A stretch of 64,000 nt of DNA, from positions 13,831,806 to 13,895,805 of the forward strand of contig OZ029921.1 of assembly GCA_964023275.1 (NCBI GenBank), read 5' to 3'. Shown in pieces: positions 1 through 64,000 of the stretch. The notes below the pieces were generated by a model. That model was not told the origin of the DNA. It saw nothing but the letters and a program-made list of their open reading frames with translations, and did no database searches. A program made the position numbers and the translations under genes. The number at the start of each line of letters is the position of its first letter. Position 1 is the first letter of the stretch. The stretch is from Norana najaformis (taxonomy: Eukaryota; Annelida; Clitellata; Crassiclitellata; Hormogastridae).

Positions 1-150
1 GAGGTTGCCGACTGTATGTTTACTTGGCAGGAATGGATGAAGGTCATCATGCATATTGTCTAAATAGGAATGATGATTCCGAAACGGTGCTGCCGTTGAT
101 CAGACCCCCTTGGCGCAAAAGCGCCCGGCGTTAGACAACAGCATTATCAT

Positions 151-182
<32 letters not shown>

Positions 183-190
183 GCTCAACA
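1..190 (+). repeat. SINE-like segment with (ATC)n(AGC)n tail
   Basis: GC-rich non-coding sequence with GCGCAAAAGCGCCCGG, followed by a short ATC run and about ten AGC units at roughly 147-183. Trinucleotide tails of this sort end several repeats in this window. No coding potential beyond repeat artefacts. Confidence 0.4.
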
Positions 191-364
191 TCCAATTAGA
201 AGGACATGAGATGCCGCTTATGACGATAATGCCGATTATATAACTTTGGTGATTCCGGTTAGATGGATCGAGTCTCTGATAAGAAACAGAGCCATGGAAT
301 TTAATTGCTGTTGACAGCGCGTATACACTGCATGAATACATTGCTTTGATAAGAAAGTCATAAT

Positions 365-570
365 AATGCATGGATGTATGTATGCATTATATATGCATGT
401 ATATATGCATGTATATATGCGTGCATATGTATGCAGGTAAGTGTGTGTGTAGTATTTATGTACGTAAGATATGACTGTATTTGTCTGCATTGTCGGTCGG
501 TCTGTCTGTCTGTCTGTTTGTCGGTCGGTCTGTCTGTCTGTCTGTCTGTCGGTCGGTCGGTCGGTCGTTT
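365..570. repeat. Microsatellite cluster: ATGTATGC-type, then GTCT/GGTC tetranucleotides
   Basis: About 370-430 is an imperfect ATGT/ATGC repeat. About 490-568 alternates GTCT and CGGT units. Apparent open frames here are repeat artefacts. Confidence 0.9.
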
Positions 571-1009
571 GCCGAAGGCGCAGTAATGATGACCAGCGGC
601 GGCGGCGGCGCGCATGTTCTGGGTCGGGCATTTCATTTTCCGGGTAACAGTAGTCATCTGGTCAGTGTACGTCGTTTGCTTTATCAAATTGTCTGAGTTG
701 GTCAGTCGATGGTCGGGCGCCGTCAGTATCTGTCAGTGGCAGCGGTCAATCTGCCACCAGAGGTCGCCATGGGGCGTCATTCTACCCTATCAGTCCAATT
801 GTCCAGCCGGTCTCTACTTGACCGGATCGCAGTATATTATTAGATGACTACCAGCGCTTTATAAGTGGCCTCAACTCGATTAGGCGGTAAATTATGCCAC
901 GCAGTCCGGCTCTCGCCCTAACTGGGCGCTGACGGTGTCTGACCCCTACCTAAGTAGGACTTAAATGCACTGCGTCTGGTGTCGGTCAGTCGAACCTCGT
1001 TGACGCGGG

Positions 1010-1085
1010 TGGGGAAGGAAGAGGACGAGGAGGAGGAGGAGAAGGAGAAGGAAGAGGAGGAGGAAGAGGAGAAGGAGGAATCCCG
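1010..1085. repeat. Purine-only GGA/GAA tract
   Basis: About 70 nt of G and A only on the plus strand, a low-complexity polypurine run able to form triplex or G-rich structures. Confidence 0.85.
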
Positions 1086-2250
1086 CCTTTAATAAGGACG
1101 AAAACAAATGCTCTTGTAGCGGAGGAGCTGATCCAGTCAATCGACTCGAAATCCCTGATTAACATCGTCTGTAGTAATTCATCCGGTAAATTGAATCTGG
1201 ACCCTCGCGCTGTGAGAGCTCTTCCTCACCCTTTTCCAAGCCGAGTGGCATCATCTGCTATCTGTAGCAGAGTCTCTTTTCAGCTGCCTTAATCCTCACT
1301 TCTGGATGTGTAATTCGAAATGAGAGAGTAGCGCCAATCGAAAGAAGAAAATCGTCGTCGTCGAACAGAGGCCGATGGAGACGTTCTCTCGAGCTGCTCT
1401 AGTCTTACACGCAGAGTCAGAAAGACCTGAGCGTACGAACAACACTGCATGTTTAAGTAATTGTATGTATCAAGACATTTACTTAGCGCCTTTTATTAAC
1501 ATCTCAGAAACGCCGAACTTTTTAAAAGTGTGGAGCTCAAGGATTACTTTACAAAGTATAGAAACATTGGGAATAGGAAGAAATGGGGTTCAGCTAGGGT
1601 TACTGTTGAACATGAAAGTGCACGATATACTATGTACAAATGTATATGACAATGATTACGAAGTAGAAGACAAATATTGTGCTCGCTGTCCTCCGAGACC
1701 TTAGCATTCAGGGTTTAACGACATTTAATCACAACTAATATTTCGCTGGAAGAATAACAATCACTTTCGTCAGCCTTTTCCAGATTCCGATATCTCTTTG
1801 GAGCAGTAGATTCCACACTAGTAACACTTTGAAGAAAAAGAGGCTTCTGTTTGTGCATATCTTTCTGTATACCCTACATAAAGTTCCACAGCACTGGATG
1901 GTGGCAGTGGAAAAGAGCTTGTAGACTGTAATGCCAACCTTCAACGGAATTCGTTTCTCTTCCAACTTCATCTGTTGCAGCTTGAATATGATTCCACTGC
2001 TCTTTTAAAAAATGAATTAATGGCAGACCCTTCCTGGGCGACGGCGACCTCGAACGTATATATGCTAAAAATAAGATAGCAGTTCTGGAACCTTTTCATG
2101 TTGGGGAATTAGGTTTCTTATAGGTTCAAAATCTGTGTATATGTTTAGTTTTTACCAGGCTGCAACAGGAGTTATTCATGGAATTAGTTCAAGATGAATT
2201 GTGCACAACTATAAATATTTACGGAACCACTTTAAATATCCCCCCCATCT
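1086..2250. other. Unassigned intergenic sequence
   Basis: A 109-codon plus-strand frame (1375-1704) has no recognisable domain or neighbouring splice sites. No RNA gene or repeat is recognised. Confidence 0.3.
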
Positions 2251-3760
2251 AGCCAAAACTTAGACCTTGCCGGCCAATCTAGTAATTCGTCGCATCATCA
2301 TCACCATCACCATCACCACCACCACTCTAATTATCATCATCTTAAACCATGGGCTCAGCGCCCGTAGGTGTCTGATGCCATTCTCACTATATTCATCCAC
2401 TATTGTCTTTCCAGTGCGGCGGGGCTCAGGTCGACAGCATTTGGTTACGTCATCCACCCATCCTTTATGGGGTCGTCCTCTCTTGTCTGGTTCATCCATC
2501 ATTCTTGATCTGCCTATCGTTACTCATACTGCATGTGACCAAATAATCCCAGCTTCCTCTGAATTATCTTCTGCATCAAGTTCTCGTTGAAGTGTATCTA
2601 TCTGTTAGCTCTTCATTGCTCACTTTTTGTGTCCGTCCTATTTTCATAATCTTCCTATAGCATTTTCTCTCGAAGGCCAGTATCCTTCTTTCCACGTCTT
2701 TCGTTATTACCCAATTTACCCAAGCCTCACATACATATAACATGCTGCTGAAAACACATGTTTTCAAAACGCTCAGTTTTGTCTCCAGCGTTATGGCTTT
2801 GCTTCTCCAGATCTTATCCGTAGCTTTCAGTATTGCTGTCGCCTTTGCAATTCTGACTAGTAGGCCTACTTTTTTCTTACTGTCCAAATCATACGTGATA
2901 TTACATCCAAGGTATGTAAATTTTTCAACATTTTCCAACTGAATGCCGTCCACGACCATCTTCTTCGTTAAATTCTTTTCCCCAAATACCATTGTTTTTG
3001 TTTTATCAAAATATCACGGTAAGGCCATATCTCTTTCGTTCTTCGTACAGCGTTTGTACTGTAGGCTTCAATCGTTGTGCGTCTTCTCCAATCAGATCAA
3101 TATCGTCAGCAAAACAAAGATTGTTGATCCTTATGCTGCTGACTACTCCTTCATCGTTTTCCTTGATCTTGTCCAGTGCTCTTTCTGGGAGTGTGATGAA
3201 AACACTTGAATGAATGAATGAATGCCCCGCCTGCTCATCTGCAAGATGTTCTTCAGTCTGGCTCCTGAGTCTTTCTGTTAGTATCATCATCAGTACTTTA
3301 CCAAGGTGACTTATCAGAGCAAAAGTTTTATAATTATTGCATTCCAGTGCATTTCCTTTCTTGTGAAGAACAACTAGAGTTGACTTCTTCCATTCATTCT
3401 GCGTGAGTCCTTCTTTCCACATTGCATTACAAAACTTGTGTATCTCCTGATATCTCCTCCACTTTTTATCACCTCGCCTGTTATACCATAGTTGCCCGAA
3501 CTTTCGTTGTTTTTCAATCGTCGTATCACCTCTGCCTCCAAGATATCATTTCCAATATCTTCACCTGGTGGAGATATTTCTTTCAGTTCTGTAATTACCT
3601 GTTTTGCTGTTTTGTTTTATTTTCATCCATTTGCGCTTTGTACAATTTGCTATGTACAGTAAGCTGTCCATCTTTGTACAATGTCTGCCTTGTTCATCAG
3701 CACTGCACCTTTTCATCCTTGATTGCTACCAGTCTTGGCTGCCGTTTAAAAAAAATATTC
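2250..3760 (-). mobile_element. RTE-like non-LTR retrotransposon relic, internally deleted
   Basis: Minus-strand frames spell a degraded reverse transcriptase. In order from 3760 down: a linker with LKNN and GITGEVIKSGG, then NNYKTFALISHLGKVLM, ADEQAG, the catalytic-box FADDIDLIGED, and the C-terminal FTYLGCNITYDLDSKK and TCVFSSMLY. After ADEQAG the frame runs through a GAAT repeat straight to the FADD region, so a large central part of the polymerase is missing. The 3' end (about 2294-2335) is an ATG/GTG-type microsatellite, as usual for RTE elements. Frameshifts confirm it is dead. Confidence 0.8.
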
Positions 3761-4420
3761 CTCGCAACCGAGTATTATTAAGCGCTCTTAACCAGGTCCC
3801 GATCAGACGTTATTATATCCACCACCGTGTACGAGAATGTTGACTGTTATGTCCACCGGTGGCGGTGGTAACAGTAAAGAATTTTGAGAAGGTCTTAAGG
3901 AATCACGAGCTGTCTTAGTAAGGTCTGTTTAAAAGATGTCCTCTTCAGCAATGCCATTAAAACGTTATCACTTATCACCATTATTCTGGCTACTTATACG
4001 GAACCGATGACTGCTGTTGTCGTCGTCGCCGAGACTTCACTCTCCTTCTCTCTCATTACCGTCACAGCCACGTTGCATTTGTGACTATATATGCTCGGGA
4101 TTACGATTTCCTACAATTTGGCCACAAGTTGTTGTCAGTCGTGCTTAACATTTAAATTTCTTATACATCTTACAACTCCACTGAATGTTTCCGATTCTCG
4201 ATGCTTCAGGAATTCGCAATGGTTGTCAATAGGAGATATTTTACCTTTTGAAGTAGTTCCAAACAATATGCGTGAGGTTTTCCCATTTTAAGGATAAATT
4301 TCAGAGGAAGCCAACAATAAATTAATATCAGTGGGAAGGAAAATAATTGAGACAATAGGCCCCCTATTTCTAAGCGGCCAATCGTGTTTAATATTGACCT
4401 AGAATCAAATTTGACCTTAC
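3761..4420. other. Unassigned sequence
   Basis: No gene or repeat recognised; only short chance frames. Confidence 0.3.
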
Positions 4421-4424
4421 CTGG

Positions 4425-4556
4425 CTATTCAGTTTGTTTTGACTAAGCGCCTGTGAATAAGATGGATTCGGCGACTTAGCATTATTTTGGCGCTGTGGAA
4501 ATCTCGAGACCAGTGATGCTCAAGACCATGATTACGAATACGATAACAATGATGAA
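4425..4556 (+). repeat. Dispersed repeat 3' end with GATTAC-type tail, copy 1
   Basis: Shares with 38870-38992 and 46439-46575 the order: TTTTGACT(A/G)AGC, a GTGAATAAG core, GGCGCTGTGGAAATC, then a tail of GATTACGA-type units. This is the expected 3' end of an L2/CR1-like element or a SINE that borrowed it. Confidence 0.6.
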
Positions 4557-4740
4557 TTGTAGCGTATTCTGAATCATTTCCGTAGGGGGCTCTATACTAC
4601 ATAAAGCGAATTTAAAATTTCCTTAAACGTTCAGTAGCGGGAGAAGTGTGCATAAGGCTTAACCAATGCACACAAGTTTCACACAATTCCAGTAGTTATT
4701 TGTGATATAAATCACTAAAATTTCTCTGTGCAACACAAAA

Positions 4741-4865
4741 GCCGCGTCAGAGAAACCAGCTTATTTACAGGGCTATATCAAATCAAGTCCGCAAGAGCCA
4801 GGCTGTTTGGTCAGTTTTGGTTTTAGGTCAGAATCCGGTTAGGGAGACAACATGTTACTACGGTG
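4741..4865 (+). repeat. Dispersed repeat copy A1 (AATCAAGTCCGCAAGAGCCA family)
   Basis: Matches 46193-46335, with the identical core AATCAAGTCCGCAAGAGCCA and similar flanks (CAGAGAAACCAGCTT; TTACTACGGTG). Non-coding. Confidence 0.65.
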
Positions 4866-5089
4866 GAAATCGTTGATGATAGGCTATTGCTCATGAGTTG
4901 GTGCAGGAGCAGAAGCAGGATAGGATAGCGTGAAAAGTTCAGTTTTTAGTCTTAAGTGAAAAGTTGCAGAAGACAAGGCAAGCGGGAAGTGCTGTTAGTG
5001 ACAGGCGAGAGAGGGAGATGTGAACTTGCGTAGGTCTTTCGGGTGGGAGTTCGTTCAAAAGTAAGCTATATTGACTTTTAGTGCTTATA

Positions 5090-5345
5090 TCTCTCCATCC
5101 TACTGTCAAGCTTTTTTGAAACTGTTCAAGCTTGGTGCAGCTACTACTTCTTCTGGTAGCCAGTTCCAGTGCTGTACAATCCTGTGGTTGAAGAAGAATT
5201 TTCTAATGTCAATCACACCCTCTTAGTATAAAGTTTCAGATTGTGTCCTCTTAAATGTCCCATTGCTGCCGTCTGGAAGAAGGTTTGCACGTCTACATTC
5301 TGGAGTTCATGTCAAATTTTGTAGATCTCATTTAGGTCAATTAGG
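5090..5345 (-). mobile_element. Non-LTR retrotransposon reverse transcriptase C-terminus (relic)
   Basis: Minus-strand reading gives HELQNVDVQTF, LRGHNLKLYTKR and, after a frameshift, FFFNHRIVQHWNWLPEEVVA. This is the typical C-terminal tail of non-LTR polymerases. It has a stop and a frameshift, so it is dead. Confidence 0.7.
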
Positions 5346-5769
5346 TTTGAATGGGCGTCACGCCATTTAAGGTCCCCGTGCACGGACCGTGCTAGCACGA
5401 GATTCAAAACTCTGAAATAAGCCACAATCGGACTGTAATCCGAGGATCCTGGCGCACAGAGGCTCCTTGGCATACGCGTTTACTGATGTAGCTAACTAGC
5501 GCAGTAAGTTGTCTATCATCTAATGCACACCTTCACATTTTGCAAACTAAATGCAACTCAAGAAACAGTTCTGTCTCCCTGCTTCAATGGTTTCCTGGTA
5601 ACCAGATTGTATAATTTCTGTAGTATCTCTGGATAATTCTTCCGACTTCACGCAGCCCTTGTGAATAAGCTGGGACCATGAGCTTTAAAAATTTTGAGTT
5701 TACTTAATTTACATAATCACGATAAAGGACTTTAAACGTCATGCTTGTTGCCTCCATTTTCAATTTTCC
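5346..5769. other. Unassigned sequence upstream of the candidate promoter
   Basis: No gene found on either strand. A divergent partner gene, if any, has no visible coding exon here. Confidence 0.3.
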
Positions 5770-6269
5770 TTGTTTTATGCGCATGCGTTGGAGCACTGGC
5801 AATGACTTCCGGTTAGCTCTAGGCGACGATAAACTAACTCCAGCTCTACGGCTGCAAGCTTTTGGAGGAGGTTTAATTTGCGTTAATGCTTTGATAAAGA
5901 AAGTTATGCTGATTTACAAATAATTCGTATTTAAGTTTGATAGTATTGTTTAATGATTTGACAGTTTTTGAAGGTAATATTTAATTCTAGATTGCTTAGT
6001 TGTGTTGTTTTATTTAGTTACAACAATTGTATTTTAAAACAACAACGTATTGTTCTGACTTCGTTTTGCGGGCATTGGCTCAAACCGGCTCATGTAATGT
6101 ATAATATCAAATAGTGTGATCAGTTACACCACTGCGATTGGGTGCCTGTAAACAGCCTTCATTTTCCGGACGCAGTGCTGCCGATGTTTACAGTTTGACA
6201 TGCTTAGTTATCTCTTTTGAGTGCCTGTTTTGATGTGATTATTTGACTCTTTGGATGGCTTTGGCTTAG
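5770..6269 (+). promoter_or_regulatory. Candidate promoter and 5' non-coding exon of the NEK11-like gene
   Basis: Contains an NRF1-like ATGCGCATGCG near 5778 and an ETS-type ACTTCCGG near 5806, within 40 bp. A reversed CCAAT box (GCGATTGG) lies near 6135 and a second ETS-like TTTCCGGA near 6170. A strong splice donor, TTAG followed by GTAAGTAA, occurs at 6270. The simplest reading is a housekeeping-type promoter and non-coding first exon spliced to 9155. No TATA box is obvious. Inference from motifs only. Confidence 0.4.
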
Positions 6270-6693
6270 GTAAGTAACATGAATGAGGTTCCAATATATT
6301 ATAATGTAACGACGTCTACAGCACGGTTGTCATAATGCACAAGGTATCAATTAATGATCACTTCAAGTGAAATCGTAAAGGACTTTATCAGGTAGGATGT
6401 TGAGAATATAATTATTGTGTCAGAGCATGGTGCACTGACACTTAGGGGTATATTAAAGGTAAGGTAACGTAGGGTAAGGTAAGGAAGGTAAGGTGTATGG
6501 TTTAAATGCTGTATATTAGAGTCCAACAACAGAAATACCTTCCCTGCATGTGTTATGGTCGGACAGTGAATTTGGTAATCCTAAAGAAATGACTGTATAT
6601 GTTAACCATATGGTCACCTCAGACTGTGAGAAAAATTGGAGTGCTGCAAGTTACAGGAAGGACTATCAGTGTAATAAGTAAGTAAGAAATCAG

Positions 6694-7310
6694 TGAGTAA
6701 GAGTAACACTAAGGTTTTTAAATTCTTTTATTGGTATCACTAAATAAATCGATCAGTAAATTAAGAAATGGGGCAAGTTTCTCTGATGCACACGATGTAG
6801 AAGAATTTTGAAAAAATTCTCACAGGTGAACTCTTGCAGATACATTGGAAACAAATGTCAACTTTTGCAAATTGTCTTTTGAATTAAGTGAAATATGTAA
6901 TTAATTAATCAGTAAGTGACAGAGTGGGACGTGATGGTGTAATGGTATGTTCGATGCCTCGTTACCGGAGGGTCGCGGGTTCGAATATACCTCACGCCAC
7001 TGCGTAGCGACCTTGGACAAGTTGCTCACCCACAGTTGTCTGTGAGGAAGGCAAAGGGAAACCACCTCACTCATCTCATCCCCTGGTGGCATAAAGCCAT
7101 TGGACCTGCCTTCGGGCAGAAAACTCATCATCGTCATCATCAAGTAACAGAGTAACAGTTTTTAAAAATACTTTAATTTTATAAATAAATAAATCAGTAA
7201 ATTAAGAAATAGGGTAAATTTCTCCAATGCACATGATAATGTTTGAGAAAAAGTCCTCACAAAATGCTTATTGCCAGATGAACTCCTGGAGTTAAGCTGG
7301 AAACAAATCG
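6694..7310 (+). repeat. Diverged direct duplication flanking a SINE
   Basis: 6694-6860 and 7144-7310 share blocks such as AAATCAGTAAATTAAGAAAT, TTTCTC and GGAAACAAAT in the same order, offset by about 450 bp. The tRNA-type SINE at 6905-7143 lies between the two copies. Confidence 0.6.
6905..7143 (+). repeat. tRNA-derived SINE
   Basis: Box A-like GATGGTGTAATGG near 6933 and box B-like GGGTTCGAATA near 6977 form a Pol III promoter. The body has GCGACCTTGGACAAGTTGC, reminiscent of the CORE/MIR-type central domain, and the element ends with ATC-type trinucleotides at about 7127-7142. It lies within the presumed first intron of the kinase gene. Confidence 0.75.
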
Positions 7311-7766
7311 CCTTTTCAGTTTCCGTTTGGCACACATCCACATGTTCTCCACATTTTGTGTGTTCCTTAACTTCGTTTGGATCTACAAAGTTGTGTTGGT
7401 TGAGAACAACGGAATGCAAGAAAATGCTGCCTTCTTAAGTTCTCCTTATTGGAATATGCACTTGAGCCATCGGATATGATACGAGATCCCAGAAGGAAAT
7501 ATTGTAATGTTATGCCTTCCAGGGTTGCAAAAGTCCGATCAGCTACCGGAATCATAAAACCTTTCCCAGATTGTTGTTCAACGCCGCCAAATTCCCAACG
7601 ATTGTCGTGCTACCAACCTCTGATGAAAGAATTTACTTTCATTTATTTTTTCAGCAATACAATCTGGTTGTCTGTTTTTTCAAAGCCTCAAATGTGAATT
7701 GGATTTATCTTCTCATGGTGTAGTTTACTTACTTATTTTGTCAGTAGTTCTTCCGTTAGCTTGCAG

Positions 7767-8092
7767 AACTGTAATTTCTCTCGCAATCTGGGGTGGCCAT
7801 ATTGTTACAAGTAGGGCAAATGCAATCATACTTTTCTGTAGGATTTCTGTGATTTGTCAGTTTTATGTGATATGCTTGGGATTAATTTCAGTTACAGAGT
7901 TTATTGGAAGGCTGCTGCATTCTATGTGCGAGGCGATCTTTGTTTATTTTCAGTGCTAAGTGAAGTGCCTGTCTTAACGATTTTATGTCATAATCATAAA
8001 TTGTAAAATTTCTAGAGTGTTGCGTAAAATGTGAGTGCCAGTTTATTCATGAGCAGTGAGTCTAGAGATGCCTTACAAGAAACGATCTGGTT
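7767..8092 (+). repeat. Direct repeat D, copy 1
   Basis: About 326 bp, matching 8718-9043 with a single visible difference (ATTAATTTCAG versus ATTAATTTTAG). Offset 951 bp. Confidence 0.95.
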
Positions 8093-8717
8093 GCCAGGAG
8101 ACCAAAAACTGAAGGAGACAGGAGCTGTTATTATGAGTTGTGTTGAGGTTGAGAGAAATGGGAATGTGACTAATTGGATGGGTCAGAATAGATGTGGAAG
8201 AAGTTGCAAGCAGTAACCTTTATTGAAAAGGAGTGGGGGAAGACTAGTAAGACTGGAAACAAGGTAGAGCGATGTCAGAGATGCCAAACCAGGAAGATAG
8301 GTGCAAAGAGAGTAGATATAATCTAATCTACTATGGACACTTCTCTGTTGCCATTATGGTGATATCAAGGCATTAGTTGATGGGTGCTTTTTTCAAAACC
8401 ACATCCTCAAACTCATGATTGATGATACCAAAACCAGCAGAAATGGCACAAGGGCAGAGAGGCAAGAGGCTTGCTGATGAATTATGGCAGAGATGAGGTT
8501 ATTATATACTGAGATTAACAGAGTTGCAGTGAACCTTTGTTTAGTGAATCCAGAGTGGTAAGGGTTGAGGAGTGAGTTCCAAGAATGGTATTCATTCAGA
8601 CAAGCAAGGACAGTGAAATATCAGAGATAGGATGATAATTGTAATTAAAGGGTTTTTGTCCAGATTTGCTTATTTCACAAGGTGAGTGACAGAGGATTTT
8701 CGAAAGCCAGGGCAAGC

Positions 8718-9043
8718 AACTGTAATTTCTCTCGCAATCTGGGGTGGCCATATTGTTACAAGTAGGGCAAATGCAATCATACTTTTCTGTAGGATTTCTG
8801 TGATTTGTCAGTTTTATGTGATATGCTTGGGATTAATTTTAGTTACAGAGTTTATTGGAAGGCTGCTGCATTCTATGTGCGAGGCGATCTTTGTTTATTT
8901 TCAGTGCTAAGTGAAGTGCCTGTCTTAACGATTTTATGTCATAATCATAAATTGTAAAATTTCTAGAGTGTTGCGTAAAATGTGAGTGCCAGTTTATTCA
9001 TGAGCAGTGAGTCTAGAGATGCCTTACAAGAAACGATCTGGTT
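8718..9043 (+). repeat. Direct repeat D, copy 2
   Basis: Second copy of the near-identical 326-bp segment, ending about 110 bp before the first coding exon of the kinase gene. Confidence 0.95.
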
Positions 9044-9154
9044 TGATTGCATTATAGTATCTTTTTAATGTTATTTAGGCATTTTTACAAAGCTGTGACT
9101 TGGGATAAGTGTGAGTTTTGGGTGAGTTTTGAATGAGTTGGTTTTCTCTTACAG

Positions 9155-9344
9155 AGATTGAATCAGCGATGCCACTGCCTAAGAAATTGCCACTTTCGTC
9201 AAACCAGTCAAAGTCTGATGCACCGACAAAACCAAAGGAGGTTCTGGCCAACCGCTATCGTGTGGAAAAGACTCTTGGTAAAGGAAACTGTGGGACAGCT
9301 TTGTTGGTGTTCGACATCAAAGCAAAAGATGAGAGGGATAAACA
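9155..9344 (+). CDS. NEK11: NEK11-like exon 1 (first coding exon)
   Basis: Acceptor CTTACAG ends at 9154; 14 nt of 5' UTR precede ATG at 9169. The exon encodes the N-terminal extension, rich in Pro, Lys and Ser, and the glycine-rich loop. The donor is GTGAGC at 9345 (phase 2). An upstream in-frame ATG at 9133 lies inside the intronic polypyrimidine stretch, so it is not used if the acceptor is real. Confidence 0.85.
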
Positions 9345-12300
9345 GTGAGCATCTTATATCTTTGTGTATCTAAAGTTTTTTTTTCGTGGTTAGAGTTCTA
9401 TCAATCCTGTACTCTGTGACTACTTATGGCTTTTGCTTTAGAATAGTATTAATGTCTCGGAGGCTTCCAGAGGGTGTTGTCCTAAGGGAAGAGTTTCTTT
9501 CAATTAAATGGCTTACCTATTGCTTTGAGAAAAGAATACAAAATGATCAGAGTATTCTAACCAAATACGTTCTTTGACATACAAATGCCTGTCTTCAGAT
9601 ACCTGTTACGCTAATTTGTGCACTGGATCAGAATAAATCATGTCACTTGTTTCTGAAAATCTGAGGTGATGCTTGATCAAATACAGCCATCCTTAAATCT
9701 CATATTTTCCTGTCTAAGAATCTTAAAATAACAGTTGGGCAAATAGTAGGTTTAAGTCATCTGGTAAAATGCCAGTATTTTCAACTTTAGTTTACAGGGA
9801 TGTGGTTTAGTAGATGTCTTCTGCATAAGCGCACACTTGATTGAAATTACTTAGGGGATTTAAATTTGCTGATAACTGGCCAATTACATTAAAGATAGTT
9901 TCACTGAAAGAACATACTACTAGTATTACAGAGAATTGCTTTATTTTGTTAAAAAATATTTGTCATTCTGTTATTTTTAGGAAAGTGGCCAAGAAAATCT
10001 TTGTTGGTAATCTTCTCGCTGATGAGACAGTGGATGCTGCAGCTGAAGCAAATCTTCTAAGAAGCCTGGATCATCCAAATATTGTCAAATTCTATGACAG
10101 CTTTGTAGAGGGCGAATTTTTCTGTATTTTGACAGAGTACTGCGACGTGAGTATTGTCTGTTAAGGTTTGATCTCAATTCTTGAGGGACACTTTTATGAA
10201 AGTTACTGGCACTGTCATCAGTTTTTGTATTTCTGTCAGTTACTTGCACACCTTAGAAATGAGGTTATTGTTTTAGTGATAAATAGCAAATATGTTTAAT
10301 GCTAGGACTACTGTAAAAAAATCATCTTGGCAGAATTGACTGAAACAAGATTGCTGAATTATGTTTAACTTTATCACAAGCATTGCACATGTGGAAGCTT
10401 TGCATACTTAAAGGGTCTGTGGCTTAGTGCCTAGTTGCTGACCTTGTAATGTGATGCGACCAGGTGTGATCATCCCCTGATACAGTCACTGATTAGGGAC
10501 CTTCATAAGCTCAACTGATAATTTTTGTTAGATAATATCTAACCCTAATGACAAGTACAGTGTGGATACGTTAACACACTGCTGTTTGGACCATGATTCC
10601 ACGTTATGTGAAGTGGTGTCATTTCCCCAACGCTATTAACTCAATATGCTGTGTTAAATAATGCATTGTGCAAAGAACTTCAGCACAGTGCAAAATATCT
10701 AAACAGAGGAAGTGGGTTTAAATAAATGACATAAATATGCATTGTAAGGCTTATTTCCTTTTCAGCACCATTTTGGTAAGACATATCTTGCTTCTATGTT
10801 TAGATATATTTAGTGTGCCTTATTTCATAATGGCAGAGTCAAGTGTTGGTGTTCTTACATGATTAACGAAAAACTAGCTGTGTTAGACCAATTCCATAGT
10901 GCTGAAATGGAAGCCAAAATTTTTTGAGTCTTGGTATGGCAGAGCAAATTTTACGAGGTGGGTGAAAATGAAACTGAGCAGTGCAGATTTGTGAAGAATG
11001 TAGTTTTGGAAGTTGGACCCAGAGAGAAAATGTGTGCACCATTTTTGTGGTGAAATCAATACCCAGGAGAGTAATCTGCCTGATAGCCATGTTCGTTAGG
11101 CCCATGCTAGACCTTAGCAGGCCACCAATTGTCAACAGTGACTAGCTAGATAGGGGTTTGTCCCCTAACAATTTCATGTTGGTGGGTCCACACTGTAATA
11201 TAGGAAGAAGAGGGTCATATCCTTTAGTCAGGCAGGAGAGGCAGCCATGGTATGAAGTGAGTGTTAGCTACTTCATTTCCATAACACATGACAGAATGCC
11301 TCAGTGCATGGAGGAAGGCCTGCACACATGAGGGAGGATAGTTGAGGGAGGATAGCCGTTTTCTTCCCACTGAGTTAACAGTTGATGTACTCAGAACATA
11401 AATTGTGATTATCATTCTCTCGTGGCAGGATTTTGGACCCCCACATAGAGTTAACAATCCAGCAGGCTAATGCCTAGATTGTTGCACCAAACAACCAGTA
11501 TTTGAAGCTGAATAAATACAAATATAGTGCAGCAGAATCTCCTTGCGACGCTGGGGCTGCCATGTCAAGGACTGCCTTGTAACTAAAACTGAACTAATTT
11601 GGAGATCCATGTACCTTACCTTTTCACATCAGATCCATCCGTGAAGTGTGTTATATAAGGAGGCTCTGGTATAATAAAAAACCTTGGTTGATGTGACATT
11701 ACAGGGAGGTGACTTGGACACAAGGATCACGGATTATAAGAAAACTAAAAAAATGTTTCTTGAGCAACAGATTGTTGAATGGATTATTGAGCTTCTACTT
11801 GCTCTTCAGTACATGCACAGCCGGTAATAACTGATTTATTTCTTGACTGGCTTTTTGTCTTCAACTGTTGGTCCTGTATCATTTTGTCTTTATTTCATAT
11901 CAAAGTATTTTTCCAGCATTTTCTGTGCTGTGCCAATATTTTCTGCATTGGCAAGATATGTTTAATGTTTTAGTCATTTTGAACACAATTCCTTTTGTGC
12001 ATTCATGTGTGTGGAAAAATGTGTTGAGCTTTGGAGTATCATAATTTAGCCTATCTAACATGCACTTAAGCACCTAATCATAAAGATTGCCCATGGAAAA
12101 TAAGAATACATGTAAAAATGTTTCTACATACCTAACACCTTATTGCTTATCAGTGTTGAGCTAGGTCGTCTGTCGCCATTCTCTGGCTATTTTAAAAACT
12201 ATAACTGTTCTTCATGAACACGTATTTTCAGCTGCTGGACCTACATTTTGAAACTCCCTCCCTGCATGTGTTCATTCTGCTCAGTCTTTCATGTCATTTT

Positions 12301-15300
12301 GGTATTTTTCAAACTTTTTTCACTCAACGTTATATATCAGATTTATTACCAAAATGGTTTTGTCAGCAGTTGCCTTGAAAATAATAATCTGAGACTGCTT
12401 CACGGAAACAGTAGTTAGACTGATGTAATGCAGGGGGACGTTGACCAGTTTTGAAAACTGCCAGATGATCGACAACAGTTAAATATTCATAAATGCTTGA
12501 AGGTGGGGAGTACCTGGACTTGAAGTGTTGTGCAAGTATTTCAAAGTGTGAAAGCCTGGTAGTTGTTGGCTCTGCAGTAAGAACCGTGAGCCTGTAGATG
12601 TTGTAATTGTCACCCACAAATACAACAAACTCTTGAACTGTTAAACCCAACACAGCATTGGATGTGTGAAGATCTGTGAAATCGCCTCCAGTACTCCCAC
12701 TGATTTTCCAGGGCATGTATCCCTAATTGGTGATTTTTCAAATGGAACCCAGGTGCACAGAAGCTAATCAAGGACCTCTGAACACTGCAAGCAACTGGTC
12801 AATGTATGCGTCTAGGGCCCTATGTCTCTAACTTGGTGAATATTCAGTTAGGAGCTGGGTGCAAAGAAGCTTGCATAAGATCTCAGAAAAGCATTTTCTA
12901 GCATGTCCCTGATGTTGAATAGTTGTAAATGAACATGTGAAAAATTGAAAATGTCACATTGCCACCTAGATGAGGTATAGGGTTAAGCATTCAGTGTGTT
13001 TTGTACTGGCCTTGTGGGTGGGCTCAGCCAGTGCATGAAACCGGGCTACAGCATATATACTGGACCTTGGCCATGGAACATCAAAAAACTTACTACCAGC
13101 CTTGTGGGAGTGGGCATGAACCAAGTGGTCCTGAACTGTGGCTGAGAGACATGGTGGGAGCACTGATGGCTTCAATAGAGGTGAGGCGAGAAAGGGGAAA
13201 ACAAAAGATGGACTCAAACCACCTTTTTTCATCTACTACTTCACTACATTTTGAGCAGACGCCAACAGCAGAAGTGGTGGAAGAAGCAAAAGGAATAATA
13301 TAAGCATAGAGATTGTTTAAATATCTGTCAGACTATTATGGTTGCACTTGTACTTTCGTGATATGAGCTGAGAGGCAGTCTACAGGATATTTTGATTTTA
13401 AATTTCTTGTCGCATTTTTATATAAATTTTGTCATTTTAACAGCTAAATTATCAATTCTGGTCTTTAAATTTTTATTTTCTGGCTAGTTTGTTCCTTTCT
13501 TTGGCTTCTGAGATAAGTTTTAATTATTTATTTTTTCATGTTGATTTTAGTGCCGTTGTGTGCATGTGACATTGAATGACCTGTGCTTTCTATACTTCAA
13601 GACTTGGATTGGCACAGCCAGATCCCTCTGCTTTCTCTTAAGTTATGATTTTAGGTTCTCATTAAAGTGACTGGCATACTTTTAATTATCTGCATTCATA
13701 AGTTGCCCATGTACTGAAGAACTGTTGTTTTCTGATTAGGTCACACCTTTTTTAATTGCTGTGCCTTTTTTCTTGTATTTTAATTTCTGTCACCGTGATT
13801 ATGGCTGCTCCATTAGGTTACTTGCTTTTATATTGTACATTGTTCCTATTCCTGCTCCTATCCAAATCTGGTCGAGATAGGCCTGTTACTGGATTTGCAC
13901 ATGCTTCACTGCGGTCTAGCCTTTTTTGAATTGGCTCAAGCCCATTCATTTTACTTAGTTTCTGGTGCTGCTTTTTAAATTTGTCATATGTGCTATTGCT
14001 ATGTGATACCAGTAACATTATTTTCCGTCCTGGTTTGAATGCAGATCCAAGTAGAACATCTTTGTACCTGCTTCTGTTGTTTTTTCTTTTGGCTGATGAT
14101 ATCGAAATAAATTCTGGACCAGTTAGACTTCAGAGTCTGGATATTGGACAAATAAGCATTTACTTTCTTCAAAATATAGCTGCAGCCCTATATAATTTTC
14201 TCAGTGAGCATTCCTTATGTATACTTGCTTGTAACGAGACTTGGCTTCATCCTAATGATTCAGTGGCATCATTTCTGATCTCATTTTGCCAACCGTCTCT
14301 ATCCTAACTGAACCTCGGTGGAGTAATAAAGGTGGGGGACTTGCTTTTCTTTTCAAGTCATATCTCTTGCTGCACAGTTTCACTTTGCCTATTCCAGCAC
14401 CAAACGTCATTTGAAGTCCTGGCTGCTACTCTCATTTCTGAATATTTGTCGTCCATGTCTCTCTCTGACTGCTTGTCTTAGTGAATTTCAGTCACTATTT
14501 GAATATTTGATTTCCTCCCTTTCTGAAATTGTTATTATTTTTACTTTAATATTCATCTGGATGTGGCTAATCATTGCTGTTCAGCGTTTTTTGATGTTTG
14601 GAAGTGTTTGACATGAAACAGCTTATTACCTCTCCTTTACACACAAAGGCCACACTTTGGACATTTGATGACTTGTTATGATTCAGATCCCTTCCTTTTG
14701 GTACTCCTCTTGAATCATGTCTTTCAGATTGTGTTGCCATCTTCTCAGTATTTTATAATTAGCATTAACGTACATGTTCAGTCTTTGATTCTTAGTTTTT
14801 TGTTGCTGTTACCACAGTTTTGTAGTAGTAATTATCAAGTAATTACAGTTGGGTAGTGTTACTTTGATTTTTACATTATTGAGGTATTTTTTTAGTATTT
14901 TATGTTGCTGAAGTATGATTTCATGTTTTGTTTGGTAACATGGTTTTCATGAGGCTAATAATTTTCTGTCTTTGTGTGTTAGAGTTTCTTAACAATAATT
15001 AAGTTTCTGCTTTACAGAGTGTATTGATTTTAATATTTTTAGGAAAATTCTTCATCGGGATCTGAAGACAAGGTTAGCTGAATTTTGTTTTGTTATACTG
15101 GGACATATGGTTTATTGAGATACAATACGATCGAGTTCATGTCCCTGAGTGCTTATGGTGAACTTAAGGAAGCTTAAAATCAATATTCTGAAAGCAAACA
15201 TTAATTACCATATTTTCATACGTAGAGCCGCACATGAATATAACCCACACACTCGTGTACTCTGCAGAAATTCATCAAATTTGTAAAAAAGTTTGGTATA

Positions 15301-18300
15301 GCCTGCACACACATTTCCTGCAGGCCCACACAGACCATTAAGAATACACCTCAGATGCTAACGCAAGTATTAAAGCATCTGAACTGGGGCGCACAATCTA
15401 TTTTATTGTATTCTTACAAAACTGTATTGAAATGAGATTTGTCAACCTTTCTTTCGGTGACACAGCAAATGTTTTAAACGCAATGGGGTGTTGTTTTGTT
15501 TAGTTCTATACTCTACTTGCTTCAGGTGACAAAATGAACATCTCTGGAAATGAGATTGTATCAGGTGCAATCATGAGATACATTTGTTTTCATAATGCAT
15601 ACATACATTGATCGTAAAAAATATAATGAAACCTATCGCAATCATAAATTCAAAAGTGTGTGTAGTGCTTCTTAAAGGTAGCATCAGCTTATTCCTGAGC
15701 CAGGCCAGGCTGTTACGGACAGCCCTAGGGGTGCCAGTCCAAAGCTCGGGTAAAGGAGGGCAAGATTCATCATCTTTCCAAGCTGACATGCACAGATCAG
15801 TGCTGTCACAGAGCTATTCAGAAGCCAGGCTAGTAATACAGCTAATGCAGTGCTGCTAAAAGTAGGCCAGACAAAGAGGCAGATACCAGGTGGACCATGT
15901 TTTCTAGCATTGATTAGGATCATAGCCTCTATATGAGAACATATTCTATCTTAAATCTCATAATTGTTCTTCCTCATTGTCTCCAGGATTAACTTCATGA
16001 TGCCCACTAATACGGTAGTTCCAGACAGCCTTGTTAGTAGGGCCCATAACTGACTTAATAGTTCATGAGTGCATTCTGTATGGTGTCTTTGATGGCTGTA
16101 TTTAAATTTCATGGGCCAGGTTTAAAAATTTAAAGTAGAGCTGTGAAATAAAATTTGATAACAATGTAACATTCAACAAATTTAACATATCTATGTAACA
16201 TTCAACAAATTTAACATATCTTTAATTTGGAAAAATTTAAGTCAGAACAACTTAAATCTACAGCAGTCACTTCTAATTTAGCCATCTGTCACAAATTTGT
16301 TTATTGGTGTTCTGCAGCTTATGGTACAATACAATCTGGCAAATATAGTTAGCTCTTGGCGACCTTCTGTGAAAAATAAACTAGTATAACCTATACACCA
16401 AATATCCTGCAGGCAGAGTGGGTTTTGTAAGGTTTTGTATTAACCATGGGATATATGCATGAAAATACAGTTGTCTTTGCTGAATATGTGTTTTGGAATG
16501 GCCACTGATTAATACCTTAGCAATTTTTGAGAAGTTAAGAGACAAGGGAAGGTTGGATGCCTTAAAATGTTAAAGGTGTATGTATGTCTGAGAAGTTCTT
16601 GATGTAGCACTATATGAAGGCTCGATTGCAATTACACTGAGAGTGCAGCATGGTGGTGGTCTTTTCGATAGTGTGCTTTTGCAATTCAACGATTGTGGAT
16701 TTGAACTTGCTGAGTGGACTCTCTGTAATGACCCTGGGCGGATGCATTACACACACTTGTCTGTGTCACAGGCTTGGGCTGAGAAGTAAATAACTCTTAT
16801 GATACACTGGCCTGGCATCCAGGACCTTGGGATTAATCCACTGCTGGCTTAAGGGTTTGAGAAAAGAAAATGAGTGTCTCTAACATCTCACTATGGGATA
16901 TGGGATATTTATTTTGCTTTACTTATAGAAGAAATTTAACTTTCTGGAGCAGAACATGTGTCTTTTATTTAAAGCTCCTTTAAATATAAACTAATATTGA
17001 GTTTTGATCTCTTAGGAACATATTTATCCGGAATGATCTTGTGAAGATTGGCGATTTTGGAATATCTCGAATTTTAAAGGGAAGTGCTGACATGGCTTCA
17101 ACATTTGTTGGTACACCATACTACATGAGTCCAGAAGTATTAAAACATGAAGGATACAATTCCAAGTCAGACATATGGTAAATGCATTGAACAGCTTTTA
17201 TTTTTGTTGCTCAATTGAGCGTTGATATGCAGATGTGACAGCAGTTGAAAGTTATCCTTTGGAGTTGCTTTGTAGCTGAACTTATGTATTAGATTAGATT
17301 AGATTAGAACTTAATGTTTGATAATGATATGGTCAGGACTGCACATAATTTGATAAGAGTTCTTCAGAGCCTCTGGCTTGTTAAAAGGTGTTCATTCAAC
17401 GCAAGAGTTGTTGCACCAAATGGATGAGGCTGAATGGTGAATGAAGTAGCTTGACCGACCAAGTGAGGCGAGCTGTGGTTTGTTTGCAGCTTCAGCCTGC
17501 CTTTTTGGCCTTCAGCAACTGATTGACAATCTGCTGTGTCTTGGGTTTGAAACCCCTCAGCGAAGACCTGTTTGTATTAGTAATACAATTACTTTAGGGT
17601 TTTTTACATTAGGTTCAATCTAGGCATATGATTTTTTATGTGATATGATATTTAAATTTTGCTAAAATTAAGAATGTTGTGGTAAGATTAGGTAATGATG
17701 CATTTGTTTTCAACCTGAATCAACTGGTTCTTAGAGAGAGGTGGTCCTGAGGTTGACAGATCGTTCAGTAGAAGCACTAATATCCACACTCAACAGCAAT
17801 CCAATAACTGGAATGTTTTTGTGATAGGCTACAAGGTTGTACAATAAAGGATACCATGTGAATGTTATGAACTCTGTACATAGCACTGGCAAAGGTCTCT
17901 GTTCCACAGTGCAAAGTGATCAGCTTTTTCTTTGTCCCAAACTTCTGCACACAGTGCAGAAGTTTTGCTATGGTTGGCTGACCATTCACAAATAGGTTGC
18001 TTATTGTATCTTGAGCTTTTTGACTTTACTTGGCATATGTTCTGTTGCTGGTTGGAAACCATTCTATTCAATCACAAGTTTGTACAGTTAGGTTGGGAGG
18101 AGTTTTTCTTGAAGAGACGTTTATACCGGTTTGTAATTGTGATTACAATTATGTATCTATTAATTCCAGTAGGTGTTTGTATTCTGTTGCTGGCTGTTGA
18201 TTGGTTGTAGGTCAGTTGGTTGTATTCTGTATGACCTTGTGGCCCTTGAGCATCCATTTCAAGGCAAGACACTGATGGGTGTTATGTATAAGATCACAGA

Positions 18301-21300
18301 AGAAGATCCCCCTGCATGGCCTCGGTCGTATTCAGCAGAACTTAAGGATCTCTTCCATCAGTAGGTTTTTAGTTTTCCTGCATCTATATTCCATGATTAG
18401 TTGAGGTAATTTGTTTCTATTTGAACTTTTTTTTGAGAATAGTTGCTTCTTATGCTATGTATATTGCTCCGTTTATAATATGATCATCAGTAATGAAGTT
18501 TTCTTGATGTTCTAGTTTGTATGTATGTATCGGATAGGACAGTTTAAGGACTTCACAAATGTATGCCTCACAGAGCCAATGGCCACAGTACATAAATGTA
18601 ATGGGTGATTGTTCCAGGAGGAGTGCACGATGGGCTTGACTTGATATTTAGAAGCACAGCATGCTCCATTACAGAAAGCCAGTGTAGCGTTGCTCTTCTA
18701 TGTTCGATTATGTGCAGATATTTCGGGTTGTTGGGTATGACTTGAGCAGCACAGTTAAAGACAGAATGCATCTGGTACAATCAGAATTTGGCAAGCCTGC
18801 AAGGATAGAATTGCAATAATCCAGATGCATCATGATGAATGAATGAACAAGGCTTACTGCCACGCTGAATGACTGATTATGCCATATGACCCATATCTGG
18901 TGCAACTGATTGAATCAGGATCTGCAAAGGTGGTAGTTCACATGGTTTGCCATTGATAGGTCTCTGTCCAGAAGCACGCCCCAGCTGCGGACCATGAACT
19001 GTTGATTCCAGTCACGAAATCGCAACATAATTGATTCCTTGTCAGATTTTGACCATGCCTTTGCTTGTGCTTTGTCAGATTCAGCTGCAGCCAGTTTGAC
19101 AACATTCGATTCTGTACTTCCGCTACAGTTGCCTGTGTAGAAGATGCACAAGCAGTTGCATCAGATGAATGGCATACAGAGTACAGTTGTATGTTGTCAG
19201 CATACTGTTGGACCCATGCTCCCATGGCAGTGATGAGTCGAGTTAAACTGGCCATGTATAAGATGTCTAGGAGTCGCTCGAGTACTTAGCCATGTGGAAC
19301 ACCGAAAAGAACTGGTGCCCATGCTGTGCAGTCCGAGCTGATGGTCACCATCATTGTCCATCCCTCCGGGAAGGAACAAAAGCAGTCTAGAGGTCATCCA
19401 GTGATTCAGTAAGAGATTCTGAGATGCGTGATCAACCGCATCAAACGCTGCACTATGATTTAAACGAGTGAGCAGCGTTACGTGGCCAGAATTAATGGCG
19501 TCACTGATGTCCAAGATGAGTCTTAGCAAGACTGTGTCTGTAGAATGTCCCTTCCTGAAACCTGACTGCAGCTTTGGCATGAGGTCACCAGCTTCTAATA
19601 GCATACCATCTGCTGAACAATAATTTTCTCAGTTATCTTCAATAAAAATTGAAGGTTAAAAATTGGCTAGTGGTTGATGTTATTTTTCAGATTTAGTCCA
19701 GGCTTCTTCAGTGAAGGTAGAACAATTGCATGTTTTTGATCTGCTGGTAAAAATACTTCAGCCATTGACAAACTGTTGAGCTGCATAAGAATAAGGAGCA
19801 GCTCACTGATGAATTCATGTAGGAGGAATGTAATGTAATCAAAAATGTATAAAGCGCCACTTCAAATAGACTTCTCAGAGGCGCTCCCGACCCGACAACC
19901 CAGAAGCACTGGGAAAGAGGAAGGTTGGAATAGGGTCAAGTGCGCACATTTCTAATTCAGAAGGGCTTTCAGATCTTCACCATTCACCAATTTGAACTGA
20001 TCCAAGTGGCACTGCGTTGCCGAGTATGTGAGTGGAGCTGAGCCTTCAGTTGCTTTACGGACATCTAAGATTTTCTTATTCATTTGGTGTAGGTAAGCTT
20101 CAGCTGTAAAAGATGAACTCTCAGATGCACATGACTGGCCCAGAAGTGGGCCATTCCAGAGCTACATGCTTTCCTTTGAGTGATTACATAGCTATCTGGT
20201 TCTCCCATTAGCACCTCTCCTTGTCCTGCAGAAGGAGTAGTTTTTCCTAAGAAGTTGAATCCATTCACTCAGTCCTTGTCAAACCCTGACCTCTTAAAAC
20301 AGCGCTCAGCTTGCCTGATTGTTCTGCGAATCGCTCGACGCTCCGAGTCAAACCATGGAATGAGATAACCATATGCATGTCGTGTTATCAAATTAGAATT
20401 GCATTATTTGCAGCATTTTGCACCTGAATAATTCTGTTTCCTGGCAGTCATTCTGACTACAGTTGGGCAAATTGTGGGGTTGCAATGGCCTGCTTGCCAG
20501 TATTGTTTTTCTTGTATGTTAGCCAGCTTTGCAGCGAGTCCTTTTTTGTGCTGTTTGTGATTGTTTATTCTTAGGAGTCTAATTTATTCTTTTCTGTGGA
20601 TTTCTTTAATGTATTACAACATGCCAGTTGTGACTTACTGGTAAAATGTGCTTTGTACATTGCGACTTACAGAGGTGTAAGATTTACTGTGTTCGTGTTG
20701 TAGCATGTTAGAGAAAAACCCACAGAAAAGACTTTCTGCCAGTGAGGCCTTGAAGCTGCCTTTTGTTACAAGGCACATCGAAGTAAGTTAATCAGTTGGT
20801 TCAGATGAAATCCGATCAAAGCTGTTCTGCTGATCTTGTTTTTGGTGCTAATCTTGTTGGGTGAAATGTGGCAGATGGTGGAATCCAATATTATTAACCT
20901 GAGAAAAGAAGAAGAGCCATCCCTTAAGCTAATAGCCCAGAGAGGGAGGGATCCATGGGTATGAATTGTTAGTGGTTAGGTTAAGATGTGACATTTCTTT
21001 AACATAATTTTGATGCTTGCGATGTGAGTGATGTTAAAATCTCTGTGATGAGAACAATATTTCATAGTTCCTATACTAGTTTGGTAATAGCATGCTTAGG
21101 AACAGTTCTTGCTAGACACTCAGCAAAAACTATGCTTTCATGTTTATGTTCATAACTCACCATGCCTTCATAGAATGAGACTTAGAAAATGAAATTGTTA
21201 ATTCATGTCCATGATGACATTATTCTTATTATTAAAGACAGACTGACCTTATCTTTCATTTTCCATAGAATTTTAGGTTGAGAGTTGTATTGTCTATGTT

Positions 21301-24300
21301 TTAAAACCAGTTGTTTCTGTTTGTTGCATGAAAATACAGTTCCTGAGGAACACGATAGTCATCAAACATAGATCAAAAGATGAGAAAGACATCGTAAGCC
21401 ATGAGACTGAAGCGATAGCCAGTGCCTTGTAAGAATAACAAGATTTATTAAGTTAATTTTATCAAGTTCTCAGTTCTGTCATAGAGTCAATTCTTTTTTG
21501 GGTTTTCATTAAAGCTGACTTTCCATTTATTCAGTTAAGTAACTTGGCTTATTATATTTCTTTGCTTCATGTGCTGTCATTTCACTGGGATCATTTGTAC
21601 TACTTAATCTAAAATCTTTGATTTAAGAATCTGTAAAAATATTATTCTTTTATAGAAGATTTCCTATACTGTGCCAGGTGAGCTGCTATGGTATCAGTGA
21701 ACTGTTAATGCAGAATAATCTCTTTTGCTGTGACTGGGCATGGAGTACTTCTGAGTACATATTTTTATGAAGCAATACATAAATTTATGGTGTGGACCCA
21801 TTAACATGAAATCGTCAAGAGACAAGCCATCGAAATGGCATGTAAACCATTCCATGTGTAAAATGGGATAATGCTGACATAACCTAATATTCTCAGATAC
21901 CCTAAAATATTCTCTAGCTAAGCTCATACACAGTACAGTAGCCCTATCTGCTATCAGTTAATTTCATTTAACAAAATTAAAAATGCTTTACATGTAGTTT
22001 GTGATCTAATTTTAAAAAATGAAGACATGCAAAACTATTTAAACTTTATAACATTTTAATTAAACTTTAATAATAAATTTAAGTTTAACTGGAAAAATAA
22101 TATGTGTAGCAGAATGTTTTGAAATTGTTTAGCACATACAATACATCATCTAGACCATGAATCAGCATAGTGTCAACAGAGTTTATATTCCATGGGTCAC
22201 ACCTGAAAGTTGGGTTCATCTAGTTCAGGTGGAAGTTTTACAATGCATGTTATTTTCTTCTGCTTTTGGCTCTATTTTCCTTCTGTTTCTGGTTATATTT
22301 TGCTTTGCAAATCGGCCATTTGGCTTAAGTTTTAAATTTTGATACATTCAATGAGCCTAAAGTCGACCTAAGTTCTTCAGATAGCATCATCAGCTATTAG
22401 CTGTCTTGAGCAATGCTTTCTCTGCAAAATGCTACATGTTTTGTGTTCTTTACAGATTCGTGCTTGTTTAATTTTTTATCCAACTTCACCAGATTGACTC
22501 TGCCATACCAAGTTCTGTAGAAATTTTGGCTGTGGAACCAATCTGTAGTGTGCTATTATTTCCCAGTGGCATATGAGCGCTGACACTTGGCTCTGTGATT
22601 ATGAACTGAGGCATATTAAAAATATCTAAACATATATAGCTTGACTAAGCACGATAAGTTGTACCAAAACTGTGGTGAAAAGGAAAAGGAAATAAGCTTT
22701 ACAGAGCATGTTCATGTTATTTATGTTAAACCTGCTTCCTTTGGTTAGATATCTGGCACTACTCTGCAGTTTTTGTACCGCACGTTATCTAACACAGCGT
22801 GTTAAGTTAATAGCTATGGGGACATGATGCCACTTTGTGTTATGTGGAATTATGGGTAGACTGGTAACATGTAAATGCGTCCACACTGTGCAGTTCAGTT
22901 TTGCCGATGCACTGGTTTATGCACAGGCATACTTAATGCTTGGTGGCATCGTGCTATGTCTGTATTGCCCAGTTTCCTGTATTACTCAGTGCCTGTATTC
23001 TCTAGCACCTGCATGCCTGTATTAAACAGGTATGTGTTAATAAAATGTTGGCAGTTATGACCTCTGGACTGATGATGCTTGCATGTGAGCAATGCATTGT
23101 GCAGGTGATGACAGTTGTCTATTACTTGGGTGAAGAAGTTGAAGGCTGTGCCTTAGACTTGTGTTTGAGGTATACCTTCCACTTTTTTACTGTTGCTAAG
23201 ATATTTGGGCATAGCCTCGTAGATGATGGGTTAACATGCAGTTCTAAAACTGTGCCGTCAGATGTATGTGTATTATTCTAGCTACCCTGTGTTACAGTAC
23301 ATACAGCTGTACCTTGTTTGTTACAAGACAATGCCATTGTGAATCCTATCCCACTTTGCAAGGTACCACTTTCATTTTTTGCAACATAACTTTCACAGTT
23401 TTGTGCAGTTAAAAAGAATTTCAATTGCACTGTTCTGGAGACACTGTTATGCATATTTATGCTGATTTTCAATTTTTCCACCAAACCTGTGGTGTTACCT
23501 GAATCACCTGCATTAGGAAATCATCAGATTTGCTTCTTTTGAGCACAGCCTGGCAGTGGTACTTGTGTAGAATGAGTTCAGTATGGACTTGGTAGGTGGC
23601 ATGCAGATTTATTGGGTGCAGTTTCCTTTTGAGTTCCAAAAAGACATACAAAATTGTTCATTTGCAGCATTTTGCTCAAATATTTTGATATGTTCAGTGG
23701 CTCCTTGTCCGAGTCTGTGCTTCTGGAGTTAGTCCACGAGTTTTCTGCAGTTAACCATGAAATAATCGGTTTGGGAGTAATACTACTACGCTACAGTTGT
23801 CAACTTGAAGTTGATAATGCTTTTTTGCCTTTGTTACATCCATAAGGCTGAAACCATGTTCTTGGTCCACACTAGTTGTGTGGCAGGTGGCACATTCATC
23901 TGCTAGCTGTGGACACTCGCTGAGTCCTTCATTCTCCAGGATGTAGGACACTACACTGTAAATTCTTGATCATTCCTGCCTTATATTTCTCTAATGCAAT
24001 ATATTAAAAATCATGATACTGTTTGCAAGCCTGCTTCTTGTATTCATCATCAGTTCTGTCAAGTAGCTTACAATACTTTACTGTCAATCTAACAATTTTG
24101 GTTTGCCAACCATCAATCCAGTATATTCCAGTTTAATGATTCTGTAGGACCAGCATCATAATGCCCAAGGCATCAGTCGATGGTCGCTTCAAGTTTAATC
24201 AGAATCAAAATTATAATCTGTTGGAGAAGCCAGGTTGAATTCTGATAGATCAGAGAACCAAAAGGGCATTAGCCCAGTTTCTCGTCTGGGCCAGGTGAAT

Positions 24301-27300
24301 GTGATTGTGTGTCTCGGTGTACTCTTTACAGCTTAGGCTGGCATGCCAATTGGCCCACAGCGTGGGGCATGGAAACCTTGTTTTGGCCTTTCAAACATGG
24401 TAGGCTAAATATACTAGCAGCTGTAACACCGAGTTAAGTTTAGCTTCCAAATAATATGAACACTCGCAAAATATTTTGTGTGCTAGCAGAAAATGGTTGT
24501 GTGCACGTGCGCTGGTTAGAGGGAACATTGGTGTCATTGTGGGTTGATTTTTGAAAGTTCCAGTAATACCTTGGTGGCCAGTGTTAAGAAATTGATTGCA
24601 CAGGTTGCCTGGTTTTATTGTTTTTGCAGTAACCACAGTGCAAAACTGTCAGAACTGCAGAAGGAGGCGGAACACAAGAAATTCCGCAATCTTCCACCCA
24701 GAGATAGATTTCGCATTGAGAAACAGAAGAAGGTCGATGCAGAACTTCAGCGGATGAAGTGGGTCTCATCCATTGTAATGACTCTGGGTCATTTCCCATG
24801 AGCTTGTTTCTTTGCCATTTGTCTGAGTCTATTTTAAGATATAGTGAGGTCAGGTCTTATTGCCACAAGACTGTAACAATAATTGTTATGTAACTATGCT
24901 ATATATATGCACATGTAAAGATACCTATATGTGTGTTTGTATGTATATGTGTTCTTGTTATTTAGCAGTCTCTTATCTTAATCTTATGGTGCAGAAGATG
25001 CTCTGTGAGGTGCATCAGTGGTCCAGAAGCACTAACATGTCATTCCAGAACCGTCTACTGACCTTTGAGTGATGGGTGATGCAACTCATCTACTAGCATC
25101 ACTCCACTTCGTGAAAGAAGAAGTGCTTTTTTCATAGAAACTGAATCAGTCCACTGCAGTACTTGTCCAGTCCTATTCTCTTGAAACTGTTTGACCAGTT
25201 TCATGTCACCAGTATGTCCTGCACATTATTCTGCATTCTGAATTAAATGTGGAATGAAGTGGTTGTGCCTGATGTAAATGGAGCATGTTGGAAGCAGACA
25301 GTTGATGGAGCCATGTAGAATCATAGAACAGCTCTGTGCAAGAAAGTTAGTCTCTCTGGATAGCCCTCGAAGATGACTGTCAGACAGGCTCTGGCAGAAA
25401 GCTTCCCAGCCCAATGACTTCAAAGACTGTGACCTTGTTAACGAGCGGGACGAGTAGAGGAACGGAATGGTGTAGGTCAGTTGGCTGTGATCAAAAACTG
25501 ATGGAGGCTCCAGATCAACTGTGACTAGACAGTAGTGTCTCGTTTGATGGCCAAATCGAGACAGCCACTTCGTGACAGTGATGTGTTGTTTAATGCAGAA
25601 GACAGCGATGAGCTGACTCAACTGCTTGGCCCAAGGGCATCTCATATCCTCCATGTGGATGTTAAGGTCTCCTTTCATGACCAGCTGGCTGTTGTAGGTG
25701 ACCAGGTCTTTGAGGAGGTCTGTAGACTCCTAGATGTACATTGTAGGTGGTAATGATGGTAAGTGTCTTAAGTGCTGTTGGGAACGAACTGAGTAGGACC
25801 TCAAAAGTGCTAAAGGTCACATCAAGTTCAACACATTTCACACACAGATTTATCTGATGGAACAAAGTAATCCCTCTGTGCCAGAACTATATACTGCTTC
25901 TGCTGCATTATTTACTGGTGGATTTTGTTCTGTAGTTTGTATCAGCAGTCGTTTTTGTGTTTTTTCAGAGCCCTAACACTTCAGCAGGCTAAAGAGAACA
26001 GAGCAAATTATGAAGCCACACGACAGGCACAAAACCCGTACAAGTCAACAGTCAGTTTGCGTACATTTCTTTTTCCAAAACACACAGTCTAGTCTAATCC
26101 AGTATTACTTGTCTGTTTTTTGTCTGGTCCAGTGTAGTTTAGTCTCTCGTGTCCTCCCTAATTTAGTCTAGTCTTATGTAACAACTTCTAAATCCTGTCA
26201 TATAACGTTGCTTGGAAGTAAAACTGCCATATGAACTCAAAATGTGATAACTGTGCACGGGTGCCGTGCTTTAGTTCAGCCCATCAGCAATAAGAAGCTA
26301 ATTGTAAGGGCAAAAGGGCTTCATAAAGAGAATATCACAGTTTGAGTCAAAGTTGCATGATAAGCATGGGTTTGGTGAGTGATTTGAAGTAGGGAAGGGT
26401 GCTAGAAATGTGAACCACCTATGGTGAAAAGCCAAACTGATCATTTTCTGGGAATCCCAACAGGGCTGGTATACCACACCTCAGATTGCTCGCTCAGCCA
26501 CAGCACAAATGGCATGTTAACAAATGTCTGACTTACATACTTACCAAACTTATCAGAGTTGCATTTCCGCAATGAACTCTGTTTAGGTGTAGGTTGGAGC
26601 CTTTCCAGCAGTGGTCTCTATTCACAGACCTTAAACAAGTGTTGCCGAGCACCATCGATTTAAACCTGCCTAATTTTAGCATTTGCTGATTTAAGTGACT
26701 GGCACATTGCAAGAATTGGTTGCATGCATCTGTCAACTGTGCGTGGAAGTGTTGAAATGTATCATCATGCATAGTTGATGAAGTTGACAGAGGAACCGAG
26801 TGGATGCTTTAAGTGTTGTGTTGTAAACAGGATTCTTGTAAAATATATGTTATTTAAAATGTGTTATTAGCTCTTGCTAATTACTTCTTTCAGATTCCGC
26901 TTGGAGACTTACCATCTGCTCAGAAGAATAAAGAATTTGGAGCAGCAGCTGCTTTTGAAGACAGAAGGCCCTGGACTATTCCAGGTTGGAACAGAGAACA
27001 TTGCGGTTTTTGCATTTCTTGCCTGCTTGCCAGTTTTACACTGATGATATTAATATTCACTGCAGGCAGGCAGTGTACAAATAAATGGGAGTTTTCAGCT
27101 TGATTATATTTAAAAATTTATTTTCTACTATTGTGGTTTGGGATGTTTGGTCTGTTTGCAAAAGTATAACTTGAGCCAGTGTATATTGAGCCAGTATAAT
27201 TTTGTGTTCGAGTGACATTTTTGCACGAATTTGTTGCCGTCTAGAACTTTTAGATGATGTGCTGAATGAATTATTTCTAAATTCAGAGCCACACTACATT

Positions 27301-30300
27301 ATCATGCATCTTGGTCTCATTTAAATATTTTAGTGTGATTTATTCATAGTTAGGGAATTTCACAAAAATTTGTTTGAAGTCTTTTTTAGTCTTTAGTAGG
27401 AAAAATATATTGTTTTTCTTTAAACTGTATTAGGTCCAAGTTTTCAAGAAAAAAAGTCAGGGTTTGTGTACTCTGACAGTGAAAAGGAAGAGGAGGAGGA
27501 AGAGGAGCCAGCTGAGGTAGGAAAGCAGAACAGAATTGCTAAACCTCTCTTCCGACAGAGTTCAGCAGATGATGACCGACCTATCACTCCTCTGAGAGAT
27601 CGAACAGTTTACAACTTGAAACATAATTCACTTGACTTTCCAGATGGTCAGTTACACTCAAATAAACCATGTCTAATTCTAATTTCTGTAACTCTTGTCC
27701 TCAGGGTCCTTTAGTCGTAGAGTGGGATCAACCAAAGGGCAGTGTTGAACAGTAGCAAGGTAAATGTGAAAGCACTGGTTCTACACTCTGTTTGCCAAGA
27801 GCAGAAGTGAAGTACATTGACTTTTCGCAGACTGAAACAGTTGGTTGGGAAAGACTAATTTATCTCTGTGACTGAGTTTCATTGCTCAGCCCATTGCTCA
27901 AAGGCTAATACCGTGAAAAAGAGACATCTGTCCAAATTAGTGCTAAGTCAAATAAAGTTTCTGTGTCACTAATGCTCATCATGCTAAGCCTTGTAGAGTT
28001 TGCCTAAAAGTTTTCTGTTCTCTGTTTTCTAGCCAGGGGACTAAGCTTCTGTTTAATTTTTCTTCGTAGGACTATCAGAAAAAGTGGAAAATCAGTTTCT
28101 GCCTGTGAAATACCAGTATAATTTAAGCTATAATGATGAAAAAGATGAAATGAAAACTTTTTACGATGCATCATTCAGTTAATTTGTATGTTATTTGCTT
28201 TTGCATAGTGGGATGACATCATTCTCTTAATAAACTTAATTTGTAACCGTTAGTTTTGTTTAATTTGTGTTTAATGTACTGTACTGGTTTCATCACCAGT
28301 TTTTCAGTTTCACATTCTGTCTGCTGTGAAACATTTTCTGGTTATGTAATTTATCATTTGTAATACAAAAAATTGAAAATATGCTTTAACAGAAATTAGG
28401 AGTGCTGTGATCTTGAACTCTGAATTGAGTTTTGCTGAATTGTGCTGTCTTAACCAGTTGCCATGGAAAGAAATCACAAAGTAGCAGTTCATTGGCTGAG
28501 GCTCTTTTTTCATGACAGTCTAGATATCTTGGATTACTTAGTGCCTGGCATTGCAATGCAGGTATTCCTGAAGATAAGGAAGATGCAGAAAAATACTATG
28601 AACAATTTGTGGATGACTTTGAAGAAGAAGAAGATGATGATGATGAACGTGCAATGGTTAACAATCTGCAGACTGTTCTCGATTCCAACGACCAAACGCG
28701 TAAGTTATGCTTTTTCATCTTAGATACTGCAATTCTCACATAGACATATGTAGCTTGTGTTTTTCTTGTTGAGATGGATAGGACAGGAGAAAAGAAATAA
28801 GAGCAAAGCACGAGTAGATGCCACTGCCCCACCTTGACCCATCTTCAGTTTGGATTTCCACTGGCCCAGGTTTTAGTTGCTATCTGAGCAGGTTAATCTG
28901 CTATGATCTGTGATCTTACCTTGGCATCCATATTAGTATGCTGCCTCTCAACTACCATTGCTGCTGTAAGCTTCATCGTCTCTACGAATGAAATACCACA
29001 TATGAAAACAGCTGGCGGAGGAGCAGCGTTGATCCCATAATCCCAGTTGCATGCACAGTTCAAGGGTATGAGCCAGATGGAGAGCCTGAGGCCTCAGGAC
29101 TCCATGAACTGCTCTCCATTAGGTATTGTATGATTTGGGCTTACCAGAGGTGCACTGTGGTCCAGACACTATAATGATATCATGGAAAAATCAGTGCACA
29201 TGGCTGCTGCTCCACCAAGCAGCAACATATGACCAATGCTGCCTCTTTGAACATTGTAAGTGGCATCCCGCCCTAAAACCATGCCGCACATGTGGTGTTG
29301 GTACGCACTCAGAGACCTGGGTATGTCCACGGTGTGGCACCCAGTGAGCAGCATAGCAGCTAATCGACATTAAGAATCATGCCAGAAAATGCTTTATGGA
29401 TGTCCTTAACAAGCTTCTAAGAACCAAACCTCTAACTGAATAAATACCCTGTTAGAGATGTATATAACAGATGATACACCAATGCAGAGATGGCTAGAAA
29501 CGTGCTCATAAACAAAGATATAAAGATATAGCTTACTCCTTACAACTACACAAGCAGGGTGTGATAGGTAAGTAAGAAGTAAGATATTTGTTAACTTGCC
29601 ATGTGTCCATCGGCTGAGCAAGGAATCGTAGGTATGGATGAGTCATAGGTGTCAGACAACTAAAGCAAGATGATACAAGTAGGTCTTAAGCCTCTTTACG
29701 AATATGTCTAACAAAATGTTGTTGTGAGTAATGGGAACAGGGAGACTGTTCCAGATGACTGTTGCAGAATTGCTGAATCCATGCCTGAAGAATTCAGCCC
29801 AATAGTTTCGGATGTCAGGAAAAGACAAATGGTTTTGTGTAGCCGAATGCAGAGCTCTGGATGGCTGATAGCGCTGTAAGGACATTGACAGATAAGCTGG
29901 TTGATTGGTTGAGAGAGTCTTATATGTAAGGAGAGATATCTTGTAAGTGATTCTGGAGCCGACAAGCAGCCAGTGTAGCTTTTAGAATGTAGGAGTGATG
30001 TGATCAAACCTGGAAGTTCCTGTCACTAGTTGGGCTAGCAAGTTCTGGACGTGTTGCAGTATGGCAATGTTGGACTTTTTGGAGCCATACAACAGGGAAT
30101 TACAGTAGTCGATTTTTGCCCTGACTACAGTACAAGAGACTGTCTTCATAAGTTCCGGTGGCAAGCATGATCGAATATGACGCATGGCTTTGATATGAAA
30201 ATACAAAGCCTTGCAGACAGTGGTGACATGCTGGCTGAGTGTTAGTTTAGAGTCGAGTGTCACTCCAAGGTTCTTAAATGTTCCTGGTAGTGAGATGTCT

Positions 30301-33300
30301 GCACCTGCAGTGTTGTCTGTTTTTAGATTCATGGTCAATTTTCTTGACGAGGAAGTGCCAAGTACAATGACTTCAGACTTATTTGGATTCAGAAACAGTC
30401 CATTAGTTAGAAACCAGCAGCATTCTGCTTCAATAATTGTGTTAGGTTGCTGGTGTCAGTGTGATCAGGTGCTATGTATAGTTGGGTGTCATCGGCTTAC
30501 TGGTGGTGATAGATGCCATGTGCGGATATGACGCCAGCAGTTGGAGCCGCATACAGCGTGAAAAGAATTGGGCCAAGGACTGATCCTTTTGGGACACCAT
30601 ATTCACATGTAGACGACTGCGACCTTGATCCAATGTTCACGTGTTGTGACTGGTCCGACAGGTAGCTGCAGATCCAATCCAGTGCAATGCTGCTGATGCT
30701 GAAACTATTCTGAAGCCTAGTGATAGTGATGAGTGTTGTTTTGTCGATCATATAAAAGGCAGTGGAGATTGAGGCGATAAGTAGGGTGGGTTGTCGTCAT
30801 CCGGAAGCAGCGTAGACATCTTCAAGGATCTTCAGTAAGGCCCTTTCTGTCGAGTAATGCCTACAGTAAGCTGACTGATGACTGTTCAAATTACAGGAGC
30901 TACTGACATGTGGCAACAGACGAGCCAGAAAGACATGTTCCAGAATTTTTGACAGTGTGATGTGAGTTTCAGATTGGCCTATAGTTAGAAGGATCATCTG
31001 GATCAAGACCTTCATTCTTCAGCAGAGGTGTAACAGTAGCAGATCTGTAGCAGGCTGGAAACCGTCCGCAGCTGAAAGACAAATTGCAGAGACGAACTAT
31101 TACTGGAGTGAACATGTCTGCACACGACTAGCAAAGATTATGGGAAAGCATCCATCGGAGATGATTTTCTCTATAAGGAACACATTAGCTTGAAGGGGTC
31201 TGAACAATGAACGTGACTGGTGACTGGTGGGGTTATGTCATACTTGATGGCATTGGGAACATCAGCAGAAATCCAAGTCTCATGGACTCCGAGAACATCT
31301 AACTGGTTCGACTCAAATTGATTATAAGTGCTTCTTTATGGATGGTGCTGCGTGTGTTCAGGAACGCAACAGTGAGCGGCTGAGGATGCTGGTGAGATGC
31401 AGCAGGACCTGGGTTGAGTTCGACTCCTCCTAGCAGAAGCAGTAGTAGCGCTACAAATGCACACACGGGTGAATGATGATGAGCCAGTCGGTAGAAGCCG
31501 CATGGTCCAAATAGAGCCAGCAGGCACTGCTGAGCAGCTGAAGGCCTGCATGTAGGATGGTTTGACCAGGAAGGACGACAGCGACTGCAAACAGGCACGT
31601 GGGATATTTGCTGTTGTGATGGTCAACAAAGCAAGCATTATAGATAATGCAGGCCTTAGAGCTACCCAGCCAACCCAGCTTCGGCTCCGCTAGAACAGCC
31701 AACCAACAGCTTTCCTTCCTTTGTACTACTGATTTGCAAGCATTTAAGTCATTTTGATATGGGCTGAAACCTCATAATGACAATGCTGAGACTGCCAATG
31801 AAGAACGCTTTCGGAGACTACTATGACAGATTTGAACGTCCTGTTTTGTTCACTAGAATTGCCAGAGTCTAGGGTGTCAAAATGCTGACATTTGTGTAAT
31901 CAAGTATGGCAGATACCTTTGGGGCATATAACAGCTTTGTGTTTTCCCTGTTTTCCAGTACCTTAAGGTGTTAGCACTTTCACTATAAATTTTTCCTGTT
32001 CATTGTCTGAAGATATGTCACTGGCAGAATAAGAGGGTGTCATCCATCATCTGCTATTCCTGTCTCATGTTTAACCGGCTGCCTTGCTGAGGTGGCTGCT
32101 TCAGTTCACTTGGCAAATTGATCATATCTCTCAGCAGATTGCTTCTCCCATTGAGTAAGTTTCTTGTCTAGGGGTCCAGTGCAGCCAGTCCTCAAATCTT
32201 GGTTTAGCTTCAGTAACTGTTTATCCTGTTCATTCACTATCAGATAATTGTCATTGGTGAGTAAGCAAGTCTACGTAAAGTGCAGAAAATGAAAACATCT
32301 AATTTTTTACATTTTTGCTGTTAATCATTGCTTACTAGCCTAGTCGTCATCTATTATAATCAGAATTATTTTTAGAATCTTCATTAGGATCTTTCAAGCA
32401 TGGATTCATGAACATAATTATTTTAAAAGATTACAAAAGAGACAAAACAAAATTTCAAATGAAGCCTAGAATGAACTTGTAAAAAAACTTTCATGTTTCT
32501 GTGTGGCTACCAAACTCTTCAGTAGTGTAACACTTCACCCCATAACCCAGAAATATAAATTAGGACTGCAGTTTCATGAGAAAGTTATAAGGGGCACTGA
32601 AGGAAGGCTTGACAACTAGAAGAACAAGAAGACAGTTGATTCAACCTGTCTGTGTATAATCCTGAGAATAATGTTAGGGAGACTGGAAAATGGGTATTAA
32701 CATTCAGCCAAGTTCATTTAAAAATGGTGGCATTGAGCTGGTTTTGTCTGCTTGTGTGTGTTTTTGTGTGTCTAGTGCTTTGCTGAGAGAGTTTTGTAAT
32801 TCTCATCATTTCAGTTACGGATCATACTCTGGTGAGTGATGACAAGGTAGCTGGTCCTTATGGTCTGGCAGCTAAAGAGGCAAAGATCAGGAAAATGAAA
32901 GCATATCCTTTGACAAGACCATCTTTCAGTAGACATGGTTTTACTATAGCATCTTTCTAAGCAGTGGAACACATTTACGTGGCATATGACAATGCAGTTA
33001 AGTACATGAATATGAGTTAAGACTTCTCTCTCTCCATGGGCAAACTCAAGTGTCCATAGCTGTATCCACGAAATGGCACCACACCTTCCTGTCTTGGGGT
33101 TTTCTTGCAGTGTGCAGCCCATGTAATTCTTCATGTTCTGCATGGTCTGGCAGCTAGAGGCAAAGATCTGGAAAATGAAAGCATTGTGCAGCCTGTGTAT
33201 TTCTGCTTGTTTTCTATTGTTCTGGTCCACATGGTTCTGGGTCTGCATGGTATCTTCCAGTCTTTTGGGGCAGATTCATTGTGATGGTCACAAGGCTCTT

Positions 33301-34260
33301 CTGTGCTCCTCCTCAGATGGACCTCATGCAACATGTCCAGAGAACTGCTAAGTTGAGACTTAGTGAGAGTGTAATGAAGGTTAGTATTGAGTGAATTACT
33401 GTACTTGTCAGATGGTGGTGGTTTATGCAGTACATGTAGATGTGTGAAAACTTGTTATTTTTTGTAGATTTTCATTTGATTACTTTGCACCATTTGTTGC
33501 ATTTGCTATTAAAGTAGTGACTTTTAAATGAAATGTAATGCTTTATAGATGAAAGTAACAAAAGCAAAATTCTGTAAAGTTTGAGAAAACCATCTTGTAA
33601 CATAATTTTCTGATTTATAACAAACGTGACATATGACCCATTTCGTCATATTTTAACGCAATTTTAACCGTTAAAATAATATGTTCTAAATTTTCCAAAG
33701 CTGAGGAATATTTGCCAACAGTAGTTGGTCAATACTGTTGAACACTGTTTATAAGGGATTTATGCAGAACAGGGAACATATCACAACAATGACATTAGAG
33801 TGGCTTATGTGGTTGAGGATGAAGGCATAGACACGGGTTGCAGCGGTTGTGAGGAACAAGGTGTGTCTTGTCTTTGCAGATAGCTTCCATCCACAAGCAC
33901 ACCATCATTCCAATCGTCTGACAAATTTTAAACCTTTTCAGCCTATTGTGAGTAAATTGATTTTTAACTTCAGTCCTATAAGAAACAAAGTGTGCTTGGG
34001 ATTTTGTGGCCATTTTTCTGCTTTTCTTTTCACAACCAAATTGTTTCCCTTAACTGTTTCTGTTTACTCTAGCGATTGAGAAACTTGGTGAGGATAAATT
34101 CAATAAGGTCTACGACTATGCTAAGCGAATGCTTCGGCAGAGTACACCAGGAAAAAGAGAATTGTTGGGGCACGGACTTCAGGTGGAACTGAAAAAGCTT
34201 TCTGGTGAAATGAACATCTGTGACCTCATTGAAGAACTGGTATTTTATGAGTGCACCTAG
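9169..34260 (+). CDS. NEK11: NEK11-like NIMA-related serine/threonine kinase, 16 coding exons
   Basis: Assembled by hand from GT-AG junctions. Exons: 9169-9344, 9981-10146, 11705-11823, 15043-15072, 17016-17177, 18211-18360, 20704-20782, 20875-20958, 21340-21428, 24630-24758, 25969-26050, 26894-26984, 27434-27646, 28562-28699, 32815-32937, 34073-34260. They sum to 2019 nt (672 aa plus stop), every phase agrees, and the length is close to human NEK11 (about 645 aa). The kinase domain spans about residues 29-294: glycine loop LGKGNCG (36-42), catalytic Lys about 63, alpha-C Glu 81, HRDLK with Asp160, DFG at 177-179, GTPYYMSPE at 196-204. All key residues are present, so it should be active. The tail has a Lys/Glu-rich probable coiled coil (about 350-425), acidic runs (about 466-480 and 540-552) and a C-terminal helical region like that of NEK11. 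Known NEK11 acts in the DNA-damage G2/M checkpoint; that role here is inference. The weakest call is the donor at 32937. Confidence 0.9.
9981..10146 (+). CDS. NEK11: NEK11-like exon 2 (catalytic Lys, alpha-C)
   Basis: Acceptor TTTTTAG, donor GTGAGT. Encodes VAKKIF (catalytic Lys), AAEANLLRSLDHPNIVKF (alpha-C Glu and following strand) and the hinge ILTEYCD. Ends in phase 0. Confidence 0.9.
10552..11045 (+). repeat. Inverted dispersed repeat R, copy 1 (kinase intron 2)
   Basis: Its reverse complement aligns with 22432-22896 over more than 400 bp with clear divergence. Shared blocks include TCTGCCATACCAAG, AAATATATCTAAACAT and TTGAGTTAATAGCGTTGGGG-type sequence. Probably two old copies of one transposable element in opposite orientation. 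Confidence 0.7.
11705..11823 (+). CDS. NEK11: NEK11-like exon 3
   Basis: Acceptor TTACAG, donor GTAATA. Starts GGDLDTRI, the usual NEK sequence after the hinge, and ends LALQYMHSR, just before the catalytic loop. Ends in phase 2. Confidence 0.9.
13960..14860 (+). mobile_element. L2/CR1-like retrotransposon 5' part: 2A-like leader and APE endonuclease
   Basis: From ATG at 13981 the frame has a hydrophobic run, then DDIEINSGP (14095-14121), a 2A-like motif with Ser for the first Pro. The endonuclease follows: FLSEHSLCILACNETWLHPN, then after frameshifts GGGLAFLFKS, the EFQSLFEYLIS region and an IHLD remnant of the GDFNIH motif near 14560, then a TKGHTLDL-type remnant near 14650. Several frameshifts make it inactive. 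It sits sense in kinase intron 3. Confidence 0.75.
14095..14121 (+). other. Degenerate 2A-like motif DDIEINSGP
   Basis: Keeps D-I-E-x-N and GP but has Ser where the first invariant Pro should be. It stands between a hydrophobic leader and endonuclease sequence. Confidence 0.6.
15043..15072 (+). CDS. NEK11: NEK11-like 30-nt microexon (HRDLKT catalytic loop)
   Basis: A 30-nt exon, acceptor ATTTTTAG and donor GTTAGC, encoding KILHRDLKT. It carries the catalytic Asp160. It is in frame with both neighbours and could be missed by gene finders; skipping it would remove ten residues and the active site. Confidence 0.88.
15206..16472. mobile_element. Possible DNA-transposon relic with terminal inverted repeats
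   Basis: TATTTTCATACGTAGAGCC at about 15211 and the reverse complement of 16443-16470 (TATTTTCATGCATATATCC) form imperfect inverted ends about 1.27 kb apart in kinase intron 4. Inside, TATAGCCTGCACACACATTT at 15299 and a similar block near 16391 recur. No transposase is recognisable. Confidence 0.35.
16164..16223 (+). repeat. Short tandem duplication
   Basis: Two adjacent copies of a roughly 32-bp unit containing ATGTAACATTCAACAAATTT. Confidence 0.85.
16630..16860 (+). repeat. Possible SINE-like repeat
   Basis: GGATTTGAACT resembles a Pol III B box, followed by a GACCCTGGGC-type body reminiscent of tRNA SINEs. The A box is poor. Confidence 0.25.
17016..17177 (+). CDS. NEK11: NEK11-like exon 5 (DFG and activation loop)
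   Basis: Acceptor CTCTTAG, donor GTAAAT. Encodes NIFIRNDLVKIGDFGISR and GTPYYMSPEVL, so the magnesium-binding DFG, the activation loop and the P+1 loop are intact. Ends in phase 2 within the DIW motif. Confidence 0.92.
18211..18360 (+). CDS. NEK11: NEK11-like exon 6 (kinase C-lobe)
   Basis: Acceptor GGTTGTAG, donor GTAGGT. Encodes SVGCILYDLVALEHPFQG and the following C-lobe helices to SAELKDLFH. Ends in phase 2. Confidence 0.92.
18560..20400 (-). mobile_element. L2/CR1-like retrotransposon relic (linker and reverse transcriptase)
   Basis: Minus-strand frames give, in order: PWFDSERRAIRRTIRQAER linker near 20340, QSGFRKGHSTDTVLLRL and SAAFDAVDHA (19604-19430), a damaged catalytic box QYADNIQLY (second Asp replaced, about 19210), WGVLLDRDLSMANHV near 18970, and LDYCNSILAGLPNS near 18810. 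Frameshifts interrupt it. The stretch 19828-19950 looks like a nested SINE. It lies antisense in kinase intron 6. Confidence 0.8.
19828..19950 (-). repeat. Nested SINE-like insertion
   Basis: On the minus strand it ends GGCGCTTTATACATTTTTG followed by a GATTACATTAC tail, the tail style seen elsewhere in the window. Reverse-transcriptase homology resumes on both sides. Confidence 0.4.
20704..20782 (+). CDS. NEK11: NEK11-like exon 7 (end of kinase domain)
   Basis: Acceptor TTGTAG, donor GTAAGT. Encodes MLEKNPQKRLSASEAL, the conserved Arg-containing helix closing the kinase C-lobe, and PFVTRHIE. Confidence 0.9.
20875..20958 (+). CDS. NEK11: NEK11-like exon 8
   Basis: Acceptor GGCAG, donor GTATGA, phase 0 at both ends. 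Encodes a charged linker after the kinase domain (INLRKEEEPSLKL). It lies only 92 bp from exon 7. Confidence 0.75.
21340..21428 (+). CDS. NEK11: NEK11-like exon 9
   Basis: Acceptor ATACAG, donor GTAAGA. The frame is open (FLRNTIVIKHRSKDEKDI and onwards) and joins exon 10 in phase 2. Low sequence conservation is expected in this linker. Confidence 0.75.
22432..22896 (-). repeat. Inverted dispersed repeat R, copy 2 (kinase intron 9)
   Basis: Partner of 10552-11045, in opposite orientation. Shared features include CTCTGCCATACCAAG, AAATATCTAAACATA, GAAAAGGAAATAAGC, TAACACAGCGTGTTAAG and CGTCCACACTGTG. Confidence 0.7.
24630..24758 (+). CDS. NEK11: NEK11-like exon 10 (coiled-coil region)
   Basis: Acceptor TTTTTGCAG, donor GTGGGT. 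Encodes AKLSELQKEAEHKKF and RFRIEKQKKVDAELQRMK, a strongly helical Lys/Glu segment likely to form a coiled coil. Confidence 0.88.
25010..25900 (-). mobile_element. L2/CR1-like retrotransposon endonuclease fragment
   Basis: Minus-strand reading gives the FEVLLSS and TYNVHLGVYRPP region near 25760, then GDLNIHMEDMRCPWAKQLSQL (25674-25612), the usual APE-endonuclease GDFNIH motif. The HYCLVTVDLEPPSVFDHSQL region follows. The same family occurs at 63340-63940. It lies antisense in kinase intron 10. Confidence 0.75.
25969..26050 (+). CDS. NEK11: NEK11-like exon 11
   Basis: Acceptor TTTTTTCAG, donor GTCAGT. Encodes ALTLQQAKENRANYEATR, continuing the helical tail. Phase 0 at its end. Confidence 0.82.
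26894..26984 (+). CDS. NEK11: NEK11-like exon 12
   Basis: Acceptor CTTTCAG, donor GTTGGA. Encodes IPLGDLPSAQKNKEFGAA and RRPWTIPG. Ends in phase 1. Confidence 0.82.
27434..27646 (+). CDS. NEK11: NEK11-like exon 13 (acidic tract)
   Basis: Acceptor TATTAG, donor GTCAGT. Encodes SDSEKEEEEEEEPAE, then a basic and polar stretch ending LDFPDG. Its phase-1 end fits both the exon at 28070 and the exon at 28562, so it is the branch point for two possible C-termini. Confidence 0.87.
28070..28182 (+). CDS. NEK11: Alternative terminal exon of the NEK11-like gene (short isoform)
   Basis: Acceptor TCTTCGTAG, then an open frame in phase with exon 13 encoding LSEKVENQFLPVKYQYNL and more, to TAA at 28180-28182. 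An AATAAA signal sits at 28229-28234. Using it would give a 560-aa protein lacking the second acidic run and the C-terminal helical module. Long and short NEK11 forms are known in mammals; equivalence of this exon is inference. Confidence 0.65.
28229..28234 (+). promoter_or_regulatory. Candidate polyadenylation signal for the short isoform
   Basis: AATAAA 46 bp after the TAA of the alternative terminal exon. Confidence 0.5.
28562..28699 (+). CDS. NEK11: NEK11-like exon 14 (second acidic run)
   Basis: Acceptor AATGCAG, donor GTAAGT. Encodes EKYYEQFVDDFEEEEDDDDE and VNNLQTVLDSN, matching in style the acidic region before the C-terminal module of NEK11. Confidence 0.87.
29650..31640 (-). mobile_element. 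CR1/L2-like retrotransposon relic with 2A-like leader
   Basis: Minus strand, from 31640 down: a hydrophobic run and GGVELNPGP (31430-31404), then LTVAFLNTRSTIHKEALI, the start of an APE endonuclease. After a gap come LNSHQSAYCRHYSTERALL (about 30880), GVPKGSVLGPILFTLYAA (about 30560), FKNLGVTLDSKLTLSQHV (about 30260) and IDYCNSLLYGSKKSNI (about 30090), then DHITPTF and IWNSLPVPIT near 29750. Most of the endonuclease is missing and frames shift, so it is inactive. It lies antisense in kinase intron 14. Confidence 0.85.
31404..31430 (-). other. 2A-like ribosome-skipping motif GGVELNPGP
   Basis: The C-terminal motif of 2A peptides is D(V/I)ExNPGP. Here NPGP, the Glu and the Val are kept and the Asp is Gly. 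It follows a hydrophobic run and directly precedes the endonuclease start, the position reported for 2A sequences in invertebrate CR1/L2 elements. Confidence 0.65.
32815..32937 (+). CDS. NEK11: NEK11-like exon 15, 3' boundary uncertain
   Basis: Acceptor ATTTCAG at 32814. Encodes DHTLVSDDKVAGPYGLAA and EAKIRKMK. The donor GTTTTA at 32938 gives the phase needed by the last exon. A stronger-looking GTGAGT at 32833 would put the last exon out of frame. Unspliced, the frame closes soon after. Confidence 0.6.
33142..33184 (+). repeat. Partial duplicate of kinase exon 15
   Basis: Matches 32860-32904 inside exon 15 (both carry TGGTCTGGCAGCTA and GAAAATGAAAGCAT) except for a 2-base deletion and one substitution. 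The deletion shifts the frame, so it is a dead exon fragment. Confidence 0.75.
34073..34260 (+). CDS. NEK11: NEK11-like exon 16 (terminal, long isoform)
   Basis: Acceptor TTTACTCTAG at 34072. Encodes IEKLGEDKFNKVYDYAKR and ends ICDLIEELVFYECT before TAG at 34258-34260. This resembles the C-terminal helical module of NEK11. Confidence 0.85.
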
Positions 34261-35560
34261 GCAGCTAAATGTTAAAGGCAGTTTTTGGACTGGACTTTCT
34301 ATGTATCAGTGTCTTCTGTATCTTTTTCATGTGAATTGGATATGGAATGTATATTTGTCTTATGCGTGGAACTGATTGATGACTTGGCTGCTTGTAGATT
34401 TGTTGAGTATGTTTGCCATTGTGTGACACAAGCGTTGCAAAAGAAAGCTTTAATCAGCTGATCATGCTTCAGTCTGGGGATCACACAATCCACTTTGTTG
34501 CCACTATTAACCATATGAATGCTAAACTTTTTTTAATATTGAGCTCATTAAAGCTTCACTTCCAATGTGTGCAAATGACTGAATTACTGCCTCCTATTTC
34601 ACACAGGTGATGAAGATGAGGTGATCTTAAGGATTAAGCATATTACTTAAGCATCCATCATTGTGAAGATTTATTCAAGGAATAAGATATACTTGTCCCA
34701 ATGAGAAACATTTTATATCCTTTCCTAGGTACATCCTTGCACCAGGCAGGTTCAATTGAGCAAATTGTTCAAGGCATACTGGCTGCAGGGAAGTCTTTTT
34801 TCTTCTGGCTGGAATTAATCCCTTCTAGGGGAGGGGTCAGCCACACGGATCCTTCTTTCCCATTTGTTTCTATCTTCAGTATCTTCCTTCTTCTGTCTGG
34901 ATGTAGAAACAAATGAAAAATGGCTGCTGGCAAGTCTAAGAACTTGAAAACTAATTAAAAAAGACATAAAGCTGTTGGGTATCAATGGGGGGGCACTTCT
35001 GTTGACCTGAATGCTCCCAAATATTTTGTGTGTGGAGAACTCATAATTGTCCATGTCAAATTCAAGTGAATCAGTTTGACAGATTTTGAAGTTACATTAG
35101 GAAAGGCGTACCAACATCATTATCATTTGACTGCAGAAAGGGAGTTCTTTATTTTTGTTATTGTTTTAGAAAAACACAGTTTGAACCAGAAACTAAAAAG
35201 TATGCAGTCTAGAAGCTGCTTACCAGTATGAAATTTTCATCATTAGTTTAGTTTTTTCAAATTATCAGAGGTGCATAATTTTGCTGTAAATAAAGGAATG
35301 ATATTTTTAAAGTAACTTAGGTGTTGCAATGCAGACATACAAGATACCCAGTTAAATGATACAAACTGTTTTTAAAACTATTTTTCATTTTCTGCAAATG
35401 CTTTGATTATTTTGCTTGGCTGATAAGGTTATTTGCAATTAGGAGCAGCACAGTAACAGCATGAAAAAGTCTTGGTCTCCATGTGACGTGAGTTCTATAC
35501 ATTTTTGTATAGCACAGCATTTTTGTTTACCTTAAATTGCCTTATGCTAAGGACATTAGC
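34261..35560 (+). other. 3' flank / probable 3' UTR of the NEK11-like gene
   Basis: No coding signal or recognisable repeat. The first AATAAA after the stop is at 35289-35294, a candidate 3' end for the long transcript. Further AATAAA copies occur at 37660 and 37670. Confidence 0.4.
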
Positions 35561-37005
35561 CCTTTAACGACCACAGAAATTGTTTCACCTACCCCCTCAC
35601 GACCACACATTTTTGGCAAAAACAGCCCAAAACAAATTTGAACTTATGATATCTCTGTCAGTTTTTTACTTGTAGACATAAGGTAAGCACCATTCTTTAG
35701 TATTTTATCTCCTCTTCCCATTCATCTGTCAAGGTTTTTGAAAAAAAGAAATTTTGGGTACCCAAAGTTGCCTCAAAGTGTACCCCCCAAAAATTGCTAC
35801 ATTTTTATCATCAAGAGAGTCTACAAATTTTTTTGAATGACAACATATATTAATTGAGCACAAAAATGTGCAGAAATTGTTGCCAGATAGAACCAAACAA
35901 AAATTTTAAAAATATTTTCATAAATGAAAGAGATGTAAATTTTTTAGTATTTAAACCAATGTCGTAAAAACTTAAGAAAATTAAAGGAAAAAGCCTAAAA
36001 ATAAAACAGATTGAACTTATGAAATCTCTGTTGGTTTTAGACATGTAGGCATAAGGTAAGTACTATTCTTTAGCATTTTATCTCCTCTTCCCATTCATCT
36101 GTCAAGTTGTTTAGGAAATTTTTTGGGTATCCAAATTTGCCCCCAACTGTACCCCAACAAATTTGCTATATTTTTATCTTCAAGACAGTCTACATAAAAA
36201 TTTTAAGTCACAACATATGGTAACTGAGCACAAGAAATGTGCAGAAATTGTTGCCACATAGAATTAAAAAGAAATTTTAAAAATATTTTCAAAACTGAAA
36301 GAGATACAATTTTTTTCGTATTTAGACCGTTGTCGTAAAAACTGAAGAAAATTACAGGGAAGCCTAAAAGCAAAACTGATTGAACTTGTGATATCTGTGT
36401 CAGTGTTTGACATATAGACATAAGGTAAACACCATTCTTTATCATTTTATCTTCTCTTCCAATCTGTAATTCTGTTGCTCAACACAACGTTTTCTGAGTA
36501 ACTGAAAACTGACCCACAATCGCCGCAGGCATATAGCGGATGCCATTGTCATCAGACTCCATGTCAATGTGCGTCTCATTCACTTCATATTGCCAGCAGT
36601 CTCATGTGATCCATCTGACACGCTTTATTCATCAGAAGGATCACAACTTTCATTAATATACGACCATTCGTCGATCAATCGGTGAATTTCTTCCTTTGGT
36701 AAACAATGCTTCGCCATTTTGGGACATTTAAATATCCATTTTTAGCTACATGCTGGCCGATTTAAATGCCCGTTTTGATTGGTTGTTTTTTATACTTTGA
36801 GGCGTTTTCCAGGGATTCCGCTGATGTCATATGGATTAAAATTATACCTATTTGCCTAAATGACGTAGAATTCTAAAATTACAAGGACTACAAATAAACA
36901 AGAGGTTACGATAGGACTAGCCCCACATACTACCGATTAGTACTGTGCAGTCGGCTGCCGTTACTACCATTTACTACCATGCGGTCGTAATGAGTTAAAC
37001 AATCT
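35560..37005. mobile_element. DNA-transposon relic, possibly piggyBac-like, with internal tandem units
   Basis: The left end has CCCTTTAACGACCACAG (about 35562) and CCCTCACGACCACAC (about 35595). The right end, reverse complemented, reads TTTAACTCATTACGACCGCA. Both ends hold TTAA and ACGACC, as for piggyBac-type insertions. Inside, a minus-strand start at about 36716 opens MAKHCLPKEEIHRLIDEW, an acidic stretch, a stop, then in another frame YEVNETHIDMESDDNGIRY, like the acidic N-terminus of such transposases. The rest is missing. Confidence 0.4.
35639..36465 (+). repeat. Tandem repeat, period about 370 bp, 2.2 units
   Basis: Units begin at 35639, 36012 and 36381, each opening TGAACTT. Units share ATTTTATCTCCTCTTCCCAT and TGTGCAGAAATTGTTGCCA. 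The third unit is cut after about 85 bp. Confidence 0.9.
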
Positions 37006-38000
37006 TGAAGATGAATGTTACATGATAAGTGTCATTAGCTTAAAATGTTACTTGAAATGCCTGAAGTTTCTGGATTATGGAAATGCCCTTAAGTGTTTGA
37101 ATTATGAAATCCAGAGCATCAGTGATTAACGAAGTTTTATTGTGGCAGCCGTTCTATATTTGCTGCAGTGCTCTTACTTTGTTTTATTCCAAGTTTTGTG
37201 ATTTTGTTATAGTGTAGAAGATGACAGTTGTGCACATTCCACAGCTGTTTTTCCTTATTATATGTTATGAAAACTGTCCTGTTTTAGTAACTGTGCATTT
37301 GAATGATTAGTATTTAGTTGCTATTGCTGTGTCTTTTGTAGTTGTAATGATGAATTTATATAGCACCTTTTAAAAAAACTTCTAAAACTTCCATTGGTTC
37401 TGTTTCATGTTTTCCAGTCACGCATCTTGCGCTTTAGAAACCAGCATTTTAACCATCGTTGTATATATCCTGCTGGTACTTGGGTAAATAATTCTATTTT
37501 TTTATTCATGGTAACAGGTTATGAGTCGTCTACATACTGATGTCACTATGTGTTTTATTTAGTTTACGCCCATGTCAGATATGCAAAACACATATTATTG
37601 GCATATGTATCACATGTGAATTTATATTTAAACATAGACTTTTTAAATTGACCTGTTACAATAAATGCCAATAAAGTTAAACTGTGTAAATTAAATGGAA
37701 TGCTGAAATTTGTGTGAGTATATATTCTGGAGTCTCGTTACAAAGCGCTTCCATAGATCATGAATTCTGATGTAACATTCAGGGACCTGGATCCCAAATT
37801 TAGTTCAGCTGTGGAAAATGACCTCCTTATAACACAACCTTGTTACAAGGCTGTTCTTGATAGGGCTGCCAAAAGACAGCATTATAGATCTGTGTTAGAC
37901 AGGATAAAATTGTTTCTAATGTTTGTCATGCTGGTGATGAGTTCTTTACCATACCCCAGTTACAATACAGGAAGTTGCAAGACTCCTGGATGACGACATC
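37006..38000. other. Unassigned AT-rich sequence
   Basis: No gene seen. AATAAA signals at 37660 and 37670 could mark a distal 3' end of the kinase transcript. Confidence 0.25.
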
Positions 38001-38995
38001 TAATCTCCGGTGCTAGAACCCATCCAAAACCGAATTAATACTTATAGGCCTATGCAACCAGCTGAAGAAAATTTCAGATCTCTCTGTCTCTCTCGACCTG
38101 GACTATGCCTCCACACGCACCTTTAGCACTAACTCTTCTGCCCACGACTTAGGTATGATCTTTGATCAAAACCTCAGTTTCTCTGATCACATTACCCATT
38201 TCTCCCGCTCTAGCTTCATGCAAATATATGACCTGCCCTATGCTTGACTTTAAAACTGGATCTACCGTCGCCACATCTATAGTCGATGCTAAATGAGACT
38301 ATAGCAGTTCACTTTTCCTGAACATAGGCTCCACGCAAATAAGTCGCCTTCAAGCCATCCAGAATGCTCTTGCTCCTGCTGTCACCAAAACACCATCACA
38401 TCACTCCTGATCTTAAATCACTTCACTGGCTTAAAATACCTGAACAAATCGAGTACAAAGTCCTATCACTTACCTACAACACACTTCAATTCTCCCAACC
38501 CTCCTATCTTCGTGAGTTATTTACAGTACAACCACTTCACTCAGCCTGCTCCTCTTCTGCCCTAGCACTTTGCCCACCATCACCTCATCCTTAAAATTTG
38601 GTAATCGCTCCGTAGCCATAGCTGCCCCACCACTCTGGAATAAACTCCTCCCATAACTCTGACAGTTATCTGACCCATTATACAAACTCACCTATGGTCC
38701 ACCACTTGCAATTTCTGCTTTGTCTTTTCACTCGAAACTGAAAACACTCCTCTTTCACAGATCCTATCCTGACTCTTCTTCTTATCTCTCTTTCCGCTCC
38801 AATCCCAAACATCACCCACTTTAGCTGGCCCACTGTCTCTCTGCCTGACTTTTGAATCTTGACCTGGAACCGAAGCCTTTTGCTTATTGATTTGGTTTTG
38901 ACTGAGCACATGTGAATACGGTAAGCTGGTCCCCATGATGTGGCTTTCATTGGGTGATGTAGAAATCTCAGGATTATGATTACGATTATTGGAAT
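38000..38995 (+). mobile_element. L2/CR1-like retrotransposon 3' part with GATTAC tail
   Basis: Plus-strand reading: LGMIFDQNLSFSDHITHFSR near 38160, RLQAIQNALA near 38350, a HWLKIPEQIEYKVLSLTYNT segment near 38420, PPLWNKLL near 38630, and a LSFHSKLKTLLF region near 38730. The 3' UTR has the shared GAATACGGTAAGCTGG core and ends in ATTATGATTACGATTATT. Stops and frameshifts are present. Confidence 0.75.
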
Positions 38996-39620
38996 TCCAC
39001 CTAAGTCATCACAATTTGACTTCATTTCATCTTCTCTTATTAAAGCCTTTTCTGATGTGTTTCCCATCCTCTTCGATCATCTGGCTATTCTCTCCTTTTG
39101 CAAAGGCTGTTTTCCTTTTGCTTTTAAACTGCTTTCGTGATACCTCCATTAAAAAAGCGTGAACTAGATAAAGACCGTCTGACTAATTATAGGCCTGTTT
39201 CCTATCTTAATAATATCTTTAAACTGCTTGAATGCCTGTACATCTTTATTGGCACATAACATCTCAGAATTTTAGTCTTTTTCAATCCGATTATCATGAA
39301 CATCATTCAACTGAAACTGCTGTCACTAGTGCACTTAATAACATATGTTATGTTACTCAATGGATTTTGGCAAAGCATATTGTATACCAGTATCTCTTGA
39401 TTTGAGTACTGCATTTGATACTGTAGATTTTGGTAGTTTGTTGTCTCGCATCTATACATTCTTTGGAATTTCAGGTTCTGCTCTTCTCCGGATATCTTCT
39501 TATCTTAATGATTGTTATTAGTGCGTTTCTATAAACACGTTTCACTCTGATCCTGTTTCCTGTCTTCCAGGTGTACCTCTGGGTTCTGTCCTTGGGCCTC
39601 TCTTTTCAATGTTTGTTTAG
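38996..39620 (+). mobile_element. Retrotransposon reverse transcriptase N-terminal fragment
   Basis: Immediately after the preceding tail, the plus strand encodes LTNYRPVSYLNNIFKLLE (about 39180), a HSTETAVTSALNN remnant (about 39310), SALLRISSYLND (about 39480) and VPLGSVLGPL (about 39570), the early polymerase motifs, with stops. It may be a second element, or a rearranged part of the first. Confidence 0.65.
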
Positions 39621-41570
39621 CCAATTTGTCAAATACAGTCTGCTTTAATTGTGGATGTAAATAAATAATGTAACAAGTTTCCAGTTTATCTGTTCCTATC
39701 TGTTAGCAACAACATTGCCCTTCTAGGCTTGATGTGGTTGATTGCCTGTGAATAAGCTGGTTCTCTCACAGTTTTGTCTGGTGCTTGGAAACTGAGTTGT
39801 GGCATTACATCAAATTTTAGAGTGTGAAAGTGGTTTAATCGAGCTTAATGTCAGTGTTATCTTGGTTTGAATTAGGTCATTAGATCACCTCTTAGCTAGG
39901 TTGGAGGTTCGGTGTGTGTATAGTTGATAGTGTACAGGGAATATAGACATTTTGTTCCTGGTTGAAGTTTAATAGGAAATGCTCAGTTTTGTTATAATAA
40001 ACTGTTGAAATGACAAAGTCAAACCTCGAACATCATACCTCGAATATCAGTTCAGCAGTTAGTTCAGAAAACTTTGTCTTAAGATGAAGTTAGTTCTTAA
40101 AACTTGGTCTGCCGATGAAGAAAAGTTTTAGAAATTCAAGACACCGAGAGACCTCCAAACATTTACAAATTTTCAGAAATTTTTTGTATGGCAGTAGTGG
40201 GCCAAAAGGAAACTTTCTGAAAAATGAGACTTGATATTTTCAAAAAAATCTTTTTGGACACCCTAACCACCAGTCAAAAATACATGATGATACACTGTCA
40301 GACATCTGCCAAAGTTGACTTCTGGCATTCATGTCAAACACAATGCGCAGTGAGGAAGTTCTTTTCATGGAATCACAGAACAGTCTTCCTCTACTGCTCT
40401 GACTGCCTTTAATGCTAACCTGGGACTTCTATATGGTCAGTCGGAAGATTGCTTCAGAAGACTGCCAAACTGAATCTCCAGGCAAAAATAAACTGATGAA
40501 TTCATGAAAATATTAGACTATGGCACCAACTGAGGGGACAGGCAGAAAAATTCAAAGTCCATTGAAGACTTGACAGTGAAACACACAGCTGCCGTCAATG
40601 ATTGTCAAATAGCAAAAACTTGGCAAGTATCACTAATACGGGTCATGTGTTGAAGTGGTGTAGACGTTGGACAGTCTATGATAAAATGTTTGCATTATCT
40701 GTTTTCACTGGAGCAGTAAAGCATGCAAGCTTCTGAAAACTGTGTTCTGTTTGTCATCCAACAGGACCCTGAAGTATACGGCTTACATTCACGTTGCATG
40801 GCATTTCTGTCTTTGGAAATGGCCTCTTGCTTACCTTTCTGTGACTGGGTCTATCATATCAGTTATTTTAAGCCACCTTGTGCATGACTGTCTGGCAAAT
40901 TTTGAAAACTAAAGTTGCTTCGAAAAGCCTGTTATTTGTGATCAGTGGCCCACAAACAGATGCTTTCTAGATCGTAGATAAGTTTAAGTTTCTCAACCAT
41001 TTGTTTTTCCTGGTGGCTAAAATTATGTGATTACGATCCTCTACATTTGTGTAAAAACATACATAATAACTTTAACAAGGATGATTTTGTAAGGGCGCTG
41101 GAGAAAATTCGGCAAAATGTGTGTTGGGAGTATGTTTCAGAATTGTATGCATTTCACAGAAACCTGCCGTTAGAATGGCTTCTTGTCTGACTGACAAACA
41201 TCTTTTTATTCCTCAATTTGGTGGCATATGTTTGAGTCTTGCTGTCCAAGTTTGTAGAAACTTGACTTCTGCAATATGTTTCATGAGCCTGTGTTTGTAA
41301 TTTCTAAGTAAATATTTATATGCCACCTCTTCAAAAAAAAACTCATAGAGATGTTTCCAACCAGACAACACAAGACCACACAATCAAGTAGGATGCTGTT
41401 CAACTCCTGTGAAAATAGAGGCATAAAATGGAGAAGCTAAAAAAACTCACAACTTGCAACGAAGCCTGTTTCAGAATGAAGGGCCGACAATGGCAAAGCT
41501 TCCATGTTGCATCGTGGCAGTATGAGCCCTTTATGGGGATATGCTTCCCATACGGCCCCATATGGGCAGG
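39621..41570. other. Unassigned sequence with a weak repeat core
   Basis: A GTGAATAAGCTGGTTCTC core near 39748 belongs to the dispersed 3'-end family. Otherwise no gene or RNA is recognised. Confidence 0.3.
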
Positions 41571-41620
41571 ATCCATACATACATATGTACGTACATACGT
41601 AACTTATACATACATGCATA
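41570..41620. repeat. CATA/GTAC-type microsatellite
   Basis: Imperfect tetranucleotide run of ACAT, GTAC and ATAC units. Confidence 0.8.
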
Positions 41621-44600
41621 AAACTGATAATAGCTGGATTTATAGTTCAAATTGTTTTCTTAATCAAGGTAACTGTAGGCCTACTATAAATGTCAAATTG
41701 TAATACACTGGTTTAGTTTATTTTCCTAACCAAGCAAGTTGCAGGAGACCCATGGCACAGTCCAATTAGCGCCCAAACGACGTCTGTATCTACTAGTCAT
41801 TAAATCACGTCTCACGAGAAAGCACGGTGTTGGGAGGGATTCGATGAGAAGCACGGATGGAAGAATGAAACCCAGTATAATCTCCATACCTTGGTCGGTC
41901 AGACGATGTCATCAGGACGCTTTTCATTCGTCTCCCGTTCGTGAAATCAGTGTTCAACAAGATCGGGTCGTGAACGAACCTTAATTGAAGTCACGAACGT
42001 GGCTTGGAGCGAAGGGAGTCTCGAGATGAGGCCCAGATCGTCTTCGGCGTCGGCTGCGGCGTGAGACGAGGCTCTTTTAGGGGCTTAGAAGCAGCCTGGT
42101 CTTTCTGTTTGGCGCCCCGACAGAAGAGAAAGCGTCAACGCGGACATTTATTAAATGACCTTAGGTCAGATAAAAGCCTTCGACTAAATACGCCACGTCT
42201 GAGGGCGCGCAGTTCTCCGCTTTAGCAAACTAGGCAGCGTCTTTCATTGGACTGGATGCTGAAACAGACAGAGAACAGCGAAAGACACCCAGCGTAGAAA
42301 GCCATTATTTTGACTCTTCTACAACATCCTGCAGCCACTCAGCGTCTATCGTTCGCATGTCACCCTATAGTAGCCTAACTGTTGCAGTGATTCATGAAAT
42401 GGCAAATGAAATTACACTGAAGATTCATTTGCACACGAACGCCGTCGTTAGTCATCGACGTCATCGTCATCTTTGTACCGCTTCTCCATGTGTTCGAATT
42501 TTATCTACATCAGACGTGTTAGCCTGTTTGTTTATAGAGGCTGTATGATGCTAGATTTATTGTAGATATGCATATCTAAGTATGTAAAGGCCAATATATA
42601 TATATTTGTGTGTATAGGTATATATATATATAGGCCTATATGTACGTATATAGGCCCTACGTGCGTGTGTTTAGACAAATATGTGCCAGCATCGAAGGGC
42701 ATAAAATTATTAATAATAATTTGTGTGATAGCTGTAGACTGTGCTTCGGAAACTATACAGAAAGTATAGAGCCAGTTAAATAAATTTTAAAATATCGATT
42801 GACTCTGTGTCGTTTCGTCGGCAGCAGACGATTTTTAATGGTGCTATTATTGCAGCTGTACGGAATTCGTAAAAGTCGTAGGAAAAGTCCTCCGTAAACT
42901 CAGGATCAATGGAGTTTGACAGTTCTATCGAAGGATAAACAATTCGTAAAAACATCGATCGACCAATTACGTCGTCTTTGTCATGGATCAAAGAATCGGA
43001 GTTAGTTCGATCGAAGCAAGCGTAGCTGATAAGGAAAAGTCGTTAGCGGACTGTAGCCTAATAGTCCGAGGCGAAGTTTGTGCGATTCAAAGACAGTCGT
43101 TGTTCTGAGTCGAGACCGACCGGACTTTAGTCAACTCGAGAGCGAGGGCTGTGTTCGACACCAGAGTTGAGAAAATCAGAGAAGCTTTGAAGTAAAAATG
43201 GAAAAGAATCTGGGGAGACGAAGTACGGAGGGTGCCGGACGTTCGCATTGACCAGTAGGCCTATAGGCCTATACAGTCGGGGAACCTACGGAGGATAGGC
43301 TAAGAAGCAGAAGAGAATTCACTCATCGAAAGGATCTATATACAGCTAGAGACTGTATACCAAGCCAAAAGACACAGTTTGAATGAGTATGGCAACGAGG
43401 GAGGTCTTTTAGATTAAGGATAATATTAATTATAAATTAATTTGATGCTTACTTAGATAGGTTTGCTTAAAATTGGTTGGCTATTGGTATAATGATTTAT
43501 AGATTTCATTAACTGCTTGTTGAAAGGTGACTTGTTTGCAGTTTGGATATTAAATATTTCTATACAACTGAAAGAGATAGTCTATTACTGACCCAAATAT
43601 TAACATGCGCTATTACTACGGTATCACAAATGTATTCATAAGTGTTCGGGCAGCACAAACACTGCCCGTCATCACAATCTTCAATTCACTACGGTTGTCG
43701 TCGTCGTCATGATTATTGTCATCCTAATAAGTATCACAGAGCTCTATATGATAATATGGTGGTGGTGGTGGTTATGGTGGTGGTGGGTGAGATGGCGTAG
43801 TGATGCGATGCAAAGCCCCTGCTGCTGAAGCCCCACCGACCGAGACGAAATCCTGAGATTCACCGCCGCCGACACTCAATCACTCGGAGACTGTGCTTTC
43901 ATTTGTCAACCGAAATGAGCTGGTCATTTTCGCCGGTCAGTTTCGCTGGCAACTTGCAAATGATTACACGTGCTCTGATTTATTCACTGACTACAGATCT
44001 CGCTGTCAGGAGACTCCGGACGTAGCGATGCCTTTAAATGTCTCCTGACGCCTAATCCTCTGCTCAGCACCAATCGACTGAGTGTTCGGCACGACAGCCA
44101 GACCTGGTCATAACATAACTCGTTAAGTGAGCCCGAAATGGTATGGTATGATTAATCATGTTTTCGAGAAATGTCGCTGTTGCCGGTGGCGAAAGCGGTG
44201 GAATAAGGTAAGACAGAGCAAAGCCATTTGTCCATCAGATGAGTTTGCAGAACGTATCAAATGAAAGGCAATAAAGGAGACAATCGCCATCCAGTTGCAG
44301 GAAGTGCTTTGCCTTCGTCTTTAGTCCACAATGAACTGACACCTCGCTATGGAGCCATAAAAGAACGAGGACAATGCGTGTCCTCCTCGTATAGTTCATT
44401 TGACGCATGCGCATTCGATCTCTGAGAGCAGGACGAAAGATCGAGTTGTGCATGTGATCTGATCTAAGGTAAAATCGACATGCCTGCGGAAATCTTTGTT
44501 TATTTAGGTCTAAAACCGGAAAGGCCGTTGGATAAGAAACAGAAACATTTGTCGGGGAAAAGCTTTCAGGAAGAGACTAGTTTTCAGTCGTGACATAAAA

Positions 44601-45889
44601 GCCAACGCTGGTTCTGCAGAGCGAAACTGATCCTCAAGAGAGTTCATGATTCTGGTTATCTGAACCGGATATTCAAAAACCAGTGATCAAGGGCCTGAGC
44701 TGTGGAGCAGAATAGCATGAACAGCAGTACCGAAAGTTGCTGCTAGGCCAAGAACAATTCCCGCTCCAGTTTCGCAGTTTGCAAGGGTGGTGACATATGG
44801 GCCTTTGAGCTGGTCCGTGCTTGAACCATTACACTAAATAAGACAAAAGCTAATTTACACTGTTGGCCTACTTATACTAATAAATTAAATTACTAAAGTG
44901 TCAGACTAAAATGCTCTAAAATCTCATTCCGTTAAACGAAAAATAGTTTCCCTAGTCTCTTTTTATGTGATTGCCAGCGAGCGTATACTTATCGAAATCG
45001 AATTTTAACCAGAATTTAAAAATATCTTATGACTCAGCCCAGGTAATTAAGCTTGATGTCTCGTTTTTGTTTTCGTTGCATTCATCAGTCTAAGCCATGT
45101 CTATTCCTCGCAGGGATGCGTGACAGGTAAACCAAGCATAACGCTGGTTCGCTGAGTTCTTAATGCACTGGGATCTACGAAGCAGCGTAGGCAAATGCCT
45201 TGACAAATGCCTTTGTTGAATTTATCTAAAAATATTTAAAGGCATAATACCATTTGGAAACATGCTTCTGATGTCCGTCACTGACTAAGTGATAGTTTAC
45301 CAAGTAAATTGTAATATACTAGAGCTAAATAAGCAATCTGGGTTTGTCCTGCTGCACATATTTCTGCGTCTGCGAACACATTTTGTAAAAGATTAAAACG
45401 CCTGAGCTAATCAGAAACAGTTGCAAGCATGCGCGCTTTCTTTAAGCGTCTAAGTTCTCGCGCAAGGGAATGCTCGCAGCTGAAAGGGAAATCTAGGATG
45501 TAGGCCTATGCGCATTGTACAAATATACGCGAACAATCGTGCAGCGCCTTTTAATAATACAGAAAGACGCTAAAACGTGGCTAACTGACAGATAAGCTTA
45601 AAATAATTTCTGAGCACTTGCTCTTCTTGACTTAAGAAGAGCACTCTGGTGACTTCTGCGGTAGTCAAATATGACGGGTGATGTCATTATGAACCACAAG
45701 AAATCTGTCCCAGTAGAATGTAGTTTGTGAGTCCGGACTTTGGAGGAAGAAGTAAAGAATATGAAGACAGGTAATGGAACATGGTAATAGACACGTGACT
45801 ATTGGCATGGGCATGCATGTTGGAGTCACCTATCATGGAAAGAAGATTAGGACTTTCAAACTGACATGCAAATAACTGATTTCTGCAAG
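41621..45889. other. Unassigned sequence with short simple repeats
   Basis: TA-rich runs at 42595-42660 and GGT units at about 43758-43790. NRF1-like GCATGCGC sites occur near 44405 and 45428 without a recognisable gene beside them. No coding gene supported. Confidence 0.3.
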
Positions 45890-46145
45890 ACTTGTCACAT
45901 GTTTTTCGTCGTGATCAACTGCACCAGATCACTTTCGATAGCTTCACCCGGACTCTTGTTGTATGGTGCATCAAGTTTAGACTGTTGTGTTCCGATATCG
46001 GCTTTTTGACTGAGCGTAGGTTCAGGACAGCTTGCGGAATCACGTGTTTCAGATGCTATATTTGGAATCGTCTACCACAAACGGCCGATTTGCCAACTTG
46101 TCATCTACATTTAAATTGTTTGTCTCGACCAACTATTTGACTAAG
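45890..46145 (+). mobile_element. Possible retrotransposon polymerase C-terminus
   Basis: An 82-codon frame includes FRCYIWNRLPQTADLPTC, resembling the FWNSLP box near the end of non-LTR polymerases. It is followed at 46193 by a dispersed repeat, consistent with a 3' end. Confidence 0.35.
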
Positions 46146-46192
46146 GTCTTTGCATGTAATGTTATGTAAGCGTAAATCTTCGAAATTTCTCA

Positions 46193-46335
46193 GCGTCGCA
46201 TCAGAAAGACCAGCTTGTACACCGGCGCTTAGTCAAATCAAGTCCGCAAGAGCCAGGTTATTGGGTCAGTTTCGGTGCCAGGTCACAACCCGAGAGGGTC
46301 AGGCCGGAGGAGACAGAATATTACTAAGGTGAAAA
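46193..46335 (+). repeat. Dispersed repeat copy A2
   Basis: Second copy of the AATCAAGTCCGCAAGAGCCA family (first at 4741-4865), same orientation. Confidence 0.65.
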
Positions 46336-46438
46336 ACGATTATGATGGCAACGGTGGTCGTAAGGTAGTTGTGGCGCTTCCTACTCTTCAATTTCAAACA
46401 GCATCCACCGTAGCCGTCCGACTGTCTGAGTCCCTGAC

Positions 46439-46575
46439 TCACGGATCTTGACCCTTTTGCCTATCGATTTTGTTTTGACTGAGCGCCTGTGAATAAGCTG
46501 GTTCCCGTGACTTAGCTTTTGTTGAGCGCTGTAGAAATCTAGAGAGTACGATTACGATTACGATTACTCTTTGTA
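46439..46575 (+). repeat. Dispersed repeat 3' end with GATTAC tail
   Basis: Has TTTTGACTGAGCGCCTGTG, AATAAGCTGGTTC, GAGCGCTGTAGAAATC and three GATTAC units at about 46553-46570. The best-preserved copy of this end in the window. Confidence 0.7.
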
Positions 46576-46825
46576 TCCTAGATGATGCAAAGATACTATA
46601 TAAATAGCTACAAACGCTTGAGCAGCGCCACGCTACGACATGGGTCTCATATTGATTGCATCTCACTCAAGCATCTGTACTTTCGTATGACTAATCTAAT
46701 GTTTTGGCTCGTTCATAGATAGTCACAGAATTAGGTTTTGATTACATATATTATCAAGTTATTCTGCATAAATGTACATGACAACTATGCAGCTCAAAAT
46801 GCTTAGCTACCTTACCTTAGGCCAG

Positions 46826-48180
46826 GTAAGTAAGTAAGTAAGTAAGTAAGCTAGCATTTATAGCGCGCTTAAACAAAACTAGTCTTGCACGAAAGCGCGT
46901 AACATGAACTAAGTTAATCATAGTACAGTCTAAATAGATGAGTTTTAAGTGCAACTTTGAATGCAGTTATCGTAGGTGAGGTTCGGATGGCGATTGGTAG
47001 CTTATTCCATTCCGTTGGTCCGGCGAGAGCGAATGCGCGGTTTCCAAACTTCCTGGTAGAACGGGTGGTAGCAGAAGAGCGGACGTAGATGAACGCAGTC
47101 CTCGTCTAGACTGGAGGGAGGAGCACGGGGTGACGAGAGATGTCAGGTAGGATGGGGAGGAGTGGGTAGATATGCGATACATTAAAAGACAGATCTTGAA
47201 AATAATGCGGGCTGGTATAGGAAGCCAGTGGAGTTCACGTAGAGTCGGGGTAATGTGATCACGTGGGGAGAGATTCTTGATAAGCTTTGCAGCAGAATGA
47301 AGAATGGAAGTAAGTGGATGGAGAGTGGAGGCAGGGAGGCCATATAGAACCGAGTTACAGTAGTCTACACGTGAAATGACAAGCGCTTGTACTAGAATAT
47401 GGAGATTTTCGTTTAGGCTTTTCTTGACCTGGCGAATGCGTCTGAGATGGAATAAACAGGATTTGGTTATAGAGGAGATGTGTTTTTTAAGGGAAAGGGA
47501 GGAGTTCAGCAGGACATTAAGATCGCAGACAACTTCGGATGGAGTGATAGAGCAATCATTTGAAAGGTTGAGGGTAAGGTTTTGAGAATCCGGGGCGCAG
47601 AAAGGGCGATGAATGAACCAAATGAGTTCCGTCTTTGAGGCGTTAAGTTTCAAACGCATTGAAGCACATCAATCTTGGATTCAGAGAAACAGGAAGAAAG
47701 ACGACGTTGAGTATTGTCGATGTCATGGACAGATAGTTTAATATAAAGTTGGCTGTCGTCAGATTAGAGATGAATAAAAATGCCATGTTTGAGAGCGATA
47801 GAAGATATCATAGAGATGTAAAGAATAAAGAGAAGAGGACCAAGTATAGAGCCCCGAGGGACACCAAAGAGAAGATAGAAACGTTTAGAGGTTTTAGCGC
47901 CAATGCGTACTCAAAGGGTAGGATCTGCAGTGAGGAAGTTTGCTATCCAGAGTGTGCAGAGGACGTTATTCCGAACTGCTTTTCAAGTATTTGTAGGAGG
48001 ATTTGATGATCAACACAGTCAAAGGCAGAGCTGAAGTCGAGCAATAACAGAGCAGAGATGAGGCCAGCGTCCTGTGCTAGGGATAAACTATATAGACAAT
48101 TTAGACTTCCCTTCCCACTTGAAGATCTGTCTTGGAGTTCAATTTTCTTCCAGTTCCTTGGAAGAAAGTTCACAGTTTGG
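46826..48180 (-). mobile_element. L2/CR1-like retrotransposon, 5'-truncated, well preserved
   Basis: Minus strand: LLLDFSSAFDCVDHQILLQ (about 48060) carries the first polymerase Asp motif. A frame change lies between about 47940 and 47660, and then a 230-codon frame (47659-46967) runs MRLKLNASKTELIWF, VICDLNVLLNSS-type strand, VISRVDYCNSVLYGLPAS, and DHITPTLRELHWLPIPARI. The 3' UTR ends in TTAC units (46826-46850), a target-site-primed tail. This is the longest intact polymerase stretch in the window. It is truncated before the endonuclease. Confidence 0.88.
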
Positions 48181-50730
48181 ATTCTGAAGTGAAACCGGAC
48201 ACTTTTCCTTTGGCTTTCGATGCAATTCGAATATGGCGACGCCGGGAGACGGCTTCTTCTCGAACACAGTACATCAACGATTGAAGATTAATCCTTAAAT
48301 CGTTTCTCGTGATCAGTTCACTGATCATCCGACTTCATTTGATGACAGTTACACTGATTATTCGTAACTTTTGATAAATTAAACGAGTATACACGTAGTT
48401 CAACGACCTCGCGTTGCGATGAAGATTCGCAGTTCCTACAGTCACGACTTGGTTACGGATTACATCCACAGTTCGATTTTCGACCGATTCAACGAACTTT
48501 CGATCGGTGAGTCATTGGAACTACTTTGTCGCAATTAAGACTCGATTATCCGCGAGTTACACAGCAGTTAGTTACCCTTAAATCATTGGAAAACTCGACT
48601 TTTCCATACGAGTAATGTGAAGGCAGTTCAAACGGTCTTAACACCTCCGTTGCTCAACACAAGACTGCTGGTTTTCAACGTCCTTTCATTTAAATACCCG
48701 TCATAGATCGTCTGCTCGAAGCGTGACGTATACATCATACGTGGCGAAAACATGATCACCCAATCTGGTTTCCATGGTAAACAGCTGTTTTTAAGTCATT
48801 GGCGTCCTTCAATTCTGCAGATTCACTGTCTATAGAATCCCCATTGAACGTTTGACTTGCACAGAAACGCTTAGTCAATACAATTTTAACGCCCAGCTAA
48901 ACTAACTAAAATCTAACTATTTACATACATGTAAGCTGGTCATTTATTAATAATAAAATCCTACAGTCTACACTATAGCTGGCCGGCTAATCTTAAGTCT
49001 AAAATCTTAATCGGCTACTCTATCTAGTCTGTACACTAAACTTAACCCTAATAAGTATGTACACAAAACGCAAGATAACCTAATCAAATGCGCAATAAAT
49101 GGAGGTTCGCTACAGTGGTCCAGGATCGGGTGCGGGGTAGGACAATTTGAAATTTTGGGTTTCAGTCGGGTGTGAAACTGTCGTATCGAGAGGACAGACA
49201 GAGAGCTCATATTTACATCTGGATGCTGTTGGAATTAAGTGTAACATATTATAAGCAATTCAGGCAATTGATGGCGCTTAGGTAAAAATGAACTCAAATG
49301 AGCTCTTGTATTGTGAACATGGTGGCTGTTTTGGTGTTCCTGATCACTCTGGTTGATATGAGAACCTTATTCTCGCACAACCTGTACTGGATGAGGCAAT
49401 TCCAACAGATTCTAAAGAAAACCTCTTTAAATTGAGCTTCTATCTTTTAGAGAGTTTCCACTCTTATGGAATGACCACGTGTTGATTGTCTGTTCAGTGA
49501 TGATTTAGACCTTAATTTGGTCGTTTCAGCCGTCCAGAGCAACTTTGCAATAATTTGCCTCAGACAAGATTTTGGCTGAATTTGGTTAAAGGTGATCGAT
49601 GGCCAGCGGTGACGTACAGCTACCTTCTTATGCTGTTCTTACTGCTGTCATTGTTACTGCTGCTGTTGCTGTTGGCGAATATCGATCAAGAACAGAGGTA
49701 GGAGGTCCGTTGCAACAACGGACTCCGCCGCCGTCATCGTCGTAGACGTCGTCGGTCGGTTGCTGTTGGATCATCGCAGAGATCGGACAAGAAGAAGAAG
49801 ACGACGACGACGACGTCCGGAACTGCGCATCGATAACTCAATCCGGAAGCCTAATGGATTATCGGTGAATGGCTAAATAACTGGCCTCGTACTCCTCGCC
49901 TCCTACTCGCCCCCTTCCTGCTTCTATCATCATTCCTTTCTCTCGACCATCAATGCCACCACGGAGCGCTCTATTCTTTTTCCACAGTATTCTTTTCGTT
50001 TTCTATTCTCTCTCTATATATATACGTCTTCTACCGTCTCTATTGTGCTTCTAATTTTTCTTCTTAGTTACTTTTCATTCATATTTTCCTATTTTGTCTT
50101 CCATGTCGTCTTCCTTCATCGTTATCCTGACGCATCGTATGTTGTCTTTTTTTGGATCATCTGCCGTTGGATCCAGTTATTTTCATCATTCTGTTTCTCT
50201 ATATTAAGTTCTTGTCTTTGCTCTTTTACGGCATTTTCTACATTTCTCTGTTGCGCTCTGTTTAAATCAGTTCTTCTTTTCGGTGTTTTTTGTGTTCTCA
50301 TTTCTTCCTGTGTTGTTACTGTTGCCAATTGGTTTATTCCCTGCTGTTTATTATCCACACCATTTCCTTTCTAAATTCTAGTATTCTGGCTTCAGGGTAT
50401 AAATTGTCCAGCTACTACTACTCCCTGCCTCCCTCTCTTCCTCCATTTCTCTTATTCTCCCTGCTTCACAGATCTATCATCATTTCTCTTTTCCCTTTCC
50501 TTTCCTTTTGCCTATCTTCTTCTTTACTCTGACGTTTTGCTACGTCGATTAACGAACGAAGGCTCCTGCAGCGACGCCCTGTTGGTCGTCGACGCCCTCT
50601 GGTCCCCACGAAGCCACCCGACTGCATCCATCGGCCAAGCAGCGTAACGCAAACTCCGTTCGACCGGCTGTCCATCCGCCCGCTTGTCAGTCAGCGCAGC
50701 CGCCCGGCCGAACAGCTACGCTCAACCGCC
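48181..50730. other. Unassigned sequence
   Basis: No supported gene. Low-complexity CGA and AAG units at about 49785-49815 and a pyrimidine-rich tract at about 49890-50520. Confidence 0.3.
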
Positions 50731-50779
50731 CGTCGCTCAGTCGGTCGGTCGGTCGGTCGGTCGGTCGGTCGGTCGGTCT
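50731..50779. repeat. GGTC tetranucleotide microsatellite
   Basis: About eleven near-perfect GGTC units, about 600 bp upstream of the ectodomain gene. Confidence 0.95.
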
Positions 50780-51391
50780 GGCGCCTGTCCATCGTCTGTT
50801 TGAGGCGTTCAGAAGAATAGTTGAGGCGCTGGTGTTGTATTGACTTTGGTGAGTGAATAAGCTACAGAGATCGACGGAAGTCGATGACCACCATGAGGAA
50901 GGGCGTTGAAATGAGTTCATCATGAACTTCGTCTTCATCATCGCACCGATCGGCTTACTGTACTCATCTGCATCAACCCAGCTGCATCCCATCGGTTCAC
51001 CGGATGAGCAGCAGAGAAGGAAATTTCTTTCTTTCAAGGACGGATCACTTTACATCAATTGGATCTGACAAAAATACTTTGCAACAGACAGCGTAACCTC
51101 ATCATTCGATTTAGGAATTTTTTAAAATTACTATTATTGGTCTATATTAACATGCATCGAAGATGATCAAAATAGGCATGACTAAAAATGTAGGTCGATA
51201 GAAGAACAGTCGAAATGAAGATAATCACTTGTTGTCACAGAGATGGCTTCTTCTCTAACACAGAAAATCTCTAAAGAAAGAACTCGTTCAAGCGGATTGT
51301 TCTCTTTATTCGGCAAGCAAATTGTTTACCGAGATTCTTTATTGGCATCTGCTCTTTTAGAACTTCCTTCGCGTTTCCTCATGGCGCCTCA
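50780..51391 (+). other. 5' flank of the tandem-ectodomain gene
   Basis: No TATA box is evident. A block near 51240 (GGCTTCTTCTCTAACACAG) nearly matches one near 48249 (GGCTTCTTCTCGAACACAG), suggesting a shared repeat. Confidence 0.3.
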
Positions 51392-51395
51392 ATGA
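51381..51395 (+). promoter_or_regulatory. Upstream ORF overlapping the start codon (ATGA)
   Basis: ATG at 51381 opens a four-codon frame whose TGA (51393-51395) overlaps the ATG at 51392. This arrangement can reduce or couple initiation at the main start. Both starts have weak contexts. Relevant only if the transcript starts upstream of 51381. Confidence 0.4.
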
Positions 51396-52660
51396 CGTCA
51401 CCGTTGTCCTTGCGTCACTTCCTTTCGACTGTGGCCTTCGTCATCCTGGCCCTTCTGCAGGCGTATGGGGTTCATTCCAGTTTCGGTTTATGGGCGGTCA
51501 ATCCGAGCTACTCCTGTGTCTACGAGGACCACCTGGTAACAGACAAGAATTGGTATGGCTACCTGGCTAACATAACTATCATGACGACTGGCAGACTCAC
51601 TTTCGAGTTTTCATACCCAGCCGACAAGTGTTGCCAGAACATTTTGTTCTACTCGGAGGACCAGATGTCGATCATCAACGCCCGAATGAACTGCTGGCAG
51701 AAGGAGTACCTTCTGCGACCTGAAGAGGACCAGATCCTACGCCTCACTCCGCGATTCTCCTGGTCCGGGTGCCACATGACGCATCCCAACGACATCGCCA
51801 CCTACGTCTGTAAGGGCGGCCGCAGCTTCACCGTTGAGCAGCCGGGGGACAGACCGACCACATGGTACATCGCCGCCAGCAACTGCGCCACCCTCCAGGG
51901 CCTCGACCTCGAGTACCGCATGGAGATCTTCGGCCACATCGGAGATTGCCGCTCGACCATGCACCTGGATGCCGGAGACCAAGCGACCGCCTCTGCCTCA
52001 GCAGCTGGAGGAGGAGGAGGAGGAGGAGCATTCGCATCCTCTGCTGCAGCGCTTCCATCGCCAAGGGCAGACATGGCAGCCCGCGACCCGGAAGTGGCCT
52101 CGGCGTCTGCATCGGCGATGACATGCATAGTGGAAGGGGACGTGAATACAACGGCCAACTGGCACGGGTTCATCACCAACATATCGGTTGTCACGGGCGG
52201 TGGATTCGCGTTCCGCTTCACCTACCCCTACCACATGCAAGTGCAGAACGTCATCCTGTACAACGAAGACGACGTTCTGAAACTGGGTTGGGACCGAAAC
52301 TGCTGGCAAAAGGAGGGACTCGTCCACTCCCACCATGTCCCCGACCAAATCATAGACCTCAGCTACCGATCGTCCTGGAATGGATGCGTCTCCAAGAATT
52401 CCAGCTACGGTCGGAACCTAACGTGCCAGGGCGAGCGCCGCTACGGCAAGCCGCGTCGCTTCTACGTCGCTGTCAGCAATTGCCGCACGTCGAGTGGTCT
52501 GCTGCTCAGCTACAGGTTCGAGGTGTTCGGCTATGATGACACCGAAATGTGTTCAGCTGCTGCTACAGGCAATCGGAAACTCGTCGCATCAGCCGACATC
52601 TGTCTTCGGCGATTCATCGTAGGTTATATGGTCGCATCGTTTGTCCTTCGGTCTATCTAA
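51392..52660 (+). CDS. Secreted or anchored protein with two tandem TMEM145/GPR180-type ectodomains
   Basis: An intronless 422-aa frame, distinctly GC-rich against AT-rich surroundings. Residues 10-29 form a signal peptide. Two homologous domains follow. Domain 1 (about 42-186) has NWYGYLANITIMTTGRLTFE, FSYPADKCCQNILFYSED, NCWQKE, FSWSGC and WYIAASNC. Domain 2 (about 245-387) has NWHGFITNISVVTGGGFAFR, QNVILYNEDD, NCWQKE, SSWNGC and FYVAVSNC. This pattern is that of the extracellular GOLD-like domain of TMEM145/GPR180 proteins. Cysteines recur at matching positions, except that Cys80-Cys81 of domain 1 are absent in domain 2. Sequons occur at N60, N252, N263, N336 and N342. A Ser/Ala/Gly linker with seven glycines (about 196-243) joins the domains. 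The seven-helix region of the family is missing; a short hydrophobic C-tail (about 408-422) could be a GPI signal or a single anchor. Function unknown. Confidence 0.85.
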   Translation: MTSPLSLRHFLSTVAFVILALLQAYGVHSSFGLWAVNPSYSCVYEDHLVTDKNWYGYLANITIMTTGRLTFEFSYPADKCCQNILFYSEDQMSIINARMNCWQKEYLLRPEEDQILRLTPRFSWSGCHMTHPNDIATYVCKGGRSFTVEQPGDRPTTWYIAASNCATLQGLDLEYRMEIFGHIGDCRSTMHLDAGDQATASASAAGGGGGGGAFASSAAALPSPRADMAARDPEVASASASAMTCIVEGDVNTTANWHGFITNISVVTGGGFAFRFTYPYHMQVQNVILYNEDDVLKLGWDRNCWQKEGLVHSHHVPDQIIDLSYRSSWNGCVSKNSSYGRNLTCQGERRYGKPRRFYVAVSNCRTSSGLLLSYRFEVFGYDDTEMCSAAATGNRKLVASADICLRRFIVGYMVASFVLRSI

Positions 52661-54960
52661 CCTGCAGATGATCAAAGGACGTTCAGTCGATCAAGTATCC
52701 CTCGCAATGTCTCGAGACGCTCATCCTATATTCACTCTTCTCAGTAGATATCCTCCAAAATCCCCCGCTAGACTATCTTACTCTGTAAAGTAGATACGTC
52801 AGAAAAACGGATGAGACCAAAATCACAGGAGAATACTCGAGATGAATTGGAGTCATCACAACATCCCTTGCACGCTTTCCTCCTCTCCTCCATCCTCCAC
52901 GTCGAGGATTCACCTTCCATTTCTACTGTGTATGTCTGCAGATATAAAGAGCCACTTTCCTGTAGCATCCGCGTGTAGAATTCTGCGTATAAACATCGAA
53001 GAATGAGAGAAGCAGTCACGCAAATCCGCTTGATTCTCCGCAAAACAGAGACAGGACATGAACAGCGAGAGATAGAGACAGAGAGGCAGATGATAGGAGC
53101 AGAAACAGCAACAGAGTCACAAACAGATACAGAATGAGAGAGAAAGGAAGACAGAGAAAGAAGGAATTGGAGTCTGGTTGTCGCGACAATTCTCGGCTTA
53201 TTACGAGGCCAAACTGGGCGCATTGCATCGTAGGCGTATAAGATGGACAAAAAAATAGAGTATGAGACTTAATAAGATAAATTGCTAGATAGATGCATGT
53301 ATAGCCTTACATGTGTAGGCCTATGCGTGTGTGATACATCTCTTTGATTAGTGGTTCTGCAGCTGTGGGCAGATACTGCCGCAGGTCATATTCAGATGAT
53401 AGTTTGTATAGTTTTTGATCTATACCGACGATCCATGCGCTGGATAAACAGTGAAAATCGTCATCAACTGTATTACAACCCGACATCTTCCTAAATGTCC
53501 ATTCCAAATCGGAACAGATAGATTTCACGCTATACTGTATATGAGTTTGGAAACTAAATGGCTTACCAGTGGCTGCACTTGAGTGAGTCTCGTTCTAATT
53601 ACTCAGGTCGGAAGATTTTGTTTATACTTACGACTTATTCTCCGGATCTTAACATGCATCTTGAAGCCCATTAAAAGTAAATGTTCTTAAACCTGCTGTA
53701 ATTGATTCCAAAACAACGTTTTTGACGATGATGCCACTTCCAAGCACTGAGACGTGAATCTGACGAATCTACTCTGCTTAGTTCCTGGCTCTTTTAGATA
53801 TGGGGTCTAATCCATGGCGAAGTCGATGAGGGAGGAGGCTTTTCGGAAGTATTTCCCCGAACTTAGCGAACTGATGTGTATCCTGTCTGTCTCGTTATGC
53901 CTCAGATCCTCACTTCATTTTCCGATCTGTGTCTCGTCGACGCTTGATTGAGTCTGTCTGCGACTACTTACGTCTCCTCGGGGCCTGGCACGGATCATTC
54001 AAGTGTGTTCTCAACGTAGTCGAGGAACACTGAGTCCACCAAACGACCACGCTGATGACGATGCAAATTCCATGCACATGAAAGCCAATCACGATCAGCT
54101 GCCTTTCTGGACAACCGATTTAGCTTTGCGCAATGGGTTCAGAGCTGAAACGGTGCCAGCGTTGGTTTGGCACGCCTGGTACTACACTGCTGATACATAC
54201 ATCGCCTCAAGCATCCATGCTATCGACAAAACAAACCGACGATTTGAGGACATTCTGAATTGGTAAATTTAACACAAATCTCCACTAACGAAACTTCGGT
54301 GGAATCTTCGGCAACGTCAGCCACTGAGGTATCGTTTCGCTTATTAGAAAAAGCATCGATTCTGCAAATACTAGGACTGTAATAGAATGGCGCCACTGAT
54401 CGGCTGAATGCATTGCCTACGAAGAACGTTCGCAGGCAGAAGGATTTCCGTTGAGACAGAACTTCTGCTGATTCAACGATGCTGCATGGCAACCTATTCT
54501 GACGATCGCAACAGTGGCGTTTCAGGATCAGCTTCTGGCTTCTCATGCGAGCGCAAAGCTGTACTAACTGTCGGATAAGTTATATTAGGATTTGCAAAAT
54601 CTGTTTCGTTCTAAAATCAGTTCTCAGACTTTAAACTGTATATGAACCTAAGATGCAGCCTATGGGCTGAGATGTTTAGAGCGATATTGTAGCCAACTGG
54701 GTGAGGGGTTGTCTTGTGCAGGTTAGAGGTTCCCTCGCTGTCTAAGAACCGGTCCGTCATACCTGCGCAGCTCCATCGATTAGTGTTTACAAAATAATGG
54801 CGTCACATAACTGTTATAAGAATATAAAATAAAAAATATGCAGACAAGCTAAACTATATCTTTTTAGGTAATGCTTCAGTTATCCAGCCTATTCTAAGGG
54901 CCTTCGGAGAGACTTGTAGAAAACTTCTCTCTGTATTCCTGTGACGAATTTCTCTTGAAA
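52661..54960. other. Unassigned sequence
   Basis: Includes an AGAGACAG-rich low-complexity stretch near 53050-53150. Frames of up to 160 codons lack domains or codon bias. Confidence 0.3.
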
Positions 54961-54969
54961 GTTACCCTA

Positions 54970-55015
54970 TATAAATGTGCGATTACAATTATGAATACGA
55001 TTACGATCTTGAAAT
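54970..55015 (+). repeat. GATTAC-tail fragment of the dispersed repeat family
   Basis: GCGATTACAATTATGAATAC followed by GATTACGATC matches the tails at 4530, 38975, 46555 and 57340. Confidence 0.5.
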
Positions 55016-55459
55016 TCGATCTTTCTGTCTGAACAGTATTTCACTGTAGTTACATAATGGTGCACGCGACTCTATAAAACACACATTTTCAAACTACCTC
55101 AAAATACGCATGTAATGACGCCGAGTCTCATCGAATAGAAGTCTTATTATTTAACTGAGACGTTACGTAGACTGAAATATGAAGTTCAACAGGAGTTCAG
55201 CAGTTCTGCAGTCAAACATCGCCTGACAGTTCGGCTCAGTCTTTCTCTCGGTCTCTTCTCCGGTCTCCTTAAAGAGTAACTTTCCCCCTATTTAACCAGT
55301 TTGACAACCCCTCGACAATCCCTGGTGAATCTGTCTAGCACTCTATCACATCAGGTGTGTCCAAATTTTCCCGCCGATGGCGCACCTCCAGCTACCATCC
55401 GTGAACACCAGAGGGCACCAACGGACGCACGTGCTGACGACGACGATACATGAGGCGAG

Positions 55460-55560
55460 GAACGTGACAACATATATGCATACACATATACATACATGCG
55501 AACAAACATACATACATTCATACTTACATACTTGCATGCAAGCATACACACATATATGCT
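55460..55560. repeat. CATA-type microsatellite
   Basis: Imperfect ACAT and CATA units. Confidence 0.8.
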
Positions 55561-55659
55561 GGTACAGGTTGCCTGGAGATTTGTTATATGATCCAGCTTT
55601 AGGATAAAAAGTTATTTCCTGAGCTATTTACAAGCGTAACATAACTCACGTAGAGCCAT

Positions 55660-55810
55660 AAGATGTCGACCCCAGGGGCGACAAAAAACAAGAAAAACCT
55701 TCACGAAGAGAAATCAAAACGTTCACCAACACACAGTGACAAAAACGCCTCAAAAAGAACCAGAAACGAGCCAAAAGAATCAAGCAAGTCATTCACGCAG
55801 GTCAAATGAA
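55660..55810 (+). CDS. Short Lys/Ser-rich open frame, doubtful
   Basis: ATG at 55662 opens a frame of about 50 codons (STPGATKNKKNLHEEKSKRS and on), rich in Lys, Arg and Ser, ending in TGA. It could be the N-terminus of a retroelement ORF1 or chance. Confidence 0.15.
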
Positions 55811-55974
55811 CACGACTAGTCAAGAGACTGGCAACATAGCGGTCTCGCAGGAACAACAACCAAAATCCAGTCGGAGTAAAAGTTAGCCACAGCACCTTTC
55901 ACAGGGTCGGCATTTCCGCCAAAATGTAGAAAAGGCGTACAACGTACAACAATTTAATTTATTCCTATCCCATG

Positions 55975-56180
55975 CAGCATATGTAACAACACACACGCAT
56001 ATATAAATACACATACATACATGCACGCATACATACATACAACCATAAATACACACAAACATAAACACATACATATATACATACATACTCGCATGTACCT
56101 ACACATACATGCAGACACATACACACATGCATGCATACACATATGAATGCATAAATACATACATACATACTGTACATACA
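55975..56180. repeat. CATA/CACA microsatellite
   Basis: About 200 bp of ACAT, ACAC and GCAT units, downstream of the heat-shock-type transcription unit on the minus strand. Confidence 0.85.
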
Positions 56181-56394
56181 CCACTTATGTGTGAGGCACC
56201 CTTAAGATCATAACAAAATAAATGTATTTCACCCATGACTAATGTGTAAGACATTCTCTCAACATATATCATATATTACATATTTGTTCAATAGCATTTA
56301 AAATGTTCAAAAATTGTGAAATTACAACATTTCAAACTTTTAAAACTTTTATAACATAAAATGTCGTCATCAAAGCGAGCATCGATTGTTCACC

Positions 56395-56586
56395 TTATCT
56401 TCTTTTCGCAGGTGAAATGAGTTGCCCAGGGTTTGTCTTGATCTCCGATAGGCATGCTGAAATATACCTTCACACATCTTACGTAGCAGGTGCTTCCACG
56501 GAGTAATTTTTCGCTCTTGTCTTGATAAATTGGCCGCAGACATAGCAAAATGCGTCTGCCGGATGCTTGCAGACTTTTGATACCAT
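56395..56586 (-). pseudogene. Relic of a cysteine-motif protein (CYVCG / GDQDKPW family)
   Basis: Minus ATG at 56586 opens MVSKVCKHPADAFCYVCGQF and continues IKTRAKNYSVEAP to a stop at 56479-56481. After frameshifts, homologous sequence resumes as KMCE and then MPIGDQDKPWATHFTCEKK near 56455-56400. From memory this matches the N-terminal half of an uncharacterised, much-repeated family of invertebrate proteins with paired cysteines (Cys-x2-Cys, possible zinc ligands). The C-terminal half is not found. At least two frame breaks mean it cannot make the full protein, although a 35-residue peptide could be made. It starts about 45 bp from the TATA box described separately. Confidence 0.65.
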
Positions 56587-56630
56587 CTTAGATATGTATC
56601 CACTTATGCAGCTACAGCTAAACTGAACTG

Positions 56631-56638
56631 TATTTATA
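56631..56638 (-). promoter_or_regulatory. TATA box (minus strand)
   Basis: TATAAATA on the minus strand, 15 nt from the edge of the HSF-site array and about 30 nt before the expected start near 56608. The ATG of the relic is at 56586. Confidence 0.7.
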
Positions 56639-56653
56639 CTGCTAGTTATATAT

Positions 56654-56716
56654 TTCTGGAAAGTTCCAGAAGGTTCTCGGACGTTCCAGAATATTCTCGA
56701 AAGTTCTAGAAAGTTC
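56654..56716. promoter_or_regulatory. Heat-shock element array, 13 consecutive units
   Basis: TTC and GAA trimers alternate every 5 bp, at 56654, 659, 664, 669, 674, 679, 684, 689, 694, 699, 704, 709 and 714. Twelve are perfect; the one at 56679 is GGA. Three inverted nGAAn units make a basic HSF trimer site, so this could bind several HSF trimers cooperatively. With the minus-strand TATA box 15 bp away it reproduces the layout of strong heat-shock promoters. Confidence 0.9.
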
Positions 56717-56964
56717 TAGCAGTTACTTCAAGTTTACTCAGCACTGAATTCATTTTGAATGTTCTGTAAAGTAGGTAAATTTCAGAACATCACTGTCCTG
56801 GTCACAAAAGCAAAGTTTGTGGGAAATAATAATCATTTTCTATACTTTTGAGGCATAAGCAATTAGAAAATAACTCTTACTACTCAGGAGCAAAGGAATA
56901 AACATTTGTTACACGGTGTAACGCTTGATGCAAAGTGATTTTACTAGCAAATTATATTTGGCAC

Positions 56965-57362
56965 TTACTTCATGAGCAGTCATCTAGAAAGCGTCTGCTC
57001 CAGACTTTACACCAGTCTCATAAAGTGGGCCTACAGTGGCTTATCGTCACAAAGTACTACATTCAGATCAGCCAACTTATCTGTCATACCAACAAATATT
57101 GCACTCGATCAACGGACTCTTTTTGTTCCTTGTTCCGGGACAGTGCTGGGTTCTCGAGCGTTATCGGTTGCTGGTCCACGGTTTTGAATTTGCTGCTAAG
57201 TTCTATTCGTTCTTTCATTTCTTTGATGTCATTCAAGTCTAAACTTAAGATTCGTCTCTCTCAAGTTGCTTACCCAGCGTAGCCTACCTTCTGGTCTCTG
57301 ACTTGTCAGAATTCGACCCGGATTCTCCAACGGATTATGATTTTGATTACGATTTTACTTGA
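56965..57362 (+). mobile_element. L2/CR1-like retrotransposon 3' end
   Basis: Plus strand: YSGLSSQSTTFRSANLSVIP, then SRALSVAGPRF, then after a frameshift LNLLLSSIRSFISLMSFKSK and LKIRLSQVAY, the common polymerase C-terminus (AGPRFWN, then FKSKLK). The 3' end has TTATGATTTTGATTACGATT at about 57335. Confidence 0.75.
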
Positions 57363-57589
57363 AGCAACCGTCGATTTGTGTGGTGTGGGCCTTGCGACAA
57401 CGGCACTGTAGAAGTCATTAGATTAGAATGGAATAACATCACAGACTATTTCAGCGCCAGCACTCAGAGTCTGCAGACTTTCAGCTGAAAGAGATGTAGA
57501 TAATTCTACAGGTAGCTCCTCTTTAAACCCACTTCCAAAATGAAATAAAGACTAATTTCTACACAGACTTAGAGTTCACTGTTTCAACA

Positions 57590-57715
57590 ATCTATATATA
57601 CTGGGACATACAATATATGACCCAGTATATAAAGAACATACTGGGATATATTATATATATATATATATGCTTTGCATATATATGTAGATATGCAATATAC
57701 ATAGCATATACAATT
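57590..57715. repeat. TA-rich palindromic microsatellite
   Basis: TATATA runs with two copies of CATACTGGGATAT-type sequence around them. Confidence 0.7.
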
Positions 57716-60540
57716 GTCTAAACGTGAATTTACTTGATAATTCTGGCAGTTTGGACTGTTACTGTTGCCGAGTCTGCGTGTCGGAATTATTTTTCGTTGC
57801 CAACGCGGATTTAATGCGTTTCGTATGAGTTTTGTTGCACGTTATCGTAAATTTCTGTGAATGGAGTGTTCCACATACAGAGGGGGGATTAGATTCCAGC
57901 TGGAGAGTCAAGTCTCAGACCGACAGACCTACGTACGCCGTCTACGCCAGGAATCTTGGATTCGGTGAAGGAAGGGCAGCAAGAGTCTCCGGAGCGGCAC
58001 CGACCGTCAGTCACAAAATGGAGGGCGACGAACGCCTCTCCTAGGCATATCCATCGGTTCGAGAAATATCCAGACGTCTCGTCGTCTTCCATCTACGAGG
58101 GAGGGACTGCTGGACGGTGAGACAACCATGAGGCCGTTCCTCACCCTCGATGCCACGTCTTTCAGGAGCTCTGAACATGCTGTCATCTTTCGACTCTAGT
58201 AGGGAGTCTGTTGGTAGGGCTCTGCCTGCGTGCGCGGGTTTGCCACCGGTGACTCTTCTGGTTATGTGAGCATTGTTTACTAATGGATGAATATCCTGTT
58301 CTCGGCGACATTTTACATAGTTAAAGCTAGCGCAGAGAACACCTCTGATTTGTCTATCTTGAAGAGGCGCTATACAAATTTCTGAATACAAGTACAATAT
58401 ATACAATATATGAAGTATCCAGGCATGGGACATGGGACATGTATTTGAATATATATCGAGCATCAGAAATCTAGAGATGTAGCCTATAATATAGGTTGGA
58501 ATAGCCTATGTTATAGGCTACATCTCTGAATATCTTATGTAGACGAGAGAAAACCGGCTGGCTAACACAGTTATCACTGCATCACTCTAATTTAGTGTCT
58601 AAACTACAGCCCTTTTGCAATTCCTTTCTTTCTGCTGGAACCTTTAGTGTTCAGGGTTCAGAGATTAACGGCGATTAGCCTTGCGAACTACTCCAAAGAC
58701 AAGTAAAACTGTAGTACATATATATATATATGTATGTATTATAATGCCACAATATATATTATACAGGTAATAAAATGTAAATGTACAAACAAATACGTCT
58801 GCACTAGTGGAAATATCATACTGAGACTGAGGCGGCGTGTTCTTTGTAAAACGAATGGAAGCACAAAATTTATCATTTATAGCATTTTCCTTGCATTATT
58901 TTTCAGGTTTTCACTTTGTATTCAAACCCTATTTTGAGTCTTCCATCTGAACACAGCAGACAGCGCGGGTCACGACGCGAGGCCCCCTAGATCCGCCCTT
59001 TGGTCTTGGCATTTGTCACGTGTCCTCGCTGGCATTATCCGCCTTTCTGGCTTCTGCCGCAGGCACCGCGTTTTTGCATACCTCGATGATATTCAACTAT
59101 AATGTGTCACAGCACTGCTTTTTCCTGAGGGCCCGAGAACTGGGACTTTCGACGATCGTTCGAAATGCCAATCGATCGGGCTTCGAACTCTCGTCTCGCC
59201 AGTTTATTTTAGCGTAGCATTTCCTCGAGAAAGGAAACACAGTCTTTGATTTTTGTATTAATATATATAATTGAACAACATGTACAACTGAAAAACATAT
59301 TCATATCTATATTTAATATAGATAACTGAATAACAGATCAGTGACAATAGCATAGAACTTGAACGTCAACTTACAGTTGCTAAACACAAGAATCTTTCTA
59401 CAATATGTGTAACTCATATTATCAGCTAAGCACACGACAGACCATTGTTACTAAATCTTTTATTCGCGCTCTCACTACAATTAACTGCGTATTCGCTTTA
59501 TATAGGCCATTCCCGTCAAGTCAGCAAGACATAGGTCCTACCTTCCGTCATTGCGCAATCGTGGATTTTTTACAAACTTTCCGAAAACCCTCTGACTCTT
59601 CACAACGTGGGCTTGACATATGCCCGCACGAGTGCCTACATGATGAAATGCGCCTCGGCAAGAATCATTGCTGACGTCAGCCTGCCTGCAAGCAAGGTGT
59701 CGTCAGCCAATCACAAGCAAACAACCCGAAGACTCATCGACTTGACGTCAAGACTTCCATTACAAACGCGCTTAAACATGATGAGGCATTTTCGGAAAAA
59801 TTACTCTCACAGTAGCTAACTGAATCGGGTGTGCACACAATGCGCCTAAACCGCTCCCTCGTTCAGATGAAGACCTGGCAGCCTTACAAGCTTTCAGAAT
59901 AACCGTTGACTTCAAGACAGACTGATGGTAATCGCTTCAACCCAAACAGGTGATAGGTTCCCCGGCCTATCCCTGAGCGCCTCCGTACCGAGTCTCGACG
60001 ATGAAGCAGTCAGTAGCAGCAAGTTTACTCCTTGGGGTGATTTGTGCGCCTCGCTGTACTGCTCTTCCGGAGGAGTGGTTCAAGAGGACGACTCGCACGG
60101 CTTGTCATGCTGCCAGATACGCACTATTAAACGATGAATACTTTATGGGGTTTGCTTCACTTGTCGGTACCGCCCAGGCATACATCAGGCAGCTTTGTGT
60201 TACAGTCTCGAGTCAAGTAGGTCGGCGATCGTTGCGCTCTACTGACTGCGCAAATATGCAATTGCTGCGCGTCAGAACACCAATTCGAGCCCATCGTGCC
60301 CTGGACCTTCTTCCTCTTGGAACAGTCTTCAATTGTACATGCATACTGTTGCATTTTAATCTGTTCGGCATATATTTCAAGCACCTTAATACGAACTTGT
60401 TTTGATCAGTTAGTAGCCAAGTGTGCAGCGCCTTTGAGATTTACTGGAAAGCGTCATCTGAAGTGTTTTGATATATCCTTACATACACTTTGTTAACATA
60501 CAACGAATCAAGGCGGAATTGCTTTCATTAACCGCATCGG
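57716..60540. other. Unassigned sequence
   Basis: No supported gene. A 134-codon frame at 60001-60405 begins with a signal-peptide-like MKQSVAASLLLGVICAP but has no recognised domain. Confidence 0.25.
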
Positions 60541-60542
60541 CC

Positions 60543-60646
<104 letters not shown>

Positions 60647-61039
60647 GGCATCTTCAGCTAGTTGGCAGGGTTGTTGTCAGAATTGTAAGTATGATAGCAT
60701 TTTCTAGATTACACTCAACCTGAAGAGAAGCATAACTACATGAAGAACTGGAACTATGTTGCTGGACAGAGGAACCGGACTGGGCAGCAGAGAAGTAAAG
60801 AACAAGGCAGAAGAAGGTGTCGTTGAATCCCAGAGAGACAGATCACTGCAAAAGAATTCAACCCGAAGCGTATTGTCCGGATGTAGAACTGATAGTTTAG
60901 TGTGTTTTAGGACTGATTACTGGAGTCGTGTTTCAGTGTTGGGCAATCGAGCATCGGAAGAAACGCGTCTGTGGACAATGGAAATGGCTCAGTGGAGCCA
61001 TTAGTTGGCGCATATACGGTCGAACGACGGTCATTTGCC

Positions 61040-61330
61040 CAGCCGAAAGAACTCAGGCAACAAAATGGCGGGCATAGCAATTTATGGAGTGTGACTGCGG
61101 CGATGGCCAGTTCTAAAGACACGACGCGAAGATGAAGATGGACGACTTGCCATCCTCCTCCGCTGAGAGCCATGATCGCCTGCTTCGCCGCCTGTTACGC
61201 CGTCTCTCTGCAGCCATCCTTCCCTCTTTCGCTCCGTTCAGCGAACGACGCATGCGCGCTGGGCGCCTTCGTTCTCACACGAGTCCCTCCTCTTGCCATA
61301 AATCGAACGCAACTTCAGTGTATATAAGTA
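61040..61330 (+). promoter_or_regulatory. Possible promoter-like region with YY1- and NRF1-like motifs
   Basis: AAAATGGCGGG near 61063 resembles a YY1 site and CGCATGCGCG near 61249 an NRF1 site. A 78-codon frame from 61132 (MKMDDLPSSSAESHDRLLRR) lies between; it has no recognised domain. Speculative. Confidence 0.25.
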
Positions 61331-62057
61331 AGACAATAATTAAGGCTTTGAAAAGTTCGGCAAAGTAATAGCGCACTGATTTTCGCAGAAGCGCTTTCGT
61401 TACCTTCATAGTTTCTCAATGCGTGTTTTATTGGAATCGAGGCTGAACTATATTTTTACTTCAAAGTCGCCGCTAACTGGCGTACGACAGTAATATCATA
61501 TGCCGATTAACGGTGCCTTTGAACGATGAGCTCTTGCTCAAGATGAATACCGCACTATTTCCAGTTTAACACAACACGTCAGGTGTTGTCTCGGGGTGAA
61601 ATACCTCGAACTTCATTGCCACTGGGTCACCACTAAACCCCATGTACTGAAAGAAAGACTGTCTGTGAGGCTTGCGCCTCCAAAGGGTCGCCGGCGAACA
61701 CATCTCCTTTCAGCATCTTAATGGCGAGCGGTGCGATTGATAAGCGGCTTAATCTTCAGCAGGGGTCTTAGGCCTTCACACCACGCGGGTTCTTGGATGG
61801 ATCTGTCCGACCGTAAATAGATGTAACGACGTACATTACAAGTATATACAACGTATTTACCGAAATATCAGCAAGATCAGGGTCAATTGATTCGCTTCGG
61901 TCTGCTTCACTTCGTGCTCCCTTTTAGGAGATACAGTATTATTTTATTTCTGCTCTCCGGACCTGCTCGACAGTTATCCAGCGAATGCCTTCTTCGCTTG
62001 GCACCCTTGCTTAACTTTCCCCTCCGTCTGTTAATCATCCAAATTCTCCCTCTGTTC

Positions 62058-62060
<3 letters not shown>

Positions 62061-62146
<86 letters not shown>
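62061..62146. repeat. (TC)n microsatellite
   Basis: About 43 TC units without interruption. Confidence 0.98.
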
Positions 62147-62148
<2 letters not shown>

Positions 62149-62349
62149 TTCTCTCTCGTTTACCTCCACCTGTCATTCACGGGCGTCCTATGCGACTAGC
62201 GTTAATGATAGCCTCGCCTAACTGTTCCCCAGTGTTCCGTACAAATTAATTACACAAAAACATAAGCTAAATTATCCGACATAATAAGCAAAAATCTACA
62301 ATATGCAAATTCTAAAACCATCATTGTTTTCCAAATTTGCACTACACCC

Positions 62350-62545
<196 letters not shown>

Positions 62546-62599
62546 GATGTTTATATGATCCCTCAGGATTTAACAAATTCTACGGAGAATCAAAATATT

Positions 62600-63036
62600 C
62601 TTGCTGGCTAGAAATCGTCAAGATCTGGCGGAGCAAAAGTACCGTGGAAGGCAACAGAATTGAAGTGTTGAATTGTGATAGCAATGCGCTGGAAAAGGTA
62701 ACTGGTTTCTCTCGTGTCACCGGTTATACGAGAGAGATGGCGCCCTAATTCTGTTATGAAGAGTAGGCCACTGCTGTTGATTGGGCCAAGGGTTTCAAAC
62801 GTCAAGAGGACAAAGTGGTAGTTCTGTGCAACAGTGTTATATTTTTGCCATTTCCTATCTGTTGCCAACTCGTCTGCTCCGTCAGCTGAGGTCGATGTGG
62901 TGGGAGGTAAGATGCGGCCAGAGTGCCTGTTACAGTGGCATTCCATATCAAAGCGCGACTCTTCCGCCATGGAGTGAAGGTTAGACCGAAAAGCCTTTTC
63001 CCATCTGTTTTAGGCGATTCCTTCACTGCCAGAAAA
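62600..63036 (-). mobile_element. Retroelement polymerase C-terminal region (relic)
   Basis: Minus strand: FTPWRKSRALIWNATVTGTL near 62970, then in another frame LATDRKWQKYNTVAQNYHF, TFETLGPINSSGLLFITEL, GRHLSRITGDTRETSYLFQR and IQHFNSVAFHGTF to about 62610. This ordered set is the known C-terminus of a polymerase type common in marine invertebrate genomes. A frameshift near 62885 shows decay. It is cut at both ends by trinucleotide repeats. Confidence 0.7.
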
Positions 63037-63037
63037 T

Positions 63038-63057
63038 TATTGTTGTTGTTGTTGTTG

Positions 63058-63093
<36 letters not shown>
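63038..63093. repeat. (TTG)n(TTA)n microsatellite
   Basis: TTG units followed by ATT units. On the minus strand it follows a GC-rich segment (GGTCATCGGTTGATGCGTCG, about 63120) that may be a SINE body. Confidence 0.95.
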
Positions 63094-63096
<3 letters not shown>

Positions 63097-63339
63097 TCTA
63101 TCGCGCCGGTGTCTAATGCACGACGCATCAACCGATGACCCCGCACCAAATCAAGCCGTAATCTGGTCAACATCGAGAAGATCATTCCTCTGAGACAGGC
63201 AGCTCATGGTGGCGGCTGAAAGAGTCAAGTCTTAAGCTGGGAACGAAATGACACACGAGCAGAACGAGCCGATACAGAAAGAGAATTCCATGTACTCTCT
63301 AGGTCCAGCAACCAGTGAACGCAAACACCAAAAACAGTT

Positions 63340-63940
63340 CTAGACTAAGACTCTTTGACTATGACTGGACTAAAGTCATCTCGTGTGATGACCAAATCGA
63401 GACAGCTACCATGGTTATGTGTTGGCAAGAGGCCCCTTGCTGCTTCATCTCGAAGCCGGCGATGAACTGTCTCAGCAGCTCGGTTCAAGGCCATTTTAAA
63501 TTCTTCATGTGGATGTAAATAATAAAAATAATTATTGCTGCATTTTATTGAGAACCACTCTGTAATGACTAAGCATCAGTCGATGACGCTGAGCAATTGT
63601 GAGTGAAGGATTTGCTCTTCTGTCACGACCAGCTGACTGTTATAGGTGACCAGATTTTAGAGGAGGCGTTAAACTCCTGGATAAACGTCGAAGACGGTGG
63701 TTGAGATCCAGGTCATTAGATAGCAGCATGGTGTTTGAGCCACGTATTCTTGCGAAGGACCTCAGTAAGACCTCAAAGAGGTAAAGGTCAAGTAGAGTTT
63801 GACATGTTTTACTCGCAGATCTGCCCGATAGAAGACTGTGATCCCGATCGAGAGGTGAGCCGATCAGAATCACGGCATGGCACATCTGCAGTCTGATGAC
63901 CTGTAGGTGCCGATCTCCGGAGTGCAAACAACTCAAGTCT
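63340..63940 (-). mobile_element. L2/CR1-like endonuclease fragment, same family as 25010-25900
   Basis: Minus strand: LLDLYLFEVLLRSFARIRGS matches the corresponding part of the 25.7-kb copy. At the DNA level ACCAAATCGAGACAGC and GACCAGCTGACTGTTATAGG recur in the same order. Relative to the other copy, about 115 bp (about 63508-63622) are inserted after CTTCATGTGGATGT. Confidence 0.7.
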
Positions 63941-64000
63941 GAACTTTACAATTTAAATGTGCAAATCGTAAGAAAATATTAACTTTAATATATCCAGAGC
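63941..64000. other. Window end, nothing recognised
   Basis: AT-rich sequence; no feature seen. Confidence 0.3.

Follow-up and report, generated by a model that had tools for sequence, protein, structure and literature searches.

The window analyzed here, a 64,000-nucleotide stretch of the Norana najaformis genome, contains a 63-bp array of heat-shock element (HSE) units, in which TTC and GAA trimers alternate in an exact 5-bp phase, followed on the minus strand by two TATA boxes and a broken exon (Table 1). At least three alternating nGAAn units in 5-bp phase characterize an HSF-responsive promoter; here, 12 of the 13 units are perfect, and the single imperfect unit reads CGG on the plus strand in place of the expected GAA. 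Runs of at least four perfect chained units were confined to this array and its own seven-unit sub-run, and in 30 simulated windows (first-order Markov, same composition) the longest run consisted of three perfect units. The original prediction had described the array as far beyond chance, and the simulations agree. It had also placed a TATA box on the minus strand 15 bp from the array and an ATG at position 56586, both of which were located. The ATG starts a short frame, MVSKVCKHPADAFCYVCGQF, after which stops break the frame. The nearest recognized gene to the array is a 461-aa open frame on the plus strand (51275-52660) with two matches to TMEM145_N (E = 1.6e-47). A 114-aa frame on the minus strand (47943-48287), without match in Pfam, resembles, in its motif, part of a LINE-type reverse transcriptase.

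Table 1. Features of the transposon copy in the window, with positions counted from the first letter of the window
Feature	Position	Strand	Basis
Truncated transposon copy	56206..56918	-	Similarity and boundaries among 30 loci; last ~1.7-1.8 kb missing
Flanking TTA, TWA-like target trinucleotide before the 5′ end	56919..56921	-	TWA directly before the start in 15/28 copies, damaged starts included
5′ terminal inverted repeat, inner limit approximate	56767..56918	-	Alignment to other copies; 3′ partner lost here
HSE array	56654..56716	.	13 units, 12 perfect; 13-unit array shared by the 28-copy majority
First TATA box, mutated in the window (TATAAATA in other copies)	56643..56650	-	Comparison with 28-copy majority and junction pattern
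Second TATA box, TATAAATA, intact in the window	56631..56638	-	Read in the window sequence; gap to array 15 bp
Broken exon 1 of putative transposase (CYVCG, degraded GDQDKPW region)	56395..56586	-	3′ limit approximate
5′ part of intron, copy ends within	56206..56394	-	Other copies reach the TTTTGCAG acceptor and exon 2

The 608-Mb genome (17 contigs) was searched with 261 bp taken from the exon/TATA side, excluding the array, and 40 scored matches among 226 candidates were obtained. Thirty of these loci, the window copy included, formed the comparison set. When they were aligned, similarity between the window copy and the others extended from ~56922 to 56206, some loci matching over part of this range, and the first base of the element was placed at 56918. 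On the 3′ side, most other copies extend through the end of the intron (TTTTGCAG) to exon 2; the window copy ends at ~56206. Judged by this similarity, the minus-strand segment belongs to a dispersed DNA transposon, of which the window contains one truncated copy, represented by its 5′ end. The feature is thus larger than the promoter and gene relic assigned to 56395..56716 by the original prediction and does not consist of an isolated promoter ahead of an orphan gene. The gene had further been called a broken member of a repeated family. The broken frame was confirmed, as was repetition across the genome; repetition within the window was not, as tblastn with three relatives and one exon 1 detected the protein family at the window copy only.

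The whole element was read from five 8-kb stretches (L035-L039). Where both ends were readable (four copies), it measures 2.15-2.73 kb, and terminal inverted repeats of 106-128 bp, with 80-88% identity, are present in all five, as expected of a TIR transposon. The termini are CACCGTG-like at the 5′ end and CACTAAG-like at the 3′ end (reverse strand). Among nine copies with both flanks readable, a 3-bp target duplication was exact in four, had one mismatch in four, and had two mismatches in one; some doubt attaches to this feature, as the copies are old and 5/9 duplications are imperfect. Copies with a damaged or out-of-reach end (L037, L011/L068, and L033/L078) were left out of this count, and six other 3′ stretches provided no usable end. 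The element carries one two-exon gene, and no second gene was recognized in it. By this sequence anatomy, the element is a cut-and-paste-type DNA transposon of ~2.5 kb with inverted terminal repeats and short target duplications. Helitrons have neither inverted repeats nor target duplications and encode a Rep-Helicase. A Helitron assignment was rejected, given the inverted repeats and duplications and the lack of any Rep or helicase match.

The array recurs with the element across the genome. A pattern spanning the array and double TATA junction, with three or fewer mismatches allowed, was found at 164 places (85 + 79), compared with none for the reversed pattern; at these places, as in the window, the array stands shortly upstream of a TATA box, the layout expected of a promoter. 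A more demanding pattern of six perfect units was found at 73 places (control, 0). Fifty of the 73 were listed, corresponding to 44 separate arrays, and every one of them is within or next to the element: 19 are beside copies already found by nucleotide or protein search, as judged by position, and 31 fall in 26 loci (L001-L004, L045-L064, L086, and L087), every one of which still matches the element when the array is masked (26/26). Conversely, among the 30 loci picked without regard to the array, 22 have at least six perfect chained units and 28 have at least four. An absence of HSE arrays from other family members, which had been named as the outcome that would count against the original prediction, is contradicted by the 164 junctions and the 73 places with six perfect units. 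The array is flanked by the 5′ repeat on one side and the TATA box on the other. In all five copies compared, it is confined to the 5′ end, with no counterpart in the terminal 320 bp at the 3′ end.

Two variants were observed. One is a pair of oppositely oriented arrays, each with six perfect units, at L002 and L003 (G000:C1:33048469 and 33048969); they are separated by 500 bp, and element sequence surrounds both. L056 (from 483) and L064 (from 478) have 11 consecutive perfect units, with TTC at unit 8, where the family majority (28 copies) has TCC; these two copies perhaps represent a sub-lineage with a perfect array. The majority TCC also indicates that the imperfection of the window array is ancestral.

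Individual copies diverge from the family majority by 4-9% in the 5′ region (L015 and L027, poorly aligned, were set aside), and the window copy diverges by 7.2%. Mean conservation outside CpG was the same in HSE cores and spacers (0.94 each) and was 0.91 in the 5′ flank and 0.95 in exon 1 (28 copies). Upkeep of individual arrays was sought and not detected, whether cores were compared with spacers (p = 0.64) or with the 5′ flank (p = 0.14). As cores and spacers have decayed alike, nothing indicates that single copies have been retained as host switches, and the sequence divergence fits a single old burst followed by neutral decay. The same lack of extra conservation in the cores might be taken to mean that the array is a functionless product of chance or a low-complexity tandem repeat, and Tandem Repeats Finder does report a 10/20-bp periodic array at the window site. 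We consider such an origin extremely improbable and rejected it: no simulated window exceeded three perfect units, the reversed-pattern controls returned nothing, and the family majority has the same 13-unit array next to the TATA box.

In the gene downstream of the array, exon 1 contains the CYVCG and GDQDKPW motifs of the original prediction along with paired cysteines, and exon 2 contains motifs that we named WREP, CYFC, PLHIKLGL, and GERFHQD-like. Seven pieces of the gene gave no convincing Pfam family (best E = 0.019, far below the cutoff), two intact relatives matched no Pfam family, no PDB chain was matched to the gene, and NCBIfam gave no usable match. Isolated Pfam hits within a 34-row alignment (DUF2789, GRAS, and others) were taken as chance, as were two weak matches, one to a Scarecrow-like PDB chain (E = 0.05) and one in NCBIfam (E = 0.06). 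A search for relatives in viral contigs retrieved 62 pattern matches, none of which was confirmed.

Within the genome itself, a 141-aa piece of the gene retrieved 152 listed matches (150 of 4195 candidates scored), which fall into two groups. The first belongs to the same family as the window gene and is largely decayed. The second is younger, with 50-55% identity, and about 50 of its listed matches have open frames of at least 500 aa. Five relatives, of which three are near-identical, were aligned, and all share D264, D318, and E516. A structure model from a single sequence was poor (mean pLDDT, 38.5), and one built with 34 rows from the same genome was weak (mean pLDDT, 53.4); in the latter, we read D264 and D318 as lying at strand ends in an order that may be RNase H-like. 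As the sole recognized gene of the element, with conserved acidic residues and this weak model, we infer that it encodes the element's transposase.

It might instead be a captured host gene in a nonautonomous element that is moved by another transposase, with the heat-shock promoter having come along. The lack of a Pfam match and the abundance of a related gene family in the same genome would suit such a capture. We regard it as quite unlikely, however, as the gene occurs with transposon ends in two families, one of them young, repeated, and near-identical, and no second gene was recognized in the element.

That young family (L040, L041, and L085; G000 contigs C1, C10, and C2) has an uninterrupted 569-aa frame in copies that are ~99% identical (99.0% between L040 and L041), and L041 has CACTGG ends with TTA on both sides. 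By its sequence, the family may still be active. A further relative, L043 (G000:C8:10410700-10414900), has a 624-aa open frame with ~50% identity to the 569-aa protein. Neither the young family (L040, L041, L044, and L085) nor L043 contains a run of more than three perfect units. Thus, as far as seen in these sequences, the array appears to be a trait of one transposon lineage. Six loci from among the lower-identity protein hits had been candidates for intermediate families. Five (L080, L081, L082, L083, and L084) were identified as decayed HSE-family copies, and L085 as a copy of the young family.

Host hsp70 genes offered a second comparison. A family search gave 65 matches; of five loci taken from it, three include gene starts that were examined (L088, L089, and L090), while L091 and L092 are 3′ parts with no promoter region. 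L089 has six units, four of them perfect, ending ~33 bp before TATAAA. At L088, there are two 3-unit sites, and ~24 bp separate one of them from the TATAAA that follows. In the ~470 bp before the L090 gene, no run of three perfect units was found; therefore, array length does not simply track heat genes. The host hsp70 sites are the same in form as the transposon array, and the transposon array is longer than any seen at the three hsp70 starts, which have at most four perfect units.

These comparisons bear on what the array is for. Plant CACTA elements have subterminal repeats that are bound for transposition, and the array, which lies just inside a terminal repeat, could likewise be a binding site for a zinc-finger-like protein of the element itself, given that the paired cysteines of exon 1 could bind DNA; its likeness to HSEs would then be coincidental. 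The exact nGAAn phase, however, is the HSF consensus, and the host hsp70 sites are of the same form. The array also extends up to the TATA box, lacks a counterpart near the 3′ end in all five copies, and is absent from related families with the same gene. Taken together, these points leave the subterminal-repeat function with a low probability.

A different possibility is that HSF does drive the promoter through the array, but to express the transposase during development or in the germline instead of in response to heat. HSF has developmental roles in animals, and germline expression benefits a transposon. Nevertheless, long arrays adjoining a TATA box are the classic strongly inducible layout, and hsp70 locus L089 of the host has a shorter version of this same layout. 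We consider developmental or germline use in place of a heat response unlikely.

We favor, as probable, the interpretation that the window contains the 5′ remnant of a TIR transposon that was stress-mobilized through its own heat-shock promoter, in a burst that spread most, if not all, long HSE arrays of the genome. HSF trimers bind inverted nGAAn repeats and do so cooperatively in long arrays, close to the TATA box. Under heat or other proteotoxic stress, HSF trimers would thus be expected to occupy the array cooperatively, and transcription of the putative transposase would begin ~30 bp below the TATA box. More transposase would mobilize copies with intact ends, so that transposition would be timed by stress, and a past burst would have dispersed the element together with its arrays. 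The original prediction had offered two options. That of a mobile element with an HSF-type promoter is supported by the dispersed copies, inverted repeats, target duplications, and common array-TATA junction. The other option, a cysteine-rich family that is heat inducible as such, is not supported, as the sole recognized gene is best read as a transposase and the related family lacks the array. More tentatively, and with distinctly less confidence, the element may have gained its very long promoter independently and, in a stress-timed burst, left essentially all long arrays, some of which could now confer a heat response on nearby host genes, in convergence with nematode Helitrons.

In C. elegans, two thirds of the HSEs are reported to lie in Helitrons. 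The Rep-Helicase gene F33H12.6 of C. elegans Helitron1_CE is described as heat induced, with 14 HSEs in its promoter, as is CBG26851 of C. briggsae Helitron7_CB, with 85 HSEs upstream; a large share of C. elegans HSEs is likewise placed inside Helitrons (PMC6927752, PMC8896005). These HSE-bearing Helitrons are the clear closest precedent: there, as here, many HSEs are found in the promoter of a DNA transposon's own transposase gene, putative in the present case. The mechanisms differ, as the Caenorhabditis elements are rolling-circle transposons with a Rep-Helicase, whereas the present element has inverted repeats, target duplications, and an unrelated gene. In addition, a heat response of the element and consequences for host genes have been demonstrated in the nematodes; for the present element, both are hypotheses.

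Heat-responsive mobility has precedents outside animals. ONSEN of Arabidopsis is transcribed on heat stress via its own promoter; it is a plant LTR retrotransposon, whereas the present element is a DNA transposon. In Cryptococcus neoformans/deneoformans, CNEST (CMC supergroup) moves more at 37 degrees, and the LTRs of TCN3 and TCN12 contain one or two putative HSEs each (PMC12810828). The present element resembles CNEST in being a DNA transposon, CNEST being one whose mobility rises with temperature, and TCN3/TCN12 in having HSEs in its promoter. It differs in that the Cryptococcus elements are fungal and that the passages considered here name HSEs for the LTR elements, with no long array.

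The ends of the element also invite comparison with the CMC group. CMC elements (CACTA/EnSpm/Chapaev) have CAC termini, 2-4-bp duplications, inverted repeats, and possible acidic catalytic residues with CxxC motifs. The CACCGTG/CACTAAG ends and 3-bp duplications are of this type; in contrast, the protein has no Pfam match, whether as seven pieces of the gene or as two intact relatives, and homology to known CMC transposases was not detected in this way. Because its protein matches no Pfam family, the element is described as having CMC-like ends and is not filed as CMC, and its sequence would be compatible with a remote relation. No report of the element appeared among the papers listed in searches of an open-access library.

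If our interpretation is correct, the element would represent an independent instance, in an animal, of a transposon that drives its mobility gene via HSF, in a TIR element and not in a Helitron, and one genome would contain dispersed, ready-made heat-responsive sites. The old idea of stress-triggered transposition would become testable with a defined promoter, for which the related young family without the array would provide a built-in control. A minor observation concerns one copy of that family: the 3′-shortened copy at L040 is flanked by direct repeats of 51 bp (845-895 and 3098-3148; 98% identical), which are far longer than the 3-bp duplications of the group.
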